A DNA stretch of 64,000 nucleotides from Jonesiaceae bacterium BS-20. GTDB lineage: Bacteria; Actinomycetota; Actinomycetes; Actinomycetales; Cellulomonadaceae. Under the pieces are notes generated by a model that did no database searches, was not told the origin of the DNA, and worked only from the letters and a program-made list of their open reading frames with translations. Location: the NCBI GenBank assembly GCA_039995105.1, contig CP146203.1:2666001-2730000 (forward strand). Direction: 5' to 3'. Shown here one piece after another: positions 1 through 64,000 of the stretch (position 1 is the stretch's first letter; the number at the start of each line of letters is the position of its first letter). The position numbers and the translations under genes were made by a program.

Positions 1-1079
1 TGGTTGTCTGTAAAGACTCCCGCCATGAGCTCAACGTATGGGCCGTCCATGTCTGTTAGGTGGCGGTCCCAGGCGTGGCCAACGTCGCCGTTGCCCCACG
101 TCCACATCTTCTTGCCGGGGGCAATGCCCTTGTCAGCCCAGTGAATAAAGCCCGCGTTGACGTCGTGGTCGTAGCCACCGAAGAAGTCATCATCGGTGTC
201 CGTGATCATGTACGAGGTGGGTACCAAAACGTTGGAGTAGAAGTCGATCCGGTCCGCGTTCGGGTTTTCTTCCGTGACTTGGGCCGGGTAGTCCAGACCG
301 TAGTACGGGCGGTCAGCCTTGGGGAACGCGGTGATGGCGTGGCGTGCGTGGTCCGCCACATAGGCAACATCGGTTGGGAAGAACGACTGGTAGTTCTCGT
401 GGCTATAGGCGGCCACGTTGGCCCACCACAGAAAGGTTTGCAGGTCATCAGTGCGGTTGTGCAGCTTTGCGGCAACCTCGATGAGCGAGGAATCTCCACG
501 CAGACGGACTCCGTGGGTGCCCTTCATACGCTGCATCTGGTCAAGGTCGTTGAACCAGACGGTTACGTCGCTGTCGTTATCCCGCTGGATCTGGCTATCC
601 ATGGGCAAGAACGTTGCTGGGCGGTGGTGCTGCGGCCAGTTAAACTCCACACCACCTGAGATCCACGGTCCGGCAATACCAACGAGGGCTGGCTTGATGA
701 CGTTGTTGCGGTAAAAGAAGTCGTAACCGGCCACCTTGTCACGCGCGGTGTAGATACGGCCACCAATTTCTGGCAGCAGAACAAGCTTGACCCACTCATT
801 TTCCAGGTGAATGGCTTTCCACACACGCGGCTTCTTGACCTGCTCAATGCGGTCGGTGAACGGGATGGGGTAAGCCTGCCCGCTTGAGCCCTGGTAGACG
901 CGGCCGTTCACAAACAGTGGGTAACGGTCCGGGGCAGCAGGCTCGTAGGTGTCAATGGTGATGTCTTGGGACCAGCAGGCTACGCCGCCCGCTGCGATGT
1001 TCGCTTGTTGATCCGCTGGTGGCTCCGGGAGCTCAACCTGAGACAAAGGAAGGTGTGGGAGATCGGAAATATGCTTCAT
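1..1079 (-). CDS. DUF5107 domain protein (C-terminus beyond window)
   Basis: This reading frame stays open from an ATG at 1079 to the window edge, giving about 359 residues. The N-terminal half has the look of DUF5107 proteins: a run of aromatic and glycine motifs such as LPEIGGRIYTARDK, ISGGVEFNWPQHH and WTWGNGDVGHAWDR. These proteins are usually around 1000 residues, with a galactose-mutarotase-like beta-sandwich followed by TPR repeats, and they sit beside sugar-utilisation genes. Their reaction is not established. No signal peptide is visible, so a cytoplasmic role is inferred. The gene is divergent from an AraC-family regulator, and a 31-bp inverted repeat lies between them, which suggests that the regulator controls it. 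The family call rests on motif resemblance. Confidence 0.8.
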   Translation of the reverse strand, partial: MKHISDLPHLPLSQVELPEPPADQQANIAAGGVACWSQDITIDTYEPAAPDRYPLFVNGRVYQGSSGQAYPIPFTDRIEQVKKPRVWKAIHLENEWVKLVLLPEIGGRIYTARDKVAGYDFFYRNNVIKPALVGIAGPWISGGVEFNWPQHHRPATFLPMDSQIQRDNDSDVTVWFNDLDQMQRMKGTHGVRLRGDSSLIEVAAKLHNRTDDLQTFLWWANVAAYSHENYQSFFPTDVAYVADHARHAITAFPKADRPYYGLDYPAQVTEENPNADRIDFYSNVLVPTSYMITDTDDDFFGGYDHDVNAGFIHWADKGIAPGKKMWTWGNGDVGHAWDRHLTDMDGPYVELMAGVFTDN

Positions 1080-1088
1080 GTCTATAAA

Positions 1089-1119
1089 ACTATGTTGGAT
1101 TGGCCCGCTGCAACATAGT
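1089..1119. promoter_or_regulatory. Inverted repeat, likely AraC-type operator
   Basis: The 9-bp arms ACTATGTTG (1089-1097) and CAACATAGT (1111-1119) are perfectly complementary across a 13-bp spacer. The repeat lies 10 bp upstream of the DUF5107 start and inside the divergent promoter region, where a regulator of both genes would be expected to bind. Binding is inferred from position and symmetry only. Confidence 0.55.
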
Positions 1120-1171
1120 CATTCAAATCAACCTTATGCACATTTCGCTTAAAAACACCTATGCTATACCT

Positions 1172-2072
1172 ATGCCCAAGCCACTACCTGAACCACCCAT
1201 CCAAGATCAGGGCCTAGCCGATGGATTTACCGGCGAACGAATCCAAGTCATTCCCATTCCAACCGCCCACAAAGCTCTAAACACCCCTTTCCTGCGGACT
1301 GCACTAACCACGGATGTCGGCTACTTTCCCGATGCAGATAAATACTTCCGGGAGCGCACGCGTGGAGCCGATGAAGCCATCATCGTGGCCTGTACACACG
1401 GATCCGGTTGGGTTGAAGTTGCCGAGGTTCGTCATCCGGTTAGCCCCGGACAAGTTATCCTCATTCCCCCCGCACACTCCACATTCCTACGGGAGCACCG
1501 ATGGCAAGCCATGGACTATTTGGTGGTGCCATGTGGCCGGCTTGGCTGTGCCTGACGCGCTAGCACAATTCCCCGATCTGCTGCAGTCTCCAGTCGTCAC
1601 GTTGCGTCGCTTGGAACGCATCTTGTCCCGAATCTCCGACCTCTTGGTCGCCCTCGAGCAAGACTCTGCGCGTTTGATGTTGGAGGTCAACACGGGGCTG
1701 ACGGTGACACTGCTGGGCGAGCTCATGGCAGACCGCAAATACCCGGAATGCGGTGAACCACTCGACCGCACCATGGCGTATCTGCGTCAAAATGTGGGGT
1801 CTAACCCGAGCGTGCCGGAGTTGGCCAAGATGGTGGGCCTGTCCAGCTCGCACCTCACCACATTATTTCGCAACAGCACGGGCTCTGGTGTCTTGGCTTA
1901 CCACACCTCAATCAAGATGGAGCGAGCACGGCAACTACTGGATACGTCGACGCTTTCAATAGCTAGCATTGCCAGCGAGCTCGGGTACCGGGACCAGTTC
2001 TATTTCTCCCGGCATTTCAAGTCGGCGCATGGTGTCAGCCCCAGCGCGTTTAGGCAGCGCACAAACAGTTAG
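1172..2072 (+). pseudogene. AraC-family transcriptional regulator, frameshifted
   Basis: Two overlapping frames together make one AraC/XylS regulator of about 300 residues. The first frame (ATG 1172, or ATG 1136) gives the N-terminal cupin-like effector domain as far as ILIPP. The protein then continues in the next frame with HTPHSYGSTDGKPWTIWW, the usual cupin pattern, and ends in a C-terminal double helix-turn-helix (ARQLLDTSTLSIASIASELG, then FYFSRHFK). The switch is at a run of six C at 1466-1471. Removing one C restores a continuous frame, whereas as written the first frame stops at 1555. The gene is divergent from the DUF5107 gene and is its probable regulator. It may be a real mutation, a phase-variable tract or a sequencing error. 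Confidence 0.85.
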
Positions 2073-2130
2073 CCCCACAGGTTTCAGAGGAAAGGTACAA
2101 CTTTTCCGTATCTATGCTCGAAAACCCGCA

Positions 2131-4095
2131 TTAGCTTGCTCGTGGAAAAGAAAATTCTCCCGGTCCACGCCAAGATTGGCCGCCAATCTGTAAGACATTC
2201 ACTCCTTCCACTGAGACCTTCAAGTGTTGCGTGTCCGCCCACATGTTGATCAAGCCAAGCGGTGTAGGGACGGTGGCTGATGCCCACTCGAGATCCACCA
2301 GGTCGACTTCTACCGTAAAAGTCTCCCAACCGGCAGACAGAGGCTTCGCCCCAAAAATCAAGATTGGCAAGAGGGCTGCGGGGCCACTCCCCCATCCATG
2401 ACTCAGACTTTTTCCAAACGGGCGTCCATACATCTCATAATCCGATTCTCCACTTCCACCAAAGTCTTCCCAAGCGGTAGCCGAGCCATTTTCAACGAAC
2501 ACACCCCATCGGGTTCGCAACTCCTGCACGGCCTCATACCGGTGCTTTGCTTCCCCTAGGGCAAGCAACCTAAAAAACTCCATGAAAGGTGTACTGGATC
2601 CGGCATTATCAGCTTGGATAAATGAGATATTCATCGGGTTTAGCCCACTAAGTTGTCCAAGAATATTTGCGTGAAACGATAAGCCTTGCCCATGGTTCAG
2701 CTGATCAATCCACTCGTTTGTGTCTCGGTTCCATGCGGATTTCAGAATAATATCCCTCAGTAGAATCGCTTTCGCAGACCACGTTTGGGCGCTGTCTGGA
2801 TCGCTTTGGGACAAGAATTCTGCACCAGCTTCCAAAGCCCAGCAATAGAGAATCTGCAGTGCAGTCAGATCCACACCTTGGTCCACTTCTACTCCCCAAT
2901 CAAGGAAAGTAGCTGTTGGGCCCGCCGGAGGAAACGAGCTCGGATCAGCAACGGGTCTGAAGATTCCATCCGAACTTACATACTTCTGCAATCCCAGAAG
3001 CATTCGGTTAACCATTGGCCCAGTACGGATCACGTGTTCATCTTCCCCGAAATACCTACGGTACTGGTTACTCGCGATCACCCACCACAGTGAATAGTCT
3101 GCAATTCCGTTTACAAAACCTACTTCCGGCTGGCCCAAGCTTGTTAGGCTATCGGCCATTATTTCTGCATCAAAGTACGTGTATGCATTCGTATGGACTA
3201 CCAAGGCATGGTCCCCCGCCCATGGCATACGGTCACGCTTAATCCCGTCCATGAGTAGGCCCTGACGAGTGAGGGCAAGAGTGTTGGCACTGATTTGCCA
3301 GATTCTATTAAGCACGTTGTCACTACTGGCAAATGCGCCGTGGAGCTCACCGCATCGCCTATGTTCCTCAAAATCAATCTGCGCCGGGGACTCTCCCACG
3401 ACCCTGAGATATAGCGATGCGACTCGATTCTTAGTGGTCCAAACTCCCGGCTGCAGCGCAATCACTTCAACGACCGTTTCGGTAGTTGAGAGATCTGAAA
3501 GCGCTTCTTCTTTGCTCTCGCCAACGACAATTTCCGGACGAGCCTCGCAATATAAAACTGGGCGACCAAGCGCAGGAAACTCTAGGCGGAACAAGCCAGG
3601 CAAAACTCTTTCCATGGTAGTTGTCGTTATTGGCTCATCAACAAGGTGAGGGGCCCTCGTACCACCTCGTCGTTTCTGGGCCCGCGACAAGTTTCCTGCA
3701 ACTTCTAGAACAAACCACGGATCATCCGGGGAGCAGGAAACTTCAGACAGAGCTACCGAGTCTGAGTTCCTATTTTTCACGATGACTTGAACTTCACTTC
3801 GGTTGTTCTGGAGTTCAACTGCATATGAACCTTCTGCCGCGGCAAGAAAGACCTCATCTACAAAGATCTCCATGTACCCGTTAGACCGAAGCTCAAGCGT
3901 CTGAGCAGACTCAAAGTCCTTTCTGAAGGTTCCTTGAGCTTTTGGTTTTGCAAAATTCAGGGCGTAGTCCACGTACTGATTCGATTCAAACCCCTCTCTC
4001 ACCAATCGGTCAATCAGTCCTGCCTCAAACTGAAATTCTTGGTACCACCACAGCCCGTTATCCTTCAACACTGTTTTCCTTTTCGTCTCAACCAA
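2131..4095 (-). CDS. GH78-like alpha-L-rhamnosidase
   Basis: The protein of about 654 residues resembles family GH78 enzymes, which release alpha-L-rhamnose by an inverting mechanism using carboxylates in an (alpha/alpha)6 barrel. The diagnostic segment is MDGIKRDRMPWAGDHAL near the middle, equivalent to the DGxKRDR-GD pattern of the family. An N-terminal beta-sandwich precedes it and a C-terminal beta domain follows. No signal peptide is seen, so it probably acts on imported oligosaccharides. I chose the TTG at 4095 because AAGGA lies 7 bases upstream; an in-frame TTG at 4143 lacks a ribosome site. It begins 92 bases after the GH3 gene on the same strand, so the two are probably cotranscribed. 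Substrate specificity within GH78 is not certain. Confidence 0.75.
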   Translation of the reverse strand: MVETKRKTVLKDNGLWWYQEFQFEAGLIDRLVREGFESNQYVDYALNFAKPKAQGTFRKDFESAQTLELRSNGYMEIFVDEVFLAAAEGSYAVELQNNRSEVQVIVKNRNSDSVALSEVSCSPDDPWFVLEVAGNLSRAQKRRGGTRAPHLVDEPITTTTMERVLPGLFRLEFPALGRPVLYCEARPEIVVGESKEEALSDLSTTETVVEVIALQPGVWTTKNRVASLYLRVVGESPAQIDFEEHRRCGELHGAFASSDNVLNRIWQISANTLALTRQGLLMDGIKRDRMPWAGDHALVVHTNAYTYFDAEIMADSLTSLGQPEVGFVNGIADYSLWWVIASNQYRRYFGEDEHVIRTGPMVNRMLLGLQKYVSSDGIFRPVADPSSFPPAGPTATFLDWGVEVDQGVDLTALQILYCWALEAGAEFLSQSDPDSAQTWSAKAILLRDIILKSAWNRDTNEWIDQLNHGQGLSFHANILGQLSGLNPMNISFIQADNAGSSTPFMEFFRLLALGEAKHRYEAVQELRTRWGVFVENGSATAWEDFGGSGESDYEMYGRPFGKSLSHGWGSGPAALLPILIFGAKPLSAGWETFTVEVDLVDLEWASATVPTPLGLINMWADTQHLKVSVEGVNVLQIGGQSWRGPGEFSFPRAS

Positions 4096-4186
4096 GTTCG
4101 AATCCTTAGTAGGCCGGTTCGAAACCACATTTGGGTCTGGCAACTTGAAGACAAGTCACCAGACCCAAATGACGCTCGCTAAGCAG

Positions 4187-7100
4187 TTACAAAGCAGAAC
4201 GCTTACCTAAACGCCTGCTGATCCCTAGACCTCCCAAGGTAATCAGCATCAGTGCAAGGATCGCTAGGCCAGTATTAGTAAAGCCTGTTGCGGCAAGACC
4301 CTTATCCTGATTTCCAGGATTTTGATCTTGCGTTTCCTTAGTTTCATCCTCGGTCTTTTCCTTTTCCGTATCCTTGTCTTTACTTTCACCAGATTCTGTT
4401 GGTTTCGGGGTAGGCGTCCCGTCAACTTGGATGATTTCAAAGCTAACTTCTGATACGTTGCCTGCATTGTCAAGGGCCCTAAACGCGATGGTGGCGGAAT
4501 CATTTTCCAACTTGACTGGATTAGAATAAGTTAGCCACTTTGTTTCATCAATAACTTCCTCAGTGCCCTCAACAGCCTGATATTCAATACTTGCAACGCC
4601 AGACACCTCATCAGTAGCTGATAGCGTCAACAGACCTTGTTTAGCATCGACATTCGCGTTCACTGCAGGCGAGCCAAGGTCGAGTTTTCCGGTCCATTTC
4701 GCTTCATTAGACTGCACTCCCGTGCCTGTTTGTGCACGGACAACAACGGCAACTTCGCCCTGAGTGCTCACAATGAAACTGTTGCCCACAGTCTCAGTTT
4801 CAGTCCCGTTTACAGTTACTGAGTAGTCCAGCCCATCGGCCTCTTCCCCTCCCGTGATCTCAAAGTTAACGGCATTGACATACCAGTCTGCGGCACCATC
4901 CGGCGTGCTTGGGGTGACTGCCAGTCCAATTTCCAACTCTTGAGCAACCTCCCCGACTGTGAGCCTCTTAGCTGCCACAAATTCCTCAGAGGAAGAACCC
5001 ACGTGGACATAATAAGCTCCGGGAGTAATCTTCCAATCTGAGTCAGTTTCATCCCAAATAGAGAACGGCTGAGCCACGGAAGAACTGTCAAGAGGAACCG
5101 AGACCACCTTTGACTCGCCTGGCGCTAGTTCAATCCGGCCAAAACCAACCAAGCGCTTTCCAGGTTCATCAGCATCTTGAGGGAATTCTAGATACACCTG
5201 AGGAATTTCAGTTCCACGCACAGTTCCGGTATTGGTGACTTTCACAGAAACAGTTGTCTGCACACGTTCACCGATACCAAAGGCCGCTTTTGAAAGCTGG
5301 ACATCGCTGTAGTCAAAGGTGGTGTATGACAACCCATGTCCAAATTCAAAGAGAGGTTCAATCTCTTGGTTCTGATACCAGCGGTACCCCACTTCGAGTC
5401 CCTCGGAGTAGTTCACTTGTCGTATTTCATCTGGGTTAGTTCTCACAGTGGAGCCATCAGAAAATACTCCGGGGTACTGCTCTGGAGTGTTAGTTGGAGT
5501 ATCCGCAATGCTCTTTGGAAAGGTCATAGGCAATTTCCCAGAGAAGTTGGTCTTTCCAAACAGCAAGTTTGCCAGCGCAGGTCCTTGTTGCTCCCCCGCG
5601 TACCATCCGGTTATTACAGCGTCAGCAGAGTCAATCCACGGCATCTCAACCGCAGTCCCAGAGTTGACAACTACTACGGTCATTCCAGCAGCATCAGCAA
5701 CTGCTTGGACTAGTTCATCCCCATTGCCGTCAAGGTTAATGTCAGCAATATCATCAAACTCACCCATAGTGATGTGTCCAAAGACGATTGCTACATCAGC
5801 CGTTGCTGCGGCTATCGCAGCAGAACGAGGATCTGAGCCGGAGTCATAGAAAACCCTACCTCCAGCATTTTCTACCTGATTAGTGATTGCTGTAAGCGGA
5901 TCGATAACCGAGCTACAGTCAAGAACACCCCGTCCACGGAAGGATGCAGAGCAGACACTCTTAGCGCTAACTCCATCGGTTTCCTCAACCGAAGCAGTCT
6001 GTCCGATCACCGCTACGCTCTTAATTGCGTTGGTCAGCGGAAGTACATCTTCGTTCTTAAGGAGCACGGCACTTTGCTCTGCTAATTTCAGTGCAACAGC
6101 CTTGTGCTGATCTGTAGATACGTTAGAAACAGCTACATCTGGAACTGGATTGTCAAAGAGTCCCTTTTCAATGTAAGTCTTAACTACGTTAAAGGCCGCT
6201 GTATCAATCTGCACCTGAGTAATCTGCCCCGCAGCCAGTGCCGCATCGAGTTTTTCAGGGGTGTACCAGATTGGACGGTTGAGTTCTTGGTCCATTCCTG
6301 CAGCTAGCGACTCAGCGGTGGAGTGAACCGACCCAAAGTCACTCATCACATATCCATCAAATCCCATCTTGTCACGCAAGCTGGTGTTAAGAATTGGATC
6401 TTCGCAGGTGTAGACACCATTGATTTGGTTGTACGAACACATGACGCTACCGGGATCGCTCTCTGCAATTGCAATTTCATAGGGCAGGTCATACACCTGA
6501 CGAAACACCCGCTCGCTCATGTTTGAGGAGCTCTTTTGGCGATCAATCTCTTGTTCATTGGCAATGTAGTGTTTCAGGTTTGCAACTACGGGCTTGTCAG
6601 GATTTCCGTTCTCAAGACCCCGCACATTGGCTGCCGCCATCAAACCACCAAGAAGGGCATCTTCTCCAAAGTACTCCGATGTCCGACCAGAAAGTGGTGT
6701 CCTACCCGACGCAAGCCCCGGCCCCAGGACTACCGCCTTGCGGGAGTCAAAGGTTTCGCTAGCATGCATCGCCCCTTTAAGTTCCCCAAGTTCAAGGTTC
6801 CAGGTCGCAGCAACCGCAATTGGAGCTGGCCAGGCTGTGGTGCCGGGTGTACTGTGGACGCCCTCCGCACCGTTGGCGTAGATAACCAGCGGAGTACACG
6901 GTAGTTGCTCGGGATAAACCACTCCCGAGAAGGTCGTTTGGGTAGGGGTGTTCGCGGCTTGTTCATTCATCCAACGATATTTTTGATGCTGGCTACTTGC
7001 GTCTAGTAGCAACGTGGCCCGCTCCTCAGCGGACTTCGATGTGTCCGCCCACGCACACACTTCTTCTTCCAATGCTTGGCTAGTTCCCTCGTCCGCGGTG

Positions 7101-7198
7101 CCCTCATTAGGGGTTAATGATTGCGGAACCATGAGCATCGTGCTTAACAAACCTGACGCAAATATCTTCTTTGCAAACTGCAGTGATCGTAACTTCAA
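4187..7198 (-). CDS. Secreted, wall-anchored GH3 beta-glycosidase
   Basis: This protein of about 1003 residues carries an N-terminal signal peptide, a GH3 TIM-barrel domain with the nucleophile motif GYVMSDFGS (Asp near residue 287), and the GH3 C-terminal alpha/beta domain. A fibronectin-III-like domain and Ig-like modules follow. A Glu/Lys/Thr-rich linker leads to an LAATG sortase motif (about residues 968-972), a hydrophobic helix and a basic tail. It should therefore be covalently displayed on the wall and cleave glycosides outside the cell. The LAxTG form is typical of actinobacterial class E sortase substrates. I prefer the TTG at 7198 because GAGGTGG precedes it by 5 bases; a GTG at 7207 overlaps that site. 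It heads an operon with the GH78-like gene. The exact sugar specificity is unknown. Confidence 0.9.
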   Translation of the reverse strand: MKLRSLQFAKKIFASGLLSTMLMVPQSLTPNEGTADEGTSQALEEEVCAWADTSKSAEERATLLLDASSQHQKYRWMNEQAANTPTQTTFSGVVYPEQLPCTPLVIYANGAEGVHSTPGTTAWPAPIAVAATWNLELGELKGAMHASETFDSRKAVVLGPGLASGRTPLSGRTSEYFGEDALLGGLMAAANVRGLENGNPDKPVVANLKHYIANEQEIDRQKSSSNMSERVFRQVYDLPYEIAIAESDPGSVMCSYNQINGVYTCEDPILNTSLRDKMGFDGYVMSDFGSVHSTAESLAAGMDQELNRPIWYTPEKLDAALAAGQITQVQIDTAAFNVVKTYIEKGLFDNPVPDVAVSNVSTDQHKAVALKLAEQSAVLLKNEDVLPLTNAIKSVAVIGQTASVEETDGVSAKSVCSASFRGRGVLDCSSVIDPLTAITNQVENAGGRVFYDSGSDPRSAAIAAATADVAIVFGHITMGEFDDIADINLDGNGDELVQAVADAAGMTVVVVNSGTAVEMPWIDSADAVITGWYAGEQQGPALANLLFGKTNFSGKLPMTFPKSIADTPTNTPEQYPGVFSDGSTVRTNPDEIRQVNYSEGLEVGYRWYQNQEIEPLFEFGHGLSYTTFDYSDVQLSKAAFGIGERVQTTVSVKVTNTGTVRGTEIPQVYLEFPQDADEPGKRLVGFGRIELAPGESKVVSVPLDSSSVAQPFSIWDETDSDWKITPGAYYVHVGSSSEEFVAAKRLTVGEVAQELEIGLAVTPSTPDGAADWYVNAVNFEITGGEEADGLDYSVTVNGTETETVGNSFIVSTQGEVAVVVRAQTGTGVQSNEAKWTGKLDLGSPAVNANVDAKQGLLTLSATDEVSGVASIEYQAVEGTEEVIDETKWLTYSNPVKLENDSATIAFRALDNAGNVSEVSFEIIQVDGTPTPKPTESGESKDKDTEKEKTEDETKETQDQNPGNQDKGLAATGFTNTGLAILALMLITLGGLGISRRLGKRSAL

Positions 7199-7660
7199 GA
7201 TCTCCACCTCTCTGTGGAAAATTACCTGTCGAATCTCGACCTAGCAACAAAATGATTCGGTCTTGAAACGCTTCACTTTGATGCTTGAATTATGACTCTA
7301 ATTTCAGCCTTGAGTCAAGGGGGCTGCGGAGGGTCCGGCAATCCGCCTCCGCTCAGCAACCCCTCCAACCCTGCAATTCTGTCCAAATAAAACCTTTTGA
7401 CCTGTGGTTATGCACAGAAACCCGAAGCCGCCGCCGCAACCCAAGGGGCGAGACTGCAGCAAACTGGTCTCACCGAACGAGCACGAAACTCAGCAAGAAT
7501 AGATTGAATCGCTTCAGTTTTCTGTTGCGCATAGCAATAGGGGGCGCTGAGTTGTTGATAATGCCTAGATTTGAAATTTGGAGTTCCTGAGTGCAACTAC
7601 CGCGGACAACCCGCTTCTCTGCACTCCTAATACTTGGCGCTCGGCGGGGATTGAGGCCCC
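7199..7660. other. Intergenic region between GH3 and LacI genes
   Basis: This stretch of about 460 bases separates divergent genes. Apart from the LacI-type operator at 7264-7275, I see no convincing gene, RNA or terminator. Frames of 60-100 codons exist on both strands but show no codon bias, ribosome site or recognisable protein features. Confidence 0.6.
7264..7275. promoter_or_regulatory. LacI/GalR-type operator
   Basis: TGAAACGCTTCA is a near-palindrome with the central CG typical of LacI-family operators; the outer TGAA/TTCA arms are perfect. It lies 65 bases upstream of the GH3 start and about 390 bases upstream of a divergent LacI-family gene, so it probably controls the GH3-GH78 operon. 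Binding by that regulator is inferred. Confidence 0.65.
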
Positions 7661-8749
7661 GTGATCTCCGTGGAATATGCTGAGGGGATGAAACAGTTTG
7701 GCACCTCCCGGGTTCCTCGCAAGGAGCAAGCCAGCATCGCCGATGTGGCAAGACTTGCGGAAGTCTCCCTGGGAACCGTTTCGAATGCTCTCAACCGTCC
7801 CCAGATCGTCAGCGCGAAGACACTCGTACGAGTTCAGAAGGCCATTGAGGACCTCGGGTACTCCCGTAATTCAAATGCCTCCGCATTGGCAAGAGGCCAC
7901 AGCCAGACTGTGGGTCTCGTACTTATCAGCCTGGACAATTCGATGTTCATTGACATTGCTCGTGGCGCACAACGGACCGCCCGAAAAGCCGGAATGTACC
8001 TTCAATTGGCAGCAGCTGACGATGACCCTGAACTGCTTGATGCTCACATGAACGTACTAAATGAAGAACGCGCTGCCGGCTTAATGATCGCACCATTGCA
8101 TGACCATGAACTCAGCATTGAGCGCAGTAGACGGGCAGGTTGTCCAGTAGTGGAGATCAACTATAACGCGCCGGATCGCGAGTCCTGCCGTGTGTTAATC
8201 GATAACGAGCAGGCCGGATATGTTGCTGCTAAACACCTCATTAGTTTAGGTAGGCTACACCTTTGCCTCGTTCTATCACGCCAGGACTATCAGCCGATTA
8301 TTGACCGGAGAACTGGTGTGCGGCGTGCGGTGGCAGAGAGCTCTGGCAACGTAACTCTGACGGAGCTTTGGACTGATGGCCTGGATCCTGAGTTTGGCGT
8401 TTTAGCTGCGCAGGAACTCTGTGGAAGACCTGCATCCTTGCGCCCAGACGCAGTCCTGGCCGTGACCGATATGCTCGCAATGGCAATTATCAATGAGCTA
8501 TCGCTGCAGGGCTTATCAGTCCCAGAGGATATTGCGGTGATGGGTTGCGACCATAATTCATCCGCTTGGGGTGGTTTCATCGCGTTGTCTTCAGTGACAA
8601 TGAACGGAGTTGATCTAGGAGAGAAAGCAATTTCCCTGTTACTAGCTGAACTCCAAGAGGACCCCTCAGAACACGTTCACCAAACCATTATGCTGGAGCC
8701 AGAGATTGTCCCGCGTGAAAGCACCATCGGGCGCAACCGCACCGATTAA
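7661..8749 (+). CDS. LacI-family transcriptional repressor
   Basis: The protein has the LacI layout: an N-terminal helix-turn-helix ASIADVARLAEVSLGTVSNA (about residues 24-43), a hinge helix (NASALARG) and a periplasmic-binding-protein-like sensor domain ending with the usual EIVPRESTI. It should repress sugar genes until an inducer binds. It is divergent from the GH3-GH78 operon, whose promoter holds a LacI-type operator, so local control is likely. The start is uncertain. GTG 7661 has GAGG four bases upstream, while ATG 7688 has GAGGGG directly abutting it; both keep the whole DNA-binding domain. Its end overlaps the convergent epimerase gene by four bases, with no terminator visible between them. 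Confidence 0.9.
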   Translation: MISVEYAEGMKQFGTSRVPRKEQASIADVARLAEVSLGTVSNALNRPQIVSAKTLVRVQKAIEDLGYSRNSNASALARGHSQTVGLVLISLDNSMFIDIARGAQRTARKAGMYLQLAAADDDPELLDAHMNVLNEERAAGLMIAPLHDHELSIERSRRAGCPVVEINYNAPDRESCRVLIDNEQAGYVAAKHLISLGRLHLCLVLSRQDYQPIIDRRTGVRRAVAESSGNVTLTELWTDGLDPEFGVLAAQELCGRPASLRPDAVLAVTDMLAMAIINELSLQGLSVPEDIAVMGCDHNSSAWGGFIALSSVTMNGVDLGEKAISLLLAELQEDPSEHVHQTIMLEPEIVPRESTIGRNRTD

Positions 8750-9642
8750 CACGACAGAATGCCCCACTGCGGCGCCCACTGCTCACCCGGTTTGAGCCAA
8801 CGCAGACCTTCGCCACTTTGCAGCGCGTTTGGTGGGGCAGTCATGGGTTCGATTGCGATCGCGGTGCAGGTTGCGTTAGCATCCGTCGAGTCGGCATCGG
8901 GGAAGTCATCCGTGACGTAGATCTGCACGTATGCAAACTCTTGGTCTGCCCACAGCTCGACCGTCTGCCCATCGGGGGCTGCGAGCGCATGGCGGTACTT
9001 TCCGTCCCGCTGCGTCAGCCCGGTAAAGCACGCGTGATCGATGGCTTCACTGACCGGCCGGCCATGTATTAGAGATTCCGGCTTACCTTGGACCTCACGG
9101 CGGGCGGTTGGGAAGTAGTTCTCATCGAGCGGAAGAATCTCACTGGCCGTGATAGTGAGAGAAAGGTCCTTCACATTCCTGTTCCCCACTCGCAGGTAGG
9201 GGTGGGCACCAATGGCTACGGGCGCCTTCTTGTTTCCCTCATTGATGATGATGTGTGTGACCGAGATTCCGGTCAGCACAAGTTCGTATTCGACTGCGGT
9301 CAGCAGTTTAAACGGGTACCCGGGCGCGTCACTGATTCTTGCTTCGAGGCGCACGCGCGCGTCCGTGCGCTCGGTAACCACGTAGTCATGATCGGCCAGA
9401 AGACCGTGGATGGCATTGGTAGTCCCAGTTTCCGATGCCTCAAGCATTTGGGGTTGTCCGTCCAGTTCCCAGGTGGCGCCGGCTACCCGGTTGGGCCACG
9501 GCACTAATACAACGCCAGCGGCCGTGGGCGGTGTTGGGTCCGTAGTTGACCGGACAATATCAATCCCACCAACCTCAAGTTTGCGCAGGCTTGCACCCCG
9601 CGGTGAAATGACAGCCCGAGTAGGCACCAATCCATCTTGCAA
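8746..9642 (-). CDS. Aldose 1-epimerase (galactose mutarotase-like)
   Basis: This protein of about 298 residues matches the aldose 1-epimerase family, which interconverts alpha and beta anomers of aldoses. It shows the expected catalytic motifs: NAIHGLL (conserved His), VAIGAHPYL (second His) and AIEPMTAPPNA (catalytic Glu). The sequence is a single mutarotase beta-sandwich without a signal peptide, so it is cytoplasmic. The frame is closed by a stop codon immediately before TTG 9642, which makes that TTG the longest possible start. It probably prepares monosaccharides released by the glycosidases of this region for phosphorylation. The exact sugar is not determinable. Confidence 0.88.
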   Translation of the reverse strand: MQDGLVPTRAVISPRGASLRKLEVGGIDIVRSTTDPTPPTAAGVVLVPWPNRVAGATWELDGQPQMLEASETGTTNAIHGLLADHDYVVTERTDARVRLEARISDAPGYPFKLLTAVEYELVLTGISVTHIIINEGNKKAPVAIGAHPYLRVGNRNVKDLSLTITASEILPLDENYFPTARREVQGKPESLIHGRPVSEAIDHACFTGLTQRDGKYRHALAAPDGQTVELWADQEFAYVQIYVTDDFPDADSTDANATCTAIAIEPMTAPPNALQSGEGLRWLKPGEQWAPQWGILSC

Positions 9643-9885
9643 CTACCCGAGAACCAATTCGATCATGCGGGTATTCTCCTACATAAGACGCTAAGGCGTA
9701 TGGTTTCCCAGGTTCTGTAAAGGCCAAGGTCAAACTTCGCACTGCGTCCGCAAGTAATTCATTGATAGGGAGTTTACCTATTCAGTCTGCCCCCATGTCC
9801 TTCGAGCCGTCTTTCCCTCTGGCGCATAGACTCGGAAGTGTTTCGTATTTCTCTAAAGCACTCAGCATCGACAAAGAAGCCTGCT

Positions 9886-10369
9886 ATGAGTTCTGCCATT
9901 GACAACATTCTTCAGTCCCTACCCACCGAACAAATCGCTGATCGCCTTGGCATTCCGGTTGAGTCCGCACAGCCGCTCATTGGTGAGGCCGTTGAGGCGC
10001 TGGTATCTGGGCTTTCGGCCAACTCAACCGATGAAGCGGGAGCAGCTTCGCTCGTTGAGGCCTTGGGACAGCACTCCGGTAGCTTGCTTGAAGGTGGCGT
10101 GAACTTGGCCGATGTTGATGAGCAAGACGGCAACGCAATAGTTTCCAATATCTTTGGCGGCAACACCGACTCGGTAATTAAGACGCTGGGCTCCAAGAGC
10201 AAGACCGGGGATGAGTCTCTGGTTTCCCCAGCTACTCCCCATGCTGTCCCCCGTTGTTATGGCGTACCTGTCTCAGCAGTTCCTAGGCAAAAAGGATACG
10301 GGGTCCGCAAAGTCATCGGGTGGCGGTCTCGGAGACCTCCTCGGCGGGATTCTTGGCGGGAAGAACTAG
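9886..10369 (+). pseudogene. DUF937 protein, frameshifted near C-terminus
   Basis: The N-terminal part (ATG 9886) reads as a DUF937 protein: short helices built around LGIPVESAQPLIGEAVEAL and a glycine-rich NIFGG segment. The frame of that start then runs into low-complexity sequence that continues to 10542. In the next frame the normal family ending is present: MLSPVVMAYLSQQFLGKK followed by GGGLGDLLGGILGGKN and a stop at 10367-10369. Removing one C from the CCCC run at 10226-10229 joins the two perfectly. The function of DUF937 proteins is unknown. Whether the break is real or a sequencing error cannot be told from this sequence. Confidence 0.8.
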
Positions 10370-10457
10370 CCCGTATTTCTGATGTTCCAGCGGGGTTTGG
10401 CATTGAGTTTCTCAGTTCCGCACTTGGGAACGGTCAGACAACACTTTTGCACGCCCG

Positions 10458-10490
10458 TGTGGGCGGCGACTTATTCAGTCGCCGCCCACA
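10458..10490. terminator. Stem-loop terminator between convergent genes
   Basis: A perfect 14-bp stem (10458-10471 with 10477-10490) encloses a 5-base loop. It lies between the DUF937 gene and the end of the P-type ATPase gene, which converge. No strong T-tract follows on either strand, so termination efficiency is uncertain. Confidence 0.65.
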
Positions 10491-10569
10491 AGAGGAAATG
10501 TTCCCCAAGAGGGGCCGGTTACGGTTGCTCGGTTTCCGCTAGTGTTGGCGCCCCTCACCTTGGCTACCG

Positions 10570-12498
10570 CTATGCGGTGGCCCCAACCCTACGTTTTGGA
10601 GCAAAGCGCACGAGCCTGATTGCGTTCAGGATTACCACCATGACGGAGGCCTCATGGACGAGCATTCCGGTGGACATGAACACGGTTCCAAAGATCACGC
10701 CCAGGAGTAAAAAGAACACGGTCCCCAACGCAATGATGGTGTTTTGGCGCATGTTTCGGGTGGTCGCCCGGGCTAGGTGCTTGGCGTGTACCAGTTGGTC
10801 AAACGAGCTGGACATCAGGATTACGGACGCAGTCTGCAGGGAAATGTCTGTTCCCGCACCCATAGCGATTCCGACGTCTGCGCTGGCAAGCGCTGGGGCA
10901 TCGTTAACTCCATCCCCAATCATCGCTACCCGGGTGTCAGCCTTCACTCTGTTGATGAACTCGGCCTTGTCCTGCGGTAGCAGGCCACCGTGGGCCTCAT
11001 CCAAGCCCAGTTGTTGTGCCACGTGGTCCGCGGCTGATTGAGAGTCTCCCGAGAGCATGATCAACTGGGTAGCGCCGGCCGCCCGCAAGTCTTGGAGCGC
11101 CCGGGCAGCTCCCGGACGGATCTGGTCGGCGATGGCAAACACGGCAGCTATTTGCTGGTCGATCACCACAACCGAGACGGTGTTCCCGTTGGCCTCGTAG
11201 GTGGCGGTGAGCTCGTCCAACTGTGAGGCGACCGCACCCGCGGTCAGCACCGGTCCGCCAGCAGCGACTAGCTCGGGAGCAGCCACAAGGTTCTGGGCCA
11301 TCCGCTTGGAACCAATGGCCACTTGCACGTCTTGGCCACCCGGGCCGGTGATGGCCGCGGAAATGCCAAACCCCTTAGAAACATCGAGGTCGGAGGCGAG
11401 GGTGTACTGCGGGTCGCTGCCCAGTTCGGTTTGGGCGTATTCAACGATTGTGCGCCCCAGAGGGTGTTCCGATGCTTGTTCAAGGACCCGGGATAGTTCC
11501 AGTACCTGTTCGCGGTCAAAGCCCGCGGTTACCGTGAAGCCAACGACCTCGGGGCGGCCCTGAGTCAGGGTGCCGGTTTTGTCAAAGACTACGGTTTTGA
11601 TCTTGCCGAGCTGTTCCATGGCGTCCCCACCCTTGATGAGGACTCCGTGTTTGGCGGCGTTCCCCAGTCCGGCCACCATTGACACCGGGGTTGAGATAAC
11701 GAGCGCACCGGGGCAGGCTATCACTAAGAAGGTCAGTGCGAACTCAACATCACGGGTAAACAGGTAAGCCAGAACCGAGCCCACCACAATCGCGGGGGTG
11801 TAAATATTGGCAAACTTGTCCAGGAAGCGTTGCGTCTTGGTTTTAGATTCCTGCGCTTCTTCAACCAGCTCAATGATCTGCGCAAACGTGGAGTCGTCAC
11901 CGGTCTTGTCCGCGGTGACCTCAATGAATCCGTTATCCAAAGTAGTGCCCGAGAACACCGTGTCCCCGGCAGATACGGAAACCGGGACCGGCTCACCGGT
12001 GACGGTGGCTTGGTTGATGAGGGCCTGACCTTGGACCACGGTGCCATCGACTGCAACCATGTCACCGGTCCGCATGACCAGCCGGTTGCCCACCTCAATG
12101 TCATCAACCGAGACCTCAACCTCTTGCCCATCAACCAACATGTTCGCGGTCTGTGGGGCTTGATCCAGCATGTCCCATACGGATTCACGGGTCTTTGCCA
12201 TGGTCCGTGCTTCAAGGAATTGCCCAAAGATGAAGAGAAAAGAGACTACGGCTGATTCAACGTATGCACCGATGATCAGGGCGCCGACCACTGCGATAGT
12301 CACCAGCAGGTCAATGCTGAACTGCCTATACCGCAGTCCAGCTATTGCGCTGCGGGCGATGGGTGCCCCGGCAATGACCGAGCCAGCAATCAGGGCGATG
12401 TCTGTGCCCAGTTGCCAGTTGGCTAGGTAAGCAATGATTGCCAGTATCAGCAGTACTCCCGATACCGCCGCCACCCGAGCCTTGAATTTCGCGGTCAT
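10570..12498 (-). CDS. P1B-type heavy-metal ATPase with CPG motif
   Basis: This membrane ATPase of about 642 residues has the actuator-domain motif TGEP (167-170), the phosphorylation motif DKTGT (Asp 306), GDGVNDAPAL in the hinge, and about eight membrane helices. The ion-binding helix reads ACPGALVIS, so the usual Cys-Pro-Cys triad is Cys-Pro-Gly at 262-264. Such CPG pumps are less common than the CPC copper/zinc pumps, and their metal cannot be inferred safely. It lacks its own N-terminal metal-binding domain; a separate HMA protein is encoded just upstream. I chose ATG 12498 because AGGAAAGG precedes it; an in-frame start at 12576 would add an unrelated tail. The operon is divergent from a Crp/Fnr regulator. 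Confidence 0.9.
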   Translation of the reverse strand: MTAKFKARVAAVSGVLLILAIIAYLANWQLGTDIALIAGSVIAGAPIARSAIAGLRYRQFSIDLLVTIAVVGALIIGAYVESAVVSFLFIFGQFLEARTMAKTRESVWDMLDQAPQTANMLVDGQEVEVSVDDIEVGNRLVMRTGDMVAVDGTVVQGQALINQATVTGEPVPVSVSAGDTVFSGTTLDNGFIEVTADKTGDDSTFAQIIELVEEAQESKTKTQRFLDKFANIYTPAIVVGSVLAYLFTRDVEFALTFLVIACPGALVISTPVSMVAGLGNAAKHGVLIKGGDAMEQLGKIKTVVFDKTGTLTQGRPEVVGFTVTAGFDREQVLELSRVLEQASEHPLGRTIVEYAQTELGSDPQYTLASDLDVSKGFGISAAITGPGGQDVQVAIGSKRMAQNLVAAPELVAAGGPVLTAGAVASQLDELTATYEANGNTVSVVVIDQQIAAVFAIADQIRPGAARALQDLRAAGATQLIMLSGDSQSAADHVAQQLGLDEAHGGLLPQDKAEFINRVKADTRVAMIGDGVNDAPALASADVGIAMGAGTDISLQTASVILMSSSFDQLVHAKHLARATTRNMRQNTIIALGTVFFLLLGVIFGTVFMSTGMLVHEASVMVVILNAIRLVRFAPKRRVGATA

Positions 12499-12597
12499 GA
12501 CACCTTTCCTTTTCTTGGTGCGTACGTACAAGTTGAATGAATCGAATGCGGTTATGGGCCGGCCCAACAATTGCATTGGCCGGCCCGGTTCAGGCGG

Positions 12598-12816
12598 CTA
12601 TGCCTTGATGGTGGTGACCGGGTAGCCGAGTTTGGTAATCGTGTCAGCGAGCGCCTGGGTCTGGTTGAGGGACTCATCAAAGGTCACGCGGACCTTGTTG
12701 GAGTTGAACATGACCTTGACGGTCTCAACGCCCGGTTCCTTGCCAACTACGTTCTCAATCTTCTTGACGCAGGATGGGCAGCTGAACGGTTCGACGGTGA
12801 AGTTTACGGTTGTCAT
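12598..12816 (-). CDS. Heavy-metal-associated (CopZ-like) metallochaperone
   Basis: This 72-residue protein is a single HMA ferredoxin-like domain. The metal-binding loop is SCPSC (Cys 13 and Cys 16), slightly different from the common MxCxxC. It would carry a soft metal ion in the cytoplasm and hand it to the P-type ATPase encoded 99 bases downstream on the same strand. A GGAGA ribosome site precedes the ATG at 12816. Splitting the metal-binding domain from the pump fits the absence of that domain in the ATPase. Metal identity is unknown. Confidence 0.9.
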   Translation of the reverse strand: MTTVNFTVEPFSCPSCVKKIENVVGKEPGVETVKVMFNSNKVRVTFDESLNQTQALADTITKLGYPVTTIKA

Positions 12817-12869
12817 TGGATTTCTCCTTGTGAGTGGTTTTCCTTAACAACTTCATTACACTCGAGTTA

Positions 12870-12896
12870 GATCAAGGGTTCCTTGATCCAAATCAG
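12870..12896. promoter_or_regulatory. Overlapping palindrome and FNR-like box
   Basis: GATCAAGG (12870-12877) and CCTTGATC (12881-12888) form a perfect 8-bp inverted repeat. Overlapping it, TTGAT-CCAA-ATCAG (12883-12896) matches the FNR/FLP consensus TTGAT-N4-ATCAA at nine of ten defined bases. Both lie between the HMA-ATPase operon and the divergent Crp/Fnr gene, so autoregulation and control of the pump are likely. Confidence 0.65.
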
Positions 12897-12939
12897 GTTT
12901 AGGTTTTTATCAGTGTGACGTGCGCAATTAGGCGGAATA

Positions 12940-13653
12940 ATGAGTCTCGATGACGGTGTGGTGTACTGCCACCACGGCCATACCCAGCAGGACCGGGCGG
13001 AGTTGGTGTCTCAGGTACCCCTGTTTGCTAACTTGGCACCCGAGGTCATCTTTGAGTTGGCCGGGCGGGTCCAACCGCGTGACTTTAACGCCAAAGAGAT
13101 GCTGTACACGGCCGGGAGTAACAACTCGAGCCTATTGATTGTGCACCACGGCAAAGTCAAGACCTACCGCATTTCTGAGTCCGGTCATGAGCAGGTCCTG
13201 CGGGTCCTTGGGCCCGGTGACTTCCTGGGTGAGAACACGTTGCTTGCCCCCAACGTCATGGATCACTTTGCCCAGACACTCGAAACCGCCGAGGTCTGCT
13301 ACCTGAGTGGCCAAGATTTCAAGGACTACCTCTTGCAATATCCGGAGGTTTCCTACCAGATGTTGTCAGCGCTCTCCACGCGTCTTGGGCAGACAGAATC
13401 TCAAGTATCCACAATGGGTGGGGACTCTGTGGATAAGCGCGTGGCTCAGTATCTCCTGGCCACCGCGCGGGAAAAAGGCACCCATGCACTGCGTTTGGCA
13501 ATGTCTAAGAAGGATCTTGCCAGTTTCTTAGGCATTACCCCAGAGACCCTCAGCCGCAAACTGTCCGCCTTTGAACAGTCCAGGTGGATCTCTCTTCGAG
13601 GGCAGCGCGAGGTCACCATCCTTGATGCCCCAGCGCTTAACCTAGTGAACTGA
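12940..13653 (+). CDS. Crp/Fnr-family regulator, FLP-like
   Basis: The protein of 237 residues has an N-terminal cyclic-nucleotide-binding-type beta-roll and a C-terminal winged helix-turn-helix (SKKDLASFLGITPETLSRKL, about residues 188-207). It carries no Fnr-type four-cysteine cluster. Two cysteines, Cys 10 in YCHHGH and Cys 120, are placed much like the pair that forms a redox-sensing disulphide in the lactobacillus FLP protein. It is divergent from an HMA protein and a P-type ATPase, and an FNR-like box lies between. A redox- or metal-responsive switch for that pump is the best reading. AGGCGG precedes the ATG. The effector is not proven. Confidence 0.85.
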   Translation: MSLDDGVVYCHHGHTQQDRAELVSQVPLFANLAPEVIFELAGRVQPRDFNAKEMLYTAGSNNSSLLIVHHGKVKTYRISESGHEQVLRVLGPGDFLGENTLLAPNVMDHFAQTLETAEVCYLSGQDFKDYLLQYPEVSYQMLSALSTRLGQTESQVSTMGGDSVDKRVAQYLLATAREKGTHALRLAMSKKDLASFLGITPETLSRKLSAFEQSRWISLRGQREVTILDAPALNLVN

Positions 13654-13740
13654 CTGCCATTTTTTAACTCACCGCTCAGCATCACTTATGGGCACAGCGT
13701 CAGTAATAGTCACATCTTCAGTAACAGGCAAGATCAAAAA

Positions 13741-13790
13741 CGCGCAAGCGCCGTGGCAAACTGGGATCAGTTTGCCACGGCGCTTGCGCG
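13741..13790. terminator. Strong bidirectional terminator
   Basis: A perfect 22-bp inverted repeat (13741-13762 with 13769-13790) has a 6-base loop. On the minus strand the stem is followed by TTTTT, so it is a classical intrinsic terminator for the surface-protein gene. It can also stop transcripts coming from the Crp/Fnr gene. Confidence 0.9.
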
Positions 13791-13831
13791 TTACTTTGGT
13801 AGTTGTGCGCTACCAAAAGGTTTTTTGTTAG

Positions 13832-14839
13832 CTAGTTGTTACTTGTGCGTCGCCGCAAGATCACAACACTTGCGCCTGCTGCTAGGAGTGCGCCTGCGCC
13901 AACTAGTGGTGCAAGAACCGATGCACCAGTTTTAGCCAATTCGCCCGCTGGTTTCTTAACCGGTGGCTTGGTAGCCTCTGGGGTTGGCGTGGTGGTTTGC
14001 GTGGGTTCCGGAGTTGGTGTGGTAGTTGGCTTCGGGGTTGGTTCGGTGGTCGGTGTAGGTTCTGGGGTTGGTTCTGGGGTTGGTTCGCTACCTAGGTCAA
14101 CCGAGCAGCCCTCAAGGTTCCACTGCACCAGCTCATCACCAGGTTCCGCCCACTCACCGGTAATGCCATCACGCCATTGCCCTATCAGTGAGCCCGTGAT
14201 CTCGCTGACTAGTTCCACTTCGCCCCAGACACCTTCTGGGATCTCCAGTAGAGCCTCGAACACTCCACCGGCCTCAGCCGTGGCCGCCATGATGTCATAC
14301 CCAAAGAAACCTCCCGGGTAGTCACTTGGCTTAGCAAAGGTACCGTCCGCGTGGGTGAAGGCATCAATGTCTTGATACCACGTGAATTCATTAGCACCGT
14401 CATCAAATTCCAAGTCCTCAACAGGAGATGGGTCATTCCACAAATAGTCCACAATCTCAATGCCAAAATCAGCCCTTTGTTCCACCACAACCGACTGGGA
14501 AATTTCTGCGCTGACGGGCACAACATCGGTGCCAAACTTAATCAGGTTTGTTGAAAAATCAAGCGGGCTTGGGATCTTGACAAATATGTCTTCGGCTTCT
14601 TCGTCGGCAGCCAAGATACTCAAGTCAGCCAACAGCATGTAATATTCACGTTCGCCTACTTGAAAAACCGAATACTGCTGCTCACCATCGGCACGCTCGG
14701 CATAGCAGACCTCGGTGACTTCAAATTCCGTGTCTTCTTCAACGTCAGCAAATGCCGCTGGGGCCAACGCAATGGCTGACCCGATTCCAAGGCCCACCGC
14801 TGTTGTTAGGGCGCAGGTTCGTTTAAATGTGTTGAACAT
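13832..14839 (-). CDS. LAKTG-anchored cell-surface protein, function unknown
   Basis: The product of about 335 residues begins with a signal peptide (MFNTFKRTCALTTAVGLG then a hydrophobic core ending near AAFA). An acidic ectodomain of some 200 residues follows. Next comes a Pro-Thr-Glu-rich stalk made of TPEP repeats, the sortase motif LAKTG (301-305), a membrane helix and the tail RRRTSNN. It should be attached to the cell wall. I recognise no catalytic or binding domain in the ectodomain. GGAG four bases before the ATG at 14839 supports that start over one 45 bases upstream. The stalk DNA is repetitive and may vary in length. It is a single gene with its own terminator. Confidence 0.85.
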   Translation of the reverse strand: MFNTFKRTCALTTAVGLGIGSAIALAPAAFADVEEDTEFEVTEVCYAERADGEQQYSVFQVGEREYYMLLADLSILAADEEAEDIFVKIPSPLDFSTNLIKFGTDVVPVSAEISQSVVVEQRADFGIEIVDYLWNDPSPVEDLEFDDGANEFTWYQDIDAFTHADGTFAKPSDYPGGFFGYDIMAATAEAGGVFEALLEIPEGVWGEVELVSEITGSLIGQWRDGITGEWAEPGDELVQWNLEGCSVDLGSEPTPEPTPEPTPTTEPTPKPTTTPTPEPTQTTTPTPEATKPPVKKPAGELAKTGASVLAPLVGAGALLAAGASVVILRRRTSNN

Positions 14840-15045
14840 TAGACTCCAATTGGCAAGTTCTTTGGGACGGACTTTGCCAAGCATGCAAAGTTTTTAGGGG
14901 GAACCCATCTTTGGGGCACCTATAGTTTGCCATGGAATTTAGCTCTTGCCCATAGTTTTTATGATTTTCTTGTATTTGCCGCTGATGCCCGCTTTAGACT
15001 TCTGCGACTCATTAAGGGCCCCAATCAATCATGAGCCAACGCAAA

Positions 15046-15081
15046 GGCCGCCGGGTACCTCGCTAGAAGTATCCGGCGGCC
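15046..15081 (-). terminator. Terminator of ABC exporter operon
   Basis: Arms 15046-15058 and 15069-15081 form a 13-bp GC-rich stem with one G:U pair, 25 bases beyond the end of the exporter genes. A short T-rich stretch (TTTGCG) follows on the minus strand. Confidence 0.7.
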
Positions 15082-15105
15082 AATCACAACTGCCGTATGC
15101 GTCGG

Positions 15106-17166
15106 CTAGGTGGCAGAGACTGCGTCTGCTCCTGCGCCCGCCAGGTATGTTTGCTCTTCGATTTCACCATCGGAGATGGGACCGGAGAACTGCGCCTGAT
15201 ACAGCCGCGCATAGGCACCGTCAGCCTTCAGCAGCGCCGCGTGGTTACCTTGCTCCACTATCCGGCCCTGCTCCATGACCAAGATGGTGTCAGCATCACG
15301 AATCGTAGATAGACGGTGTGCAATCACAAAGCTGGTGCGGTCCGCACGCAGAGCCGCCATGGCCTGTTGCACCAGCAGCTCGGTGCGGGTATCCACCGAA
15401 GAGGTTGCCTCATCAAGGATCAGCAGCGATGGGTTTGCCACAAATGCACGCGCAATCGTGATCAGTTGCTTCTCACCGGCTGAAACGTTCGTTCCCTCCT
15501 CATCAATGACGGTGTCGTATCCATCCGGCAGCGCCTGCACAAAGCGGTCTACAAACGTTGCCTTTGCGGCCGCAATGACCTCGTCATCGGTAGCGTCTAG
15601 GCGTCCGTAACGAATGTTCTCCATGATGGATCCGTTGAACAGCCAAGCATCTTGAAGGACCATACCCACCTTGGATCGCAGTTGCGACCGGGAAAGGTGC
15701 GTGATGTTTGCGCCGTCCAACTCGATTGCACCGGCCTGGATCTCGTAGAACCGCATCACAAGGTTCACCAACGTGGTCTTACCCGCACCGGTTGGCCCAA
15801 CGATTGCCACGGTGTGCCCCGGGTGCGCCTCGAAGGACAAGTCCTCAATCAGTGGCGCATCGGGTGAGTAGGAGAAGTCCACGTTCTTGAACTCAACGTG
15901 ACCATCGGTCCGCTCCGGAAGGCTCGCAAGGACCGTGTCTGGGTCCTGCTCATCGGCATCGAGTAGCTCAAACGTACGCTCGGCACTGGCAACTCCCGAC
16001 TGGAGCATGTTTGCCATGCCCGCAATCTGCCCCAGTGGCTGTGTGAACTCACGGGAGTACTGGATGAATGCGGTTGCATCTCCAAGTGAGATCTGGCCGG
16101 AAGCAACCCGCAGCCCACCAACAACGGCGATTCCAACGTAGGCTAGGTAGGACACAAAGTTCATGACCGGGAAGATCGTTCCAGAGACAAACTGCGCACC
16201 GTATGAGGCTTGATAGAGCTCCTCGTTGCGATCGGCAAACTGCTTGGCCATGTCATCTTCGCGGCCAAAGACTTTCATGAGGTCGTGGCCGGAGAAGGAC
16301 TCCTCGATTTGTCCGTTGAGGGCTCCCGTTGACTTCCACTGCTTGGTGAATAGCCCCTGAGCCTTGGTTCCGATCAAGCCTGCAGCAACCGCGGATAGTG
16401 GTAGTGCAATGAGCGCGATCAACGCGAGTTGCCACGAGACAACAAACATCATGATCACAATACCGATCACTGTCATCAGTGACTGCAGCAATTGGGATAT
16501 TGCCTGCTGGAGCGCATTTTGGATGTTGTCTACGTCGTTGGTTACGCGGGACAGCACGTCTCCGCGTTGCTTGCCGTCAAAGTAGCTCAACGGTAGTCGG
16601 TGGATCTTGGATTCCACGTCCTGGCGTAATTGGTACACCACGCGCATCACCAGACGGTTGAGCAACCAACCTTGCGCCCACATAAACAGGGACGCAAAAA
16701 CGTACAGCCCCAAGACAATGAGAATGTATTCCCCGAGTTTAGTAAAGTCAATGCCCTGCCCCGGTACCAGGTTCATCTTTTCAAGCATGTCAGCCTGATT
16801 AGTTTCACCCGCTTTACGCAATTCCTCAACAATGCTGCTGAGGGGGACACCCTCCGGCAAATTCTTGCCCATAAATCCGGCAAAAACTACATCCATTGCC
16901 TTACCCAGAATCCGCGGGGCAATGACGGAAAGGACAACTCCAGCAGAGACGAGTGCAAGCACGACGGTCATGCCAAACTTGTGCGGAACCAGCAACCCTA
17001 CGAGGCGTTTGGCGGACGGCCAAAAGTGTTGTGCCTTGCGCGGTGGGGCGCCTTCTCCCCACACATCAATATTGCCGGCATCAGCAAACTCATCGATCTC
17101 TGGGGCGATTACTTGCTCTTCCACTGCGGAATTCTTAGCAGGCTTATTTTTCTTTTCGCGAGTCAT
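15106..17166 (-). CDS. ABC exporter half-transporter, catalytic-site subunit
   Basis: This 686-residue protein fuses a six-helix exporter membrane domain to an ATPase domain. It has Walker A GPTGAGKTT, Walker B LLILDEATSSVD with the catalytic Glu, and the switch histidine in VIAHRLSTI. The signature is VSAGEKQ rather than LSGGQ. Together with the upstream gene it makes a heterodimeric exporter of the TM287/288, BmrCD or LmrCD kind, in which one of two ATP sites is inactive. An extra charged N-terminal extension of about 60 residues precedes the first helix. Its ATG shares one base with the TGA of the upstream gene, indicating translational coupling. The substrate is unknown, with drugs or lipids likely. 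Confidence 0.92.
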   Translation of the reverse strand: MTREKKNKPAKNSAVEEQVIAPEIDEFADAGNIDVWGEGAPPRKAQHFWPSAKRLVGLLVPHKFGMTVVLALVSAGVVLSVIAPRILGKAMDVVFAGFMGKNLPEGVPLSSIVEELRKAGETNQADMLEKMNLVPGQGIDFTKLGEYILIVLGLYVFASLFMWAQGWLLNRLVMRVVYQLRQDVESKIHRLPLSYFDGKQRGDVLSRVTNDVDNIQNALQQAISQLLQSLMTVIGIVIMMFVVSWQLALIALIALPLSAVAAGLIGTKAQGLFTKQWKSTGALNGQIEESFSGHDLMKVFGREDDMAKQFADRNEELYQASYGAQFVSGTIFPVMNFVSYLAYVGIAVVGGLRVASGQISLGDATAFIQYSREFTQPLGQIAGMANMLQSGVASAERTFELLDADEQDPDTVLASLPERTDGHVEFKNVDFSYSPDAPLIEDLSFEAHPGHTVAIVGPTGAGKTTLVNLVMRFYEIQAGAIELDGANITHLSRSQLRSKVGMVLQDAWLFNGSIMENIRYGRLDATDDEVIAAAKATFVDRFVQALPDGYDTVIDEEGTNVSAGEKQLITIARAFVANPSLLILDEATSSVDTRTELLVQQAMAALRADRTSFVIAHRLSTIRDADTILVMEQGRIVEQGNHAALLKADGAYARLYQAQFSGPISDGEIEEQTYLAGAGADAVSAT

Positions 17167-18896
17167 CAGGCCACCTCCTCCGCAGCTAGCTGTGAATTAG
17201 CAATTTCTTGATACGTTGGCGAGGTCTCTAGGAGTTCCTCGTGGGTTCCCGTTGCTACGACCTGGCCACGGTCCAGCACAATAATCTGGTCCGCACCGGT
17301 AATGGTGGAGATTCGTTGGGCCACCACAATGACGGTCGCTTCACGCGTGGCACCGTGCAGGGCGGCACGCAGGCGCGCATCCGTGGTGGTGTCGAGCGCG
17401 GAGAACGAGTCATCAAACAGGTAGATGCTCGGGTTGGCAGCAATTGCTCGCGCAATGCACAGGCGTTGCCGCTGCCCACCGGACACATTGGTTCCGCCCT
17501 GGGAGACGGGGGATCCCAACTGTCCTTCCCGGTTCTTAACAAATGCCGATGCCTGGGCAATTTCGAGGGCCTGCCACAGTTGCTCGTCGGTTGCGTCCCG
17601 AGCACCAAACCGTAGGTTTGATGCAATGGTTCCGGAGAATAGGTACGGACGTTGCGGCACAGCAGCAACGATCGATGAGATCTGACCGCGTGTGAGCTCT
17701 GAAACAGGAACTCCACCAATCAGGATGGCTCCTGCGGTGGTGTCATACAGCCGTGGGATCAGGTTTAACAAGGTGGTCTTTCCTACGCCCGTTGAGCCAA
17801 TGATCGCGGTGGTCTTACCTGGCTCGGCGGTGAAGGAAATGTCACTCAGGATTGGGGCCGCAGCACCGTCATATCCAAACGCGACGTTCTTGAACTCGAG
17901 CGTCGCACCCTCTGGTGTACGAGTCTGTGTGACTGCTTCCTGCATGCTTGGATCGGTGTCCAGTACCTCGCCAATACGCTCGGCGCATACCAGCGCACGC
18001 GGGATCATCATAGCCATGAAGGTTCCCATCATGACGGCCATCAGGATCTGGAGCAGGTACTGCAGGAACGCGGTAAGTGCCCCAACTTCTACCAGTCCTG
18101 TATCAACCCGGTGTCCACCGAACCACAGCACCGCCGCTGTTGCCAGGTGCAGGATCATACCGATTACGGGGAACATCATGACAAACAGGTTGCCTACCCG
18201 AACCCCCACGAGGGTGAGCTTCGCGTTAGCGTCCTCAAAGCGTGCCTCTTCATGCGGCTCACGCACAAATGCACGGACCACTCGCAGACCGGTAATCTGC
18301 TCACGCAGCACTCCGTTGATGCCATCAATACGCTCTTGCATCTGCCGGAACAGCGGCATGAGGAAGATGACCAAAATACCGACCACGATTAGCAAGAACG
18401 GCACGGAGACCCAGACCAGCCATGACAGCCCCGGGTCTTCACGCTGCGCCATGATGATTCCACCGATGCTCATGATCGGCGCACTGATCATGAAGTTCAG
18501 TGCCATGAGTACGAGCATCTGGATCTGCTGGACGTCATTGGTAGCGCGGGTGATGAGGGTGGCCGCACCAAACTGGTTGACGTCTTGGGCGGAGAATGAC
18601 GTGACCTTCTTGAATACATCCCGGCGCATGTCGCGGCCGATTGCCATGGCCGTTTGGGCACCAAATTTTACGGCGGCAACAGCCGTGATGACCTGGACAA
18701 AGGCAACCGCAAGCATGATGCCACCGGTGCGCCAAATATAGTCCACGTCCCCGTTGCGCACGCCCACATCAATAATCTTGGCGTTCAGGCTAGGCAGATA
18801 AAGTGTGGCAATCGTTGTTGCCAATTGCAAAATAAGCACGGCCGCAATCCAGGCCTTGTACGGCTTGGAGTGCTTGGCCACCAGCTTCAGAAGCAT
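17166..18896 (-). CDS. ABC exporter half-transporter, degenerate-site subunit
   Basis: This protein of about 576 residues has six membrane helices followed by an ATPase domain with Walker A GSTGVGKTT and signature NVSGGQRQR. The Walker B is IYLFDDSFSALD, with Asp in place of the catalytic Glu. It also has Gln rather than His at the switch (VVAQRIST). These are the hallmarks of the non-hydrolysing subunit in heterodimeric exporters, which complements the partner encoded immediately downstream. I chose ATG 18896 (MLLKLVAKHSKPYK) because AAAGGA lies six bases upstream; an in-frame start at 18926 has no such support. The substrate cannot be read from the sequence. Confidence 0.92.
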   Translation of the reverse strand: MLLKLVAKHSKPYKAWIAAVLILQLATTIATLYLPSLNAKIIDVGVRNGDVDYIWRTGGIMLAVAFVQVITAVAAVKFGAQTAMAIGRDMRRDVFKKVTSFSAQDVNQFGAATLITRATNDVQQIQMLVLMALNFMISAPIMSIGGIIMAQREDPGLSWLVWVSVPFLLIVVGILVIFLMPLFRQMQERIDGINGVLREQITGLRVVRAFVREPHEEARFEDANAKLTLVGVRVGNLFVMMFPVIGMILHLATAAVLWFGGHRVDTGLVEVGALTAFLQYLLQILMAVMMGTFMAMMIPRALVCAERIGEVLDTDPSMQEAVTQTRTPEGATLEFKNVAFGYDGAAAPILSDISFTAEPGKTTAIIGSTGVGKTTLLNLIPRLYDTTAGAILIGGVPVSELTRGQISSIVAAVPQRPYLFSGTIASNLRFGARDATDEQLWQALEIAQASAFVKNREGQLGSPVSQGGTNVSGGQRQRLCIARAIAANPSIYLFDDSFSALDTTTDARLRAALHGATREATVIVVAQRISTITGADQIIVLDRGQVVATGTHEELLETSPTYQEIANSQLAAEEVA

Positions 18897-19054
18897 GAGG
18901 TTCCTTTCGAATTTCAAGGTCACCAAAGCTCCGCAAAACCTACGTGTTTACTGACCCACAATAATTGTGCCTTGCGGGTCTGACAACTGCACCCTATTAT
19001 TTGATCCGGGCCGCAAGTTCATGCTTTAGTCAAACGAGTTTGCCACGCTGCTGG

Positions 19055-19789
19055 TTAATAGTTGCAATTCACCAGCACATAGCCGGCACCACTTCTGGTC
19101 GTAGCTGGACCAACAAACCATGCCACCACAAAGTGCGCCTGTGCTTCAGAGGCTCGGTACGTAAACCCACTCGGAATGACGTGCCCCTCAACCGTAATAT
19201 CTCTGCCATCGGAGACAACCTCTCGGTACCCATCAGTGAACTTGATCAGACCGGCAGCCTGATAGGTCCCCGTTTTTTCATGGAGGAGTTCAAGCGGCTC
19301 AGCAAAAATATTCACGGTTGACGGTTTACCTGTGCCACGTTCTACACCTGTGGCTTCAACCAGCATGTAATCGTCTGAAACGTAACAGTGTGACGCAGTG
19401 TAATCAAAAATTCGCTCGGCTCCACCCTCTTCAAGGCTCAACTCAATGGTTCCGGCGTTAAGTTCAATCTCTGCGGAGGGCTCTTCCGGCTCCGGCTGAA
19501 TCACCGGATCTAGCTGCGGACCACCTGGCATAGGTTCATCTGGCCCGCCTGTCTCAACGGGCTCTTGGTCTGTAGCTAAGGCGTCCGGTGGTGCAGCCGA
19601 CTCGGTTGGTGTAGCCGGCGCGCTGCCGCCAAATATTCCGGAGATCACCCCGCAACCTGTTAAGGAAGTGGTAAGCACCACGGCTACGGCGGCGCTTACC
19701 GTGAAGCGCTGAATGCTATGCAGTGCTACCCGGTGTTTTGTTCCGGCTGTGGTTGGCACCGGCCAGATGTTTGGACTACCCATTGCCAC
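19055..19789 (-). CDS. Putative lipoprotein, function unknown
   Basis: The product of about 244 residues has a hydrophobic segment ending in the lipobox LTGC (near residue 46 from GTG 19789), a Pro/Glu-rich linker, and a small C-terminal domain with two cysteines (HCYV and VNCNY) that could form a disulphide. It should be lipid-anchored outside the membrane. The domain ends with an aromatic glycine segment and is not one I recognise. The GTG at 19789 and ATG at 19783 both overlap the end of the upstream lipoprotein gene, so the two are probably one operon. A long stretch before the lipobox suggests that the true start could be further downstream. Confidence 0.65.
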   Translation of the reverse strand: MAMGSPNIWPVPTTAGTKHRVALHSIQRFTVSAAVAVVLTTSLTGCGVISGIFGGSAPATPTESAAPPDALATDQEPVETGGPDEPMPGGPQLDPVIQPEPEEPSAEIELNAGTIELSLEEGGAERIFDYTASHCYVSDDYMLVEATGVERGTGKPSTVNIFAEPLELLHEKTGTYQAAGLIKFTDGYREVVSDGRDITVEGHVIPSGFTYRASEAQAHFVVAWFVGPATTRSGAGYVLVNCNY

Positions 19790-20453
19790 GTAGTTTTTTA
19801 GTCAGCGCGTAGGTGATGATCACTCCAGATATCCCGTCCTGTTGAACCGTCACATGCACCTCATGGGTGCCGGTAAGGTAACTAAAAACGTTCATGGCGT
19901 CATCGCCTTGGTCATCCGGGGCAGCCGAGGTCTGCCTAAAACCCAAAGTCACCAGTTGGCCCTTAATGTCATTGGCCATAAATAGGGAGTCTCCCCGGGA
20001 GTCAATCACAATCAGGCATTCACCGCCGCCCAGGTTTTCCTGTGAAAGCACCGCATGCTGACTGTCCGGAAGCGGCACGTCATTAACGCAGTCGCCGGGC
20101 AGCGTTGCGTAGGTACTGTTTCCAGCATTTGCGCTTGCCCCTTGGTCCGAATCTTCCATGGTTGCGGGGTCTTCACCCTCACCGTTCCACCCGGGACTAT
20201 CTTCCATGGTTGCTGGGTCTTCACCCTCGCCATTCCACCCGGGACTATCTTCCATCGTGGCGGGATCCTCGCCCTCGCCGTTCCAAACGGCTGGCTCCGT
20301 GTCTTCAGAATTCGGTTCCGGAGTTCGTGCCTCTTCTTGGGATTCGCTTGGGCTGGACTGCGCCTTAGAGTCATCCGATTCACACGATGGCGTTGCGCCT
20401 ATAAGGAGCGCTGCCACCGCAATACCCGAAATTACTTGCGTCAACCGTCTCAT
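19776..20453 (-). CDS. Repeat-containing lipoprotein, function unknown
   Basis: The product of about 225 residues starts with a lipoprotein-type signal (MRRLTQVISG, hydrophobic core, Cys near residue 24). An acidic Ser/Glu-rich linker follows, with three consecutive 16-residue repeats (WNGEGEDPATMEDSPG). The C-terminal half is a compact domain with two cysteines (GDCVND and GECLIV) and a DSRGDSLF segment. It should be anchored on the outer face of the membrane. I chose ATG 20453 because AAGGGG lies eight bases before it. It overlaps the start of the next lipoprotein gene, which has similar architecture; the pair may act together. No enzymatic motif is seen. Confidence 0.7.
   Translation of the reverse strand: MRRLTQVISGIAVAALLIGATPSCESDDSKAQSSPSESQEEARTPEPNSEDTEPAVWNGEGEDPATMEDSPGWNGEGEDPATMEDSPGWNGEGEDPATMEDSDQGASANAGNSTYATLPGDCVNDVPLPDSQHAVLSQENLGGGECLIVIDSRGDSLFMANDIKGQLVTLGFRQTSAAPDDQGDDAMNVFSYLTGTHEVHVTVQQDGISGVIITYALTKKLRGNG
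20152..20295. repeat. Three 48-bp in-frame tandem repeats
   Basis: Units at 20152-20199, 20200-20247 and 20248-20295 are near-identical. The first two differ at only a few bases, and the third is more diverged at its outer end. Each encodes a 16-residue acidic repeat in a lipoprotein linker. The exact multiple of three means unit gain or loss would keep the frame. Confidence 0.9.
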
Positions 20454-20691
20454 TTTCAAGCCCCTTTTTCTTGAGAATAAGTAACCCTGGAACCGCTGGC
20501 ACGTCATTGCACTAGCGGACCGCTTCTAAGCGGTTCAGAGCGTTGAGCCGATCTTACACTCAAGCGCTTAACGTCTTCTTAAAGTTTGGCTTTTCTGGGG
20601 TCTGCTTTCACGATGCCTCACTTACTTCGCTTCATGTGGCGCGCAGTTTGCGGGCAGCTTTGGAGACATCAATCTGACTGCCCCACGGACT

Positions 20692-21021
20692 CTAGAACAG
20701 CGGAACTCGCATCATGATGGCGGACAGAATCACCAAGACACCGGAAATAACGACGGCTCTGATCCCAATCCATGGCGCACCCTCATCCCAGCGCACGAGC
20801 CGCAGGGACACAACGAACGCGATGAATCCGACAATGAATGACACAAACGGGCTAATGAACAGGGTCAACGCTGCGGCGCCGGCAAGGATCAGCGCAAAGT
20901 ACGGGGGCTGATCGGTCTTGCGCATCCATACCGGAAGCTTGCTAGCAAAGCCGCCAGGTTGCGGGTTGTTGTTGCGTTGGTTAGTCACGGGAGCCTCTGG
21001 GTAGTAATTGATTGCTGTCAT
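20692..21021 (-). CDS. Small membrane protein of the HAAS operon
   Basis: The 109-residue product starts with a polar N-terminus rich in Asn, Pro and Gln. Two to three hydrophobic segments follow (YFALILAGAAALTLFISPFV, then a second block, then AVVISGVLVILSAIMM). It lacks the N-terminal HAAS-type helices of its four neighbours but shares their small hydrophobic C-terminal layout. The ATG at 21021 is eight bases after the stop of the last HAAS gene, so it is the final gene of the operon. Its role is unknown. Confidence 0.65.
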   Translation of the reverse strand: MTAINYYPEAPVTNQRNNNPQPGGFASKLPVWMRKTDQPPYFALILAGAAALTLFISPFVSFIVGFIAFVVSLRLVRWDEGAPWIGIRAVVISGVLVILSAIMMRVPLF

Positions 21022-21028
21022 TACCCTA

Positions 21029-21565
21029 CTAGTCCTGTTGGTAAATGATCTCCTGTGTACCAGTTTCTGATCCAACATCCATGGAGACGGCCAGGCCAAG
21101 GAAAATTATCACCAACATGATCAGGGTTAATCCGGCCGCCACCATGCCGCCCTTGGTCATGGCACGGTTACCCAGTTTGGACCGGAGTTTCATGATTCCA
21201 GCAACCAAGATCACCACAGCCAAGATCGCGGCAAGCGGCATGAGCGGGATTAGAAATAGGGACGCTACCCCGCCAGCCAGGATCATTACGGCGGACCAGT
21301 CGGTTGGGTTGGAAACAACCTGCACAACGGAGGGCTGGTATCCCGGAGTGGACTCGGCGGCAATCGCGGAGGCCGGCCCAAGCGCGGCGATCGCTTGGTC
21401 CACCTGCTCGGGTGAGGCATCGGTAGGAAGGGAGTCCTCAAGGTGTTCCCTAATCGATGCCAGAGTCTCTTCCCTCTCGGCCGGATCACTTCCAGCTAGG
21501 GCCCAGGAGAGACCGCTCAGGTAACCATCAATCTTGGCATCCCGAATTGTTTTGTCTTGAGTCAT
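21029..21565 (-). CDS. HAAS/DUF1700-like membrane protein, paralog 4
   Basis: The 178-residue protein has the shared soluble N-terminal module (IRDAKIDGYLSGLSWALAG then ETLASIREHLEDSL), a second short helical segment (VDQAIAALGPASAI), and three to four hydrophobic helices. HAAS/DUF1700 modules are commonly encoded beside PadR regulators and are thought to be membrane signalling or assembly parts. The ATG at 21565 lies one base beyond the stop of the preceding paralog (TGACATG). The Asp/Ser tail after the last helix (GSETGTQEIIYQQD) is unique among the four. Molecular function is unknown. Confidence 0.75.
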   Translation of the reverse strand: MTQDKTIRDAKIDGYLSGLSWALAGSDPAEREETLASIREHLEDSLPTDASPEQVDQAIAALGPASAIAAESTPGYQPSVVQVVSNPTDWSAVMILAGGVASLFLIPLMPLAAILAVVILVAGIMKLRSKLGNRAMTKGGMVAAGLTLIMLVIIFLGLAVSMDVGSETGTQEIIYQQD

Positions 21566-21566
21566 G

Positions 21567-22058
21567 TCAGATTCCATTTGCGGGTAGGAGAGAGAGGAAC
21601 GTGGAGAGTGTTAAGGGATTGGCTACTAGGGCAAACGCAGCGAGCACCAGGGCAACCCACGTCAAAGATTTGGTGCCCCGCTTGGTGCGAAGGTCAACAA
21701 AAGCGCCGGCTAGGCAAATAAATGCGACTACGAAGGACAGAATCCCAAGCGGGATCCCTACCAATGCAAGAGCGGCACCTACGAGCAAAATGACCGAAAG
21801 CCCATCCACCCCTTTTTCTGTTGCAGCGGCCGGAACCTGAGTAGCTACCAAGGCGATTTGACCGGGTGCCCCGAGGCCTTTGAGCGCCCTGCGCACCTGC
21901 TCTGGAGAGGCATCGGCTGCCAGCGACTCTTCAAGGTGCTCCCTGATTGATGCTAGGGTTTCTGCCCGCTCAATGGGATCCGCTCCCGCAAGCGCAACTT
22001 CCAAATCTGTTAAGTACTCCTGCACCATTGCGTCCCGAATATTCTTATATTCGGTCAT
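21567..22058 (-). CDS. HAAS/DUF1700-like membrane protein, paralog 3
   Basis: The 163-residue protein shares the N-terminal module nearly word for word with its neighbours (MVQEYLTDLEVALAGADPIE, then ETLASIREHLEESL). It then has a linker and three hydrophobic segments ending in LLPANGI. The ending closely matches LLPTSGI of paralog 2, so these two are sisters by their C-termini. The ATG at 22058 follows the previous stop by one base in the same TGACATG arrangement seen for paralog 4. A GTG 15 bases upstream is an alternative start. Confidence 0.75.
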   Translation of the reverse strand: MTEYKNIRDAMVQEYLTDLEVALAGADPIERAETLASIREHLEESLAADASPEQVRRALKGLGAPGQIALVATQVPAAATEKGVDGLSVILLVGAALALVGIPLGILSFVVAFICLAGAFVDLRTKRGTKSLTWVALVLAAFALVANPLTLSTFLSLLPANGI

Positions 22059-22059
22059 G

Positions 22060-22605
22060 TCAGATTCCACTTGTGGGTAGGAGGGAGAGAAGGAAACTAT
22101 GAACTTGGAGATAGTAGATAAGGATCGCGCACAGTACAAAGAAAGAGATCGCGACTGCAACTATGAGTACCGTTTGGTTACTTCGTTTGGAATGCAGACC
22201 TATTGCGCCGGCAAAGAGGTTCACTATTGCGAGCGCCGCAGCCAGAGAGAATAGGGGGAAAAAGAGGATGAGCGCTGTGATGGCACTGCCTAAGATCCAG
22301 TATGCACTCGAGCTTTCTTTCGCCGGATTGCGTTGAGGTACGGGCTCTTTGATTTCCGGTATTGACTCTTTTGCGAAATATCCTGGGCTAGCCTCGGCTG
22401 CGATCACGTTCGCCGGTCCCAGCGCAACTATTGCGGCTACTATTTGGTTTGCGGTTGCTTCCGCAGGCAGGACAAGGTCCAAGTGCTCCCTGATCGATGC
22501 TAGAGTTTCTTCCCGCTCATGGGGATCCGCTCCCGCGAGCGCAACTTCCAAATCCGTTAGGTACTCGCGCACCATTGCGTCTCGCACACTTGATTGCCTA
22601 GCCAT
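22060..22605 (-). CDS. HAAS/DUF1700-like membrane protein, paralog 2
   Basis: The 181-residue protein opens with the common module (RDAMVREYLTDLEVALAG, then ETLASIREHLDLVL). A charged Pro/Glu linker (PEIKEPVPQRNPAKE) leads to three membrane segments. The linker is longer than in paralog 3. AGGAAGG lies six bases before ATG 22605; the adjacent ATG 22608 is only three bases from it. It is separated from paralog 1 by 67 bases, the largest gap in the operon, so an internal promoter is possible there. Confidence 0.75.
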   Translation of the reverse strand: MARQSSVRDAMVREYLTDLEVALAGADPHEREETLASIREHLDLVLPAEATANQIVAAIVALGPANVIAAEASPGYFAKESIPEIKEPVPQRNPAKESSSAYWILGSAITALILFFPLFSLAAALAIVNLFAGAIGLHSKRSNQTVLIVAVAISFFVLCAILIYYLQVHSFLLSLLPTSGI

Positions 22606-22672
22606 CATGAGCCTTCCTGTTAGTTAGAAAGAGATTTTTTGCTGGTTCTGCGAAAACGATCTTGGCCACGAC

Positions 22673-23200
22673 TCAGGAGTGTGCCAAGAATATTGATTGT
22701 GCAAGGGACCCCAGGGCAGGGTTTCCAAAGAGCCCAATATTCGCGAGCACAAGCGCTACCCAGGCAGTTAACCTTGGCCCCGTGCGCCGCCTCAAGTCCC
22801 AGATCGCGCCGACTAGGCAGGCCAGAGCAATAGGCATCATCAAGAATGGAACGATCGATAACAAGACCGAGGCCACGGCCCCGTAGAGCACGAGGTAACT
22901 CCAGATATCGGGATCACTGGTGTCCTTTGGCATAGCGACCTGCGACTGGGGAATCGAGGACATTGTTACGACCGGGCCTTGGGTGGCGGCCAGTGCAATC
23001 TGCCCGGGCGTCCCCAGGGCTCTAAGCACCCGCTGAGTTTGGTCAATCGTCGCACTGGCAGGAACGCTCAACTCCAGATGTTCCCTGATCGATGCCAGAG
23101 TTTCTGCCCGTTCAACGGGATCCGCTCCCGCAAGCGCAACTTCCAAATCCGTTAGGTACTCGCGCACCATTGCGTCTCGCACACTTAATTGCCTAGTCAC
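22673..23200 (-). CDS. HAAS/DUF1700-like membrane protein, paralog 1
   Basis: The 175-residue protein is the first of four tandem paralogs. It has the same module (SVRDAMVREYLTDLEVALAG, ETLASIREHLELSV), a linker, then three membrane helices. The GTG at 23200 overlaps the end of padR by eight bases and has GGAGG seven bases upstream, so the two are translationally coupled. Coupling to a PadR regulator is the typical setting of HAAS-domain proteins. A longer frame to 23254 lies inside padR and lacks support. Confidence 0.75.
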   Translation of the reverse strand: MTRQLSVRDAMVREYLTDLEVALAGADPVERAETLASIREHLELSVPASATIDQTQRVLRALGTPGQIALAATQGPVVTMSSIPQSQVAMPKDTSDPDIWSYLVLYGAVASVLLSIVPFLMMPIALACLVGAIWDLRRRTGPRLTAWVALVLANIGLFGNPALGSLAQSIFLAHS

Positions 23201-23540
23201 TGTGAACCTCCGAGAGGACCGACTCGATGTCTTGGACAAACGGTCCCCAGACATCGGTAAATGTTTGTAGTGCCGCGTGCCCCGCGGGCGTCAGCTGGTA
23301 GTACCGGCGCGGAGGACCAGACTCTGATTCCTGCCACGTTGTCTCAACTAACTCCTGGCGTCGTAGCCGGGAGAGCAGGGGGTACAACGTGCCCTCATTG
23401 CCTAACAGGACCTGACGGCTGCCCAGCCGGGTGGCCAACTCCAGCCCGTAGGCGGGCCCGGAACGCAGCAGCGCAAGCACACAGTACTCCAGCACCCCCT
23501 TACGGACCTGGGTCAAAACAGCCTCAGCTTCAGCACTCAT
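23193..23540 (-). CDS. PadR-family transcriptional regulator
   Basis: The 115-residue protein is a PadR-like winged helix: VLEYCVLALLRSGPAYGLEL (helices 1-2), the recognition region EGTLYPLLSRLRRQELVET, and the wing PPRRYYQLTPAGHAAL, followed by a short dimerisation helix. Small PadR proteins repress their own operon and are relieved by hydrophobic ligands or stress. It is the first gene of the HAAS operon, and a perfect 23-bp palindrome lies 17 bases upstream of its ATG. Autorepression is therefore likely. The ligand is unknown. Confidence 0.92.
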   Translation of the reverse strand: MSAEAEAVLTQVRKGVLEYCVLALLRSGPAYGLELATRLGSRQVLLGNEGTLYPLLSRLRRQELVETTWQESESGPPRRYYQLTPAGHAALQTFTDVWGPFVQDIESVLSEVHSD

Positions 23541-23556
23541 GAATTCAACTATACAC

Positions 23557-23579
23557 GGTACCTATCAATGATAGGTACC
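23557..23579. promoter_or_regulatory. 23-bp palindrome, likely PadR operator
   Basis: Perfect 11-bp arms GGTACCTATCA (23557-23567) and TGATAGGTACC (23569-23579) flank a single central A. The site lies 17 bases upstream of padR, where it would overlap its promoter, and on the sirtuin side of the divergent region. It is the strongest operator-like symmetry in the window. Confidence 0.75.
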
Positions 23580-23714
23580 TCCTGTGGTGCACCATCTCCC
23601 ACGTGTCCACTGCAAGCGGACACCAATATTCCCAAACCAGGCTGTGTTAATGACCTCCCGGTGTTTGCCCCACATTCACTAGATTCTTCGTTGTATTTCA
23701 GCCAATCTGGAGGT

Positions 23715-24587
23715 ATGCCCAACTCGATTACCACCCCTGACCCACGGCTATCTCAAGAACTAGTTCAGCTCACGGACCTGTTCGCACAGGGAAATATTGT
23801 CATGCTGACCGGGGCCGGGCTGTCCACGGACTCGGGCATTCCAGATTACCGGGGGCCTAACGCCACCCCACGCAAACCCATGACCTACCAGGAGTTCATT
23901 GGTGACAGCGCATTTCGTAGTCACTACTGGGCCCGTAATCACGTGGGCTGGCGGCACATGACCGCCGTTGCGCCCAATGCCGGTCACCACGCACTCGTGG
24001 AGTTGGAGCGCGCCGGGTTTGTCACCGGAATCATCACCCAAAACGTCGACACCCTGCATCAGCGGGCTGGCAGTTCCAACGTCATTGATCTGCACGGCAG
24101 CTTTGACCGAGTGATCTGCGTCGATTGCCGCGCAGTAATCTCACGGCAGTCTTTGGACGCCCGGTTGCACGCCCTGAACCAGGACTTTCTGGTGGAGTTG
24201 GGAGATCTGGAGGACGTGGAGATCGCCCCGGACGCGGACGCAGTGATTGAGAAACCCGCACACTTTGTGGTGGCGGACTGCGCACGCTGCGGCGGCATGC
24301 TCAAACCGGACGTGGTCTACTTTGGTGAACCTGTACCCAAGGACCGCGTGGAGAGATCATTTGCCATGGTCGATTCCGCAAGCGCACTAGTGGTTGCTGG
24401 GTCGTCCCTGACGGTTCACAGCGGCCTGCGGTTTGCTCGGCACGCTGTGAAGTTGGGCATACCGGTCGCCATAATTAACCAGGGTCCTACCCGAGCAGAT
24501 ACCATTGCCAGCCTGACCTGGGACATGGGCACCTCCCAGGGGCTCACAGCAGTTGCCCAACAACTTACTCAAGGAACACATGCATAA
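23715..24587 (+). CDS. NAD-dependent deacylase (sirtuin, Sir2 family)
   Basis: This 290-residue protein has all sirtuin landmarks. The NAD-binding GAGLSTDSGIPDYRG is at about 33-47 and TQNVDTLHQRAG at about 108-119. His 127 in DLHGS is the catalytic base, and the zinc-binding pairs are Cys 135/138 and Cys 189/192. It removes acyl groups from lysines using NAD and acts in the cytoplasm. GGAGG lies just before the ATG at 23715, although the spacing is short. An in-frame start at 23568 would add an unconserved tail. The next gene starts within its last eight bases, so it is coupled to a transporter. Confidence 0.93.
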   Translation: MPNSITTPDPRLSQELVQLTDLFAQGNIVMLTGAGLSTDSGIPDYRGPNATPRKPMTYQEFIGDSAFRSHYWARNHVGWRHMTAVAPNAGHHALVELERAGFVTGIITQNVDTLHQRAGSSNVIDLHGSFDRVICVDCRAVISRQSLDARLHALNQDFLVELGDLEDVEIAPDADAVIEKPAHFVVADCARCGGMLKPDVVYFGEPVPKDRVERSFAMVDSASALVVAGSSLTVHSGLRFARHAVKLGIPVAIINQGPTRADTIASLTWDMGTSQGLTAVAQQLTQGTHA

Positions 24588-25818
24588 GCTTAATCGGGCG
24601 CTTTTGGCGTCCGGGCTGCTACTAATTGGTCTGAACTTAAGAATAGGCGTCGCTTCGGTTGGCCCCGTGCTGTCCCAAATTCAGGCGGACACGGGACTCT
24701 CGGAGACTGCGGTTGGACTGCTCACCACCATTCCGGTGTTCGCGTTTGGGGCCTTCGCGTTCCTGACACCGCCGCTTATCCGCCGCTTTGGCATGCACAA
24801 ACTCTTAGGGCTGACCATGATTGTGCTTGCCGCGGGCATTGCCTTGCGGCTTGCCCCGGCCATGCCCGCCTTGTTTGTGGGCACCATTATTGTGGGTGCC
24901 GCAATCGCGATTGGGAACGTGGTCATGCCGGCCGCGATCAAGTCGGACTTTGCCCACCGGGCTGGCCTGATGATGGGCCTGTATTCGACCGCCTTGTTTG
25001 TGGGGGCAGCCATCGCCTCCGGGCTCACGGTGCCCCTGCTGCCCGTGCTGGGTAACTCGTGGCGGGCCGCGCTAGCTATCTGGGCGCTCCCCGCGCTCCT
25101 GGCGTGCGTGCTGTGGTTGCCCCAGGTTTTCCGTACCAACTCCCCTAAGACTTCTAAGATTTCCGATGCCCCAGCAGCTCCCTCTCCTTCCTCACCTTCC
25201 CGGCAACCCTCGTACTTGCGGGCAATGTTTCAGGACCGGGTTGCGCTTGCGGTCACCGCATTCATGGGAATCCAGAGCACCAGTTACTACATCGCATTGA
25301 CGTGGGTGCCCACCATGCTGCAAGACGCCGGCATGGATGCGACTAGAGCCGGGTGGATGCTGTCATTTTCCGCCTTCCCCGGCATTGCCGGCGCGCTCCT
25401 GACCCCTCCGCTGGCCAAGAGATTTAAGTCCCCCTGGGTTCCTGTTCTCGCTTCCATTGCCCTACCGGTTATGGCGTATCTGGGCTTGGCCCTGGCGCCC
25501 GTGTCAAAGCCCTACCTGTGGATGACGCTGCTAGGGCTGGGTCAGGGTGTGGCCATCAGTTTGGCGCTCAGTTACATTGTGTGGCGCTCGGCCAACGCTG
25601 CCATGACCGGCCAACTGTCCACCATGGCTCAGGGCACCGGCTATCTGTTTGCTGGTCTTGGACCCATTGGCATTGGGGCCCTGTACGCGGCAACCGGTGG
25701 ATGGACCGTGCCATTCCTGGCGCTGGGCGCGCTCCTTGTCCTCCAACTACTCATGGGACTGGTTGCATGCCAAGATCGTTACGTTCTGGAAGGTTCCACA
25801 CAGACCGCCACTGTTTAG
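24580..25818 (+). CDS. MFS transporter, CynX/NimT family
   Basis: The 412-residue protein has about twelve membrane helices. The opening GLNLRIGVASVGPVLSQIQ is characteristic of the CynX/NimT/YycB branch of the major facilitator superfamily, whose members include cyanate and 2-nitroimidazole transporters. A Ser/Pro-rich cytoplasmic loop near residues 190-208 separates the two six-helix halves. I chose ATG 24580 (AAGGA six bases upstream), which overlaps the sirtuin stop by eight bases, so the two genes are probably one operon. The transported compound is not identifiable. Confidence 0.88.
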   Translation: MHKLNRALLASGLLLIGLNLRIGVASVGPVLSQIQADTGLSETAVGLLTTIPVFAFGAFAFLTPPLIRRFGMHKLLGLTMIVLAAGIALRLAPAMPALFVGTIIVGAAIAIGNVVMPAAIKSDFAHRAGLMMGLYSTALFVGAAIASGLTVPLLPVLGNSWRAALAIWALPALLACVLWLPQVFRTNSPKTSKISDAPAAPSPSSPSRQPSYLRAMFQDRVALAVTAFMGIQSTSYYIALTWVPTMLQDAGMDATRAGWMLSFSAFPGIAGALLTPPLAKRFKSPWVPVLASIALPVMAYLGLALAPVSKPYLWMTLLGLGQGVAISLALSYIVWRSANAAMTGQLSTMAQGTGYLFAGLGPIGIGALYAATGGWTVPFLALGALLVLQLLMGLVACQDRYVLEGSTQTATV

Positions 25819-25847
25819 TGGGGTGCGCTGCAGCCACGCTTCCCTAG

Positions 25848-26750
25848 CTAGAACTCCGTAATAACCAACTTCTTCATGACCATGAGTTTGTCAAACGCTC
25901 CGGGCCGTTCCATAAGTGTATTGATGTTGGTGGGCACTATCTGCCAACTGACCCCAAACTTGTCTTTACACCAGCCGCACTGCTCCGCTTCTGGGACCGC
26001 AGACAGCACCGCCCAAAGGCGATCAATCTCCGTTTGATCAGGGCAATTCACCATGAGGGATACCCCTTCGGTGAAGGTGTAGTCCTGCTCCGCACCGGAG
26101 TCCATCACGGAGAACATTTGTCCGCGTAGTTCAAAGTCTCCATACATGACCGAGTTACTGGTGGCCGGGCCGGTTTGGTCCGGGTAGGTCATGAGTGACA
26201 GGCTCATAGGGTCGCCCAAATACTGGGAGTAATACTCGGCAGCCTCCTTGGCTTTGTTCTGCGCGGCTCCCCCAAATAAGAGGCTCGGAATAAACTTGGG
26301 GGCTGAGACCTGCTCATCTCCCACCTGCAGCCCATCAAGTTCAATGAGCTGCCACGTCATCCCAAATTTGTCCTGCACCCAACCGTACAAAGTGCTAAAC
26401 GGGTACTGAGTCAACGGCATGAGCGCCTGACCGTCCACGCTGAGCGCTTCCCACAGGCGAGTCTGTTCTTCGCGCGAGTTCTCTGCCCGAGGATCAAACG
26501 TTACGGTGATTGAAATGGCCGGGTTAATGGCAAACTCCGGTCCGGCGTTGATGATCATGACTTCGAATCCGCCCAGGTCTACCTCAACCACCAGCGGTTT
26601 GCCGGCCAAGGGGCGTTGGAACTCTAATAGCCCCTCGTTGGGATAGGTGCTGGTTACCCGCGACGAGGCGCCGGGAAAGGTTCTTGCATAGAACTCCCCC
26701 ATCTGCGTGGCGTTACCGTTTGCCCAAAGGTTTGGCACAATATTTTGCAT
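25848..26750 (-). CDS. Double-domain VOC/PhnB-like protein
   Basis: The 300-residue protein contains two successive PhnB-like (3-dmu-9_3-mt type) domains of the vicinal-oxygen-chelate fold. The first is about residues 1-125 (FYARTFPGA to DKFGMTWQLI) and the second about 150-285 (YYSQYLGDP to DKFGVSWQIV). The DKFGxxWQ ending appears in both, which shows an internal duplication. Such proteins are usually annotated as glyoxalase-like without known substrate. It is a single gene convergent with the MFS transporter, 29 bases apart. The fold assignment is firm but the function is open. Confidence 0.85.
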   Translation of the reverse strand: MQNIVPNLWANGNATQMGEFYARTFPGASSRVTSTYPNEGLLEFQRPLAGKPLVVEVDLGGFEVMIINAGPEFAINPAISITVTFDPRAENSREEQTRLWEALSVDGQALMPLTQYPFSTLYGWVQDKFGMTWQLIELDGLQVGDEQVSAPKFIPSLLFGGAAQNKAKEAAEYYSQYLGDPMSLSLMTYPDQTGPATSNSVMYGDFELRGQMFSVMDSGAEQDYTFTEGVSLMVNCPDQTEIDRLWAVLSAVPEAEQCGWCKDKFGVSWQIVPTNINTLMERPGAFDKLMVMKKLVITEF

Positions 26751-27011
26751 GATGGTCTCCTCAACTTAGGTGAGGCTGGTACCCCATGCAGGCACAGTTA
26801 ACCCCACAATTCCAGTATCAACCACATGCCCCCACCGCGCACCGATCCCGGACTAGAAACTTGGCGGCGGGCGTCCTCCACCCAAATTCCCGCAAACTAT
26901 GGCAGTATCTCTCATACCCAGCGCAGGGTACTTAACAAGTCATGCTCATACGGCCATTCTCGGCGTAGGTACGGGCTTTCACAGTGAGCATCGTGATGAT
27001 TGGAGCTCGTT

Positions 27012-28478
27012 TTGTCCCAAAGTCCCCAAGTTTCCAACCCCAAAACCACATCCTCTAACAAGGCGGTGTGGATTGCTTTAATCACGGCGATCATCTTAGT
27101 GATTGCCGGAACCACCATCTTTGCGCTACGTGACCTGTCCGCCCAGCGCGCGGAACAGCCGGGCACACAAACCGCCACTGAGCCTGTTGCCCAAGATCCC
27201 CCCAAAGAAATGGACACCGCCACCTCCTCCCCTACCCCGGAGCCCATCCCACTAGATCCTGGGGTAGTGCGCGGGTGGGGCAATAACACCTTGGGAGAGC
27301 TGGGGGACGGCACCTCATCTAAGCGTGGTGGTGTGGTCGCGGCTGAGGGATTGACCAATGTGCACAGTGTTTTTCCAATAGCCAGGTCCACCTTCGCAGT
27401 CCTAACGGACGGGACCGTGTACGGGTGGGGGTTTAACGAGCGCGGTGAGTTGGGAGACGGAACCACGGAAGGCAGAACCCTACCCGCCCCCATCGAAGGC
27501 CTTGAGGATGTAGTTTCTATCCACGGCGCGTGGCAGTCCATTCTTGCCCTCCACCAAGATGGCACCATCTCCGCGTGGGGTTACAACCAAAACGGCGAAC
27601 TGGGCAATGGCACAACTGACCCAAACCCACAGCCGGCCAAAGTTCCCGGTGTCAAAGACGTTAAGCTCCTTGAGGTCACCGGCCACGGAGCAGTCCTTGC
27701 GGTCCTGACGGACGGCACCGTTATGGCGTGGGGATCAAACATCACCGGTCAGCTCGGGGACGGCATGACCAGCGATATTCACACACCGGCCCCCATCCAA
27801 CACCTCAAGAGTGTCCAAGCCATTTATTCAAGCGGCAGTGCAGTCTACGCGGTCTTAATGAATGGCACGGTCATGTCCTGGGGCGATGCTTCCGACGGAG
27901 CGTTGGGAGATCGAGATAGCGACTTTGGGTACTACCCAGCCACAATCAGCGGTCTCGAAGACGTGTCCAAAGTGGTGGCAGCACAAAATGCTGCGTTCGC
28001 TATTCTGCAAGATGGCACCGTCATGGCTTGGGGATCAAACAAGGGCGGCCGCCTTGGTACGGGCACGGATATTGCGCACAGTGACAAACCCGTTGCTGTC
28101 AAGAGTGTTGCAGGCGCAGTGGACCTATACCTTACGGACAAGGCCAATACCGTATTTGTCCTGCTCGAAGATGGCACCCTCATAGCCTGGGGTGCCAATA
28201 ACAATGGGCAGTTGGGTGACGGTTCAACAACGAATCGGTCCACCCCTGAGGCTATCGCCGGCGTGAGCGGCGTCAAGGAGCTTTGGCCAATCTCCCGGGC
28301 TACCTTCGCACTCCTTGAGGACGGCACCATGATGGTGTGGGGTGACAAGAGGGACGGCAAGATTGGCAAAGCCGCCACGGGCGATCCGTCGCTTCCCGTG
28401 CCCTTTGGCGATGTTGAGAATGGAGAGGCTCTCTTTGGTTCGTTGAAGACGGCATTTGTGGTCCTCACCGAGGGGTGA
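27012..28478 (+). CDS. Membrane-anchored RCC1-repeat propeller protein
   Basis: The 488-residue protein has a short cytoplasmic N-terminus, one membrane helix (about residues 20-39), a Pro/Thr/Glu linker, and then eight repeats of the RCC1 type. Each repeat contains a motif like WGxNxxGELGDGT followed by a VLTDGTVxxWG strand. RCC1 repeats fold as a seven-bladed beta-propeller used for protein binding. With the anchor it should face the outside of the cell. I chose TTG 27012 (GGAG six bases upstream); an in-frame TTG at 27000 has none. It stands alone, divergent from the VOC gene. No binding partner can be read from context. Confidence 0.88.
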   Translation: MSQSPQVSNPKTTSSNKAVWIALITAIILVIAGTTIFALRDLSAQRAEQPGTQTATEPVAQDPPKEMDTATSSPTPEPIPLDPGVVRGWGNNTLGELGDGTSSKRGGVVAAEGLTNVHSVFPIARSTFAVLTDGTVYGWGFNERGELGDGTTEGRTLPAPIEGLEDVVSIHGAWQSILALHQDGTISAWGYNQNGELGNGTTDPNPQPAKVPGVKDVKLLEVTGHGAVLAVLTDGTVMAWGSNITGQLGDGMTSDIHTPAPIQHLKSVQAIYSSGSAVYAVLMNGTVMSWGDASDGALGDRDSDFGYYPATISGLEDVSKVVAAQNAAFAILQDGTVMAWGSNKGGRLGTGTDIAHSDKPVAVKSVAGAVDLYLTDKANTVFVLLEDGTLIAWGANNNGQLGDGSTTNRSTPEAIAGVSGVKELWPISRATFALLEDGTMMVWGDKRDGKIGKAATGDPSLPVPFGDVENGEALFGSLKTAFVVLTEG

Positions 28479-28612
28479 CGGCGTCTATCCTGTCTCCCCC
28501 TGCCAATCCTGCAACCCAAACGACGGATCATGGGTTTTTGTCAGGGGGCCCGGGGCCTTTGGGGTGAACTTGGTCCAGTAGTTATTTCACCCGCGTATAA
28601 AGAGGCTTACCC

Positions 28613-29284
28613 ATGTCCCAAACCACCAAACCCCGCCCGGACCAGACTGCCGGCAACGTCCAAACAGTCGGTCCCGTACGAGGGGTCAAAAGCATGTGGG
28701 CTTCGTTTGCGACAAAGCGCCCAGAACTAGCCCAGTTTGCCATCTTCACCGGGCTCTCCATTGCCATGACGGTTCTGCAATTGGTTCTCATGCCGGCTGC
28801 TAAATGGGGCTTTGGGGCCACCAGCCTAGTGGATACCGACTTCCAGTGGCTCAGTGCTGGAACCGGCAGCGACGGCCAAGACTTCTTTGTCTTCGACTAC
28901 GGTGCGGGTTCCATCGCTGCTGGTGGGGGAGGCGGGTTGGCTTACTTCCTGGCCATTCAGGTCACCATTGCGGTTGCCCAAATCATCAATTTCTTCCTGC
29001 AACGCAACGTCACGTTCAAGTCCAAGACCAACCTGTGGCGTGCCGGTGCCTGGTATGCGGCAGCCTACGTGGTCATCACCTTCGCCGCTGCTGGTCTGCA
29101 GGGCCTGTATAAGCGTCCTGTCTATGACCTGTTCATGAATACCTGGGGCATGGGTGTCTCCGGCGAGGCTCTGGCAGACATGACCACCATGATGATCAAT
29201 GCCATCTTGTCTTTCTTTGTCTTCTACCCGGTCTTAAAGATCATCTTCCGCAATGAAAAGCCTGCGGGGACGGTCGCCGCGTAG
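28613..29284 (+). CDS. GtrA-like membrane protein
   Basis: The 223-residue protein has four membrane helices, and the signature NFFLQRNVTFKSK between helices matches the NFxxxRxxTF motif of GtrA-family proteins. GtrA proteins are proposed to flip undecaprenyl-linked sugars or otherwise serve cell-wall glycan assembly. A cytoplasmic N-terminus of about 40 polar residues precedes helix 1. A longer loop between helices 1 and 2 (residues 75-100, Gly/Asp-rich) is larger than in typical members of 130-150 residues. GAGG seven bases upstream supports ATG 28613. No glycosyltransferase gene is adjacent. Confidence 0.75.
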   Translation: MSQTTKPRPDQTAGNVQTVGPVRGVKSMWASFATKRPELAQFAIFTGLSIAMTVLQLVLMPAAKWGFGATSLVDTDFQWLSAGTGSDGQDFFVFDYGAGSIAAGGGGGLAYFLAIQVTIAVAQIINFFLQRNVTFKSKTNLWRAGAWYAAAYVVITFAAAGLQGLYKRPVYDLFMNTWGMGVSGEALADMTTMMINAILSFFVFYPVLKIIFRNEKPAGTVAA

Positions 29285-29333
29285 ATCCCTACCAGCCTTC
29301 GCTGTGACTGTACCGGCGATATTGTTGTTGCAG

Positions 29334-29348
29334 TAGGATTGAATCCTA
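29334..29348. promoter_or_regulatory. Palindrome upstream of ParD antitoxin
   Basis: TAGGATT-G-AATCCTA is a perfect 7-bp inverted repeat, 19 bases before the antitoxin start. ParD-type antitoxins repress their own promoters by binding such sites. Confidence 0.5.
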
Positions 29349-29367
29349 TCGGAAGTGAGCCTCCAAG

Positions 29368-29651
29368 ATGCGTACAACAAAGCAACTGAGCATTACCCTC
29401 CCAACAACATGGCAGAGGCGTTGAAAGAGCGTGTTGCTTCCGGTGCCTACGCCAGTGAGAGCGAAGTTATCCGTGAGGGCTTGCGAGCACTATTTACACA
29501 AGAAGAGGCTGTTGAGCAATGGCTACGCACCGAGGTGGTCGCTTCGGTTGAGGCTATGCGAGCCAATCCGTCACGGGCAATCAGTTCCAAAGATATGAGG
29601 ACGTACCTCGCGAGCCTGAGAGCCAAATATGATGCTGAGAATGACTTGTGA
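29368..29651 (+). pseudogene. ParD-like antitoxin, frameshifted and orphan
   Basis: From ATG 29368 the first residues read MRTTKQLSITLP, the normal ribbon strand of a ParD/CopG-type antitoxin. The rest continues in a different frame: NNMAEALKERVASGAYASES, then EVIREGLRALF. One base is missing in the CCC run at 29400-29402; a fourth C would restore a 94-residue protein. As written, the only continuous frame starts at a GTG (29355) and carries an unrelated N-terminus. No ParE-type toxin follows, because the next gene is on the opposite strand 32 bases away. It looks like a relic of a toxin-antitoxin pair, or an error in the sequence. Confidence 0.8.
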
Positions 29652-29683
29652 AGTATTAGGTCACCTACTCACTGTTTAAGCAA

Positions 29684-30373
29684 CTACCAGCCTCGTTCGC
29701 GCCACTGTGGCAAGGAAGGACGTTCCGCCCCCAATGTGGTTCCCACCCCGTGACCCGGCAGAACCGCTGATCCATCCGGGTAGATTGCAAAGAGACGTTC
29801 CTCAACGTCGTTGAGCAAGGAAGCAAACCGCTCAGGATCGTTGTTGGTATTTCCAACACCACCAGGAAACAGCGAGTCACCGCTAAAGATGATGGTTGGC
29901 ACCGTTTCATCTGATGGTTCTTTAGCTGTTGGTTCCAAGACATAGGCGATTGAGCCCGGAGTGTGTCCGCGCAGATGAACAATTTTGAGGCGCATTCCGT
30001 CCACCTCTAACTTATCGCCGTGGTCTAACAACCGGTCCGTGACTACCCCGGTTTGGGACTCAATCGCTGTGGCCTCTTCTCGGCCGGCAGCAGTGGGGGC
30101 ACCCGTCTTTTCTGCCACTGCGGCGAGCGCACGCACGTGATCCCAGTGACTGTGGGTCGTGGCTATGAATACGACCTTTTGGGGAGCCTCGGAATCACTT
30201 GCAGCCGACTGCACTAACTCATCAATCGCCACGGGGTCATCTGCCGCGTCAATCAAGATCTGAGCCCCGGTCCGTTTGGACGTCAACAGATAAACATTGT
30301 TGGCCATGTCAGAAACAACAAGCTGGCGGATTACAAGATCGGGCAGATCAAAGAGGAGATCAGATTCAGTCAT
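29684..30373 (-). CDS. MBL-fold metallo-hydrolase (glyoxalase II-like)
   Basis: The 229-residue protein has the complete metal-binding set of the metallo-beta-lactamase fold: THSHWDH (His 74, His 76, Asp 78, His 79), HLRGHTPGS (His 137), FSGDSLFPGG (Asp 166) and LPGHG (His 208). The layout is that of glyoxalase II-like thioester hydrolases. A cytoplasmic hydrolase is expected, but the substrate is unknown. It stands alone on the minus strand and is convergent with the antitoxin relic. Confidence 0.9.
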   Translation of the reverse strand: MTESDLLFDLPDLVIRQLVVSDMANNVYLLTSKRTGAQILIDAADDPVAIDELVQSAASDSEAPQKVVFIATTHSHWDHVRALAAVAEKTGAPTAAGREEATAIESQTGVVTDRLLDHGDKLEVDGMRLKIVHLRGHTPGSIAYVLEPTAKEPSDETVPTIIFSGDSLFPGGVGNTNNDPERFASLLNDVEERLFAIYPDGSAVLPGHGVGTTLGAERPSLPQWRERGW

Positions 30374-30529
30374 GGTTGTAGGCTAGCCTGCATAACACCC
30401 AAACTGTAGCGCCATCGAGTTCGCCCACCGCCACGCAGGTTTCCCCCGGCAAAAATTCCTCTAGCTCCCAACCGATACCGCCAATCACAGCCCGATCGAG
30501 GAGCACTTTCTTGAGTAAATGAGGAAGGC

Positions 30530-30563
30530 CCGGAATCATGCGTTGTTAACCGCATGATTCCGG
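30530..30563 (-). terminator. Stem-loop downstream of tRNA-Ser
   Basis: Arms 30530-30542 and 30551-30563 form a perfect 13-bp stem with an 8-base loop, 9 bases beyond the encoded CCA of the tRNA. It lacks a strong T-tract but is well placed to end the tRNA transcript. Confidence 0.65.
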
Positions 30564-30571
30564 ACCAGATT

Positions 30572-30659
30572 TGGCGGTAGCGGTGGGATTTGAACCCACG
30601 GTGGCTTGCACCACACAGCATTTCGAGTGCTGCACCTTCGGCCGCTCGGACACGCTACC
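30572..30659 (-). tRNA. tRNA-Ser (anticodon CGA)
   Basis: The minus strand reads as a class II tRNA. The acceptor stem GGTAGCG (from 30659) pairs with CGCTACC (30576-30582), then come the discriminator G and an encoded CCA (30572-30574). The anticodon loop contains CGA, there is a long variable arm (TGTGGTGCAAGCCACCG region), and the T-loop is GTTCAAATC. CGA reads the serine codon UCG. Confidence 0.95.
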
Positions 30660-30766
30660 TCGCGGACAAGACTACCGGTTAACCCGCCCTAAATTCCAAT
30701 TGACCATCAATTCAGTGTGGTGGGGTGCGTCACCTCGGTCAGTTTCTAGGCCTAGTCTTGCTCGTT

Positions 30767-31243
30767 CTACCGGTGTGCTTTGAAAAAATCGGTCAGGAGC
30801 AAAGCGCACTCTTCTTGGCGCGCGCCGGAGATCACCTCGGTGAAATGGTTGACGGCAGGGTCACGTACCAGATCCCAAACGGAACCGGTCGCACCACCCT
30901 TGTCATCCCATGCTCCAATAACAATCCGTGGAATCCGGGCAAGCACAATCGCCCCAGCGCACATGATGCAGGGCTCCAAAGTCACCACGAGCGTGCAGTT
31001 ATTGAGGCGCCACTGACCTGTTTCTTCAGCCGCTTGACGGATGGCTAGGACCTCAGCATGTGCTGTGGGGTCCCCGGTTAGCTCGCGTTGATTGTGTCCA
31101 CGGCCAATAATTTGGCCGTGCTCGTTGAGGATCACGGCTCCAATAGGAACATCATCTGGAAGGCCTTCACCAACCTGCCCGTTGGCACGCAACGCCTTTT
31201 TGGCTTCGATGATGGCTTCTTGCATTGCGGGATCCCAGTTCAC
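30767..31243 (-). CDS. tadA: tRNA adenosine(34) deaminase
   Basis: The 158-residue protein has the zinc deaminase motif HAE (His 62, Glu 64 as proton shuttle) and PCIMC (Cys 92 and Cys 95 bind zinc), with the TadA-specific NNCTLVVTLEPC and CAGAIVLARI. It converts adenosine to inosine at the wobble position of tRNA-Arg(ACG), an essential step in decoding. GTG 31243 is the start, with no clear ribosome site. It lies beside tRNA-Ser, which is not its substrate. Actinobacteria often keep tadA near upp, as here. Confidence 0.95.
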   Translation of the reverse strand: MNWDPAMQEAIIEAKKALRANGQVGEGLPDDVPIGAVILNEHGQIIGRGHNQRELTGDPTAHAEVLAIRQAAEETGQWRLNNCTLVVTLEPCIMCAGAIVLARIPRIVIGAWDDKGGATGSVWDLVRDPAVNHFTEVISGARQEECALLLTDFFKAHR

Positions 31244-31384
31244 AGGTTCATTCTGTCAGAAAATCGGAGCCAGTCGGCATTGGCGTGAAGGTGCCGGGCA
31301 TCGGGCGCTCAGCCTCGTAAAAAATTGACACGGATCATGCCGATTTAATCTCAGTTTTGGCCGAGTTCCCGGTACGGTTAGGGT

Positions 31385-32023
31385 ATGCGCCTACATGTTG
31401 CCGATCACCCGTTGATTTCCCACAAGCTAGCCGTGCTGCGAAACAAGGAGACCTCCTCTCCTATCTTCCGCCAGCTCGTTGATGAGCTGGTTACCCTGCT
31501 CGCCTATGAGGCTACGCGGGAGGTCCGCACTGTTGAGCACCCAATTTCCACTCCGGTCATGCAAACCATGGGCACCAAGATTGCCAAGCCGGCGCCGCTT
31601 GTAGTCCCAATTCTACGTGCGGGGTTGGGCATGCTCGACGGTCTCATGCGTCTGATCCCAACCGCCGAGGTGGGCTTCCTTGGCATGGTTCGCAACGATG
31701 ACACCCTTGAGGTTGTTACCTACGCCAACCGGTTGCCTGAGGATCTCACCGGACGCCAGGTGTTCCTCTTGGACCCCATGCTGGCTACCGGCAACACCCT
31801 GATCGCTGCCATCGACTTTGTCCTTGAGCGCGGCGCAAGCGACGTCACCGTTGTCTGCCTGATTGCGGCCCCAGAGGGCCTCAAGGTTTTGGAAGAGTAC
31901 GTGGGCGACCGTGCACAGGTCAAGGTCGTTTTGGCGGCCGTGGATGAGCGTCTCAATGAGCAGTCCTACATTGTGCCGGGACTTGGCGATGCCGGTGATC
32001 GGCTTTACGGGATCGTTGACTGA
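31385..32023 (+). CDS. upp: Uracil phosphoribosyltransferase
   Basis: The 212-residue protein is a full-length Upp, which makes UMP from uracil and PRPP in pyrimidine salvage. The PRPP loop [10 protein letters not shown] is at 130-139, and the uracil-binding end ([12 protein letters not shown]) is intact. It is divergent from tadA and ends before a strong terminator. A TACGGT element ends eight bases before the ATG, so the transcript may be nearly leaderless; no ribosome site beyond AGGG is seen. Confidence 0.96.
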
Positions 32024-32076
32024 GCCGTTTTTATTGCGTCACATACTGAGACGCGAACAAATACTGAGATAGCGTG

Positions 32077-32109
32077 AAGGGCTAGAAACATTGGTTTCTA
32101 GCCCTTTTT
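32077..32109 (+). terminator. Intrinsic terminator of upp
   Basis: A 13-bp stem (32077-32089 with 32094-32106) and a 4-base loop end in a run of five T. Confidence 0.93.
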
Positions 32110-32160
32110 GCTGTTATTTAGGTAATATCTGGGCATTTTACGTTCGCTCATAGGTTGAGA

Positions 32161-32172
32161 ATATTCGAATAT
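32161..32172. promoter_or_regulatory. 12-bp palindrome upstream of Cys-rich leader
   Basis: ATATTCGAATAT is a perfect palindrome 39 bases before the leader peptide. A TTGAGT possible -35 element follows at 32183. It may be an operator, but the evidence is position and symmetry only. Confidence 0.35.
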
Positions 32173-32210
32173 CCCTTGGGCTTTGAGTAACAAGGTGTCA
32201 GTGTGGGATC

Positions 32211-32309
32211 ATGCGCAAACTGGAATTAACGAGCCCCGCCTTGATGGCGCGCTTTGTTATGCCCACCGATCGCATGGCCATGTGTATGTGTGCTTGTTGT
32301 AGTAACTGA
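32211..32309 (+). CDS. Cysteine-rich leader peptide (32 aa)
   Basis: A short frame from ATG 32211 encodes 32 residues. The last eight include four cysteines and end CMCACCSN. It sits 67 bases upstream of a winged-helix regulator, in the position of an attenuator leader. Cysteine-rich leader peptides in actinobacteria, shown experimentally in mycobacteria, control downstream genes according to cysteine supply when ribosomes stall at Cys codons. Here all four are TGT. A GGGA lies close before the ATG, so it may have a weak ribosome site. Alternatively the frame is chance; the clustering of cysteines at the end argues otherwise. Confidence 0.6.
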   Translation: MRKLELTSPALMARFVMPTDRMAMCMCACCSN

Positions 32310-32376
32310 CCTACTTCCTCAGTTCCCTAGCACACCCCGGTTCAAATGATGAACCACCAAATTCTTTGGAGTACAC

Positions 32377-33156
32377 ATGTCTACTCAAACCCAGTCACCT
32401 GCCAGTCCCGCCGCTCAAGAAGTTAGCAATCAAACCGGATTCTACTTGTGGGTTGGGGTTGATCCTGCCCGCACCCCTGCGGGGTCCGAGCCCGTTGGTT
32501 CCAGCCAGATCATTGAAATAGCGGAAGCGCTTGGGGAACTCGTACGAGAGCTCCTACCATCTGCGGAGACACACACCACGTTGTCACTTTCCGCCCTGGA
32601 TTCCGTTTTACAGCAGGGCGGAAAAGCCCCCTACATCGCTCCGGTCCAGTCCCGGCAGCCGGATTCGAATCTAGGGGCCGCCCAAGAACGTCTTGCTCAC
32701 GACCCCAACGCTCAGCGCGCACCCGGTCCGCGCAGCGCCCAAGAATCAGCGCAGCCCACCCGATCACATGAACCCCCTCAGCACCCCCAACCGAAGCCGC
32801 AATCTAGCCTGCCAAACTTCGATTTTGCATTGCGCCCACGGGTCACCATTGACTTACACACCCGCCAGGTCATTGCCGATGACGAAATGCAGCGACTCAC
32901 GTACAAGGAATTTGAGCTCCTCGCTCACCTAGTCACGGCCAATGGGGTCGTCGTTTCCCGTGAAGAACTCTTCGCCACGGTCTGGGCGGGTGAACCCTCC
33001 CAAGACTCACGGACGATCGATGTTCACGTGCGCCGACTGCGGGAAAAACTGGGGTTAGACAACCACATTGTGACCGTTCGGGGCCGCGGCTATAAATTTG
33101 CTGTGACCGATCAGATCGACGTAATTGGGGTCACCGCTCACCGAGAACTTTCTTAG
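32377..33156 (+). CDS. Winged-helix regulator without receiver domain
   Basis: The 259-residue protein ends in an OmpR/PhoB-type winged helix (about residues 150-250): RLTYKEFELLAHLV, the recognition region SRTIDVHVRRLREKLG and the wing VRGRGYKF. There is no phospho-acceptor receiver. The N-terminal 75 residues form a small domain of unknown type (FYLWVGVDPARTP, then a helix EIAEALGELVRELL). A Pro/Gln/Ser-rich linker of about 65 residues joins the two. It follows a Cys-rich leader peptide and precedes a phosphotransferase-like gene by 32 bases. A sulphur- or cysteine-responsive role is an inference from the leader only. Confidence 0.8.
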   Translation: MSTQTQSPASPAAQEVSNQTGFYLWVGVDPARTPAGSEPVGSSQIIEIAEALGELVRELLPSAETHTTLSLSALDSVLQQGGKAPYIAPVQSRQPDSNLGAAQERLAHDPNAQRAPGPRSAQESAQPTRSHEPPQHPQPKPQSSLPNFDFALRPRVTIDLHTRQVIADDEMQRLTYKEFELLAHLVTANGVVVSREELFATVWAGEPSQDSRTIDVHVRRLREKLGLDNHIVTVRGRGYKFAVTDQIDVIGVTAHRELS

Positions 33157-33188
33157 ACCTCAGCGTAGGCTCTGGTTAGGGAGGCATC

Positions 33189-33947
33189 ATGAACACTACT
33201 TGGGAACAGGGAAGCGAACTGCCCGAGCTGAAAGAGTCTAATCTACTGGCTCAGGGCAGTCATGCTCGGGTCTATTTACTAGGCGACCAGGTGGTGGTGC
33301 GGCGTCTCAAAAATTATCAGGGCACTTACCCCAATGCGGACCTTATGAGCCATCTCAAACAGTTAGGTTTTCCTACCCCAACCCTGTTTGAAGCCCGGCA
33401 AGACACATTGATTATGGAACGGTTGCACGGTCCCACGCTGCTGCAATCACTGATTGCGCAAGAAATATCCTTAGCGGAAGCCGTCCGCATCATGGTTCAA
33501 CTTCATGAGCGACTCCATGGCCTGCAGCCCCCAGACTCGGCCTCCACCAACAACCAACTTGGGGACCAAGGCCGGATACTCCACATGGATATCCACCCCG
33601 GCACCATCGTTTTGACACCCACCGGACCATACTTGGTCGACTGGGAAGACTCTCGTTTGGGTCCGCCGGAGTTAGACCTCGCGGCAACCGCTTTGATATT
33701 TGCCATGATCGCCTCGGAACCTGGAGAACTCCAAGACGGCGCGGCATCGATGTTCCGGAAATTCAGCCGCACGGTGGGCACCGGATTTGTGCCCTACCTT
33801 GAAGCAGCGGCGCGGGTGCGGGCACAGGAGATGGACACTTCACCCGAGGAACTGGCCCTCATTCAGCCGGGGCTGCAATGGGCCCACGCTCACCTGCAGG
33901 AGTTCCCAGGATGGTGCGTGCCTACTCGTCCGGAGTCCACACAATAA
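33189..33947 (+). CDS. APH-family phosphotransferase-like protein
   Basis: The 252-residue protein resembles the aminoglycoside/choline kinase fold. It has a small N-lobe and a catalytic-loop motif HMDIHPGTI, with His 132 and Asp 134. The metal-binding aspartate is in LVDWEDSRLGPPELDLA (Asp 151). The Asn that normally follows in HxDxxPxN is Thr 139, so catalysis may be altered. Many actinobacteria carry such small APH-like proteins of unknown substrate. GGGAGG before ATG 33189 is a good ribosome site. It probably shares a transcript with the winged-helix gene and overlaps the convergent hspR by 26 bases. Confidence 0.75.
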   Translation: MNTTWEQGSELPELKESNLLAQGSHARVYLLGDQVVVRRLKNYQGTYPNADLMSHLKQLGFPTPTLFEARQDTLIMERLHGPTLLQSLIAQEISLAEAVRIMVQLHERLHGLQPPDSASTNNQLGDQGRILHMDIHPGTIVLTPTGPYLVDWEDSRLGPPELDLAATALIFAMIASEPGELQDGAASMFRKFSRTVGTGFVPYLEAAARVRAQEMDTSPEELALIQPGLQWAHAHLQEFPGWCVPTRPESTQ

Positions 33948-34482
33948 TTGCCCGGCCGGTCGATTGCACGTCTTCGAACTCATCAAAATCTTCAACCGTT
34001 GCGGTCAGCTGCAACGGAACGCCACGGTGCCGGTGACGGGGCCCAGCGTCCAGACCATTATGCTGGTCGGGGGCTGTTCCTCGCCCTCGCAGCTTAGCAA
34101 AACGGCGCACCGAAACAACTTCGCCCTCTGCCCCGGCAGCAAAGATGCGCGAGCCTGGGTTCATCTGTGCGGTCAACAACTCTACCCGCGCCTCAAGGGC
34201 TCGCACCTTTGATTCGAGGTCCAAGATCCGTTTAATGCCTGCCAAGTTGATGCCTTCTTCAAGGCTTAGACGCTGAATCTCAATGAGTTGGTTTACGTCT
34301 CGCGTTGAGTACCGGCGGCCCCGGCCCGCGGTCCGTTGCGGTACTACAAGGCCCAACCGGTCATACTGCCGCAGCGTCTGCGGGTGCATGTCCGCCAGCT
34401 CGGCAGCTTTAGAGATAGCAAAGACGGGCGCGTCTTCCCTTGGCATTTCATCAAAGGTCACTCGCACCCGCATTTTACTCAT
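33922..34482 (-). CDS. hspR: Heat-shock repressor HspR (MerR family)
   Basis: The 186-residue protein has a MerR-type winged helix with the HspR signature ([20 protein letters not shown], then [16 protein letters not shown]) and a coiled segment ([20 protein letters not shown]). HspR binds HAIR sequences and represses the dnaK operon, with DnaK as co-repressor. Two HAIR sites lie upstream of dnaK here. Its ATG overlaps the dnaJ stop by four bases. The C-terminal region of about 80 residues is longer than usual but keeps the typical end (AIIVWTPDE). It overlaps the convergent kinase-like gene. Confidence 0.95.
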
Positions 34483-35444
34483 CCCCTTGCCTGTGCCATC
34501 AGGTCAGCCCGAACGTCACCGTCAGCCGTAGCCTCTTGGAACATCTCGATGGCTGTCTTGGCCTTCTTATCCAACTTTTGTGGAACTACAATCTGGGTGG
34601 TCACCAACAAGTCACCGGTTGCCTTGGCGGTCTTGACACCGCGGCCCTTCAGACGCAAAATCTTGCCGGAGGGTGTGCCGGGGGCTATCTTGACCCGGAC
34701 CGGATCACCGTGGAACGTGGGCACCTCAACTTGGGCACCCAAAGCTGCCTCAGCAAATGTAATGGGCAGGTTCATCCGCAGGTTTAGGCCATCCATGGTG
34801 AACACCGGATCCGGCGTTACATTGATGGTTAAAACTAGGTTTCCTGCAGGCCCACCGTGTTGCCCGGGGCGGCCACGGCCGGGAATCCGGATCTTTTGGC
34901 CGTCTTTCACACCGGCGGGAACGCGGGCCTTGACCGTGCGCCCCTCAACCGTCATGGAAATCTCGGTGCCCTCAACAGCCTGCCGGAATGGCATGGTCGT
35001 TGACGTTGCCAGGTCAGCACCCGGGGTTGCCGGGTTGGGCCTAAAACCAGCGCCGCCAAAGCCGCGCTGCTGACCGCCACCAAACAGGCCGCTTAGCATG
35101 TCCTCGTAACCGCCGGCTTGCTGACGGCCACCGCCACCAAACATGCCGGAGAAGATATCTTCAAAACCGCCTCCTTGGCCACCGGCGCCACCGGTAAAGC
35201 GGCCTCCGGTTCCCATGGAACGGATAGCGTCATACTGCTCGCGCTGCTCTTTGTCAGACAGCACGGCATAGGCCTCACCAATCTCCTTGAACTTCTCCTC
35301 GGCTTTGGTATTGCCGTGGTTCTGGTCCGGGTGGTGCTGGCGCGCAAGTTTGCGGTAGGCCTTCTTAATCTCAGACTCGTCAGCTGTCTTGGAGACACCC
35401 AAAACGGCGTAGAAGTCCTTCTCAAGCCAATCTTGACCGGTCAA
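34479..35444 (-). CDS. dnaJ: DnaJ-family co-chaperone without zinc finger
   Basis: The 321-residue protein has a J-domain (HPD at 38-40), a Gly/Phe-rich region with [13 protein letters not shown] and [13 protein letters not shown], and two C-terminal substrate-binding domains. The CxxCxGxG zinc-finger repeats are absent, so it is a type II (CbpA-like) DnaJ rather than a type I. It stimulates DnaK ATP hydrolysis. It follows grpE by 114 bases, across a strong hairpin, and overlaps hspR. Confidence 0.93.
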
Positions 35445-35511
35445 AGTGTCTCCCTTCCTGGAGGTTTTACTGCTGGTAACTCAAGTTCAAGTTTAGGGTA
35501 CTTACAAAATC

Positions 35512-35551
35512 GGTGGCCCGGGTGCCCGTCACAGCGGGTACCCGGGCCACC
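35512..35551 (-). terminator. GC-rich intra-operon hairpin (attenuator or processing site)
   Basis: A 16-bp stem (35512-35527 with 35536-35551, one G:U pair) stands between grpE and dnaJ. No long T-run follows on the minus strand. It could lower dnaJ-hspR expression or stabilise the dnaK-grpE message. Confidence 0.6.
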
Positions 35552-35558
35552 ACACTGC

Positions 35559-36098
35559 TTAGCCCTGTGGGCCGGTGACAGCTACGCGGGCCGCGCGAAC
35601 AACGCGGTCCCCAATCTTGTAGCCGGTTTCAATCAGCGTGGTGATTGTGGTTGAGGTGGCCTCAGCCGATTCCTGGTGCATGAGAGCCTCGTGCAGCATG
35701 GGGTCAAACTCTTCCCCAACCGCACCGAACGCCTCAATACCAAACTTAGCTAGGGCATCGGAAAGCTTCTCCGAGATAGCCAAGAACGGACCGTCTAGTT
35801 CACCGGCTTCCCGGGCGCGGGTGATGTCATCCAAAACCGGCAGCATGCCGGAAAGGACATCCTCAACACCGCGCGCACGGGCCGCTTCCTGCTCACGCTT
35901 GGAGCGATTACGGAAATTCACGTACTCCGCGTTCAAGCGCTGCAGGTCATTGAGGTGGCTGGCCGCGTCCGCCTGAGCCTGTGCGACCAGGCCCAGCTCT
36001 TCCTCGGTCAGTTCCTCAACAGCGGGCGCCTCAAAGTCGAGGTGCTCGATCGAGTCCTGCGGCTCGTTACCCTCGGACTGCGGGGTCTGCTCGGTCAC
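35559..36098 (-). CDS. grpE: Nucleotide exchange factor GrpE
   Basis: The 179-residue protein has an acidic disordered N-terminus, a long helix ([20 protein letters not shown]) and the C-terminal beta-domain with [10 protein letters not shown] and [16 protein letters not shown]. GrpE releases ADP from DnaK. Its start codon overlaps the dnaK stop by four bases, so the two are translationally coupled. Confidence 0.96.
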
Positions 36099-37942
36099 TT
36101 GGACTCATCCTCGTCAACGATCTCGGCGTCTACAACGTCTTCATCGTTTGACTCGTCAGCGGCAGGTGCCTCGCCCTCAGGGTTGGCCTGCTCCTGTGCG
36201 TACAGGGCCTCGCCGATCTTCTGGGAAACCTCGGTCAGGGTCTCGTTCTTTGCCTTGATGTCAGCAATGTCGTCACCCTCGAGTGCGGTCTTAACCGCGT
36301 CAAGTGCCTCTTGAACCTCGGTCTTGATCTCGTCTGACAGCTTCTCGTCGTTCTCCTTGAGCAGCTTCTCAATGGAGTAGGCAAAGGCCTCGGCCTGGTT
36401 GCGGGTCTCAGCGTCCTCGCGGCGCTGCTTGTCTTCCGCAGCGTGCTCCTCAGCCTCGCGGACCATACGCTCGATGTCTTCCTTAGGCAGGGAAGAACCA
36501 CCGGTGATGGTCATGGACTGTTCCTTGCCGGTGCCCTTGTCCTTGGCGGAAACGTGCACAATACCGTTTGCGTCAATATCAAAGGTGACCTCAACCTGTG
36601 GCATGCCACGTGGGGCTGGGGCAATACCGGTCAGTTCGAACGTACCCAATGGCTTGTTGTCACGTGCAAACTCGCGCTCACCCTGGAAGACCTGGATCAG
36701 CACGGATGGCTGGTTGTCCTCAGCGGTTGAGAAGATCTCCGAACGCTTCGATGGGATCGCGGTGTTGCGCTCGATCAGCTTGGTCATAACGCCACCCTTG
36801 GTTTCAATACCAAGTGACAGTGGGGTTACGTCGATGAGCAGAACGTCCTTACGCTCACCCTTCAGCACACCTGCCTGGAACGCTGCACCAACGGCTACTA
36901 CCTCGTCAGGGTTGACGCCCTTGTTAGGCTCGCGGCCACCGGTCAGTTCCTTAACAACCTCGGTCACAGCTGGCATACGGGTGGATCCACCAACGAGAAC
37001 TACGTGGTGAATGTCGCTGATCTTGACGCCGGCGTCCCGGATTACCGCGTTGAACGGTGCCTTGGTGCGCTCGAGAAGGTCTGCGGTCATCTGCTCAAAC
37101 TGCGCCCGGGTGAGCTTGGTGTCCAAGTGGATTGGACCGTTCTCGCTCATGGACAGGTACTGCATGGAGATGTTGGTTGAGGTTGCGGAGGAGAGTTCCT
37201 TCTTCGCGGTCTCGGCTGCCTCGCGCAGACGCTGCAGGGCAATCTTGTCCTTGGACAGGTCAACACCGTCAGAGTTCTTTACTTCCTTAACTAGGAAGTC
37301 AACAATGCGGTTGTCCCAGTCGTCTCCACCGAGGCGGTTGTCACCGGAGGTGGCGCGCACCTGAATGGTTGAGAAGTCGTCTTCATCCTTACCGATCTCA
37401 AGGAGGGAAACGTCGAACGTTCCACCACCGAGGTCGAATACGAGGATGAGCTCGTCTTCCTTACCCTTTTCCAGGCCGTAAGACAGAGCGGCTGCGGTTG
37501 GCTCGTTAACAATACGCAGCACGTTGAGGCCAGCGATCTCACCGGCATCCTTGGTTGCCTGGCGCTCGGCGTCGTTGAAGTAAGCCGGAACGGTAATAAC
37601 CGCGTCGGTTACTGACTCGCCAAGGTAAGCCTCAGCGTCGTGCTTGAGCTTGCCAAGAATACGCGCGGAGATTTCCTGCGCGGTGTACTTCTTGTCATCG
37701 ATTCCAACGGACCAGTCGGTTCCCATGTGGCGCTTGACCGATGAGATGGTGCGGTCAACGTTGGTTACGGCCTGACGCTTTGCAATTTCACCAACGAGAA
37801 CGTCGCCGGTCTTTGAGAACGCAACGACCGATGGGGTGGTGCGCAGTCCTTCAGCGTTAGCGATAACCGTTGGCTCGCCACCCTCAAGAACAGCAACACA
37901 GGAGTTGGTGGTACCTAGGTCAATTCCTACTGCACGTGACAT
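36095..37942 (-). CDS. dnaK: Chaperone DnaK (Hsp70)
   Basis: The 615-residue protein begins [18 protein letters not shown] and carries the Hsp70 signatures [17 protein letters not shown] and [17 protein letters not shown]. The substrate-binding domain and acidic C-terminus ([13 protein letters not shown]) are complete. It folds and protects proteins in an ATP cycle with DnaJ and GrpE and also acts as co-repressor for HspR. I chose ATG 37942 with AAAGGATG upstream; an in-frame start at 37996 would extend into the promoter and its HAIR site. The operon order is dnaK-grpE-dnaJ-hspR. Confidence 0.97.
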
Positions 37943-37980
37943 ATGGATGTCATCCTTTCTGATGCGGGCAAAAACTAAAG

Positions 37981-38001
37981 ATTGAGTCTTCCACACTCAA
38001 G
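37981..38001. promoter_or_regulatory. HAIR operator 1 (HspR site)
   Basis: ATTGAGT-N7-ACTCAAG matches the HspR consensus CTTGAGT-N7-ACTCAAG at all but the first base. It is 39 bases upstream of the dnaK ATG. Confidence 0.88.
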
Positions 38002-38042
38002 TCTGCACCCACCAAAATCATTTGGCAAGTTTAAATTCAAAA

Positions 38043-38063
38043 CTTGAGTCTAGTAGGCTCAAC
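38043..38063. promoter_or_regulatory. HAIR operator 2 (HspR site)
   Basis: CTTGAGT-N7-GCTCAAC keeps the full left half and five of seven bases on the right half of the HAIR consensus. It lies 62 bp upstream of the first site, close to six helical turns, which fits paired binding by HspR. Confidence 0.75.
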
Positions 38064-38246
38064 CCTGAGACGCTGCCCGACATTCCCGTCTGTGACCCAG
38101 ATCTCCGAAGGCGCTTGCCCTCCGCCCAGCAAAAGCGACCAAGCCGGTCCGTTATCGCAATCAAACACTCAAACACACGGCTTTTGATTGACATCGCCGC
38201 GCAAATGCCCAATGCTAGGCAACCCCTTTAATTCGATGCAGTCACA

Positions 38247-39910
38247 GTGACGGTTCTGCTCGCGCACGCCGCAACCGCACTCGTCATGGTTTGGAATCTG
38301 ACCGCTGCCGGTTATGCGGCCGGGTTTGTCGCAGGTAAGGCCATACCTGCGGGACTCATTGTCGCCGCGGTTACCTTTTGGCTGGGTGGCTCGAGGACCC
38401 GATCGGTCCATGAAGTGGGACCCACCCGGTACACCGCACTTGGATTTGGAGTTCTGGCGCCATTTTTGGCAGGGCTGTGGTGGTCCGGGGCCGCCTACGC
38501 TCCGCACGTACCTAACCCCCGCATGGACGCCACCCTGCTCTCAACCGTCCTCGCAGTAGTTCTGCTGACCTTCTCGATGGCTCTGGCACTGCGCCTTATC
38601 CGCCCGCGCGTGGCAGGGTTCTTGGGAACCTAGCTCTCCGCAGTCTTAGCTGGTGCGATCTTTGGGGGCCTGCAAACAATCGCGGGGCTTTCCTCGACAA
38701 CGGATTCACCGGGGAACTGTGGCGCCTAGTAGCCGGCTACATAAGCGTTGCGGATGGCCTTGCCTACGGTGCAGTCACCGGCTGGATATTTGGCCTACTC
38801 AAGTTCGGCAACGAGTACATCCGCCGGCGCAGCGAGTCCACGCGCAAACCGAACACCATTGTGGCGTTGTTGGCCACCGTTGCCGTCCTCGCCGCGGTCA
38901 TCCTACCCAACATGGGTGTACAGCCCACGGCACCCCCTGCCATTGCCGGCGGATTCCTCCAGACGCAAAACGGAAACATCACCGACGGTGCAAGCAACCG
39001 CGCATTCCAAAACTTCTATTTCAACACCGATGACATCAGGGTTGCTCTCGCGCAAACCTGGGGCAAGCTGGCGCAGCTCTACAAAGATGAGCCCATGGTG
39101 GCCGGCTTTGACCTGCTCAATGAACCCGGCTTTGGGGAGACCGCTCCGGCAACCACCTCACACTTGTTGGCAAAGTTCTATGCCGAGGCAACGAGGAAAA
39201 TCAGGGCGGCCGGAGCCAAGCAGATTATCTTCTTTGAACCAAGCATCTTCTGGTCCGGCCTAGGCGTTGATACCGGTCCGACCCCCGGCTTTACCCAGGA
39301 CACCAATATTGTGTTCTCTCCACACCTCTACGGCGAGGCAATCACCATGGACTCCGACTGGCCTATTCCGCCTTTGGTTGGACTTGAGCGCCAGTTCATG
39401 TTGGCCGAGCGCGTTGCCGAACAGGACGGCGATGTCCCCGTATGGCCCGGAGAGTACGGCAAATGGGGCGAGGACCAGGACGTCATTGACTGGGTAAACC
39501 GCTACGCGGTAGCCGAGGATGATCACCTCATTGGAAGCGCCTACTGGGTGTGGAAGCAGGCCTGCGGTGACCCGCAAAACGGGATTGGCCCGGTCGGAGA
39601 CGCACTGATCATGCAGAACTGTGCGGGGCCATCCGAGATTCCGCCCAAGACCGACATCCTCAATGTCCTGAGCCGCGCTTACCCGCAGTCGGCACCGGGC
39701 ACGTTGACCTCGTTGACCTCTTCCGGCTCCACGTTCAAGATGACCGGAACCACCGACACTCCGGGTTGCGGGCTCACCGTATGGGTTCCTTCGAGTGCTG
39801 AGCTTGATCTGAAGTCCTCGGGAATCACGGACCTTGATCCCCAAAGCGTATCCGGGGGTTGGCTGGTCACTGGATGTGCGGACGGAGAATACTCGCTATC
39901 AAACGGCTAG
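38247..39910 (+). pseudogene. Decayed membrane protein / GH5 endoglycoceramidase-like locus
   Basis: A frame from GTG 38247 encodes about 128 residues of hydrophobic helices and stops at TAG 38631. The same frame would continue LSAVLAGAIFGG before a G5 run (38664-38668). From there another frame continues with membrane-like sequence (LVAGYISVADGLAYGAVTGW) and, from about 38940, the C-terminal half of a GH5 enzyme. That half has the acid/base motif DLLNEP, the nucleophile in VWPGEYGKWGED and a beta-sandwich tail of endoglycoceramidase type. The first half of the GH5 barrel is absent. One stop, one frameshift and a missing 130-150 residues indicate gene decay, possibly by an internal deletion that fused two parts. 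The GH5 part alone can be read from 38861. Confidence 0.7.
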
Positions 39911-39952
39911 GCTCTCCTGGTTTCACCGAAGCTCATGCCGTAGCCGAATACT

Positions 39953-40002
39953 AAACGCGTGGGGCCCCAAGAACGGTTTCGTTCTTGGGGCCCCACGCGT
40001 TT
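39953..40002. terminator. Strong bidirectional terminator
   Basis: A perfect 23-bp stem (39953-39975 with 39980-40002) with a GTTT loop separates the GH5 remnant from the convergent ohr gene. Three T end the right arm on the plus strand and three on the minus strand. Confidence 0.88.
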
Positions 40003-40022
40003 CATGCGGGAACTGCCTTGAA

Positions 40023-40457
40023 TTAGTCTTCGTCTGCTACCAGCAGGAGCTCAACCTTGGCGTTTCCGCGGGTAACGCGGGAATACGGGCAGTACTTGTT
40101 GGCTTCTTCTAGGAGCCGGTGCCCGGTTTCATCATCGATGCCCGGCATCTGCGCTGCGATAGTTACTTCAAAGTTGAATCCGGTGAGGAATTCTCCACCG
40201 AGGTTCACCGTTACGGTTACTGCTGACTCCTTGACGTCAACGCCCTCGATCCGGCCCACGGCCTTGAGCGCACCGTGGTAGCAGGCCGCCCATGCGGAGG
40301 CAAAGAGCTGCTCGGGGTTGGACCCGGGGCCGTCGTCCCCACCCAGTCCAGCCGGCACCGACAGGTTGAGGTCAATTTTGGAATCGTCCGTGGCAACGCG
40401 GCCATCGCGGCCGCCACCCCATGAAGTCGCTGACGTAGTGTATTTAGGCTCGGTCAT
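40023..40457 (-). CDS. ohr: Organic hydroperoxide resistance protein, OsmC/Ohr family
   Basis: The 144-residue protein has the two redox cysteines of Ohr: Cys 59 in AACYHGAL and Cys 123 in NKYCPYSRVTRGN. The N-terminal Arg loop is GGGRDGR. Ohr reduces organic hydroperoxides using lipoylated partners in the cytoplasm. The start SATSWGGGRDGRV and its length are normal. It stands alone without an adjacent MarR-type OhrR regulator in this window. Confidence 0.93.
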   Translation of the reverse strand: MTEPKYTTSATSWGGGRDGRVATDDSKIDLNLSVPAGLGGDDGPGSNPEQLFASAWAACYHGALKAVGRIEGVDVKESAVTVTVNLGGEFLTGFNFEVTIAAQMPGIDDETGHRLLEEANKYCPYSRVTRGNAKVELLLVADED

Positions 40458-40603
40458 TATGCATTCTCCCTCTGCTCATGGGCGCTTTGAGTCCGCGCCC
40501 ACCTCCTTTGATCTTGGCACAGTTTTGACGTATTACCAGTTCGCCGCGTCTTATCATTCCGCAGGGGGACGTTGCGGGGCCATTGGGTTCTTACACTTAA
40601 CCT

Positions 40604-41935
40604 ATGGCACTTGAAAACCCGAATCCACCAGCCCAAACATCACCTCTTCCGGAACGCCTGCCCGCGGCGCCGGCTGAAACCCAGCCGTCCCCGGAACTAT
40701 GGGCCGGGCAGCCAATTGACAGTCCGGGCGTTACTGAGCCCAAGCCTCAAAAGAAACGCATTTTGGGGATCGACTTAGCTCGCGGCTTTGCGCTCATTGG
40801 CATGTTTACCGCACACTTTGGGCTCGATACGAGCGTTGAGTTCGCAGATCCGAGCACTTGGGGCGGACTGGTCAATGGACGTTCATCCATCCTCTTTGCC
40901 ATCTTGGCGGGAGTTTCGCTCGCCATCATCACCGGGCGCACGAGCGTCTACTCCGGACAAAAGCTTGCCGATGCCCGGGTCAAGATTCTTGTTCGGGCCC
41001 TGTGCATCTTTGTGCTGGGTGAAATACTGACTTCGCTGAATTCATACATTGCCATCATCTTGCAGAGTTACGCGGTTCTTTTTGTCATTGCGCTCGTGTG
41101 CCTGAGGTTGCGGCGCCGGTGGCTCATTGCGATTGCGTTGGTGTGGGCGATTATCGGGCCGCTCTTGGCCGCCGTGTGGGAGCCGCTGTTGGAACCATTT
41201 GGCCTTGGCGTTCCCATGGCGGAGCTATTTATTTGGGGTGCCTATCCCGTACTGACTTGGATTCCATACATCCTTATTGGCCTAGCAATTGGCCGTACTG
41301 ACCTCACCCTGCGCAAGAACCAAGTGTTTCTCGTTGTGCTTGGTTCGATCTTTGCGGTCATGGGTTACACAGCTGTTGGCCCATACGGCGAGTTGTCCTC
41401 CTCTCACGGAATTACGGAGGAGCAGTTTTCACAAGACCAGGGTTCGGTCCCGGACAAGGAGATTTGGAAAGACTTTGAGTCTATGTCTGAGGAGGAATTG
41501 CTGGCACTTGAGGATTCCGACTTTGGCATGCCCTCCGCGGGAGAAACTATCGCGGCAACCCTGGCCGCGTGGGATACCGCCGAGCCGCACAGCAATACCC
41601 CGTTTGAAATTGTTGGCTCGGGCGGATTTGCGGTAGCTTTTCTTGGCTTATGCCTCCTGATCGCCCCATTTACACGGCTTCTCTTGGCCCCGGCCATTGC
41701 CATGGGCACCATGTCATTGACCGTGTACACACTGCACGTAGTCACGTTCCGGATGGTTCAAGATCATGGTGTCATGGACGGCGGCCTAGCCATCTGGCCC
41801 TGGCTCATCACGATCATCGCGGCTGGCGCTTTCGCTTTGATCTGGCAAAATACCCTGGGTAGAGGACCTCTCGAGCGGTTGCTCAATCGAATTCTCTTGA
41901 CCGTAACGGGGGTTCGGAGCCGTTCCAAACATTAA
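40604..41935 (+). CDS. DUF418/DUF1624-like membrane acyltransferase
   Basis: The 443-residue protein has a cytoplasmic Pro-rich N-terminus of about 50 residues and then the segment RILGIDLARGFALIGMFTAH. This matches the start of the DUF1624/YeiB family, related to heparan-alpha-glucosaminide acetyltransferase. About ten membrane helices follow. A long acidic extracellular loop near residues 270-325 (Glu/Ser-rich) is larger than usual. A final DUF418-like segment has the TLHVVTFRM motif. These proteins are thought to move acyl groups onto cell-surface sugars or lipids. Substrate unknown. ATG 40604 is the first in-frame ATG. Confidence 0.75.
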   Translation: MALENPNPPAQTSPLPERLPAAPAETQPSPELWAGQPIDSPGVTEPKPQKKRILGIDLARGFALIGMFTAHFGLDTSVEFADPSTWGGLVNGRSSILFAILAGVSLAIITGRTSVYSGQKLADARVKILVRALCIFVLGEILTSLNSYIAIILQSYAVLFVIALVCLRLRRRWLIAIALVWAIIGPLLAAVWEPLLEPFGLGVPMAELFIWGAYPVLTWIPYILIGLAIGRTDLTLRKNQVFLVVLGSIFAVMGYTAVGPYGELSSSHGITEEQFSQDQGSVPDKEIWKDFESMSEEELLALEDSDFGMPSAGETIAATLAAWDTAEPHSNTPFEIVGSGGFAVAFLGLCLLIAPFTRLLLAPAIAMGTMSLTVYTLHVVTFRMVQDHGVMDGGLAIWPWLITIIAAGAFALIWQNTLGRGPLERLLNRILLTVTGVRSRSKH

Positions 41936-42032
41936 AGTTCTCAACCGGCGAATGTTACAACTGTGAAAACTTTTGTGAATACACCCCAATTTCAAGATGC
42001 GCGCTGCCCAAACTAGTGGAAACGTATGTCTT

Positions 42033-42072
42033 ATGGCAATACGCCATTAAATGTCTAGTGGCATTACGCCAT
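42033..42072. promoter_or_regulatory. Two tandem operator-like repeats
   Basis: ATGGC-AATAC-GCCAT (42033-42047) and GTGGC-ATTAC-GCCAT (42058-42072) are near-identical imperfect palindromes spaced 25 bp centre to centre. The second ends 19 bases before the GlsB/YeaQ start. Both extend as TACGCCATTAA. They look like a pair of sites for one dimeric regulator. Confidence 0.55.
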
Positions 42073-42091
42073 TAAGAGAAAGGGAACCGCC

Positions 42092-42358
42092 ATGTCCTGG
42101 TTATCTTGGATCCTCATCGGATTGATCATGGGAGCAATTGCCCGCTCAGTTCTCCCCGGACGCACCAACGGTGGCTGGATCACATCGCTCATTATCGGAA
42201 TCGTCGGCGCAATACTCGGCGGCTGGATCGCGAGTGCTGCGTTCGGCGTTGAAAGCAACACCGGTTTCTTCAGCTTCACCACGTGGCTGTGGGCGTTTAT
42301 CGGTTCATTGCTCGTCTTGGTTATTTGGGGCGCTGTCACCGGGCGCAAAAAGGCCTGA
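42092..42358 (+). CDS. GlsB/YeaQ/YmgE-family membrane protein
   Basis: The 88-residue protein has three membrane segments with the family pattern LIGLIMGAIARSVLPGR, GGWITSLIIGIVGAILGGWI and SFTTWLWAFIGSLLVLVIWG. These small transglycosylase-associated proteins are induced by general or envelope stress; their action is unknown. AAAGGGA seven bases upstream marks the start. Twin operator-like repeats lie in its promoter. Confidence 0.9.
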   Translation: MSWLSWILIGLIMGAIARSVLPGRTNGGWITSLIIGIVGAILGGWIASAAFGVESNTGFFSFTTWLWAFIGSLLVLVIWGAVTGRKKA

Positions 42359-42403
42359 TCAGTGACTGCTTAAGTCCGCCAAGCTGGGCGTAAGGCACAG
42401 CAA

Positions 42404-42449
42404 AATGCTCTCTAGCATCGGGAAGTTTTTCCCAATGCTAGAGAGCATT
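42404..42449. terminator. Terminator between glsB-like and kdgK
   Basis: A 15-bp perfect outer stem (42404-42418 with 42435-42449) encloses an inner GGGAA/TTCCC stem. It separates two convergent genes and is likely bidirectional. Confidence 0.8.
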
Positions 42450-42514
42450 GCCTTGTAACCGCAGCGTTACAACGTCAGTATTGCTTCAAGCAAGTATGGT
42501 CCGCGTGGCAGAAC

Positions 42515-43621
42515 CTACCGCGCCACCCGGGCCGAGCCACCGGCCGCGAGGTTGAGCACCTCACGCTTGGTAACCATGGTGGTATCACCGGGAGTAGTTT
42601 GCGCGAGCGCACCGTGGGCGGCACCGTACTCAACGGCGGTCTGCAGATCTTGACCGTCAATGAGTCCGTAGATCAGGCCGGATGCGAAGGAGTCTCCCCC
42701 ACCTACCCGGTCCATGATCTCGAGGTTCTCTCGCATGGTTGCCTTGACTACGCCCGTCGACGGGGACCACGCGATGGCCCCCCAGTCGTTGCGCGATGCG
42801 CTGTGCACCGTGCGCAGGGTGTTGCCAATAACCTTGAAGTTGGGGAACTCAGCAGCAGCGGTCTCAATCATCCGCGCGAATGAGTCAATCTCGATCGAGC
42901 TGATATTTTCATCTACGCCCTCAATCTCGAATCCGAGTGAGGCCGTAAAGTCTTCTTCGTTGCCGATCATGACGTCAATGTACTTGGCAATCTCCCGGTT
43001 GACCTCCTGAGCCTTTGGCTTGCCGCCAATGCTCTGCCACAGTGATGGGCGGTAGTTCAGGTCGTAGGAGACAATGGTGCCGTGCTTCTTAGCCACGGTT
43101 ACCGCCTCGATGACGGTTTCCGCGCTGGACTCCGAGAGCGCCGCAAAAATACCGCCGGTGTGCAACCATCGCACACCAAGCTCACCAAAGAGGTATTCCC
43201 AGTCCACGTCGCCGGGCTTCATCTGGGAGGCGGCCGTCGTTCCACGGTCAGAGACACCAACCGCACCGCGAACCCCAAAGCCGCGCTCGGTGAAGTTCAA
43301 ACCGTTGCGCACCTCGCGGCCAATGCCATCAAAGTCCGCCCAGTTTATAAACTGGGTATCGAGACCACCGGTCAAAATGCAGTCCTCAACCAGACGGCCA
43401 ATCTCGTTATCCGCAAGCGCCGTGACGATTGCACCGCGCAGGCCAAAGGCTCGGCGCAGACCGCGAGCTACGTTGTACTCGCCTCCACCTTCCGATGCCT
43501 TAAACGAGCGAGTGGTCCGGATCCGACCCTCGCCCGGGTCAAGCCGGAGCATGACCTCGCCGAGCGAGACAATATCGTAGCGGCACGCACTGGCCGGCTT
43601 CACAGGAACAAGTTGCGACAT
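42515..43621 (-). CDS. kdgK: 2-dehydro-3-deoxygluconokinase (PfkB family)
   Basis: The 368-residue protein is a PfkB-family sugar kinase. It opens YDIVSLGEVMLRLDPG, has the sugar-binding GGGEYNVARGL, and ends with the catalytic DRVGGGDSFASGLIYG, whose Asp deprotonates the substrate. It phosphorylates 2-keto-3-deoxygluconate to KDPG. The following step is the KDPG aldolase encoded 76 bases upstream on the same strand, so the substrate assignment is well supported. This route serves uronate or gluconate catabolism. Confidence 0.88.
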   Translation of the reverse strand: MSQLVPVKPASACRYDIVSLGEVMLRLDPGEGRIRTTRSFKASEGGGEYNVARGLRRAFGLRGAIVTALADNEIGRLVEDCILTGGLDTQFINWADFDGIGREVRNGLNFTERGFGVRGAVGVSDRGTTAASQMKPGDVDWEYLFGELGVRWLHTGGIFAALSESSAETVIEAVTVAKKHGTIVSYDLNYRPSLWQSIGGKPKAQEVNREIAKYIDVMIGNEEDFTASLGFEIEGVDENISSIEIDSFARMIETAAAEFPNFKVIGNTLRTVHSASRNDWGAIAWSPSTGVVKATMRENLEIMDRVGGGDSFASGLIYGLIDGQDLQTAVEYGAAHGALAQTTPGDTTMVTKREVLNLAAGGSARVAR

Positions 43622-43659
43622 GGAAATCCTTAACTAGATGAGACGTTTAGCTGTTGGGT

Positions 43660-43679
43660 CAAATTCAACTGTGAATTTG
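43660..43679. promoter_or_regulatory. Palindrome between eda and kdgK
   Basis: CAAATTCA-actg-TGAATTTG is a perfect 8-bp inverted repeat in the 76-bp gap between eda and kdgK. It may be the binding site of the neighbouring IclR-family regulator; this is inference. Confidence 0.45.
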
Positions 43680-43697
43680 TAGGTTTTGGCTTAGCGA

Positions 43698-44342
43698 TTA
43701 GAGCGAGGCTGCGAGCGCAACGGCCTGCGCGCTCAGCTTGGCAATTTCATCGAACTTACCGGCGTTTACTAGGGCTTTGTCTACCATCCAAGACCCACCA
43801 ACAGCCGTGATAGCTGGTACAGCTAGGTACTCGTGGAGGTTCTTGGCACTAATGCCACCCGTGGGCACAAATTTCACGCCGCCAAACGGGGCCGCGAGCG
43901 CCTTGATTGCGGCCGCGCCACCGGAGGTTCCGGCAGGGAAAAACTTGACCGTGGTCAGGCCGAGCTCGAGTGCAGCTTGGACCTCGGTCGCGGTCACCGC
44001 ACCCGGCAGTACGGCAACGCCGTGTTCCTGGCAACGTTCCATAACGGCGCGCGAGGTTCCCGGGGAAACTATGTAGTTCGCTCCCGCTGCGACAGCCTGG
44101 TCCACTTGCTCAACGGTCAATACGGTTCCAGCACCAATGAGAATGTCGCCGCGGTCAGCCATAATCCGAATCGACTCTTGGGCGGCCGCCGTGCGGAACG
44201 TAACCTCAGCGACAGGCAATCCGCCCTGCGCCAGAGCGTCAGCAAGCGGAGCCGCGTGGGCTGCGTCGTCGAGGACCACCACGGGAACAATGCGCCGGGT
44301 AGCCAGTTGGTCAAGTACTAAAAGTTGGTTCTGCTGCGCCAT
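43698..44342 (-). CDS. eda: KDPG/KHG aldolase
   Basis: The 214-residue protein is a single-barrel class I aldolase: Glu 46 in PVAEVTFRT and the Schiff-base Lys 133 in TTVKFFPAG, with phosphate-binding PTGGIS and GGSWMV. It splits KDPG into pyruvate and glyceraldehyde 3-phosphate. It precedes kdgK and is followed upstream by an IclR regulator, making a compact 2-keto-3-deoxygluconate catabolic operon. No edd or uxaA genes lie nearby, so the upstream steps are elsewhere. Confidence 0.94.
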   Translation of the reverse strand: MAQQNQLLVLDQLATRRIVPVVVLDDAAHAAPLADALAQGGLPVAEVTFRTAAAQESIRIMADRGDILIGAGTVLTVEQVDQAVAAGANYIVSPGTSRAVMERCQEHGVAVLPGAVTATEVQAALELGLTTVKFFPAGTSGGAAAIKALAAPFGGVKFVPTGGISAKNLHEYLAVPAITAVGGSWMVDKALVNAGKFDEIAKLSAQAVALAASL

Positions 44343-44501
44343 TGCTTATCCATTCCATCTTTGGTGGTTACTGAGATGGCACACACCCACATCGCCTGCC
44401 GTTCCGCCTGGTGAAACGGGAGTGTCATCTGTTAAAACAATGATGGCATGGCAATGTCAAACATTCAAGGGTGCGAGTTTGGCCTTCGAGTGCCGGGGGA
44501 C

Positions 44502-45269
44502 TTATTCGAGCGATAGACCGGGGGGAAGCATGGGCCCCAAATCCGCCAAGATGGTGCCGTACAGTTCCGCCATACGCCGCGTTGTCATGCGCTCGGCTGG
44601 AGCAGTGATGCTCACGGCTGCTATGGGCCTCGTTCCTTGATAGAGCGGCACCGCGATACAGGAGATGCCTTCTTCGTTTTCTTGGTCTTCACGGGCGTAC
44701 CCATTGGAACGCGCAAATTCGAGTTGCCGCCACACGTCTTCCACTTTGAGCGCTGCGGGACGCGTTCCGGCAGCCAGCGCTTCCATATAGGGAGCTAGCT
44801 CCTGTTCTTGGATGCCCCTGGCAGACAGTAGCGCCCTGCCCATTGCGGTGCTAACCGCAGGAACTGCCGAGCCAATCGCGGAGAACACCCGCACGGCTCG
44901 GTCCGGTTCAACCTTGTCGAGGTACACAATCTTTGCGCCGTTGAGCATCCCTAGGTGAATGAGTTCACTGATATTGGAGGATAACGCCAGCAGAGCGGGA
45001 TGGACCATCGCGGCCAGATTCTCGTTGTTAAAGAAAACTGCCCCCAGTTCACCGGCGGCCCCTCCCAGCAGATACCGTCCCGATTGGAGATCCTGAGCGG
45101 CGAAGTCACGGTACTTCAGCGCAGCCAACATCCGGTGGGTTGTAGCCTTGTTCAGTTCTACTTGGCCGGCCAGTTCAACCAGCGTAACCCCCGAGGGGCC
45201 CGCACTTGCAAGCGCCTGGAGCACGCGCACAGCCCGGTCCACGCTTTCGATGGGTGGGCGCTGCGTCAT
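44502..45269 (-). CDS. IclR-family transcriptional regulator
   Basis: The 255-residue protein has an N-terminal winged helix (VDRAVRVLQALASAG, VTLVELAGQVELNKATTHRM) and a C-terminal GAF-like effector domain (GREDQENEEGISCIA-like segment, then AAVSITAPAERM). IclR regulators near KDG genes commonly sense KDG or related keto acids and repress the pathway. It is upstream of eda and kdgK on the same strand with a 159-bp gap, so it may also be read with them. Confidence 0.92.
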   Translation of the reverse strand: MTQRPPIESVDRAVRVLQALASAGPSGVTLVELAGQVELNKATTHRMLAALKYRDFAAQDLQSGRYLLGGAAGELGAVFFNNENLAAMVHPALLALSSNISELIHLGMLNGAKIVYLDKVEPDRAVRVFSAIGSAVPAVSTAMGRALLSARGIQEQELAPYMEALAAGTRPAALKVEDVWRQLEFARSNGYAREDQENEEGISCIAVPLYQGTRPIAAVSITAPAERMTTRRMAELYGTILADLGPMLPPGLSLE

Positions 45270-45572
45270 AGTTAAGCTCCTTTAGAGGTCCGTGCTGTTC
45301 TGCTCAAAACCATACCCTTAGTTTTGGGGCTCGGCGGCTGCCCAGCATTTCCAACATCTGGACCACAAACCTTGCTCTTTGTCACACATCTGGCCATTCA
45401 CGCAGGTAGCAGCCGTCCACGCTACATACGGGGAGTGGTCACCATAACCAGCTCCTTGAGCCGAATCATCGCGCACATAAACTTGCCGAGTTCACCAAAC
45501 GAACGTTGGATTCCCCCCAACACAACTCATGGTTGGCTTGTCCCGCACACCCAACTTGGAATGGAATTGTTG
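45270..45572. other. Intergenic region, nothing recognised
   Basis: About 300 bases between the IclR gene and a lipoprotein gene, which diverge. I see no hairpin, repeat or recognisable small gene. Both promoters should lie here. Confidence 0.5.
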
Positions 45573-46316
45573 ATGAAACTCTCCCAGAAAATCGCAGCCG
45601 CAGCAGCAGCGACCCTGTTGACTGCCGGTCTTGTAGCTTGCAGCAGCGATGAAGAAGCGCCAAAGCCTGAGCCCACTGCGACCCAGTCAGAAACCCCTGA
45701 CGTGGAGGAAACCCCGCAGGCTTCTGAGGAGCCTTCCGAGGAACCAACCGAAGAGACTCCTGAACAGGCCCCAGCTGACGGTAACTTCAAAAAGGCCGCT
45801 TGGGCCAAAGACATCACCATTGCCGGTGACCTATTGACAACCGTCGACGGCGGTGACTTCAAGGTTGAGGTTTACCAGGTTGGCATTGAGAAGGCCACCA
45901 AGACCGGAAACTTTGTTGACCCAGACACCAACAAGCCAATCATTGACGCCGGCGACGATGTTGTTTACCTCAACTACCTGGTTACCAACACGAGCGACAA
46001 GGAAATCCCGCTATCGTTCAGCCTCGTAGCAGTTGACGCCAAGTACGACGACTGGAAGTTTATCCAGGGCATGGACTCCATCACCGACTTTGCCATCGAA
46101 GAGAAGCTCGGTCTTTCCTCCTCCGCTATCGCACCCGGTACCGGCGAGGCCCCATTTGCTTGGCTTCCAGGCGAGCAGTTCGCTTTTGGTACCAACTTCA
46201 AGCACCAGGCTAACTCCCCAATCACTTTCAAGGCACGCCTGACCCCGGCACTCCCCGACGGCAAGTTGAACCACGACGCCAAGGTTGAAGTCGAAGGCGC
46301 AGCCACCATCAAGTAG
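45573..46316 (+). CDS. Putative lipoprotein with DUF4352-like ectodomain
   Basis: The 247-residue protein starts MKLSQKIAAAAAATLLTAGL and has the lipobox LVAC (Cys 23). An acidic linker of Glu/Pro/Thr follows, then an immunoglobulin-like beta-sandwich of about 170 residues (YLNYLVTNTSDKEIPLS, LPGEQFAFGTNF). The segment resembles DUF4352-type extracellular domains, although I am not certain. It is anchored outside the membrane. ATG 45573 is preceded by GGA at seven bases; ATG 45561 is an alternative. Function unknown. Confidence 0.75.
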   Translation: MKLSQKIAAAAAATLLTAGLVACSSDEEAPKPEPTATQSETPDVEETPQASEEPSEEPTEETPEQAPADGNFKKAAWAKDITIAGDLLTTVDGGDFKVEVYQVGIEKATKTGNFVDPDTNKPIIDAGDDVVYLNYLVTNTSDKEIPLSFSLVAVDAKYDDWKFIQGMDSITDFAIEEKLGLSSSAIAPGTGEAPFAWLPGEQFAFGTNFKHQANSPITFKARLTPALPDGKLNHDAKVEVEGAATIK

Positions 46317-46355
46317 TTCGACTCCGGGTCCACCCCGCCTCATTTTATCCAGCAG

Positions 46356-46385
46356 CGCCGGCTCCATCTGTCGATGGAGCCGGCG
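46356..46385 (+). terminator. Terminator of lipoprotein gene
   Basis: A 13-bp GC-rich stem (46356-46368 with 46373-46385) and TGTC loop are followed by TTGTTGT. It lies 39 bases after the lipoprotein stop. Confidence 0.85.
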
Positions 46386-46562
46386 TTGTTGTCGAAGCCC
46401 TGAGTTCCGCAGCCGCTAGTTACCAGAACAACGTCCAACGGCATCGAGAAGCCCAAAGTCTTAGTAGGGTTGACCCGCGGCACACTTCCGTACCGCTGTG
46501 CAACCAGACCGCAAGCAGCCTGCTCGGTTTCGCCACAAACTCCCAACCAAAGTAGTCGTAAC

Positions 46563-47579
46563 ATGGCCCCAACAGTTCCCAATCCACACTCACGTTGGTC
46601 AAGATTCACCGCCAAGGTGGACTGGTTCTTGATCGCGCTCCTGGCGGCTGTCCTCGTTGCTTCGGTCCTACCTGCCCGCGGCACCTCAGCCCAAGTGTTT
46701 GAGACCCTCGTTGTGGTTGCCGTTGCCTGGCTATTCTTCCTGTACGGGGTGCGTCTCAAAACCTCGGAGGCACTCGCCGCTCTACGAGACTGGCGGCTCC
46801 ATTCCGCCGTCCTTAGCCTGACCTACCTGGTATTCCCCGCACTCGGGGTGCTCTGTATGTTCATTCCCGAGCCCCTCTTGGACGCAGACTTAAAACTCGG
46901 GTTGCTGTTCATGACCCTGTTGCCGTCAACGGTTCAGTCATCCATTGCGTTTGTTAGCATCGCTCGCGGCAACGTTGCCGGGGCCGTAGTCGCCGCCTCA
47001 TTTTCTAATCTTGCCGGAATCCTCTTGACTCCAATTCTGGTTGCCGCGTTCATGGGCGGGCAGGTCGGGTTCTCACTCGGCTCCGTAAGTAGAATTGCGC
47101 TCCAACTCTTGGCGCCGTTTGTGTTGGGCCAATTACTACGGCGCTGGCTAGCTCCTTGGGTGTTCCGGCACGCAAAACTCACCGCAATTACCGACCGCGG
47201 GTCAGTGGTCCTTGTGGTCTACTCCGCCTTCAGTCAAGGCGTAGTCGATGGTATTTGGCAACGGGTTTCCCTCGCCAATATTGCAGTGATTTTTGTAGTT
47301 TCTTGCATCATTTTGGCCCTCGTCCTCGAGCTATCTAGCCGTTCCGCCAAGAAACTAGGCTTCAACCGCGCGGATCAGGCGGTCATCATCATGTGCGGGT
47401 CCAAAAAATCTCTGGCCACCGGGGTTCCAATCGCCACCATCTTGTTTTCTCCCGCAACGGTGGGCATCATGGTCCTACCCATCATGATCTTCCATCAGAT
47501 TCAGCTCATTGTTTGCGCCATCTTGGCCAAAAAGCTAGGCGAGCGCGCGGACGGGGCCGGTGCTCCCGCGAACAATTAG
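46563..47579 (+). CDS. Bile acid:sodium symporter-family transporter (SBF-like)
   Basis: The 338-residue protein has nine to ten membrane helices and the SBF-like motifs FLYGVRLKTSEALAAL, MTLLPSTVQSSIAFVSIARG and IIMCGSKKSLATGVPIA. These mark the SBF-like YfeH branch of the bile acid:sodium symporter superfamily. The substrate is unknown. I chose ATG 46563 because upstream in-frame sequence is unlike a transporter. Its last 45 bases overlap the convergent LacI-family gene. Confidence 0.88.
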   Translation: MAPTVPNPHSRWSRFTAKVDWFLIALLAAVLVASVLPARGTSAQVFETLVVVAVAWLFFLYGVRLKTSEALAALRDWRLHSAVLSLTYLVFPALGVLCMFIPEPLLDADLKLGLLFMTLLPSTVQSSIAFVSIARGNVAGAVVAASFSNLAGILLTPILVAAFMGGQVGFSLGSVSRIALQLLAPFVLGQLLRRWLAPWVFRHAKLTAITDRGSVVLVVYSAFSQGVVDGIWQRVSLANIAVIFVVSCIILALVLELSSRSAKKLGFNRADQAVIIMCGSKKSLATGVPIATILFSPATVGIMVLPIMIFHQIQLIVCAILAKKLGERADGAGAPANN

Positions 47580-48566
47580 TTCCGTTGTGATCAGTGTGGT
47601 TCCCTGGCTGTTGCTTTGTGCTTCGATCTCCGCAATCAATATGGCAATACAGGTACTACCAATGCCGGTAAAGTCTTGGCGAACGGTGGTCAGCGGAGGC
47701 CAAAATGACTCTGCCTCATCGATATCATCAAATCCAACGATGCTGACATCGTTAGGAATATCTATGCCGCGCTCATGGAAGGCCCGCATTGCCCCTAGCG
47801 CCATCTGGTCATTCACCGCAAAGATGGCGGTGACATCGTCCCGCGCCGCTAATGCTTGGCCACATAGGTATCCGCTGTGGGTAGACCAGTCGCCAAGGCA
47901 TGGTTCTGGAACAACAACGCCGGCCTTTGTCAGCGTTTCCCGCCAGGCTTGTTCACGGTTCATTGCGGAATACGAGGTCTTGGGCCCCGAGATGAGGTGG
48001 ACTGTCTCATGACCCAAGTCCAGTAGGTGCTGCGTTGCTTGAACCGCGCCCAGTCGTTGATCACTATCGACTACCGCGTACTTATCCCCCGCCGTCGAGT
48101 CAGCTAGAACAACGGGTACTCTCGCCGGCAGGTCTAACTCAGTGCGGTCAAATAGCTTAGCCTCGGCGACCAACACGATGCCGTCAACGACGGATTCATT
48201 CAGTTGTTCAAAGGCGCTTGCGAGCCCCTGCGAGGTGGGCTCACTTACCGGGAACAAGGTGAGGGAATAACCCGCCTCCGCGGCCGCTATAGCGATGGCA
48301 TCGAGTGTGCGGGTGTTGCCGTAGGTGGACAGGTTGAACATGATCACGCCAATGGACCGAAACCGTCCATACTTCAGCGCGCGGGCCGCACTATTGGGAC
48401 GGTAGTCCAAGGTCTTCATTGCCTGCAGCACGCGCTGCCTGGTGGCTTCGGTGACGTTCGATTGACGGTTACTCACTCGCGAAACCGTCTGCGAAGAAAC
48501 TCCCGCCAACCTAGCGACGTCCGCCATCGACGCACCGCGATTTGCAACAACTTCTGCCCTAGACAC
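47535..48566 (-). CDS. LacI-family repressor of the beta-galactoside operon
   Basis: The 343-residue protein has a LacI helix-turn-helix (SMADVARLAGVSSQTVSRVS, about residues 13-32), a hinge helix (NSAARALKYG) and a sugar-sensing domain ending in ELIVRGST. It is divergent from the sugar ABC transporter and GH35 genes. Two identical palindromes lie between, so local repression and induction by a galactoside are likely. It overlaps the convergent transporter gene by 45 bases. Confidence 0.92.
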   Translation of the reverse strand: MSRAEVVANRGASMADVARLAGVSSQTVSRVSNRQSNVTEATRQRVLQAMKTLDYRPNSAARALKYGRFRSIGVIMFNLSTYGNTRTLDAIAIAAAEAGYSLTLFPVSEPTSQGLASAFEQLNESVVDGIVLVAEAKLFDRTELDLPARVPVVLADSTAGDKYAVVDSDQRLGAVQATQHLLDLGHETVHLISGPKTSYSAMNREQAWRETLTKAGVVVPEPCLGDWSTHSGYLCGQALAARDDVTAIFAVNDQMALGAMRAFHERGIDIPNDVSIVGFDDIDEAESFWPPLTTVRQDFTGIGSTCIAILIAEIEAQSNSQGTTLITTELIVRGSTGPVRALA

Positions 48567-48690
48567 GTGACTCCATCCCCTCTGTGCGTTTCTCTCGAAT
48601 CAGTACAGCATACGGTGCATTCCCGCCGCACCGGCATAACTACACTGCCCAAAACTGTTTAGGCAACCATACCGGAAACGAGTTAAACAT

Positions 48691-48704
48691 TGTTTACCTA
48701 AACA
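48691..48704. promoter_or_regulatory. LacI operator O1
   Basis: TGTTTACCTAAACA has perfect 6-bp arms around CC. An identical copy lies 35 bp downstream. A third, half-preserved copy (TGTTTAGG) begins at 48656. Confidence 0.8.
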
Positions 48705-48725
48705 TGATACGCTTCTGGAAGTTCT

Positions 48726-48739
48726 TGTTTACCTAAACA
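48726..48739. promoter_or_regulatory. LacI operator O2
   Basis: This second exact copy of TGTTTACCTAAACA ends 30 bases before the first permease gene. It would overlap or follow the promoter, so binding should block initiation. Confidence 0.8.
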
Positions 48740-48769
48740 TCTGCGCTTTGCGAATAAGGTGGTTCGCCC

Positions 48770-49687
48770 ATGTCCTTAACCAAGGATACCGAAACAGTTG
48801 TGGGAGCCGGGTTCCGCAAGTCCAAGAAATCTTGGTCTGGTTGGATGTTCATGGCTCCCTTCATAGTCGTGTTTGCGCTCGTTCTGTTGGCGCCAATTCT
48901 GTATGCCGTCTACCTCAGCCTGTTCGAAACCAGGATGATAGGCGGCTCCCAGTTCGTTGGCTTTGACAACTTTTTGCGCGCATTCAAAGACGCCCAGTTC
49001 TGGGATGGAGTCCTGCGAATCCTCAAGTTCTTCGCAATGCAGGTCCCCATCATGCTCGGTCTGGCTCTCGCAGCTGCCCTTGCAATTGACTCCAGCCGGC
49101 TGAAGGGAAAAAACTTCTTCCGGATCGGCATCTTTGTGCCTTACGCAGTCCCTGCCGTTGTTGCCACATTGATGTGGGGCTTCATGTTCGGTGATCGTTT
49201 TGGGCTCATAGGAAACCTCAACGAATTCTTCAACATCAACATCCCTTCACTGCTCTCTGCCAATCTGATCTTGCTGGCAATCGCTAACATTCAAATCTGG
49301 ACCTTCACCGGATACAACATGTTGATCTTCTACTCTTCTCTGCGCACCATTCCAGAGGAATTGTATGAAGCAGCCGAGCTCGATGGAGCTAACCAATGGT
49401 GGATCATTCGTTCCATCAAGCTCCCGGCGTTGCGCGGCGCCATGGTCATCACGACGGTGTTCTCCATCATTGGTAGCTTCCAACTGTTCAATGAGCCCAA
49501 CGTATTAAAGGGCATTGTGCCAAACAGCATCACGTCCTACTTCACGCCAAACATGTACGCATACAACCTGGCGTTTAGCGGGCAGCAGCACAACTACTCA
49601 GCAACAATCGCCCTCATTATGGGTGTGCTGACCATGGTCATTGCATACTCCGTTCAGCACTTTGGCACCCGGAAGGATGAGCGCTGA
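48770..49687 (+). CDS. Sugar ABC transporter permease, MalF/LacF type
   Basis: The 305-residue protein has six membrane helices and the EAA loop for the ATPase (EELYEAAELDGANQWWIIRSIKLP). Together with the next gene it forms the membrane pore of a CUT1 carbohydrate importer. The start MSLTKDTE has AAGGTGG upstream. No ATP-binding subunit is encoded in the operon; CUT1 systems in actinobacteria often share one MsiK-type ATPase encoded elsewhere. The likely substrate is a beta-galactoside or galacto-oligosaccharide, from the GH35 neighbours. Confidence 0.92.
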   Translation: MSLTKDTETVVGAGFRKSKKSWSGWMFMAPFIVVFALVLLAPILYAVYLSLFETRMIGGSQFVGFDNFLRAFKDAQFWDGVLRILKFFAMQVPIMLGLALAAALAIDSSRLKGKNFFRIGIFVPYAVPAVVATLMWGFMFGDRFGLIGNLNEFFNINIPSLLSANLILLAIANIQIWTFTGYNMLIFYSSLRTIPEELYEAAELDGANQWWIIRSIKLPALRGAMVITTVFSIIGSFQLFNEPNVLKGIVPNSITSYFTPNMYAYNLAFSGQQHNYSATIALIMGVLTMVIAYSVQHFGTRKDER

Positions 49688-50592
49688 TGTCCAAAACACG
49701 TCTGCGGTACCGTCAAGACAGCTCACCGCTCGCGGTTCTGAGCAACTCAAAGATCAAGAAGTCTTGGGTCCTCACCGGTTTCATGGTTCTACTCATTACG
49801 TATGTCTTTTTGCCACTGTTCTGGTTGATAGTGAACTCAACTAAGACTCAGGCATCTCTGTTTAGCAGCTTCGGTCTCTGGTTCAGCTCCGAGTTCTCGT
49901 TGATCGAGAACATCACCACGCTGTTCGCCTACGATGACGGCATCTTTCTACGTTGGCTGAGCAACACTGCTTTATACGTAGTGGTTGGCGCCGGCGGTGC
50001 AACCCTATTGGCCACATTTGGTGGCTACGCCCTAGCGAAGTTCGATTTCCCCGGCCGCCGTTGGGTTTTCATTCTGATTCTGGGTTCACTTTCGATCCCA
50101 GGCACGGCCCTTGCAGTGCCTACGTTCTTGCTCTTTAGCCAGATGGGGCTGACCAACACTCCGTGGGCCGTCATCCTGCCATCCCTGGTGTCCCCTTTTG
50201 GGCTCTACCTCATTTGGATTTACGCCGCCGAGTCTGTACCAACCTCGTTGCTAGAAGCCGCTCGGTTGGACGGGGCTAAAGAGTTCCGGATCTTCTTCAC
50301 CATCTCATCAAGGCTGTTGGCCCCCGGTTTGGTGACGGTCTTGCTGTTCTCGATCGTAGGAACTTGGAACAACTACTTTCTACCGCTGATCATGCTCAAT
50401 GACCCCAAGTGGTACCCGCTGACCGTTGGACTTAACCAATGGAACGCACAGTCTTCAACAGTCGGTGGCGAGCCCATCTATCACTTGGTCATCACCGGCT
50501 CCCTCGTCGCGATCATCCCAATTATTGCGGTCTTCCTGTACCTCCAAAAGTACTGGCAGTCCGGACTAGCCGCAGGAAGCGTCAAGCAGTAA
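49687..50592 (+). CDS. Sugar ABC transporter permease, MalG/LacG type
   Basis: The 301-residue protein has six membrane helices and the EAA motif (TSLLEAARLDGAKEFRIF). It pairs with the preceding MalF-type permease; its ATG overlaps the stop of that gene by one base. In lactose and galacto-oligosaccharide importers this subunit completes the pore. The order permease-permease-binding protein is less usual than binding protein first. Confidence 0.93.
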   Translation: MSKTRLRYRQDSSPLAVLSNSKIKKSWVLTGFMVLLITYVFLPLFWLIVNSTKTQASLFSSFGLWFSSEFSLIENITTLFAYDDGIFLRWLSNTALYVVVGAGGATLLATFGGYALAKFDFPGRRWVFILILGSLSIPGTALAVPTFLLFSQMGLTNTPWAVILPSLVSPFGLYLIWIYAAESVPTSLLEAARLDGAKEFRIFFTISSRLLAPGLVTVLLFSIVGTWNNYFLPLIMLNDPKWYPLTVGLNQWNAQSSTVGGEPIYHLVITGSLVAIIPIIAVFLYLQKYWQSGLAAGSVKQ

Positions 50593-50675
50593 AGGCTTCC
50601 TCACCCGTACTCGTTTTTTCAAAAACACGTACTTGGTTTCCTAAAAACACAATGAAGTTCAAGGAGAAAAACATC

Positions 50676-52025
50676 ATGGCATCATCCAAGAAGTCAGTAG
50701 CTCGTTGGCTGTCAGTGACCGCAACCGCGGCCATGCTCGCCGGATCACTCGTAGCTTGCGGTAGCTCAGACAAGCCAGTTGAGACCCCAGACGCCGGCGA
50801 CGTCGAATCCGCACTCGATGAAAAGAGCTCACTGCTTGTCTGGGGCTGGGACCCTGCGATTGAGCCGGTAGCCGCAGCGTTCGAGGCTAAGTACCCCAAC
50901 GTCGACGTTGAGGTAGTCAACGTGGGCACCAATGCTGACCACTACACTAAGGTCCAGAACGCTATTACCGCAGGTAAGGGTGCCCCTGACCTTGCACAGA
51001 TGGAATACCAGGCGATTCCTCAGTTCGCACTGTCCGACGGTCTTGCTGACCTCACCGAGCTGGGAGCTAAGGACCTCGAGTCCAAGTACACCCCGGCAGC
51101 GTGGAACAACGTCTTGGTAAATGACGGCATCTACGGATTGCCATGGGGCACCGGCCCAATGGCCCTGTTCTACAACTCCGCTGTCTTTGAGAAGCACGGC
51201 GTCGAGGTACCTACCACCTGGGCCGAGTACACTCAGGCTGCAAAGGACCTCAAGGCTGCTGACCCAGCGGTACGCATTACCAACGACTCTGGCGATGCCG
51301 GATTCTCCACCTCAATGATCTGGCAGGCCGGCGGTCAGCCATTCAAGATTGACGGCGAAAAGGTCGAGATCAACCTTCAGGACGAGGGCAGCGTGAAGTG
51401 GGCAACCGCTTGGAACGAACTTGTTCAGGACGAACTGGTTGCACCAATCTCATCTTGGTCAGACGAGTGGTACCAGGGTCTAGGCAACGGGACCATTGCT
51501 TCCTTGACCATCGGTGCATGGATGGCCGGAAACCTTGAGTCCGGTGTGCCAGATGGCGCCGGTGACTGGCGAGTAGCCCCAATGCCTGTGTGGGAAGCCG
51601 GTGACACCGGAACTTCCGAGAACGGTGGTGGCGCTTTCTCCATGCTCAAGGGCAGCGAGAACAAGATTGTTGCTCAGCAGTTCCTTGAGTTCATGACTGC
51701 CTCAACCGAGGGCCAGACCATCACGCTTGAAACCGTTGGTGGCATTCCATCAACCGTTGCTGAGCTTGCCAACGACGAGTGGCTGAACCGCGAGTGGGAG
51801 TACTTTGGTGGCCAAAAGGTTAACCAGGTATTGGCTGACTCCGCTAACAACGTCATAACCGGTTGGCAGTACCTACCATTCCAGGTATACGCAAACTCCG
51901 TATTCGCTGACAGCGTGGGCCAGTCCTACGAGAACCGTACCGACATCAACGAAGGCCTCAAGGCTTGGCAGTCCACCGTTGCTGAATTTGGTACCCAGCA
52001 GGGCTTTGACGTCACCAGCAAGTAG
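50676..52025 (+). CDS. Sugar-binding lipoprotein of ABC transporter
   Basis: The 449-residue protein has a lipoprotein signal (lipobox LVAC, Cys 28) and the family 1 solute-binding fold: LVWGWDPAIEPVAAAFE at the start, YGLPWGTGPMALFYN, and the tail typical of CUT1 binding proteins. It captures a sugar, probably a beta-galactoside, outside the membrane and delivers it to the two permeases upstream. AAGGAG nine bases before ATG 50676 marks the start; an in-frame ATG 24 bases upstream is less likely. A strong terminator follows, which should favour the binding protein over the enzymes behind it. Confidence 0.93.
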   Translation: MASSKKSVARWLSVTATAAMLAGSLVACGSSDKPVETPDAGDVESALDEKSSLLVWGWDPAIEPVAAAFEAKYPNVDVEVVNVGTNADHYTKVQNAITAGKGAPDLAQMEYQAIPQFALSDGLADLTELGAKDLESKYTPAAWNNVLVNDGIYGLPWGTGPMALFYNSAVFEKHGVEVPTTWAEYTQAAKDLKAADPAVRITNDSGDAGFSTSMIWQAGGQPFKIDGEKVEINLQDEGSVKWATAWNELVQDELVAPISSWSDEWYQGLGNGTIASLTIGAWMAGNLESGVPDGAGDWRVAPMPVWEAGDTGTSENGGGAFSMLKGSENKIVAQQFLEFMTASTEGQTITLETVGGIPSTVAELANDEWLNREWEYFGGQKVNQVLADSANNVITGWQYLPFQVYANSVFADSVGQSYENRTDINEGLKAWQSTVAEFGTQQGFDVTSK

Positions 52026-52078
52026 TCCGTTGTAACCACCATGGCTCCTGCAGTTCCGGGGGCCTGCAAGCAGTAACC

Positions 52079-52124
52079 ACAACGGGGCGTGATCACCATA
52101 GCGTGACTGCGCCCCGTTGTTTTA
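52079..52124 (+). terminator. Terminator after binding protein gene
   Basis: An 11-bp stem (52079-52089 with 52110-52120) encloses a loop with its own small stem and is followed by TTTT. It separates the transporter genes from the GH35 genes; readthrough or a promoter near 52160 (TATAGT) would serve the enzymes. Confidence 0.85.
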
Positions 52125-52232
52125 TGCGCGGGAGTGCTAAGTTTCGCCGTCCGTGCATCGGTTTATAGTGCTTGTTCTTTTACCAGTTCCGTAGTCTGCG
52201 ATCTACATTTTTAGTTCTTTGGAGTCAGGGCA

Positions 52233-53993
52233 ATGTCTACTTTTGCGATCGGTGAGAAAGACTTCACCCTCGATGGTGAGCCGTTTCAAATTATTTCCGG
52301 TGCTATCCATTACTTCCGCGTCCACCCCGATTCGTGGCGCGACCGTATCCGTAAAGCCAAACTCATGGGTCTTAACACCATTGAAACGTACGTGGCTTGG
52401 AACTTTCATGCCCCCACAGAAGACCAGTTTTTGCTCGATGGTAACCGGGACCTCGGCCGATTTTTGGACATTATTGCGCAAGAGGGCCTCTACGCAATTG
52501 TGCGCCCCGGCCCATATATCTGCGCCGAGTGGGACAACGGAGGCCTACCCGCATGGCTGACCGCCAAGCCCGGCATTGTTATCCGCACTAATGAACCTAT
52601 TTACTTCTCTGCTGTTGAACGGTTTTTGCACCACCTTGGTCCGGTCTTGCAGCCGCGTCAGATCAACAACGGTGGCCCCATCATCCTGTTCCAGATTGAA
52701 AATGAGTATGGTGCCTACGGCAACGACAAGGACTACCTCAAGCACTTGGTACAGGTGTACGAGGATCTCGGTTTTGTAGTTCCATTCACCACCGTTGACC
52801 AGCCCGAAGATGAAATGCTGCAGAATGGGTCTCTGCCGGAACTGCACATGACCGGTTCCTTTGGATCCCGCTCTCTTGAGCGCTTGGAAACCCTGCGTAA
52901 GCACCAGAAAACCGGACCGCTGATGTGCTCCGAGTTTTGGATTGGCTGGTTCGACCACTGGGGTGCGCACCACCACACAGCCACAATAGCGGAGGCCGCG
53001 CAGTCTCTAGATGAGCTCCTCAGCTCCGGGGCCTCGGTCAATTTCTACATGTTCCACGGTGGCACCAACTACGGTTTCACCAACGGAGCCAATGACAAGG
53101 GCGTCTATCAGCCCCTGGTCACTAGCTACGATTACGATGCCCCACTTGCGGAAGATGGCTACCCCACGGACAAGTATTGGGCATTTAGGGACGTCATTGC
53201 CAAGTACGCACCGGTTCCCGCGGAGCGCCCAGAAGAACGTGTTGACTCCCCTGTCTTCACCACCAAGCTAAGTAGTCGGGCCGACTGGCTGTCACTACCC
53301 GGTGTGGCCGAGCGTGCCTCCGCAATCACTGGAACTCCGGCCGCGTCATACGAGGCCCTCAACCACGATGGGCCCTTTGTGCTGTATGAGCACGAGGTCA
53401 ACGTAAGCGGCCCCGCCTCCTTGGTGGTCAATGAAATCCGCGACCTGGCACAAGTGTTCCTTGATGATGTTCACGCGGGTACGTTGTTCCGCGATCACCA
53501 CGACCGGTTTGTCTCGCTGCCCACTGATGCTCAGGGCACCTTGCGCATCTTGGTTGAGGATCAAGGCCGGGTCAACTATGGGCCACGCTTGGGTGAGTCA
53601 AAGGGGTTGGGAACGGTCCACCTCAATGGTCATGAACTGACCTCTTGGAGCTCAACTCCGTATCAACTCGACGGCCACACCGAACTCAATTTCACGCCGA
53701 TTACGGACAATACAGTTTCCCAAACCGGCCCCGTGTTCTTGGCCGGGCAGTTCGAACTCGAGTCACCGGTGAATCTCTTTATTGATACCACCCACTGGGG
53801 CAAGGGCAACGTCTGGGTCAACGGCTTTAACTTGGGCCGCTACTGGGCCCGCGGACCGCAGCACACCCTGTTTGTACCCAAGGAATTACTGTCTGCCGGC
53901 ACCAATAGCATCACGGTGTTTGAGGTCAACGGCGTGGAAAACACGTCGGTGAACTTCGTGGCAAAGGCGGACCTTGGTCATACCGACTTCTAG
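52233..53993 (+). CDS. GH35 beta-galactosidase, copy 1
   Basis: This 586-residue GH35 enzyme has the acid/base Glu 158 in ENEYGAYG and the nucleophile Glu 234 in CSEFWIGWFDHWG, a TIM barrel, and C-terminal beta-sandwich domains with NLGRYW near the end. It hydrolyses terminal beta-galactosides with retention. No signal peptide is present, so it acts on imported sugar. A second GH35 gene lies 126 bases downstream with closely related sequence, including an 86-bp identical tract. The two may differ in linkage preference. Confidence 0.95.
   Translation: MSTFAIGEKDFTLDGEPFQIISGAIHYFRVHPDSWRDRIRKAKLMGLNTIETYVAWNFHAPTEDQFLLDGNRDLGRFLDIIAQEGLYAIVRPGPYICAEWDNGGLPAWLTAKPGIVIRTNEPIYFSAVERFLHHLGPVLQPRQINNGGPIILFQIENEYGAYGNDKDYLKHLVQVYEDLGFVVPFTTVDQPEDEMLQNGSLPELHMTGSFGSRSLERLETLRKHQKTGPLMCSEFWIGWFDHWGAHHHTATIAEAAQSLDELLSSGASVNFYMFHGGTNYGFTNGANDKGVYQPLVTSYDYDAPLAEDGYPTDKYWAFRDVIAKYAPVPAERPEERVDSPVFTTKLSSRADWLSLPGVAERASAITGTPAASYEALNHDGPFVLYEHEVNVSGPASLVVNEIRDLAQVFLDDVHAGTLFRDHHDRFVSLPTDAQGTLRILVEDQGRVNYGPRLGESKGLGTVHLNGHELTSWSSTPYQLDGHTELNFTPITDNTVSQTGPVFLAGQFELESPVNLFIDTTHWGKGNVWVNGFNLGRYWARGPQHTLFVPKELLSAGTNSITVFEVNGVENTSVNFVAKADLGHTDF
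53124..53209 (+). repeat. 86-bp tract identical to GH35 copy 2
   Basis: These 86 bases are identical to 55011-55096 in the second GH35 gene, while flanking codons differ at many synonymous positions. This is the pattern of recent gene conversion. Confidence 0.85.
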
Positions 53994-54056
53994 CCTCAGC
54001 AATTCTCGGAAGTTTAACCGCTAGGTTCCTACTTCCATCCACGTTTATCGGCGCAA

Positions 54057-54094
54057 CGGCACCTATCGGATCAGCGCGATTCCGATGGGTGCCG
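54057..54094 (+). other. Intercistronic hairpin between GH35 genes
   Basis: Arms 54057-54070 and 54081-54094 pair over 14 bp with one G:U. It has no T-run and so is more likely a processing or stability element than a terminator. Confidence 0.5.
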
Positions 54095-54119
54095 CTGCAA
54101 CTGGAAAGTTGGAACCCAA

Positions 54120-55874
54120 ATGTCAACCTTTGTAATCGGTGAAGCAGACTTCTTGCTTGACGGCGCACCTTTTCAGATCCTTTCGGGTGCTATTCACTAT
54201 TTCCGGGTCCACCCAGATTCCTGGCGGGACCGGATCCACAAGGCCAAACTCATGGGGCTCAACACCATCGAGACTATTGTTCCGTGGAACTTTCACGCAC
54301 CGCGTGAGGACCAATTCTTAAGCGATGGCACCCATGATCTCGGTCGGTTCTTGGACATCGTTGCGCAAGAGGGTATGTATGCGATTGTCCGTCCGGGTCC
54401 CTATACGTGCGGTGAGTGGGACAACGGCGGATTTCCTAGCTGGCTCACGGCCAAGCAGGGTATTGTTGTCCGCTCAACCGAGCCGATCTTCATGTCCGCT
54501 GTGGCACGGTACTTTGGGCAGTTAGCTCCCATCTTGGCTCCCCGGCAGCTGGTTCACGGTGGCCCAATCATCTTGTTCCAGGTCGAAAACGAGTATGGCG
54601 CTTACGGATCGGACAAGGACTATCTGCGCAAGCTTGTCCAGATCTATTCTGATCTTGGATTTGTGGTCCCGTATATTACGGTCGACCAACCCGAAGATGA
54701 GATGCTGGAAAATGGCTCCCTACCGGGACTGCACATGACCGCATCGTTTGGGTCACGTGCGCCCGAGCGCCTCGCTACCCTGCGAAAGCACCAAAAGACC
54801 GGGCCCCTGATGTGCTCCGAGTATTGGATTGGCTGGTTTGACCACTGGGGTGCGCACCACCACACAACCGGACACGACGAGGCGGTCAAGACCTTAGAAG
54901 ACCTACTGGCGCTTGGGGCATCGGTCAATTTCTACATGTTCCACGGTGGCACCAACTTTGGGTTTACCAACGGCGCTAATGACAAGGGTGTTTTCCAGCC
55001 TTACGTCACCAGCTACGATTACGATGCCCCACTTGCGGAAGATGGCTACCCCACGGACAAGTATTGGGCATTTAGGGACGTCATTGCCAAGTACGCTCCG
55101 GTTCCGGCGCAGCGTCCAGCGCAGCGGACTGCTGCCCCCGAGTTCACCGCTGAGTTGACCGGGCAAGCTAACTGGCGTGATCTTCCCTGTAACTTACGCG
55201 AGGCTATTATCCAGGCACCCGCCGCTAGTTACGAGCAGCTGAACCACGATGGCCCCTTTATCTTGTACGAGCACGAGGTTCAGGTCTCCGGGCCAGCTTC
55301 TTTCCTGGTCCAAGAGGTTCGCGATAGCGCCCAGGTCTTCCTCAACAACACCCACATTGGTTCCCTTTACCGGGACCACCAGGACCGGTTCATCGCACTG
55401 CCAGATAACGCCCGTGGAACTCTACGCATTTTGTTAGAGGACCAGGGAAGAGTGAACTACGGGCCCCGGCTCGGGGAGCTCAAAGGTCTAGGGGCCTGTT
55501 TCTTGAACGGCCAAGAGTTGCATGATTGGGTCTCAGTGCCCTACCGCCTCGAATCCCGTGACGGGCTCGTATTCGAGACCATCACAAACCGCGACTCATC
55601 CATTGGCGGCCCGGTCTTCTTGGCCGGGGAGTTCCACCTTGACCAACCGGAAAACTTGTTTCTGGACACAACCAATTGGGGTAAGGGCAACGTTTGGGTC
55701 AATGGTTTCAACCTTGGCCGGTACTGGGCCCGCGGCCCTCAGCACACCCTGTTTGTTCCCAAGGAGCTACTAACCGGTGGGATCAACTCGATTGAAGTGT
55801 TTGAATTACACGGGGTGGGTCGCCCGACTATAACTTTTGTGGCTCAGGCGGATCTAGGACACACCGACTTCTAG
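54120..55874 (+). CDS. GH35 beta-galactosidase, copy 2
   Basis: This 584-residue enzyme is a paralog of the preceding gene. The catalytic residues are in ENEYGAYG (acid/base) and CSEYWIGWFDHWG (nucleophile). Strands around the active site are nearly identical to copy 1, while the N-terminal and C-terminal domains differ more. No signal peptide is seen. It is likely cotranscribed with copy 1 and the GH43 gene. Specificity for a different galactoside or for arabinogalactan side chains is possible but unproven. Confidence 0.95.
   Translation: MSTFVIGEADFLLDGAPFQILSGAIHYFRVHPDSWRDRIHKAKLMGLNTIETIVPWNFHAPREDQFLSDGTHDLGRFLDIVAQEGMYAIVRPGPYTCGEWDNGGFPSWLTAKQGIVVRSTEPIFMSAVARYFGQLAPILAPRQLVHGGPIILFQVENEYGAYGSDKDYLRKLVQIYSDLGFVVPYITVDQPEDEMLENGSLPGLHMTASFGSRAPERLATLRKHQKTGPLMCSEYWIGWFDHWGAHHHTTGHDEAVKTLEDLLALGASVNFYMFHGGTNFGFTNGANDKGVFQPYVTSYDYDAPLAEDGYPTDKYWAFRDVIAKYAPVPAQRPAQRTAAPEFTAELTGQANWRDLPCNLREAIIQAPAASYEQLNHDGPFILYEHEVQVSGPASFLVQEVRDSAQVFLNNTHIGSLYRDHQDRFIALPDNARGTLRILLEDQGRVNYGPRLGELKGLGACFLNGQELHDWVSVPYRLESRDGLVFETITNRDSSIGGPVFLAGEFHLDQPENLFLDTTNWGKGNVWVNGFNLGRYWARGPQHTLFVPKELLTGGINSIEVFELHGVGRPTITFVAQADLGHTDF
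55011..55096 (+). repeat. 86-bp tract identical to GH35 copy 1
   Basis: This is the partner of the identical tract at 53124-53209. It covers the codons for the segment from SYDYDAPL to IAKYA. Confidence 0.85.
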
Positions 55875-55888
55875 GCCAAGGGTCAACC

Positions 55889-55922
55889 GGTTTGCCCCGC
55901 ACTCTTAGTTACGGGGCGAACC
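55889..55922 (+). other. Intercistronic hairpin before GH43 gene
   Basis: Arms 55889-55899 and 55912-55922 pair over 11 bp with one G:U. No T-run follows. It is the third hairpin in successive gaps of this gene series. Confidence 0.45.
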
Positions 55923-55945
55923 CCAGATAAAAGATAAGGATGGCC

Positions 55946-56842
55946 GTGTTACGCACCGCTGATATTCAGATTCGAGACCCATTCATCTTGCAGGTGGACA
56001 GCCTGTTCTACATGTTTGGCACCACGGATTCCTCGCCGTGGTCGGGTCCGGGGACCGGATTCAACTGCTACTCCAGCAGCGACCTGGAACTATGGGATGG
56101 GCCGTTTGCCGCGTTCACACCACCCAAAGACTTTTGGGGCGTCACTAACTATTGGGCGCCGGAGGTGAAACAGGTGGGCGACCAGTTCTTCATGACGGCC
56201 ACCTTTTGTGCCGATTCTGGATCACGGGGCACAGCAATTTTGGTCAGTGACCACCCCACCGGACCCTACCGTCCGCATTCCAACGGCCCGGTGACCCCGC
56301 CCGATTGGATGTGTCTTGATGGCACGTTATTTGAGCAAGCGGGCCACATGTGGCTGGTATTTTGCCGCGAGTGGACCGAGGTCATTGATGGGCAAATCTA
56401 CGCCCAACAGTTGAGTGCGGATCTCACCTACGCTATTGGGCAACCGCAGCTGCTGTTCAGTGCCGCACAAGCCCCCTGGGTCAGGCCCATCACAGATGCA
56501 CGCACCAACGGCGTGCCAAGTTATGTTACTGATGGTCCATTCCTGCACGGGTTAAGCGATGGCGCCCTGCTGATGATGTGGTCGAGTTTTGGGCAGGGTG
56601 GGTACACCGTCGGTCTGGTCAGATCCGATTCCGGTCTACTTGCGGGCCCCTGGACCCACCTGGCAGACCCGTTGTGGCCCCAAGATGGTGGGCACGGCAT
56701 GCTCTTTTTTGATCCCACCGGGCAGCTGCAACTATCGCTGCATGCACCGAATGACACACCGCTTGAGCGCGCAGTTTTCCACCCGGTTCAAGAGGTTGCA
56801 GACCCTCAGCACCCGGGGCATTTGACCTTAGCTTGCGGGTAA
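55946..56842 (+). CDS. GH43-family glycosidase
   Basis: The 298-residue protein has the five-bladed propeller motifs of GH43: the base in IQIRDPFIL, NYWAPEV, MCLDGTLF, and VTDGPFLHGLSDG followed by LLMMWSSFG. Members remove arabinose, xylose or galactose from side chains with inversion. No signal peptide is seen. It follows the two GH35 genes, suggesting that the pathway handles arabinogalactan-type or arabinosylated oligosaccharides. I prefer GTG 55946, with AAGGA five bases upstream, over ATG 55940, which overlaps that site. Exact substrate unknown. Confidence 0.85.
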   Translation: MLRTADIQIRDPFILQVDSLFYMFGTTDSSPWSGPGTGFNCYSSSDLELWDGPFAAFTPPKDFWGVTNYWAPEVKQVGDQFFMTATFCADSGSRGTAILVSDHPTGPYRPHSNGPVTPPDWMCLDGTLFEQAGHMWLVFCREWTEVIDGQIYAQQLSADLTYAIGQPQLLFSAAQAPWVRPITDARTNGVPSYVTDGPFLHGLSDGALLMMWSSFGQGGYTVGLVRSDSGLLAGPWTHLADPLWPQDGGHGMLFFDPTGQLQLSLHAPNDTPLERAVFHPVQEVADPQHPGHLTLACG

Positions 56843-56865
56843 TGAGTACCACCGCTTGCCAAGTT

Positions 56866-57984
56866 TCAACCAAGTGGTTGCAGACTGAGGTGGTGGGTCG
56901 ACGGGGTCAACGTAACCTGCTGTCCAACAGCCACGCGGCCAAGCAAATCTTGGGCCACATTGCAGGTCAGCTCGCCTACTGCGGGTACGGTAACCCGTGC
57001 GCGGGTCTTGCCCGCCCGGAAGAATACTTGCTGGATTTCCCCCTCAAGGCTTTGCCCGCCCAAGTTAGTGCCAACTGCCGATGCCTGGGAAGCGTTTTGT
57101 GCGGCACCCCCGGTAGTGGGTGGGACCCGGGTTCCACCCGAGGAACTCGACGAACCCCCAAACTGTTTTTCTGAAACTTGTGTCACGGTAAAGTGCCCCG
57201 GCGCGTATCCGCGCGCCGGTGGTCCCTCCCAAAAGGCCTCATACCCGAGGAACTCGGCTACCTCTTGGGAGTTGGGTTTGCGCCAGAGCAGCTCTGGCGC
57301 ATCGACCTGGAGGAGTTTGCCACGCCGCATGACGGCGACCCGGTCTGCAACGGTGAATGCCTCATCTTGATCATGGGTGACAAAGACCGCTCCGGTTCCC
57401 GTTTGCTGCAGGATACTGCGCAACTCGACCGCGAGGTGCTCGCGCAGTTCCCGGTCTAGAGCGGATAGTGGCTCGTCTAGGAGTAGCAATTGCGGGCGCG
57501 GGGCCAACGCCCGAGCCAGTGCTACTCGTTGCCGTTCCCCACCGGACATGGTTGCGATACTTCGGGTTTGCGCACCGGGTAGCCCCACAAGCACCAACAG
57601 TTCAGCTACGCGTTGGTCTCGTTGTGTCTTGCTAAGTCCCTGAATCTTGAGCCCATAGGCCACGTTTCCAGCCACGTTTTGGTGGGCAAAGAGTTGGCCC
57701 TCTTGGAACATCAGACCAAATCCGCGCTTGTGCACGGCCACGGAGGCTAGGTCCTTACCTTCCCAGCTCAAGCTGCCCGCGTGGGGTTGTTCCAGCCCTG
57801 CGATCGTGCGCAGAAGCGTGGATTTACCACACCCGGAGGGCCCCAACAGGGCCACGATCTCACCGGGGGCAACCGCGAGACTGACATTGTCCACGGCTGC
57901 GAAGGGGCCGTGCGTCCCCATAAACTCAACGGTGACCCCGCTGACGTCCAGGCCCTGTTCAGCTACTGATTCCAGAACAGACAT
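56866..57984 (-). CDS. thiQ: Thiamine ABC transporter ATP-binding protein
   Basis: The 372-residue ATPase has Walker A GPSGCGKST, Q-loop MFQEGQLF, signature MSGGERQR and Walker B LLLLDEPLSALD. The first 240 residues are a ThiQ/PotA-type domain. The last 100 residues (Ser/Gly linker then a beta domain near TRARVTVPAVGELTC) form an extra TOBE-like regulatory segment not found in short ThiQ. It is the last gene of thiB-thiP-thiQ and energises thiamine import. It starts 2 bases after thiP. Confidence 0.85.
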   Translation of the reverse strand: MSVLESVAEQGLDVSGVTVEFMGTHGPFAAVDNVSLAVAPGEIVALLGPSGCGKSTLLRTIAGLEQPHAGSLSWEGKDLASVAVHKRGFGLMFQEGQLFAHQNVAGNVAYGLKIQGLSKTQRDQRVAELLVLVGLPGAQTRSIATMSGGERQRVALARALAPRPQLLLLDEPLSALDRELREHLAVELRSILQQTGTGAVFVTHDQDEAFTVADRVAVMRRGKLLQVDAPELLWRKPNSQEVAEFLGYEAFWEGPPARGYAPGHFTVTQVSEKQFGGSSSSSGGTRVPPTTGGAAQNASQASAVGTNLGGQSLEGEIQQVFFRAGKTRARVTVPAVGELTCNVAQDLLGRVAVGQQVTLTPSTHHLSLQPLG

Positions 57985-57986
57985 GA

Positions 57987-59741
57987 TTAGAACTCCCCTG
58001 AAGTGTTGCCTCGCAGGCGCTCGGCCAACAGCATGATCGCCGAGGTAAGCACTGCAAGAATGACCGAGGCCGCTAAGGCCATACCGTAATTTTCTGCCCC
58101 GGGTTTACCAATAAGCCTAAAAATTACAATCGGCAACGTTGCTGTTTCTGGCCGGGATAAGAATGAGGTAGCCCCAAACTCACCCATGGACACCGCAAAG
58201 GCCATTCCCGTTGCCAGACCCAACGCCCTGGCTGCGATGGGCCAGTCAACCGTTGCAGCTACCCGCCACGGCGGAGCCCCCATAGTGGCTGCGGCTTCCC
58301 GCTGGCGAGGATCAATCGCCCGCATGACGGGTAACACCGTGCGCACCACGAGTGGAATTGCAACAACGGCCTGGGCAATGGGCACCAGCAAACCGCTAGA
58401 TCTTAGGTCAATGTTGAGACCCAACGGGCGGTCCAGTGTAATAAGAAATCCAAATCCCACCGTCACCGCAGAGACCCCAAGGGGCAACATGAATGCGGCA
58501 TCGAGCAACGAGATAGCCCGCTTGCCTTGCCTTGACTTGGGCCGTTGGGAAACCACAAACGCAACGAGTGCCCCAATTCCTACGGCTATCAGCGCGGCCA
58601 CAAACGCGGTTTGGAGCGAAATTCTGGTGGCTTCCCACACCGTGACGCTCAAAGCATTGCGTCCGCCCGTGCTCGCAAGCGCGCGGTAATTGCCAAGCGA
58701 CCAACCATCCCCAACACGTAGCGATTTGATCACGAGGTTGACCAGCGGCCAACCGATCAGCACAATCGCGACCAGCGCCGTGACCAGTATGGAGGCCCAG
58801 TGTGAAGACAGTTTCAGTGGATTCACACTGGTTGTTGCGCTTTGGAGGTGCAGTGCGGTTTCCCGCTTGGTACGCGCCCACGAGGACACGGTCAGCGCGG
58901 CCCCGACGATCAGGAGTTGAAGAATCGATAGGACGGCTGCGGTGCGTAGATCCAAGAACTGGACCGTTTGCATCCAGATCTCAGTCTCGATCGTTCCGTA
59001 TCCTTGGCCTCCCAAGACCATGACCGTTCCAAAGGCGGTTGAACAAAACAGGAATACCACGGCTGCCGCGGACAAGATTGCGGGAGTTAGTGCCGGAAGT
59101 GTCACGGTAAACAAGGCTCGCAGCGGCGAGGCTCCGAGCGCACGTGCGGCTTGCTCCACCCGCGGGTCCAACTGCTGCCATAGTCCGCCAACCGTGCGCA
59201 CCACAACTGAGTAGTTGAAGAACACCAGGGCCAGCACAATGGCGGTGAATGTCCCGTCAAGTCCCAGGAATCCGAGCGGCCCCGAGGATGCAAGTAGCGC
59301 CCTAAATGCGACGCCCACAACGACGGTGGGCAGCACAAATGGCACGGTGATCAGCGCGCGGGCAAAGGTGCGCCCCCGAAAGGTGCACCGGTACAGCACA
59401 AAGGCTCCGGGGATCCCCAACAGCAGAGACACCACTGTTCCAACGAGCCCTTGGCCAAGCGTGATACCAACCAGCCGCCAAGTGCGCGGGGTGGACAGGA
59501 CCTCCCAAAACCCGGTCAGGTCCAGCGCGCCGTCGGCAATGAAGCCGCGGCCCACCAGGGCCGTGACCGGCCAGGCAAAAAAGAACACCAAAAATATGAC
59601 GGGAACCGCGGCAAGAGTAGACCACGCAACTGCGCGTCGCCAGCCCGCTGGCCCCTTCCCCACAGGCCCTATTTTTGCAGGCCGAGGTGGTGGGCCGGAG
59701 ATCTCCGGTCCACCACCCCTGATTAACAACTCGTTAGCCAA
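57987..59741 (-). CDS. thiP: Thiamine ABC transporter permease
   Basis: The 584-residue protein has twelve membrane helices in two homologous halves, each with an EAA-like motif (VEQAARALGASPLRALFTVTLP and QREAAATMGAPPWRVAATVDWP). A single fused permease is typical of ThiP and of iron-type importers. It overlaps the end of thiB by eight bases. The upstream TPP riboswitch identifies the substrate as thiamine or a derivative. Confidence 0.88.
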   Translation of the reverse strand: MANELLIRGGGPEISGPPPRPAKIGPVGKGPAGWRRAVAWSTLAAVPVIFLVFFFAWPVTALVGRGFIADGALDLTGFWEVLSTPRTWRLVGITLGQGLVGTVVSLLLGIPGAFVLYRCTFRGRTFARALITVPFVLPTVVVGVAFRALLASSGPLGFLGLDGTFTAIVLALVFFNYSVVVRTVGGLWQQLDPRVEQAARALGASPLRALFTVTLPALTPAILSAAAVVFLFCSTAFGTVMVLGGQGYGTIETEIWMQTVQFLDLRTAAVLSILQLLIVGAALTVSSWARTKRETALHLQSATTSVNPLKLSSHWASILVTALVAIVLIGWPLVNLVIKSLRVGDGWSLGNYRALASTGGRNALSVTVWEATRISLQTAFVAALIAVGIGALVAFVVSQRPKSRQGKRAISLLDAAFMLPLGVSAVTVGFGFLITLDRPLGLNIDLRSSGLLVPIAQAVVAIPLVVRTVLPVMRAIDPRQREAAATMGAPPWRVAATVDWPIAARALGLATGMAFAVSMGEFGATSFLSRPETATLPIVIFRLIGKPGAENYGMALAASVILAVLTSAIMLLAERLRGNTSGEF

Positions 59742-60804
59742 TTACGGCAGCGCTCCAAGCCTTAATCCATGCGTCACGGTTGGTTGCAATCTCGGCGGGA
59801 TCAAGGGAAATCGGGGCGGAAGGAACCGGCGCAAACTGTGCCCAGGCATCGGGAAGTGCGACCGAATCAGAGGCCGGGTACATGTACATTGCATCCGCAA
59901 TGGTGGACTGGAAACTATCCTTGAGCAGGTAATCAATAAAAGCCTGACCACCTTGCGGGTTAGCAGCGTTGGCTAGTACGCCCGCGTATTCCACCTGACG
60001 GAAGCAGGTGTCCAGCATGGCCTTGGTGGTAGTCTGTGCGCCGTCTTCGGTCACCGTAAACGCCGGTGAAGAGGCATAGGACAGGGAGATCGGCCGGTCG
60101 CCGTCACCGGTTCCGGAGAAGTCGACGTAGTAGGCGTCCTCCCAGCCGTCAACAACCTTGAGGCCGTTCGCTTCGAGCTGCGCCCAGTAATCAAGGTAGC
60201 CGTCGCTGCCAAACTTGCCAATCGTGGCAAACAGGAAGGACAGCCCCGGCGACGAAGTGGCCGCGTTGGTCACCACGGTCAGGTCCTTGTACTGCGGCTT
60301 GACCAGGTCTTCGAGACCGGTTGGCTCAGCCACGTTATTATCTGCAAACCACTGCGGGTCAAGGTTCAGGCACACGTCACCGTAATCAACCGCGGTTAAC
60401 GAGTCCGTTCCTGGCAGAGCCAAAGACTTACCCAGCTCTGTCTCATTTGGGGAAGCGTAGGAAGCAAATACATCTTCCGCGACCGCTCGGGATGCAAACG
60501 TATTGTCAATCCCGTAGGCCACGTCTCCCAAAGGCGAGTCCTTGGTCAGCACAAGCTTGTTTGCGAGCGCCCCACCGTCACCGTTGGTAATAATCTCAAC
60601 TTGAAAGCCGGATTCCTTTTCAAACTCGGCCTTTTGTTCCGCACTGAATTGGAAGGAATCATGGACCACAACTTTGACCGTCTTAGGGGCCTCCGCACCC
60701 GGGTCACTGCCCTGTGAACTACCCGGCATCGCACAACCTGTTAGGGCCAGCGTCGCAACCGTGGCTACACCAATAAAAAGACGTTTGGAAACTAAAAACT
60801 GCAA
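59734..60804 (-). CDS. thiB: Thiamine-binding lipoprotein
   Basis: The 356-residue protein has a lipoprotein signal (LTGC, Cys 24) and a ThiB/TbpA-type binding fold: VVVHDSFQFSAEQKAEFEKE near the start, GIDNTFASRA and YASPNETE. Such proteins bind thiamine outside the membrane. TTG 60804 is the start, with GGGAGG four to five bases upstream. It lies 82 bases downstream of a TPP riboswitch, whose 3' flank contains CCTCC that can pair with this ribosome site. Confidence 0.93.
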   Translation of the reverse strand: MQFLVSKRLFIGVATVATLALTGCAMPGSSQGSDPGAEAPKTVKVVVHDSFQFSAEQKAEFEKESGFQVEIITNGDGGALANKLVLTKDSPLGDVAYGIDNTFASRAVAEDVFASYASPNETELGKSLALPGTDSLTAVDYGDVCLNLDPQWFADNNVAEPTGLEDLVKPQYKDLTVVTNAATSSPGLSFLFATIGKFGSDGYLDYWAQLEANGLKVVDGWEDAYYVDFSGTGDGDRPISLSYASSPAFTVTEDGAQTTTKAMLDTCFRQVEYAGVLANAANPQGGQAFIDYLLKDSFQSTIADAMYMYPASDSVALPDAWAQFAPVPSAPISLDPAEIATNRDAWIKAWSAAVIG

Positions 60805-60886
60805 TTGTCCTCCCGGGACCTATGCGCATTACCGCAGGTTAGGAGGGGTGCCATATGCAGAAATCCGCATATGGTGAGAATTCCCG

Positions 60887-60990
60887 ACTCCCTACACCGG
60901 TGCTAACCGGATCAGGTTCGAGGGTCTGCCTTGCGGCACTCTCAGCGCTTGTTTTTATGACGGTTAACCGTCAAGGTGCGCTCCCCTGTC
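60887..60990 (-). promoter_or_regulatory. TPP riboswitch
   Basis: The minus strand contains the thi-box core: GGGGAGC, GCTGAGAGTG, AGACCC, GAACCTGATC-CGGTTAGCACCGG and TGTAGGGA. The optional P3a arm is a perfect 16-bp palindrome (TGACGGTTAACCGTCA). It precedes thiBPQ. Downstream, 60841-60876 holds a CCATATGC/GCATATGG hairpin and a CCTCC sequence complementary to the thiB ribosome site, which suggests control of translation initiation. Confidence 0.95.
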
Positions 60991-61139
60991 GTACCCCACC
61001 AGTCTAACCCCTGCCCGCCGGACCCAAACGTGATGTCCACCGCACGGCGAATAGCCACGGGCGGTCATGACCGATAGCGTTAGATCAGCCCGATTATTTT
61101 TGACGCACAGTCAAAACCGTTTCGTGATGTGAGGTTTTC

Positions 61140-61406
61140 ATGGCCAAGGACCAGTCCGGTGTTGAAAAAGTAGCAATGATTGCGCTGTCCTTTGGGGCAG
61201 GCTGGGTTGCTCAAAAGATCGTGGAACAGCTTTGGGAAAAGTCCACCGGCGGCCTTTCACACGACATCGATGATGACGATGCTCGGATTGCTTCCGTGGT
61301 GACCTTTGCGGCCGTGAGCGCCGCGGTCGCCGCCCTAACCCAGGTATTTGCCAAGCGTGGGGCACGTAAGGCCATCAGCCGTATCTCTGCAGCCCCGCGC
61401 AGGTAG
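61140..61406 (+). CDS. DUF4235 membrane protein
   Basis: The 88-residue protein matches the actinobacterial DUF4235 family. It has one hydrophobic segment (GAGWVAQKIVEQLW near residues 19-32), an acidic centre (HDIDDDDARI), a second membrane-like segment (VVTFAAVSAAVAALTQVF) and a basic tail. Function is unknown. It is divergent from thiB and followed by an epimerase gene. The ATG has GTGAGG just upstream. Confidence 0.85.
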   Translation: MAKDQSGVEKVAMIALSFGAGWVAQKIVEQLWEKSTGGLSHDIDDDDARIASVVTFAAVSAAVAALTQVFAKRGARKAISRISAAPRR

Positions 61407-61488
61407 CTCCTACATAATTTTGTGACCTTGGTCCTGTCCGGCTCGGGACAATAGCCCCGCAATTTCATGACGCAAACCCTTAATAATT

Positions 61489-61519
61489 GAGGTGTACCCA
61501 CACAACGTGGGTGCACCTC
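61489..61519 (+). terminator. Hairpin between DUF4235 and epimerase genes
   Basis: Arms 61489-61501 and 61507-61519 pair over 13 bp with one wobble and a 5-base loop. No T-run follows, so it may be a terminator of DUF4235 or a 5' leader structure of the next gene. Confidence 0.5.
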
Positions 61520-61541
61520 AAACTTGGTTAAGGGGAAGATC

Positions 61542-62555
61542 ATGAAGCGCGTAGTCATCTTTGGTGGCACCGGTCTACTGGGATACCACAGCACACTGGA
61601 GTTCCTGGACCGCGGTTATTCCGTGACTTCGGTTTCGCTTCCACCCATGCCGGTTGAGGACCTGTTTCCACAGGGTGTGGAAAACATTTTGGCAGACCTG
61701 ACCGAGCTATCCGATGCCCGCATACTTGAGATTTTGGGCGGCGCTTCCGCCGTGGTCTATGCTGCCGGGGCAGATGAACGCACGGTCCCCGATTCCCCCG
61801 CCGCAAAGTATTTTTACGAGCAAAACGTGCTACCCGTCCAGCGTGTGGCTAGGTTGGCAGTTGCCGCCGGCGTAAAGAAGTTTGTCCTGTATAACAGCTA
61901 CACAGCCGAGTTTGCGGAGATTTGGCCGGACCTTGGTTACCGGGAGCACAATGGCTACCCGCGCACCCGGCTCATGCAGGAAGAGGCTGCCATCATGGAG
62001 GGCTACGGTGCAATGGACGTCATGTCCCTGCGCCTGCCGTACATCTTTGGCACCATGCCCGGCCGGATCCCGCTGTGGCAGATGTTCCTTGACATTGCCC
62101 GCAGCCAGCCAGAGCGCGTGGTGACCCAGCTTGGCTCAACCTCATCCGTCACGGTCAAGCAGGTGGCCCAGGCAACGGTGGGCGCGGTTGAACATGGTGA
62201 GCACGGCGGGAAATACCCCATCAACGGGTACGACCTGCGGCACACCGAGTTCATGGCGCTGGTCTGCGAGGCCCTGGGCCGCAGCAAAGAAGACGTGGTT
62301 GGGCTACCGTATGAGCTCTTTGTCGACCAGATGCAGGCGCTTGACGATGCCACAGCGGCTTCCGGCAAGGAGCACGGTATTCACTTGGTTGATTCCACAT
62401 TATTTAATTCCCGCGATGCGGTTTCTGACCAGGGTGCGGGAATGGAAGCACTTGGCTATGAACCCGACGATATTCCAGCTTCGATCCGGGAGACGCTGAA
62501 GTTTTGTTTGGACCATGAACGTACAGACTCAGAGCCCGTGGCCCAAACTGCTTAA
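61542..62555 (+). CDS. NAD-dependent epimerase/dehydratase-like protein
   Basis: The 337-residue protein is an extended SDR with the Rossmann motif FGGTGLLGYHS near residues 7-17, VVYAAGADE, and NSYTAEFAE with the catalytic-region Ser/Tyr. The usual YxxxK reads YPRTR, with Arg in place of Lys. That may mean a non-catalytic or altered sugar-nucleotide or carotenoid-type enzyme. AAGGGG eight bases before ATG 61542 fixes the start; an in-frame start at 61524 lies before it. It has no operon partner. Confidence 0.8.
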   Translation: MKRVVIFGGTGLLGYHSTLEFLDRGYSVTSVSLPPMPVEDLFPQGVENILADLTELSDARILEILGGASAVVYAAGADERTVPDSPAAKYFYEQNVLPVQRVARLAVAAGVKKFVLYNSYTAEFAEIWPDLGYREHNGYPRTRLMQEEAAIMEGYGAMDVMSLRLPYIFGTMPGRIPLWQMFLDIARSQPERVVTQLGSTSSVTVKQVAQATVGAVEHGEHGGKYPINGYDLRHTEFMALVCEALGRSKEDVVGLPYELFVDQMQALDDATAASGKEHGIHLVDSTLFNSRDAVSDQGAGMEALGYEPDDIPASIRETLKFCLDHERTDSEPVAQTA

Positions 62556-62584
62556 GACTGTTCGCTTTGGCTCTACGGGAAAAA

Positions 62585-63115
62585 CTAGCCCACGGAAACG
62601 GCGATCTGGTTGTTCCACGGATCGTTGAACACCAGCGCCGCACCCGTCTGGCTCGAGGTAACGTCATGGAATTTCAGGCGGTCGGCGAGTGCCGCAGTCT
62701 CATCTTGGGTTGGGACGAGGATTGAAACCTCGCCCAGTCCAAGAGTGGACGCGCGCGGCCCTGCTCCCCGCGATCCCCAGGTGTTCATTGCCATGTGGTG
62801 GTGGTAGCCACCGGCGGCCACAAACAGGGCTCCCGGCACCTTGGCGGTCGCTTCAAATCCGAGCGCATCCGTGTAGAACTGGGCCGCTGCTTCGGTATCC
62901 CCCACTTGCAGGTGCACGTGGCCAACCGTTGCCGCTTCGAGTTCCGGTTGCGCCTGGGCGGACTCCGTCAGGTGCTCTGCCACAAAGCCGTTGGGGTCGA
63001 GGTAGATGGTGTCCATCTTGACGTAGTCTCCGTCCCAAGACCAAGTACTACGTGGGCGGTCCCAGTACAGCTCAATCCCGTTGCCCTCGAGCTCACCCGG
63101 AATAGACCACCGCAT
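62585..63115 (-). pseudogene. VOC-family dioxygenase-like protein, 5' truncated
   Basis: From ATG 63115 the frame gives about 176 residues. They start inside the ending of a first VOC domain (GNGIELYWDRPRSTW) and continue through a complete second VOC domain (GHVHLQVGDTEAAAQFYTDA to FNDPWNNQIAVSVG). Full-length relatives of the CatE type have about 280 residues, so roughly the first 90 are missing. Upstream the frame runs antisense through the DsbA-like gene from 63134, which cannot encode the missing part. The junction indicates that a deletion or rearrangement placed dsbA against the broken gene. It may still give a one-domain protein. Confidence 0.7.
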
Positions 63116-63133
63116 GAAACGGTTACTCCAACC

Positions 63134-63796
63134 ATGAGCGAAAAACTTACCGTTGATATTTGGTCCGACATCGCGTGCCCGTGGTGCTACATTGGCAAGC
63201 GTAAATTTGAGGCCGGATTGGCAAATTTTTCCGGCAAAGACGCCGTCACCGTCGAGTACCACTCCTTTGAACTAGCCCCGGACACCCCCGTGGATTTTGA
63301 AGGCTCCGAAGTCGATTTTCTAGCCAAGCACAAGGGTCTACCGGTCGCTCAGGTCGAGCAGATGCTTGACCAGGTCACCCAAGTGGCTGCATCCGTGGGA
63401 CTTGATTACCAGTTTGACCACCTCAAACACACCAAGACCCTCAAGGCACATGAGATCCTGCACTTCGCTAAGGCGCACGGCAAGCAGATCGAGCTCAAGG
63501 AACGTTTACTCAAGGCTTACTTCACCGAGGGCCAGCACGTGGGCAAGCAGGACGTCCTTGTGGCGTTGGCCGCCGAAGTTGGCCTTGACGCCGAGCAAGC
63601 TGCCCTGGCCCTCGCAGACGGCACGTATGCGAATGAGGTTCAGGCGGACATTGATCAGGCCCGCGCCTACGGCATCAATGGCGTTCCGTTCTTTGTCATC
63701 AATAACAAGTACGGCATTTCCGGCACCCAAGACCCACGCGCGTTCACCCAGGCGCTCGAGCAGGCCGCAACTGACCTAGCGCAGGAGCAGGCATGA
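63134..63796 (+). CDS. DsbA/FrnE-family thiol oxidoreductase
   Basis: The 220-residue protein is a cytoplasmic FrnE-type thioredoxin-fold enzyme with active site CPWC (Cys 15 and Cys 18) in SDIACPWCYIG, the cis-Pro loop GINGVPFFVINN, and an alpha-helical insert. FrnE proteins handle disulphides or isomerise small substrates and are linked to oxidative stress. I chose ATG 63134; the in-frame extension upstream crosses the truncated VOC gene and lacks domain similarity. Its stop overlaps the next ATG (ATGA), so the next gene is coupled. Confidence 0.92.
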   Translation: MSEKLTVDIWSDIACPWCYIGKRKFEAGLANFSGKDAVTVEYHSFELAPDTPVDFEGSEVDFLAKHKGLPVAQVEQMLDQVTQVAASVGLDYQFDHLKHTKTLKAHEILHFAKAHGKQIELKERLLKAYFTEGQHVGKQDVLVALAAEVGLDAEQAALALADGTYANEVQADIDQARAYGINGVPFFVINNKYGISGTQDPRAFTQALEQAATDLAQEQA

Positions 63797-64000
63797 CCAA
63801 CTCAGCTGAATCAACCGGGGCCTCAGCAGCCGAGCCGTTAGACCTCGCCGCCGCAGGCATCGTGAAACTCCAAACGCCACCCGCCCCTGCACCTGCACCT
63901 GCACCTGCACCTGCACCTGCACCTGCACCTGCACCTGCGTTCACCATACTTGGTGACGACGATGCCGCAGCATGCGTCGATGGTGTATGCGCGGTTCCGC
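63793..64000 (+). CDS. Ala-Pro repeat protein, C-terminus outside window
   Basis: The frame begins at ATG 63793, overlapping the DsbA-like stop, and stays open to the window end (about 69 residues). After 30 residues it holds an alanine-proline run encoded by hexanucleotide repeats, and then FTILGDDDAAACVDGVCAVP with two cysteines four residues apart. I do not recognise the family. The Cys pair and coupling to a thiol oxidoreductase suggest a redox or metal-linked partner; this is inference. Confidence 0.6.
   Translation, partial: MTNSAESTGASAAEPLDLAAAGIVKLQTPPAPAPAPAPAPAPAPAPAPAFTILGDDDAAACVDGVCAVP
63886..63939 (+). repeat. Hexanucleotide repeat CCTGCA x8 + CCTGCG
   Basis: Eight perfect CCTGCA units and one CCTGCG encode the alanine-proline run. 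Changes of one unit would add or remove two residues without a frameshift. Confidence 0.95.

Follow-up and report, generated by a model that had tools for sequence, protein, structure and literature searches.

The stretch of DNA analysed here, hereafter the window, comprises 64,000 nucleotides of the Jonesiaceae bacterium BS-20 genome. Downstream of an upp-like gene (31385-32023), a short frame rich in cysteine codons is followed by the gene of a winged-helix regulator and by a gene for a protein with an APH fold. The features of the region are listed below; the families compared are labelled f1 (that of the window), f6, f7 and f19.

32076-32107, forward strand: terminator-like hairpin with a T run, 3' of the upp-like gene (two such hairpins in the region, against a mean of 1.0 in shuffles).
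32147-32163, forward strand: operator-like inverted repeat CTCATAGGTTGAGAATA, a motif common to f1/f6 regulator and metY promoters.
32170-32210, forward strand: candidate promoter CCCTTGGGCTTTG..GGTGTCAGTGT, like the promoter of the metY leader.
32211-32309, forward strand: Cys-rich leader peptide frame, 32 codons, with four TGT codons near the stop.
32279-32295, forward strand: Met/Cys codon segment of the leader, CATGTGTATGTGTGCTT, with predicted pairing to 32328-32335 and to the regulator start (32371-32379).
32304-32324, forward strand: small hairpin AACTGA/TCAGTT, overlapping the leader stop.
32377-33156, forward strand: receiver-less winged-helix regulator, 259 amino acids.
33189-33947, forward strand: APH-fold protein, 252 amino acids (PF01636 APH, 47 bits, cut-off 23.2).

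The leader frame translates as MRKLELTSPALMARFVMPTDRMAMCMCACCSN and ends in CMCACCSN, with 67 bases between its stop and the regulator ATG (32377); the sequence-only reading had described precisely this arrangement. All four cysteine codons are TGT. When short frames were counted in the window (12-75 codons, both strands), this was the only one of 1342 with four cysteines in its last nine codons, and five others carried three. As in polycysteine leader attenuators, the cysteine codons cluster near the stop of a frame that lies upstream of a gene and is co-oriented with it. With NCBIfam leader models, the peptide of the window gave no match, and eight other leaders gave no relevant match.

The terminator-like hairpin after the upp-like gene would part the leader transcript from upstream transcription, and for this reason the leader probably has a promoter of its own. 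A scan for the sigma-70 consensus found none before the leader in the window. Leaders of family f19 show a promoter-like spacing (TTGACA-N17-CATAAT, then ATG), and the start codon of the window's leader may likewise lie at or near the start of the transcript. The operator-like repeat scores 12.9 with a matrix from f1/f6 regulator promoters and ranks only fourth across the 64 kb window; hence this matrix alone is not specific.

The regulator is made of an N-terminal domain (around residues 17-73), a linker rich in proline and glutamine, and an OmpR-type DNA-binding domain (residues 173-241; PF00486, 83 bits). No receiver domain (PF00072) was listed up to E = 1, so the protein is considered a receiver-less regulator and not a response regulator. 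Response regulators of the OmpR/PhoB family share the PF00486 domain (43% identity in the case of GlnR from S. erythraea, 8hml) but possess a receiver, whose place is taken here by the short N-terminal domain. Pfam gave no match above cut-off for the latter, in agreement with its earlier description as an orphan domain joined to an OmpR-type DNA-binding domain. The domain is beta-alpha-beta-like, and a PDB profile search yielded designed coiled coils and weak matches only. Structure prediction placed one helix in it (mean pLDDT of the regulator model, 72.5) and led to no fold assignment; the top Foldseek matches shown are OmpR-type DNA-binding domains or proteins that contain one.

An APH-like gene does follow the regulator, as previously noted. 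Its inclusion in a unit with the regulator could not, however, be maintained: among 86 loci, its protein cluster occurs only at the locus of the window and at L070, where it is not adjacent to the regulator. We therefore discarded the gene as part of a conserved unit and regard it as a mere neighbour. The best NCBIfam match of its product, a thiamine-kinase model, is far below cut-off, and drug resistance is not implied. Elsewhere in the window, on the forward strand, lie a 98-amino acid frame which we take to be a ParD-like antitoxin (29355-29651) and a 492-amino acid protein with repeated WG..GELG units, presumably RCC1-like (27000-28478). No tRNA-Cys gene was found near the leader, and the window has a tRNA-Ser only.

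A sample of 297 genomes of the order was searched with a profile of the N-terminal domain, built from 10 sequences, and 83 of them had a match. With four further regions of the same family, 87 regions were collected, and our own HMM search confirmed the domain in 86, L147 being the sole exception. To ask how often a cysteine-rich frame lies upstream we used an unfitted test on 85 loci (L122, at a contig end, was left out). Frames with at least two cysteines in the last eight codons were found upstream of the regulator in 62 of the 85 loci, against a shuffle mean of 9.7 and 22 on the reverse strand. Raising the threshold to at least three left 38 loci (shuffle mean 0.5; reverse strand 11), and to at least four, five loci (shuffle mean 0.0; reverse strand 6). 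Individual leaders were also assigned, and at least two cysteines in the last 14 codons were present in 56 of 86 loci and in 20 of 29 genera; five assigned leaders have one cysteine. As the assignment used patterns picked after inspection of the sequences, the unfitted test is the fairer of the two. The 30 loci without an assigned leader of at least two cysteines include those of g60 (four loci), g100 (two) and g20 (six), and in g31 such loci are 10 of 23. Hence the leader and its cysteine codons are kept upstream of orthologous regulators, in a manner that is not universal; their absence there, which the sequence-only reading had named as its refutation, was not what we observed. Leader endings differ among families: CVCCPA, CVCCQA, ACCRS and CCCR in f1, CCRMHA or CCRMQA in f6, MCMPCVRCR and kin in f7, and MCCRMCR in f19.

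Several loci depart from the common layout. In g20 (L081, L091, L123, L137, L140, L141), g6 (L138) and g9 (L142), a short protein has the N-terminal domain without the DNA-binding domain, so that the N-terminal domain alone seems to have been kept; the upstream frame retains a single cysteine in g20 (RCPA, ACYRS and the like) and two in L138 (TCCRS). A single-protein scan of named genomes detected five relatives that match only in the DNA-binding part. At L165 (Actinomyces sp. B33), where only that part is related, an upstream short frame ends, as judged by eye, in RVCD; at L166 (Schaalia georgiae), of the same kind, the ending is SRMCM. In L008 and L147 (genome G034) a diverged regulator, with no match to the N-terminal profile, stands behind a Met-rich frame, MMCSMMMMCMMMRMMRRQPSL. 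At L070 and L063, a gene for a small Cys-rich protein (cluster 45) is found near the regulator.

Codon usage in the leaders was then compared with that of the remaining genes at these loci. Over the final 10 codons of the leaders, the TGT/TGC counts were 26/7 in f1 (26/232 in the other genes), 21/9 in f6 (56/213), 15/21 in f7 (43/209) and 37/24 in f19 (93/473). The rare TGT codon is thus favoured in the leaders of all four families.

Signs of RNA structure around the cysteine codons were also seen, and they differ among families. In f7, a hairpin of 12 pairs begins at the last base of a Cys codon, with 89.9% of cells paired in 21 sequences, the same ones from which the structure was picked by eye; two other f7 leaders, L086 and L087, do not have the hairpin motif and were not included. 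Both sides have changed in ten cells of the hairpin, a count that averages 3.0 in shuffles and is reached by 0 of 500, and four pairs show both-side changes, a number of pairs that, taken alone, was reached by 94 of 500 shuffles. The sequence CGAATG lies directly 3' of the Cys codons in 15 of 15 f6 leaders and 20 of 20 f19 leaders. Its complement CATTCG appears downstream of 12 of the 15 f6 leaders, where 1.29 are expected, and of 8 of the 20 f19 leaders, where 2.29 are expected. RNAalifold gave for f6 a weak consensus of only six weak pairs, and Rfam nothing beyond a chance match. In the window, the predicted fold has an MFE of -33 (z = -2.89), equalled by 3 of 200 shuffles, and pairs the Met/Cys codon stretch with AGCACAC and with the regulator start. 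Direct pairing of the leader with the start region of the regulator was not above shuffles in any of the four families; we therefore treat this element of the fold as a weak detail. The scan of the window detected no intrinsic terminator between leader and regulator, and classical transcription attenuation was dropped on this account.

The above observations bear on two alternative explanations. One is that the frame 32211-32309 arose by chance and is not translated, a scenario for which one may invoke the abundance of short frames in the window and the outcome of the sigma-70 scan. Conservation, codon bias and structure all point the other way, and we consider it very improbable. The other admits translation and regards the peptide as a small Cys-rich protein or as an arrest peptide that responds to metals or redox state, not as a sensor of charged tRNA-Cys. 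Other bacteria have copper-responsive upstream frames that contain Cys motifs, and endings of the CxCxxCC kind could bind metals. However, conservation between families is confined to the Cys codons near the stop and does not extend to the body of the peptide; the rare TGT codon is favoured; the bases that follow the Cys codons are conserved and have complements in the RNA downstream; and some leaders have a single cysteine. A metal or redox peptide is, on balance, improbable, and a leader that would sense cysteine or Cys-tRNA is the likely reading.

The sequence-only reading had proposed that the unit regulates sulphur or redox genes, and we searched for its targets in the promoters of relatives. 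A motif, TGTGACGAAnTATGACGA, was learnt from 31 f7/f19 regulator promoters alone, with one site per sequence forced, so that some sites are poor. For the sulphur genes, 17 regions were considered, of which L161 and L164, without a sulphite-reductase signature, were left out; the short signature identified 15 sulphite-reductase genes, seven in f1 and eight in f6, f7 and f19. In all eight promoters of the latter group the motif fit beats all but 0-10 of 498 control windows. No convincing fit was found for TGTGACGAAnTATGACGA in the f1 sulphite-reductase promoters; there, the f1/f6 motif reaches the top 5% of random windows in four of seven. As judged from these matches, the motif of regulator promoters appears also in sulphur-gene promoters, with the exception of most f1 sulphite-reductase promoters.

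The f1 sulphite-reductase operons have Cys-rich leaders of their own in six of seven cases (L148, L149, L150, L155, L157 and L163; for example MTTAARPALVTPRHEMPARVHTCLSCCR), L154 having none. In L149, L150 and L157 an inverted repeat, GTGAC..GTCACG, lies inside the coding part of the leader. At both L159 and L160 the motif region is overlapped by a frame that has two or more cysteines, and this frame was not counted as a leader.

Whole-genome pattern matches were also counted, with up to three mismatches allowed and the reversed pattern as control. Genome G134 has 15 matches against 0 for the control, and the best one is the regulator's own promoter. Those outside predicted genes include this promoter, two genes for PF01053 Cys/Met enzymes, an intergenic site flanked by ferredoxin and oxidoreductase genes and close to the sulphite-reductase operon, the gene of a family-5 solute-binding protein and one unrelated gene. 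In G235 there are 11 matches against five, and in G147 13 against one. Both sets contain the regulator, together with metY- and metB-like genes in G235 and a metY-like gene in G147. We assigned the names metY and metB from the sequences; Pfam gives PF01053 only, for the two G134 proteins. Among the matches listed for pattern GTCTCANNNNTGAGAC in 25 genomes, counts exceed the reversed control in many genomes, not in all, and this pattern was set aside.

A third explanation must be weighed here. The leader might attenuate the regulator while a different sulphur transcription factor binds the shared motif and controls both the regulator and the sulphur genes, the regulator itself acting elsewhere. 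The architecture of the motif can be read both ways. OmpR-type domains usually bind head-to-tail sites, and an inverted repeat such as the f1/f6 form is less usual; furthermore, the motif of the f6 regulator promoters is not that of the f6 sulphite-reductase promoters, and most of the former are poorly described by the f7/f19 motif. In contrast, the f7/f19 form is a direct repeat, TGAC-N6-TGAC, with the 10-bp period expected for OmpR-type domains. The best G134 match in the regulator's own promoter, and a regulator gene that directly precedes a sulphate-transporter gene in genus g142 (see below), also disfavour a different factor, which we deem unlikely. In f6 loci such as L067, L071 and L077, GTTACTTG / GTTACGTTG are repeated about 20 bases apart upstream of the leader, and a TGTGA..TCACA-like palindrome is also found upstream of it.

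The window's own genome offers a candidate target. No PF01507 match (CysH/CysD type) was found in it, while 16 of 25 tested genomes have one; in the window itself no sulphur-assimilation gene is adjacent to the regulator, as had been pointed out. The genome has three strong PF01053 genes, and one of them stands out:

G000:C1:124953-126227, minus strand: metY-like gene.

This gene is preceded by a short leader, ATGAGCAAGCGAATGTGTTGTTACTAA, which reads MSKRMCCY. Its promoter contains TCCAACATTTGAGATTT, to which the matrix built on f1/f6 regulator promoters gives 13.5 bits, a score reached by 3 of 581 control windows over all loci. In the nearest relatives, the metY leaders and scores are MNKRMCC and 12.1 (G012) and MTKRMCC and 11.1 (G016); all 112 f1 control windows stay below 11.1. 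A promoter-like stretch, CCCTT(T)GGGCTTTG..GGTGTCAG, is common to the metY leader and the leader of the window, and codons GCAAGCGAA of the metY leader are faced by TTCGCTTGC further downstream. Neither the motif nor a Cys leader was found at the other two PF01053 genes (L230, L236).

This genome was also searched with patterns. Pattern CTCANNNNTGAGAWT was rejected since its spacer is wrong. The operator pattern with a five-base spacer has five matches, of which only that of the regulator is near a plausible target. With YYCAHNNNNTGAGAWTW, derived from the regulator and metY sites, both of these sites were recovered together with two more, the first in a small frame and the second ahead of an rpoA-like gene, the control giving two.

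It is in another order that the regulator, a known type of leader and sulphur are most directly tied. When the class was searched, 30 of 394 genomes gave a match with E no higher than 1e-6, and the three that lie outside the order all belong to genus g142. In the three g142 loci (L256-L258), a frame ending in RRAVDLMRVASQLC(R/H) precedes the regulator and a similar gene for a solute-binding lipoprotein directly follows it. The L257 lipoprotein passes the TIGR00971 sulphate-binding model (176.4, cut-off 155.5), and the leader peptide encoded before the L257 regulator passes NF042934, 'putative leader peptide' (29.7, cut-off 27); this peptide also resembles Ms5788A, below the cut-off of that model. 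Together with the motif at sulphite-reductase operons and at metY- and metB-like genes, this adjacency lends good comparative support, short of proof, to a role of the regulator in sulphur metabolism.

Leaders of this kind have precedents, which we summarize from the portions of the sources that were accessible. In 2005, runs of Cys codons were predicted in leaders of cys operons of Mycobacterium and P. acnes, and of cbs of B. longum (Seliverstov et al. 2005, PMC1262725). Those leaders share with ours the run near the stop and the absence of an intrinsic terminator; the accessible portion reports conserved hairpins as absent, in contrast with the f7 hairpin that starts from a Cys codon. Mycobacterial polycysteine leaders were first noted, with ribosome profiling, in 2015 (PMC4633059), and Cys leaders were tested in M. 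smegmatis by Canestrari et al. 2020 (as cited in PMC9094748 and PMC13236596). The Ms5788A and Ms4527A leaders resemble that of the window in their Cys codons near the stop and in their co-oriented position before the controlled gene. The mycobacterial leaders are leaderless, and the start codon of the window's frame may lie at or near the transcript start; however, Ms5788A and Ms4527A control operons of cysteine and sulphur metabolism, while the frame studied here precedes a transcription factor with an orphan domain. In Streptomyces lividans, metL (MSTTSDRTPATEATTTPGARCMCRRMCAF; PMC8079986) is a leaderless Met/Cys-rich peptide before sulphur amino-acid genes; it differs in that it controls a transporter operon, metNIQ, and the source interprets it, in the part available, as rich in methionine and threonine. 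In the open literature, which mostly leaves out subscription papers, no Cys leader on a transcription factor was found.

Altogether, we favour, with a probability of roughly 0.7, the view that the region contains a cysteine-responsive leader, an attenuator, before a transcription factor of sulphur amino-acid metabolism. Transcription would start at or near the ATG of the leader. If Cys-tRNA is ample, the ribosome would pass the rare TGT codons and depart; the leader codons would then pair with downstream RNA, and little regulator would be made. If Cys-tRNA is scarce, the ribosome would stall on the TGT codons, pairing would be blocked and the regulator would be translated. The regulator would act in trans, probably as an activator, by binding the motif in its own promoter and in those of sulphur genes: the metY-like gene in the window's genome, and sulphite-reductase and metY/metB-like genes in relatives. 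Since some of the targets carry a Cys leader of their own, cysteine would act at two levels.

A broader and more tentative proposal, which we put forward as a possibility with the odds somewhat against it, is that these receiver-less regulators constitute a master switch of sulphur metabolism. The regulator and several of its targets (metY, and sulphite reductase in f1) would each have a cysteine leader, forming a feed-forward loop with two-tier sensing of cysteine by the ribosome, and the new N-terminal domain might be a second sensor. Cysteine leaders are known on metabolic operons; on a transcription factor, such a leader would spread a local ribosome stall to distant genes. This would explain how sulphur amino-acid genes can be tied to cysteine in genomes without sulphate assimilation, like that of the window. 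An orphan domain that occurs in 83 of the 297 genomes sampled within the order, and in a single genus of another, would also gain a function, and the proposal names candidate promoters at which the regulator may act.
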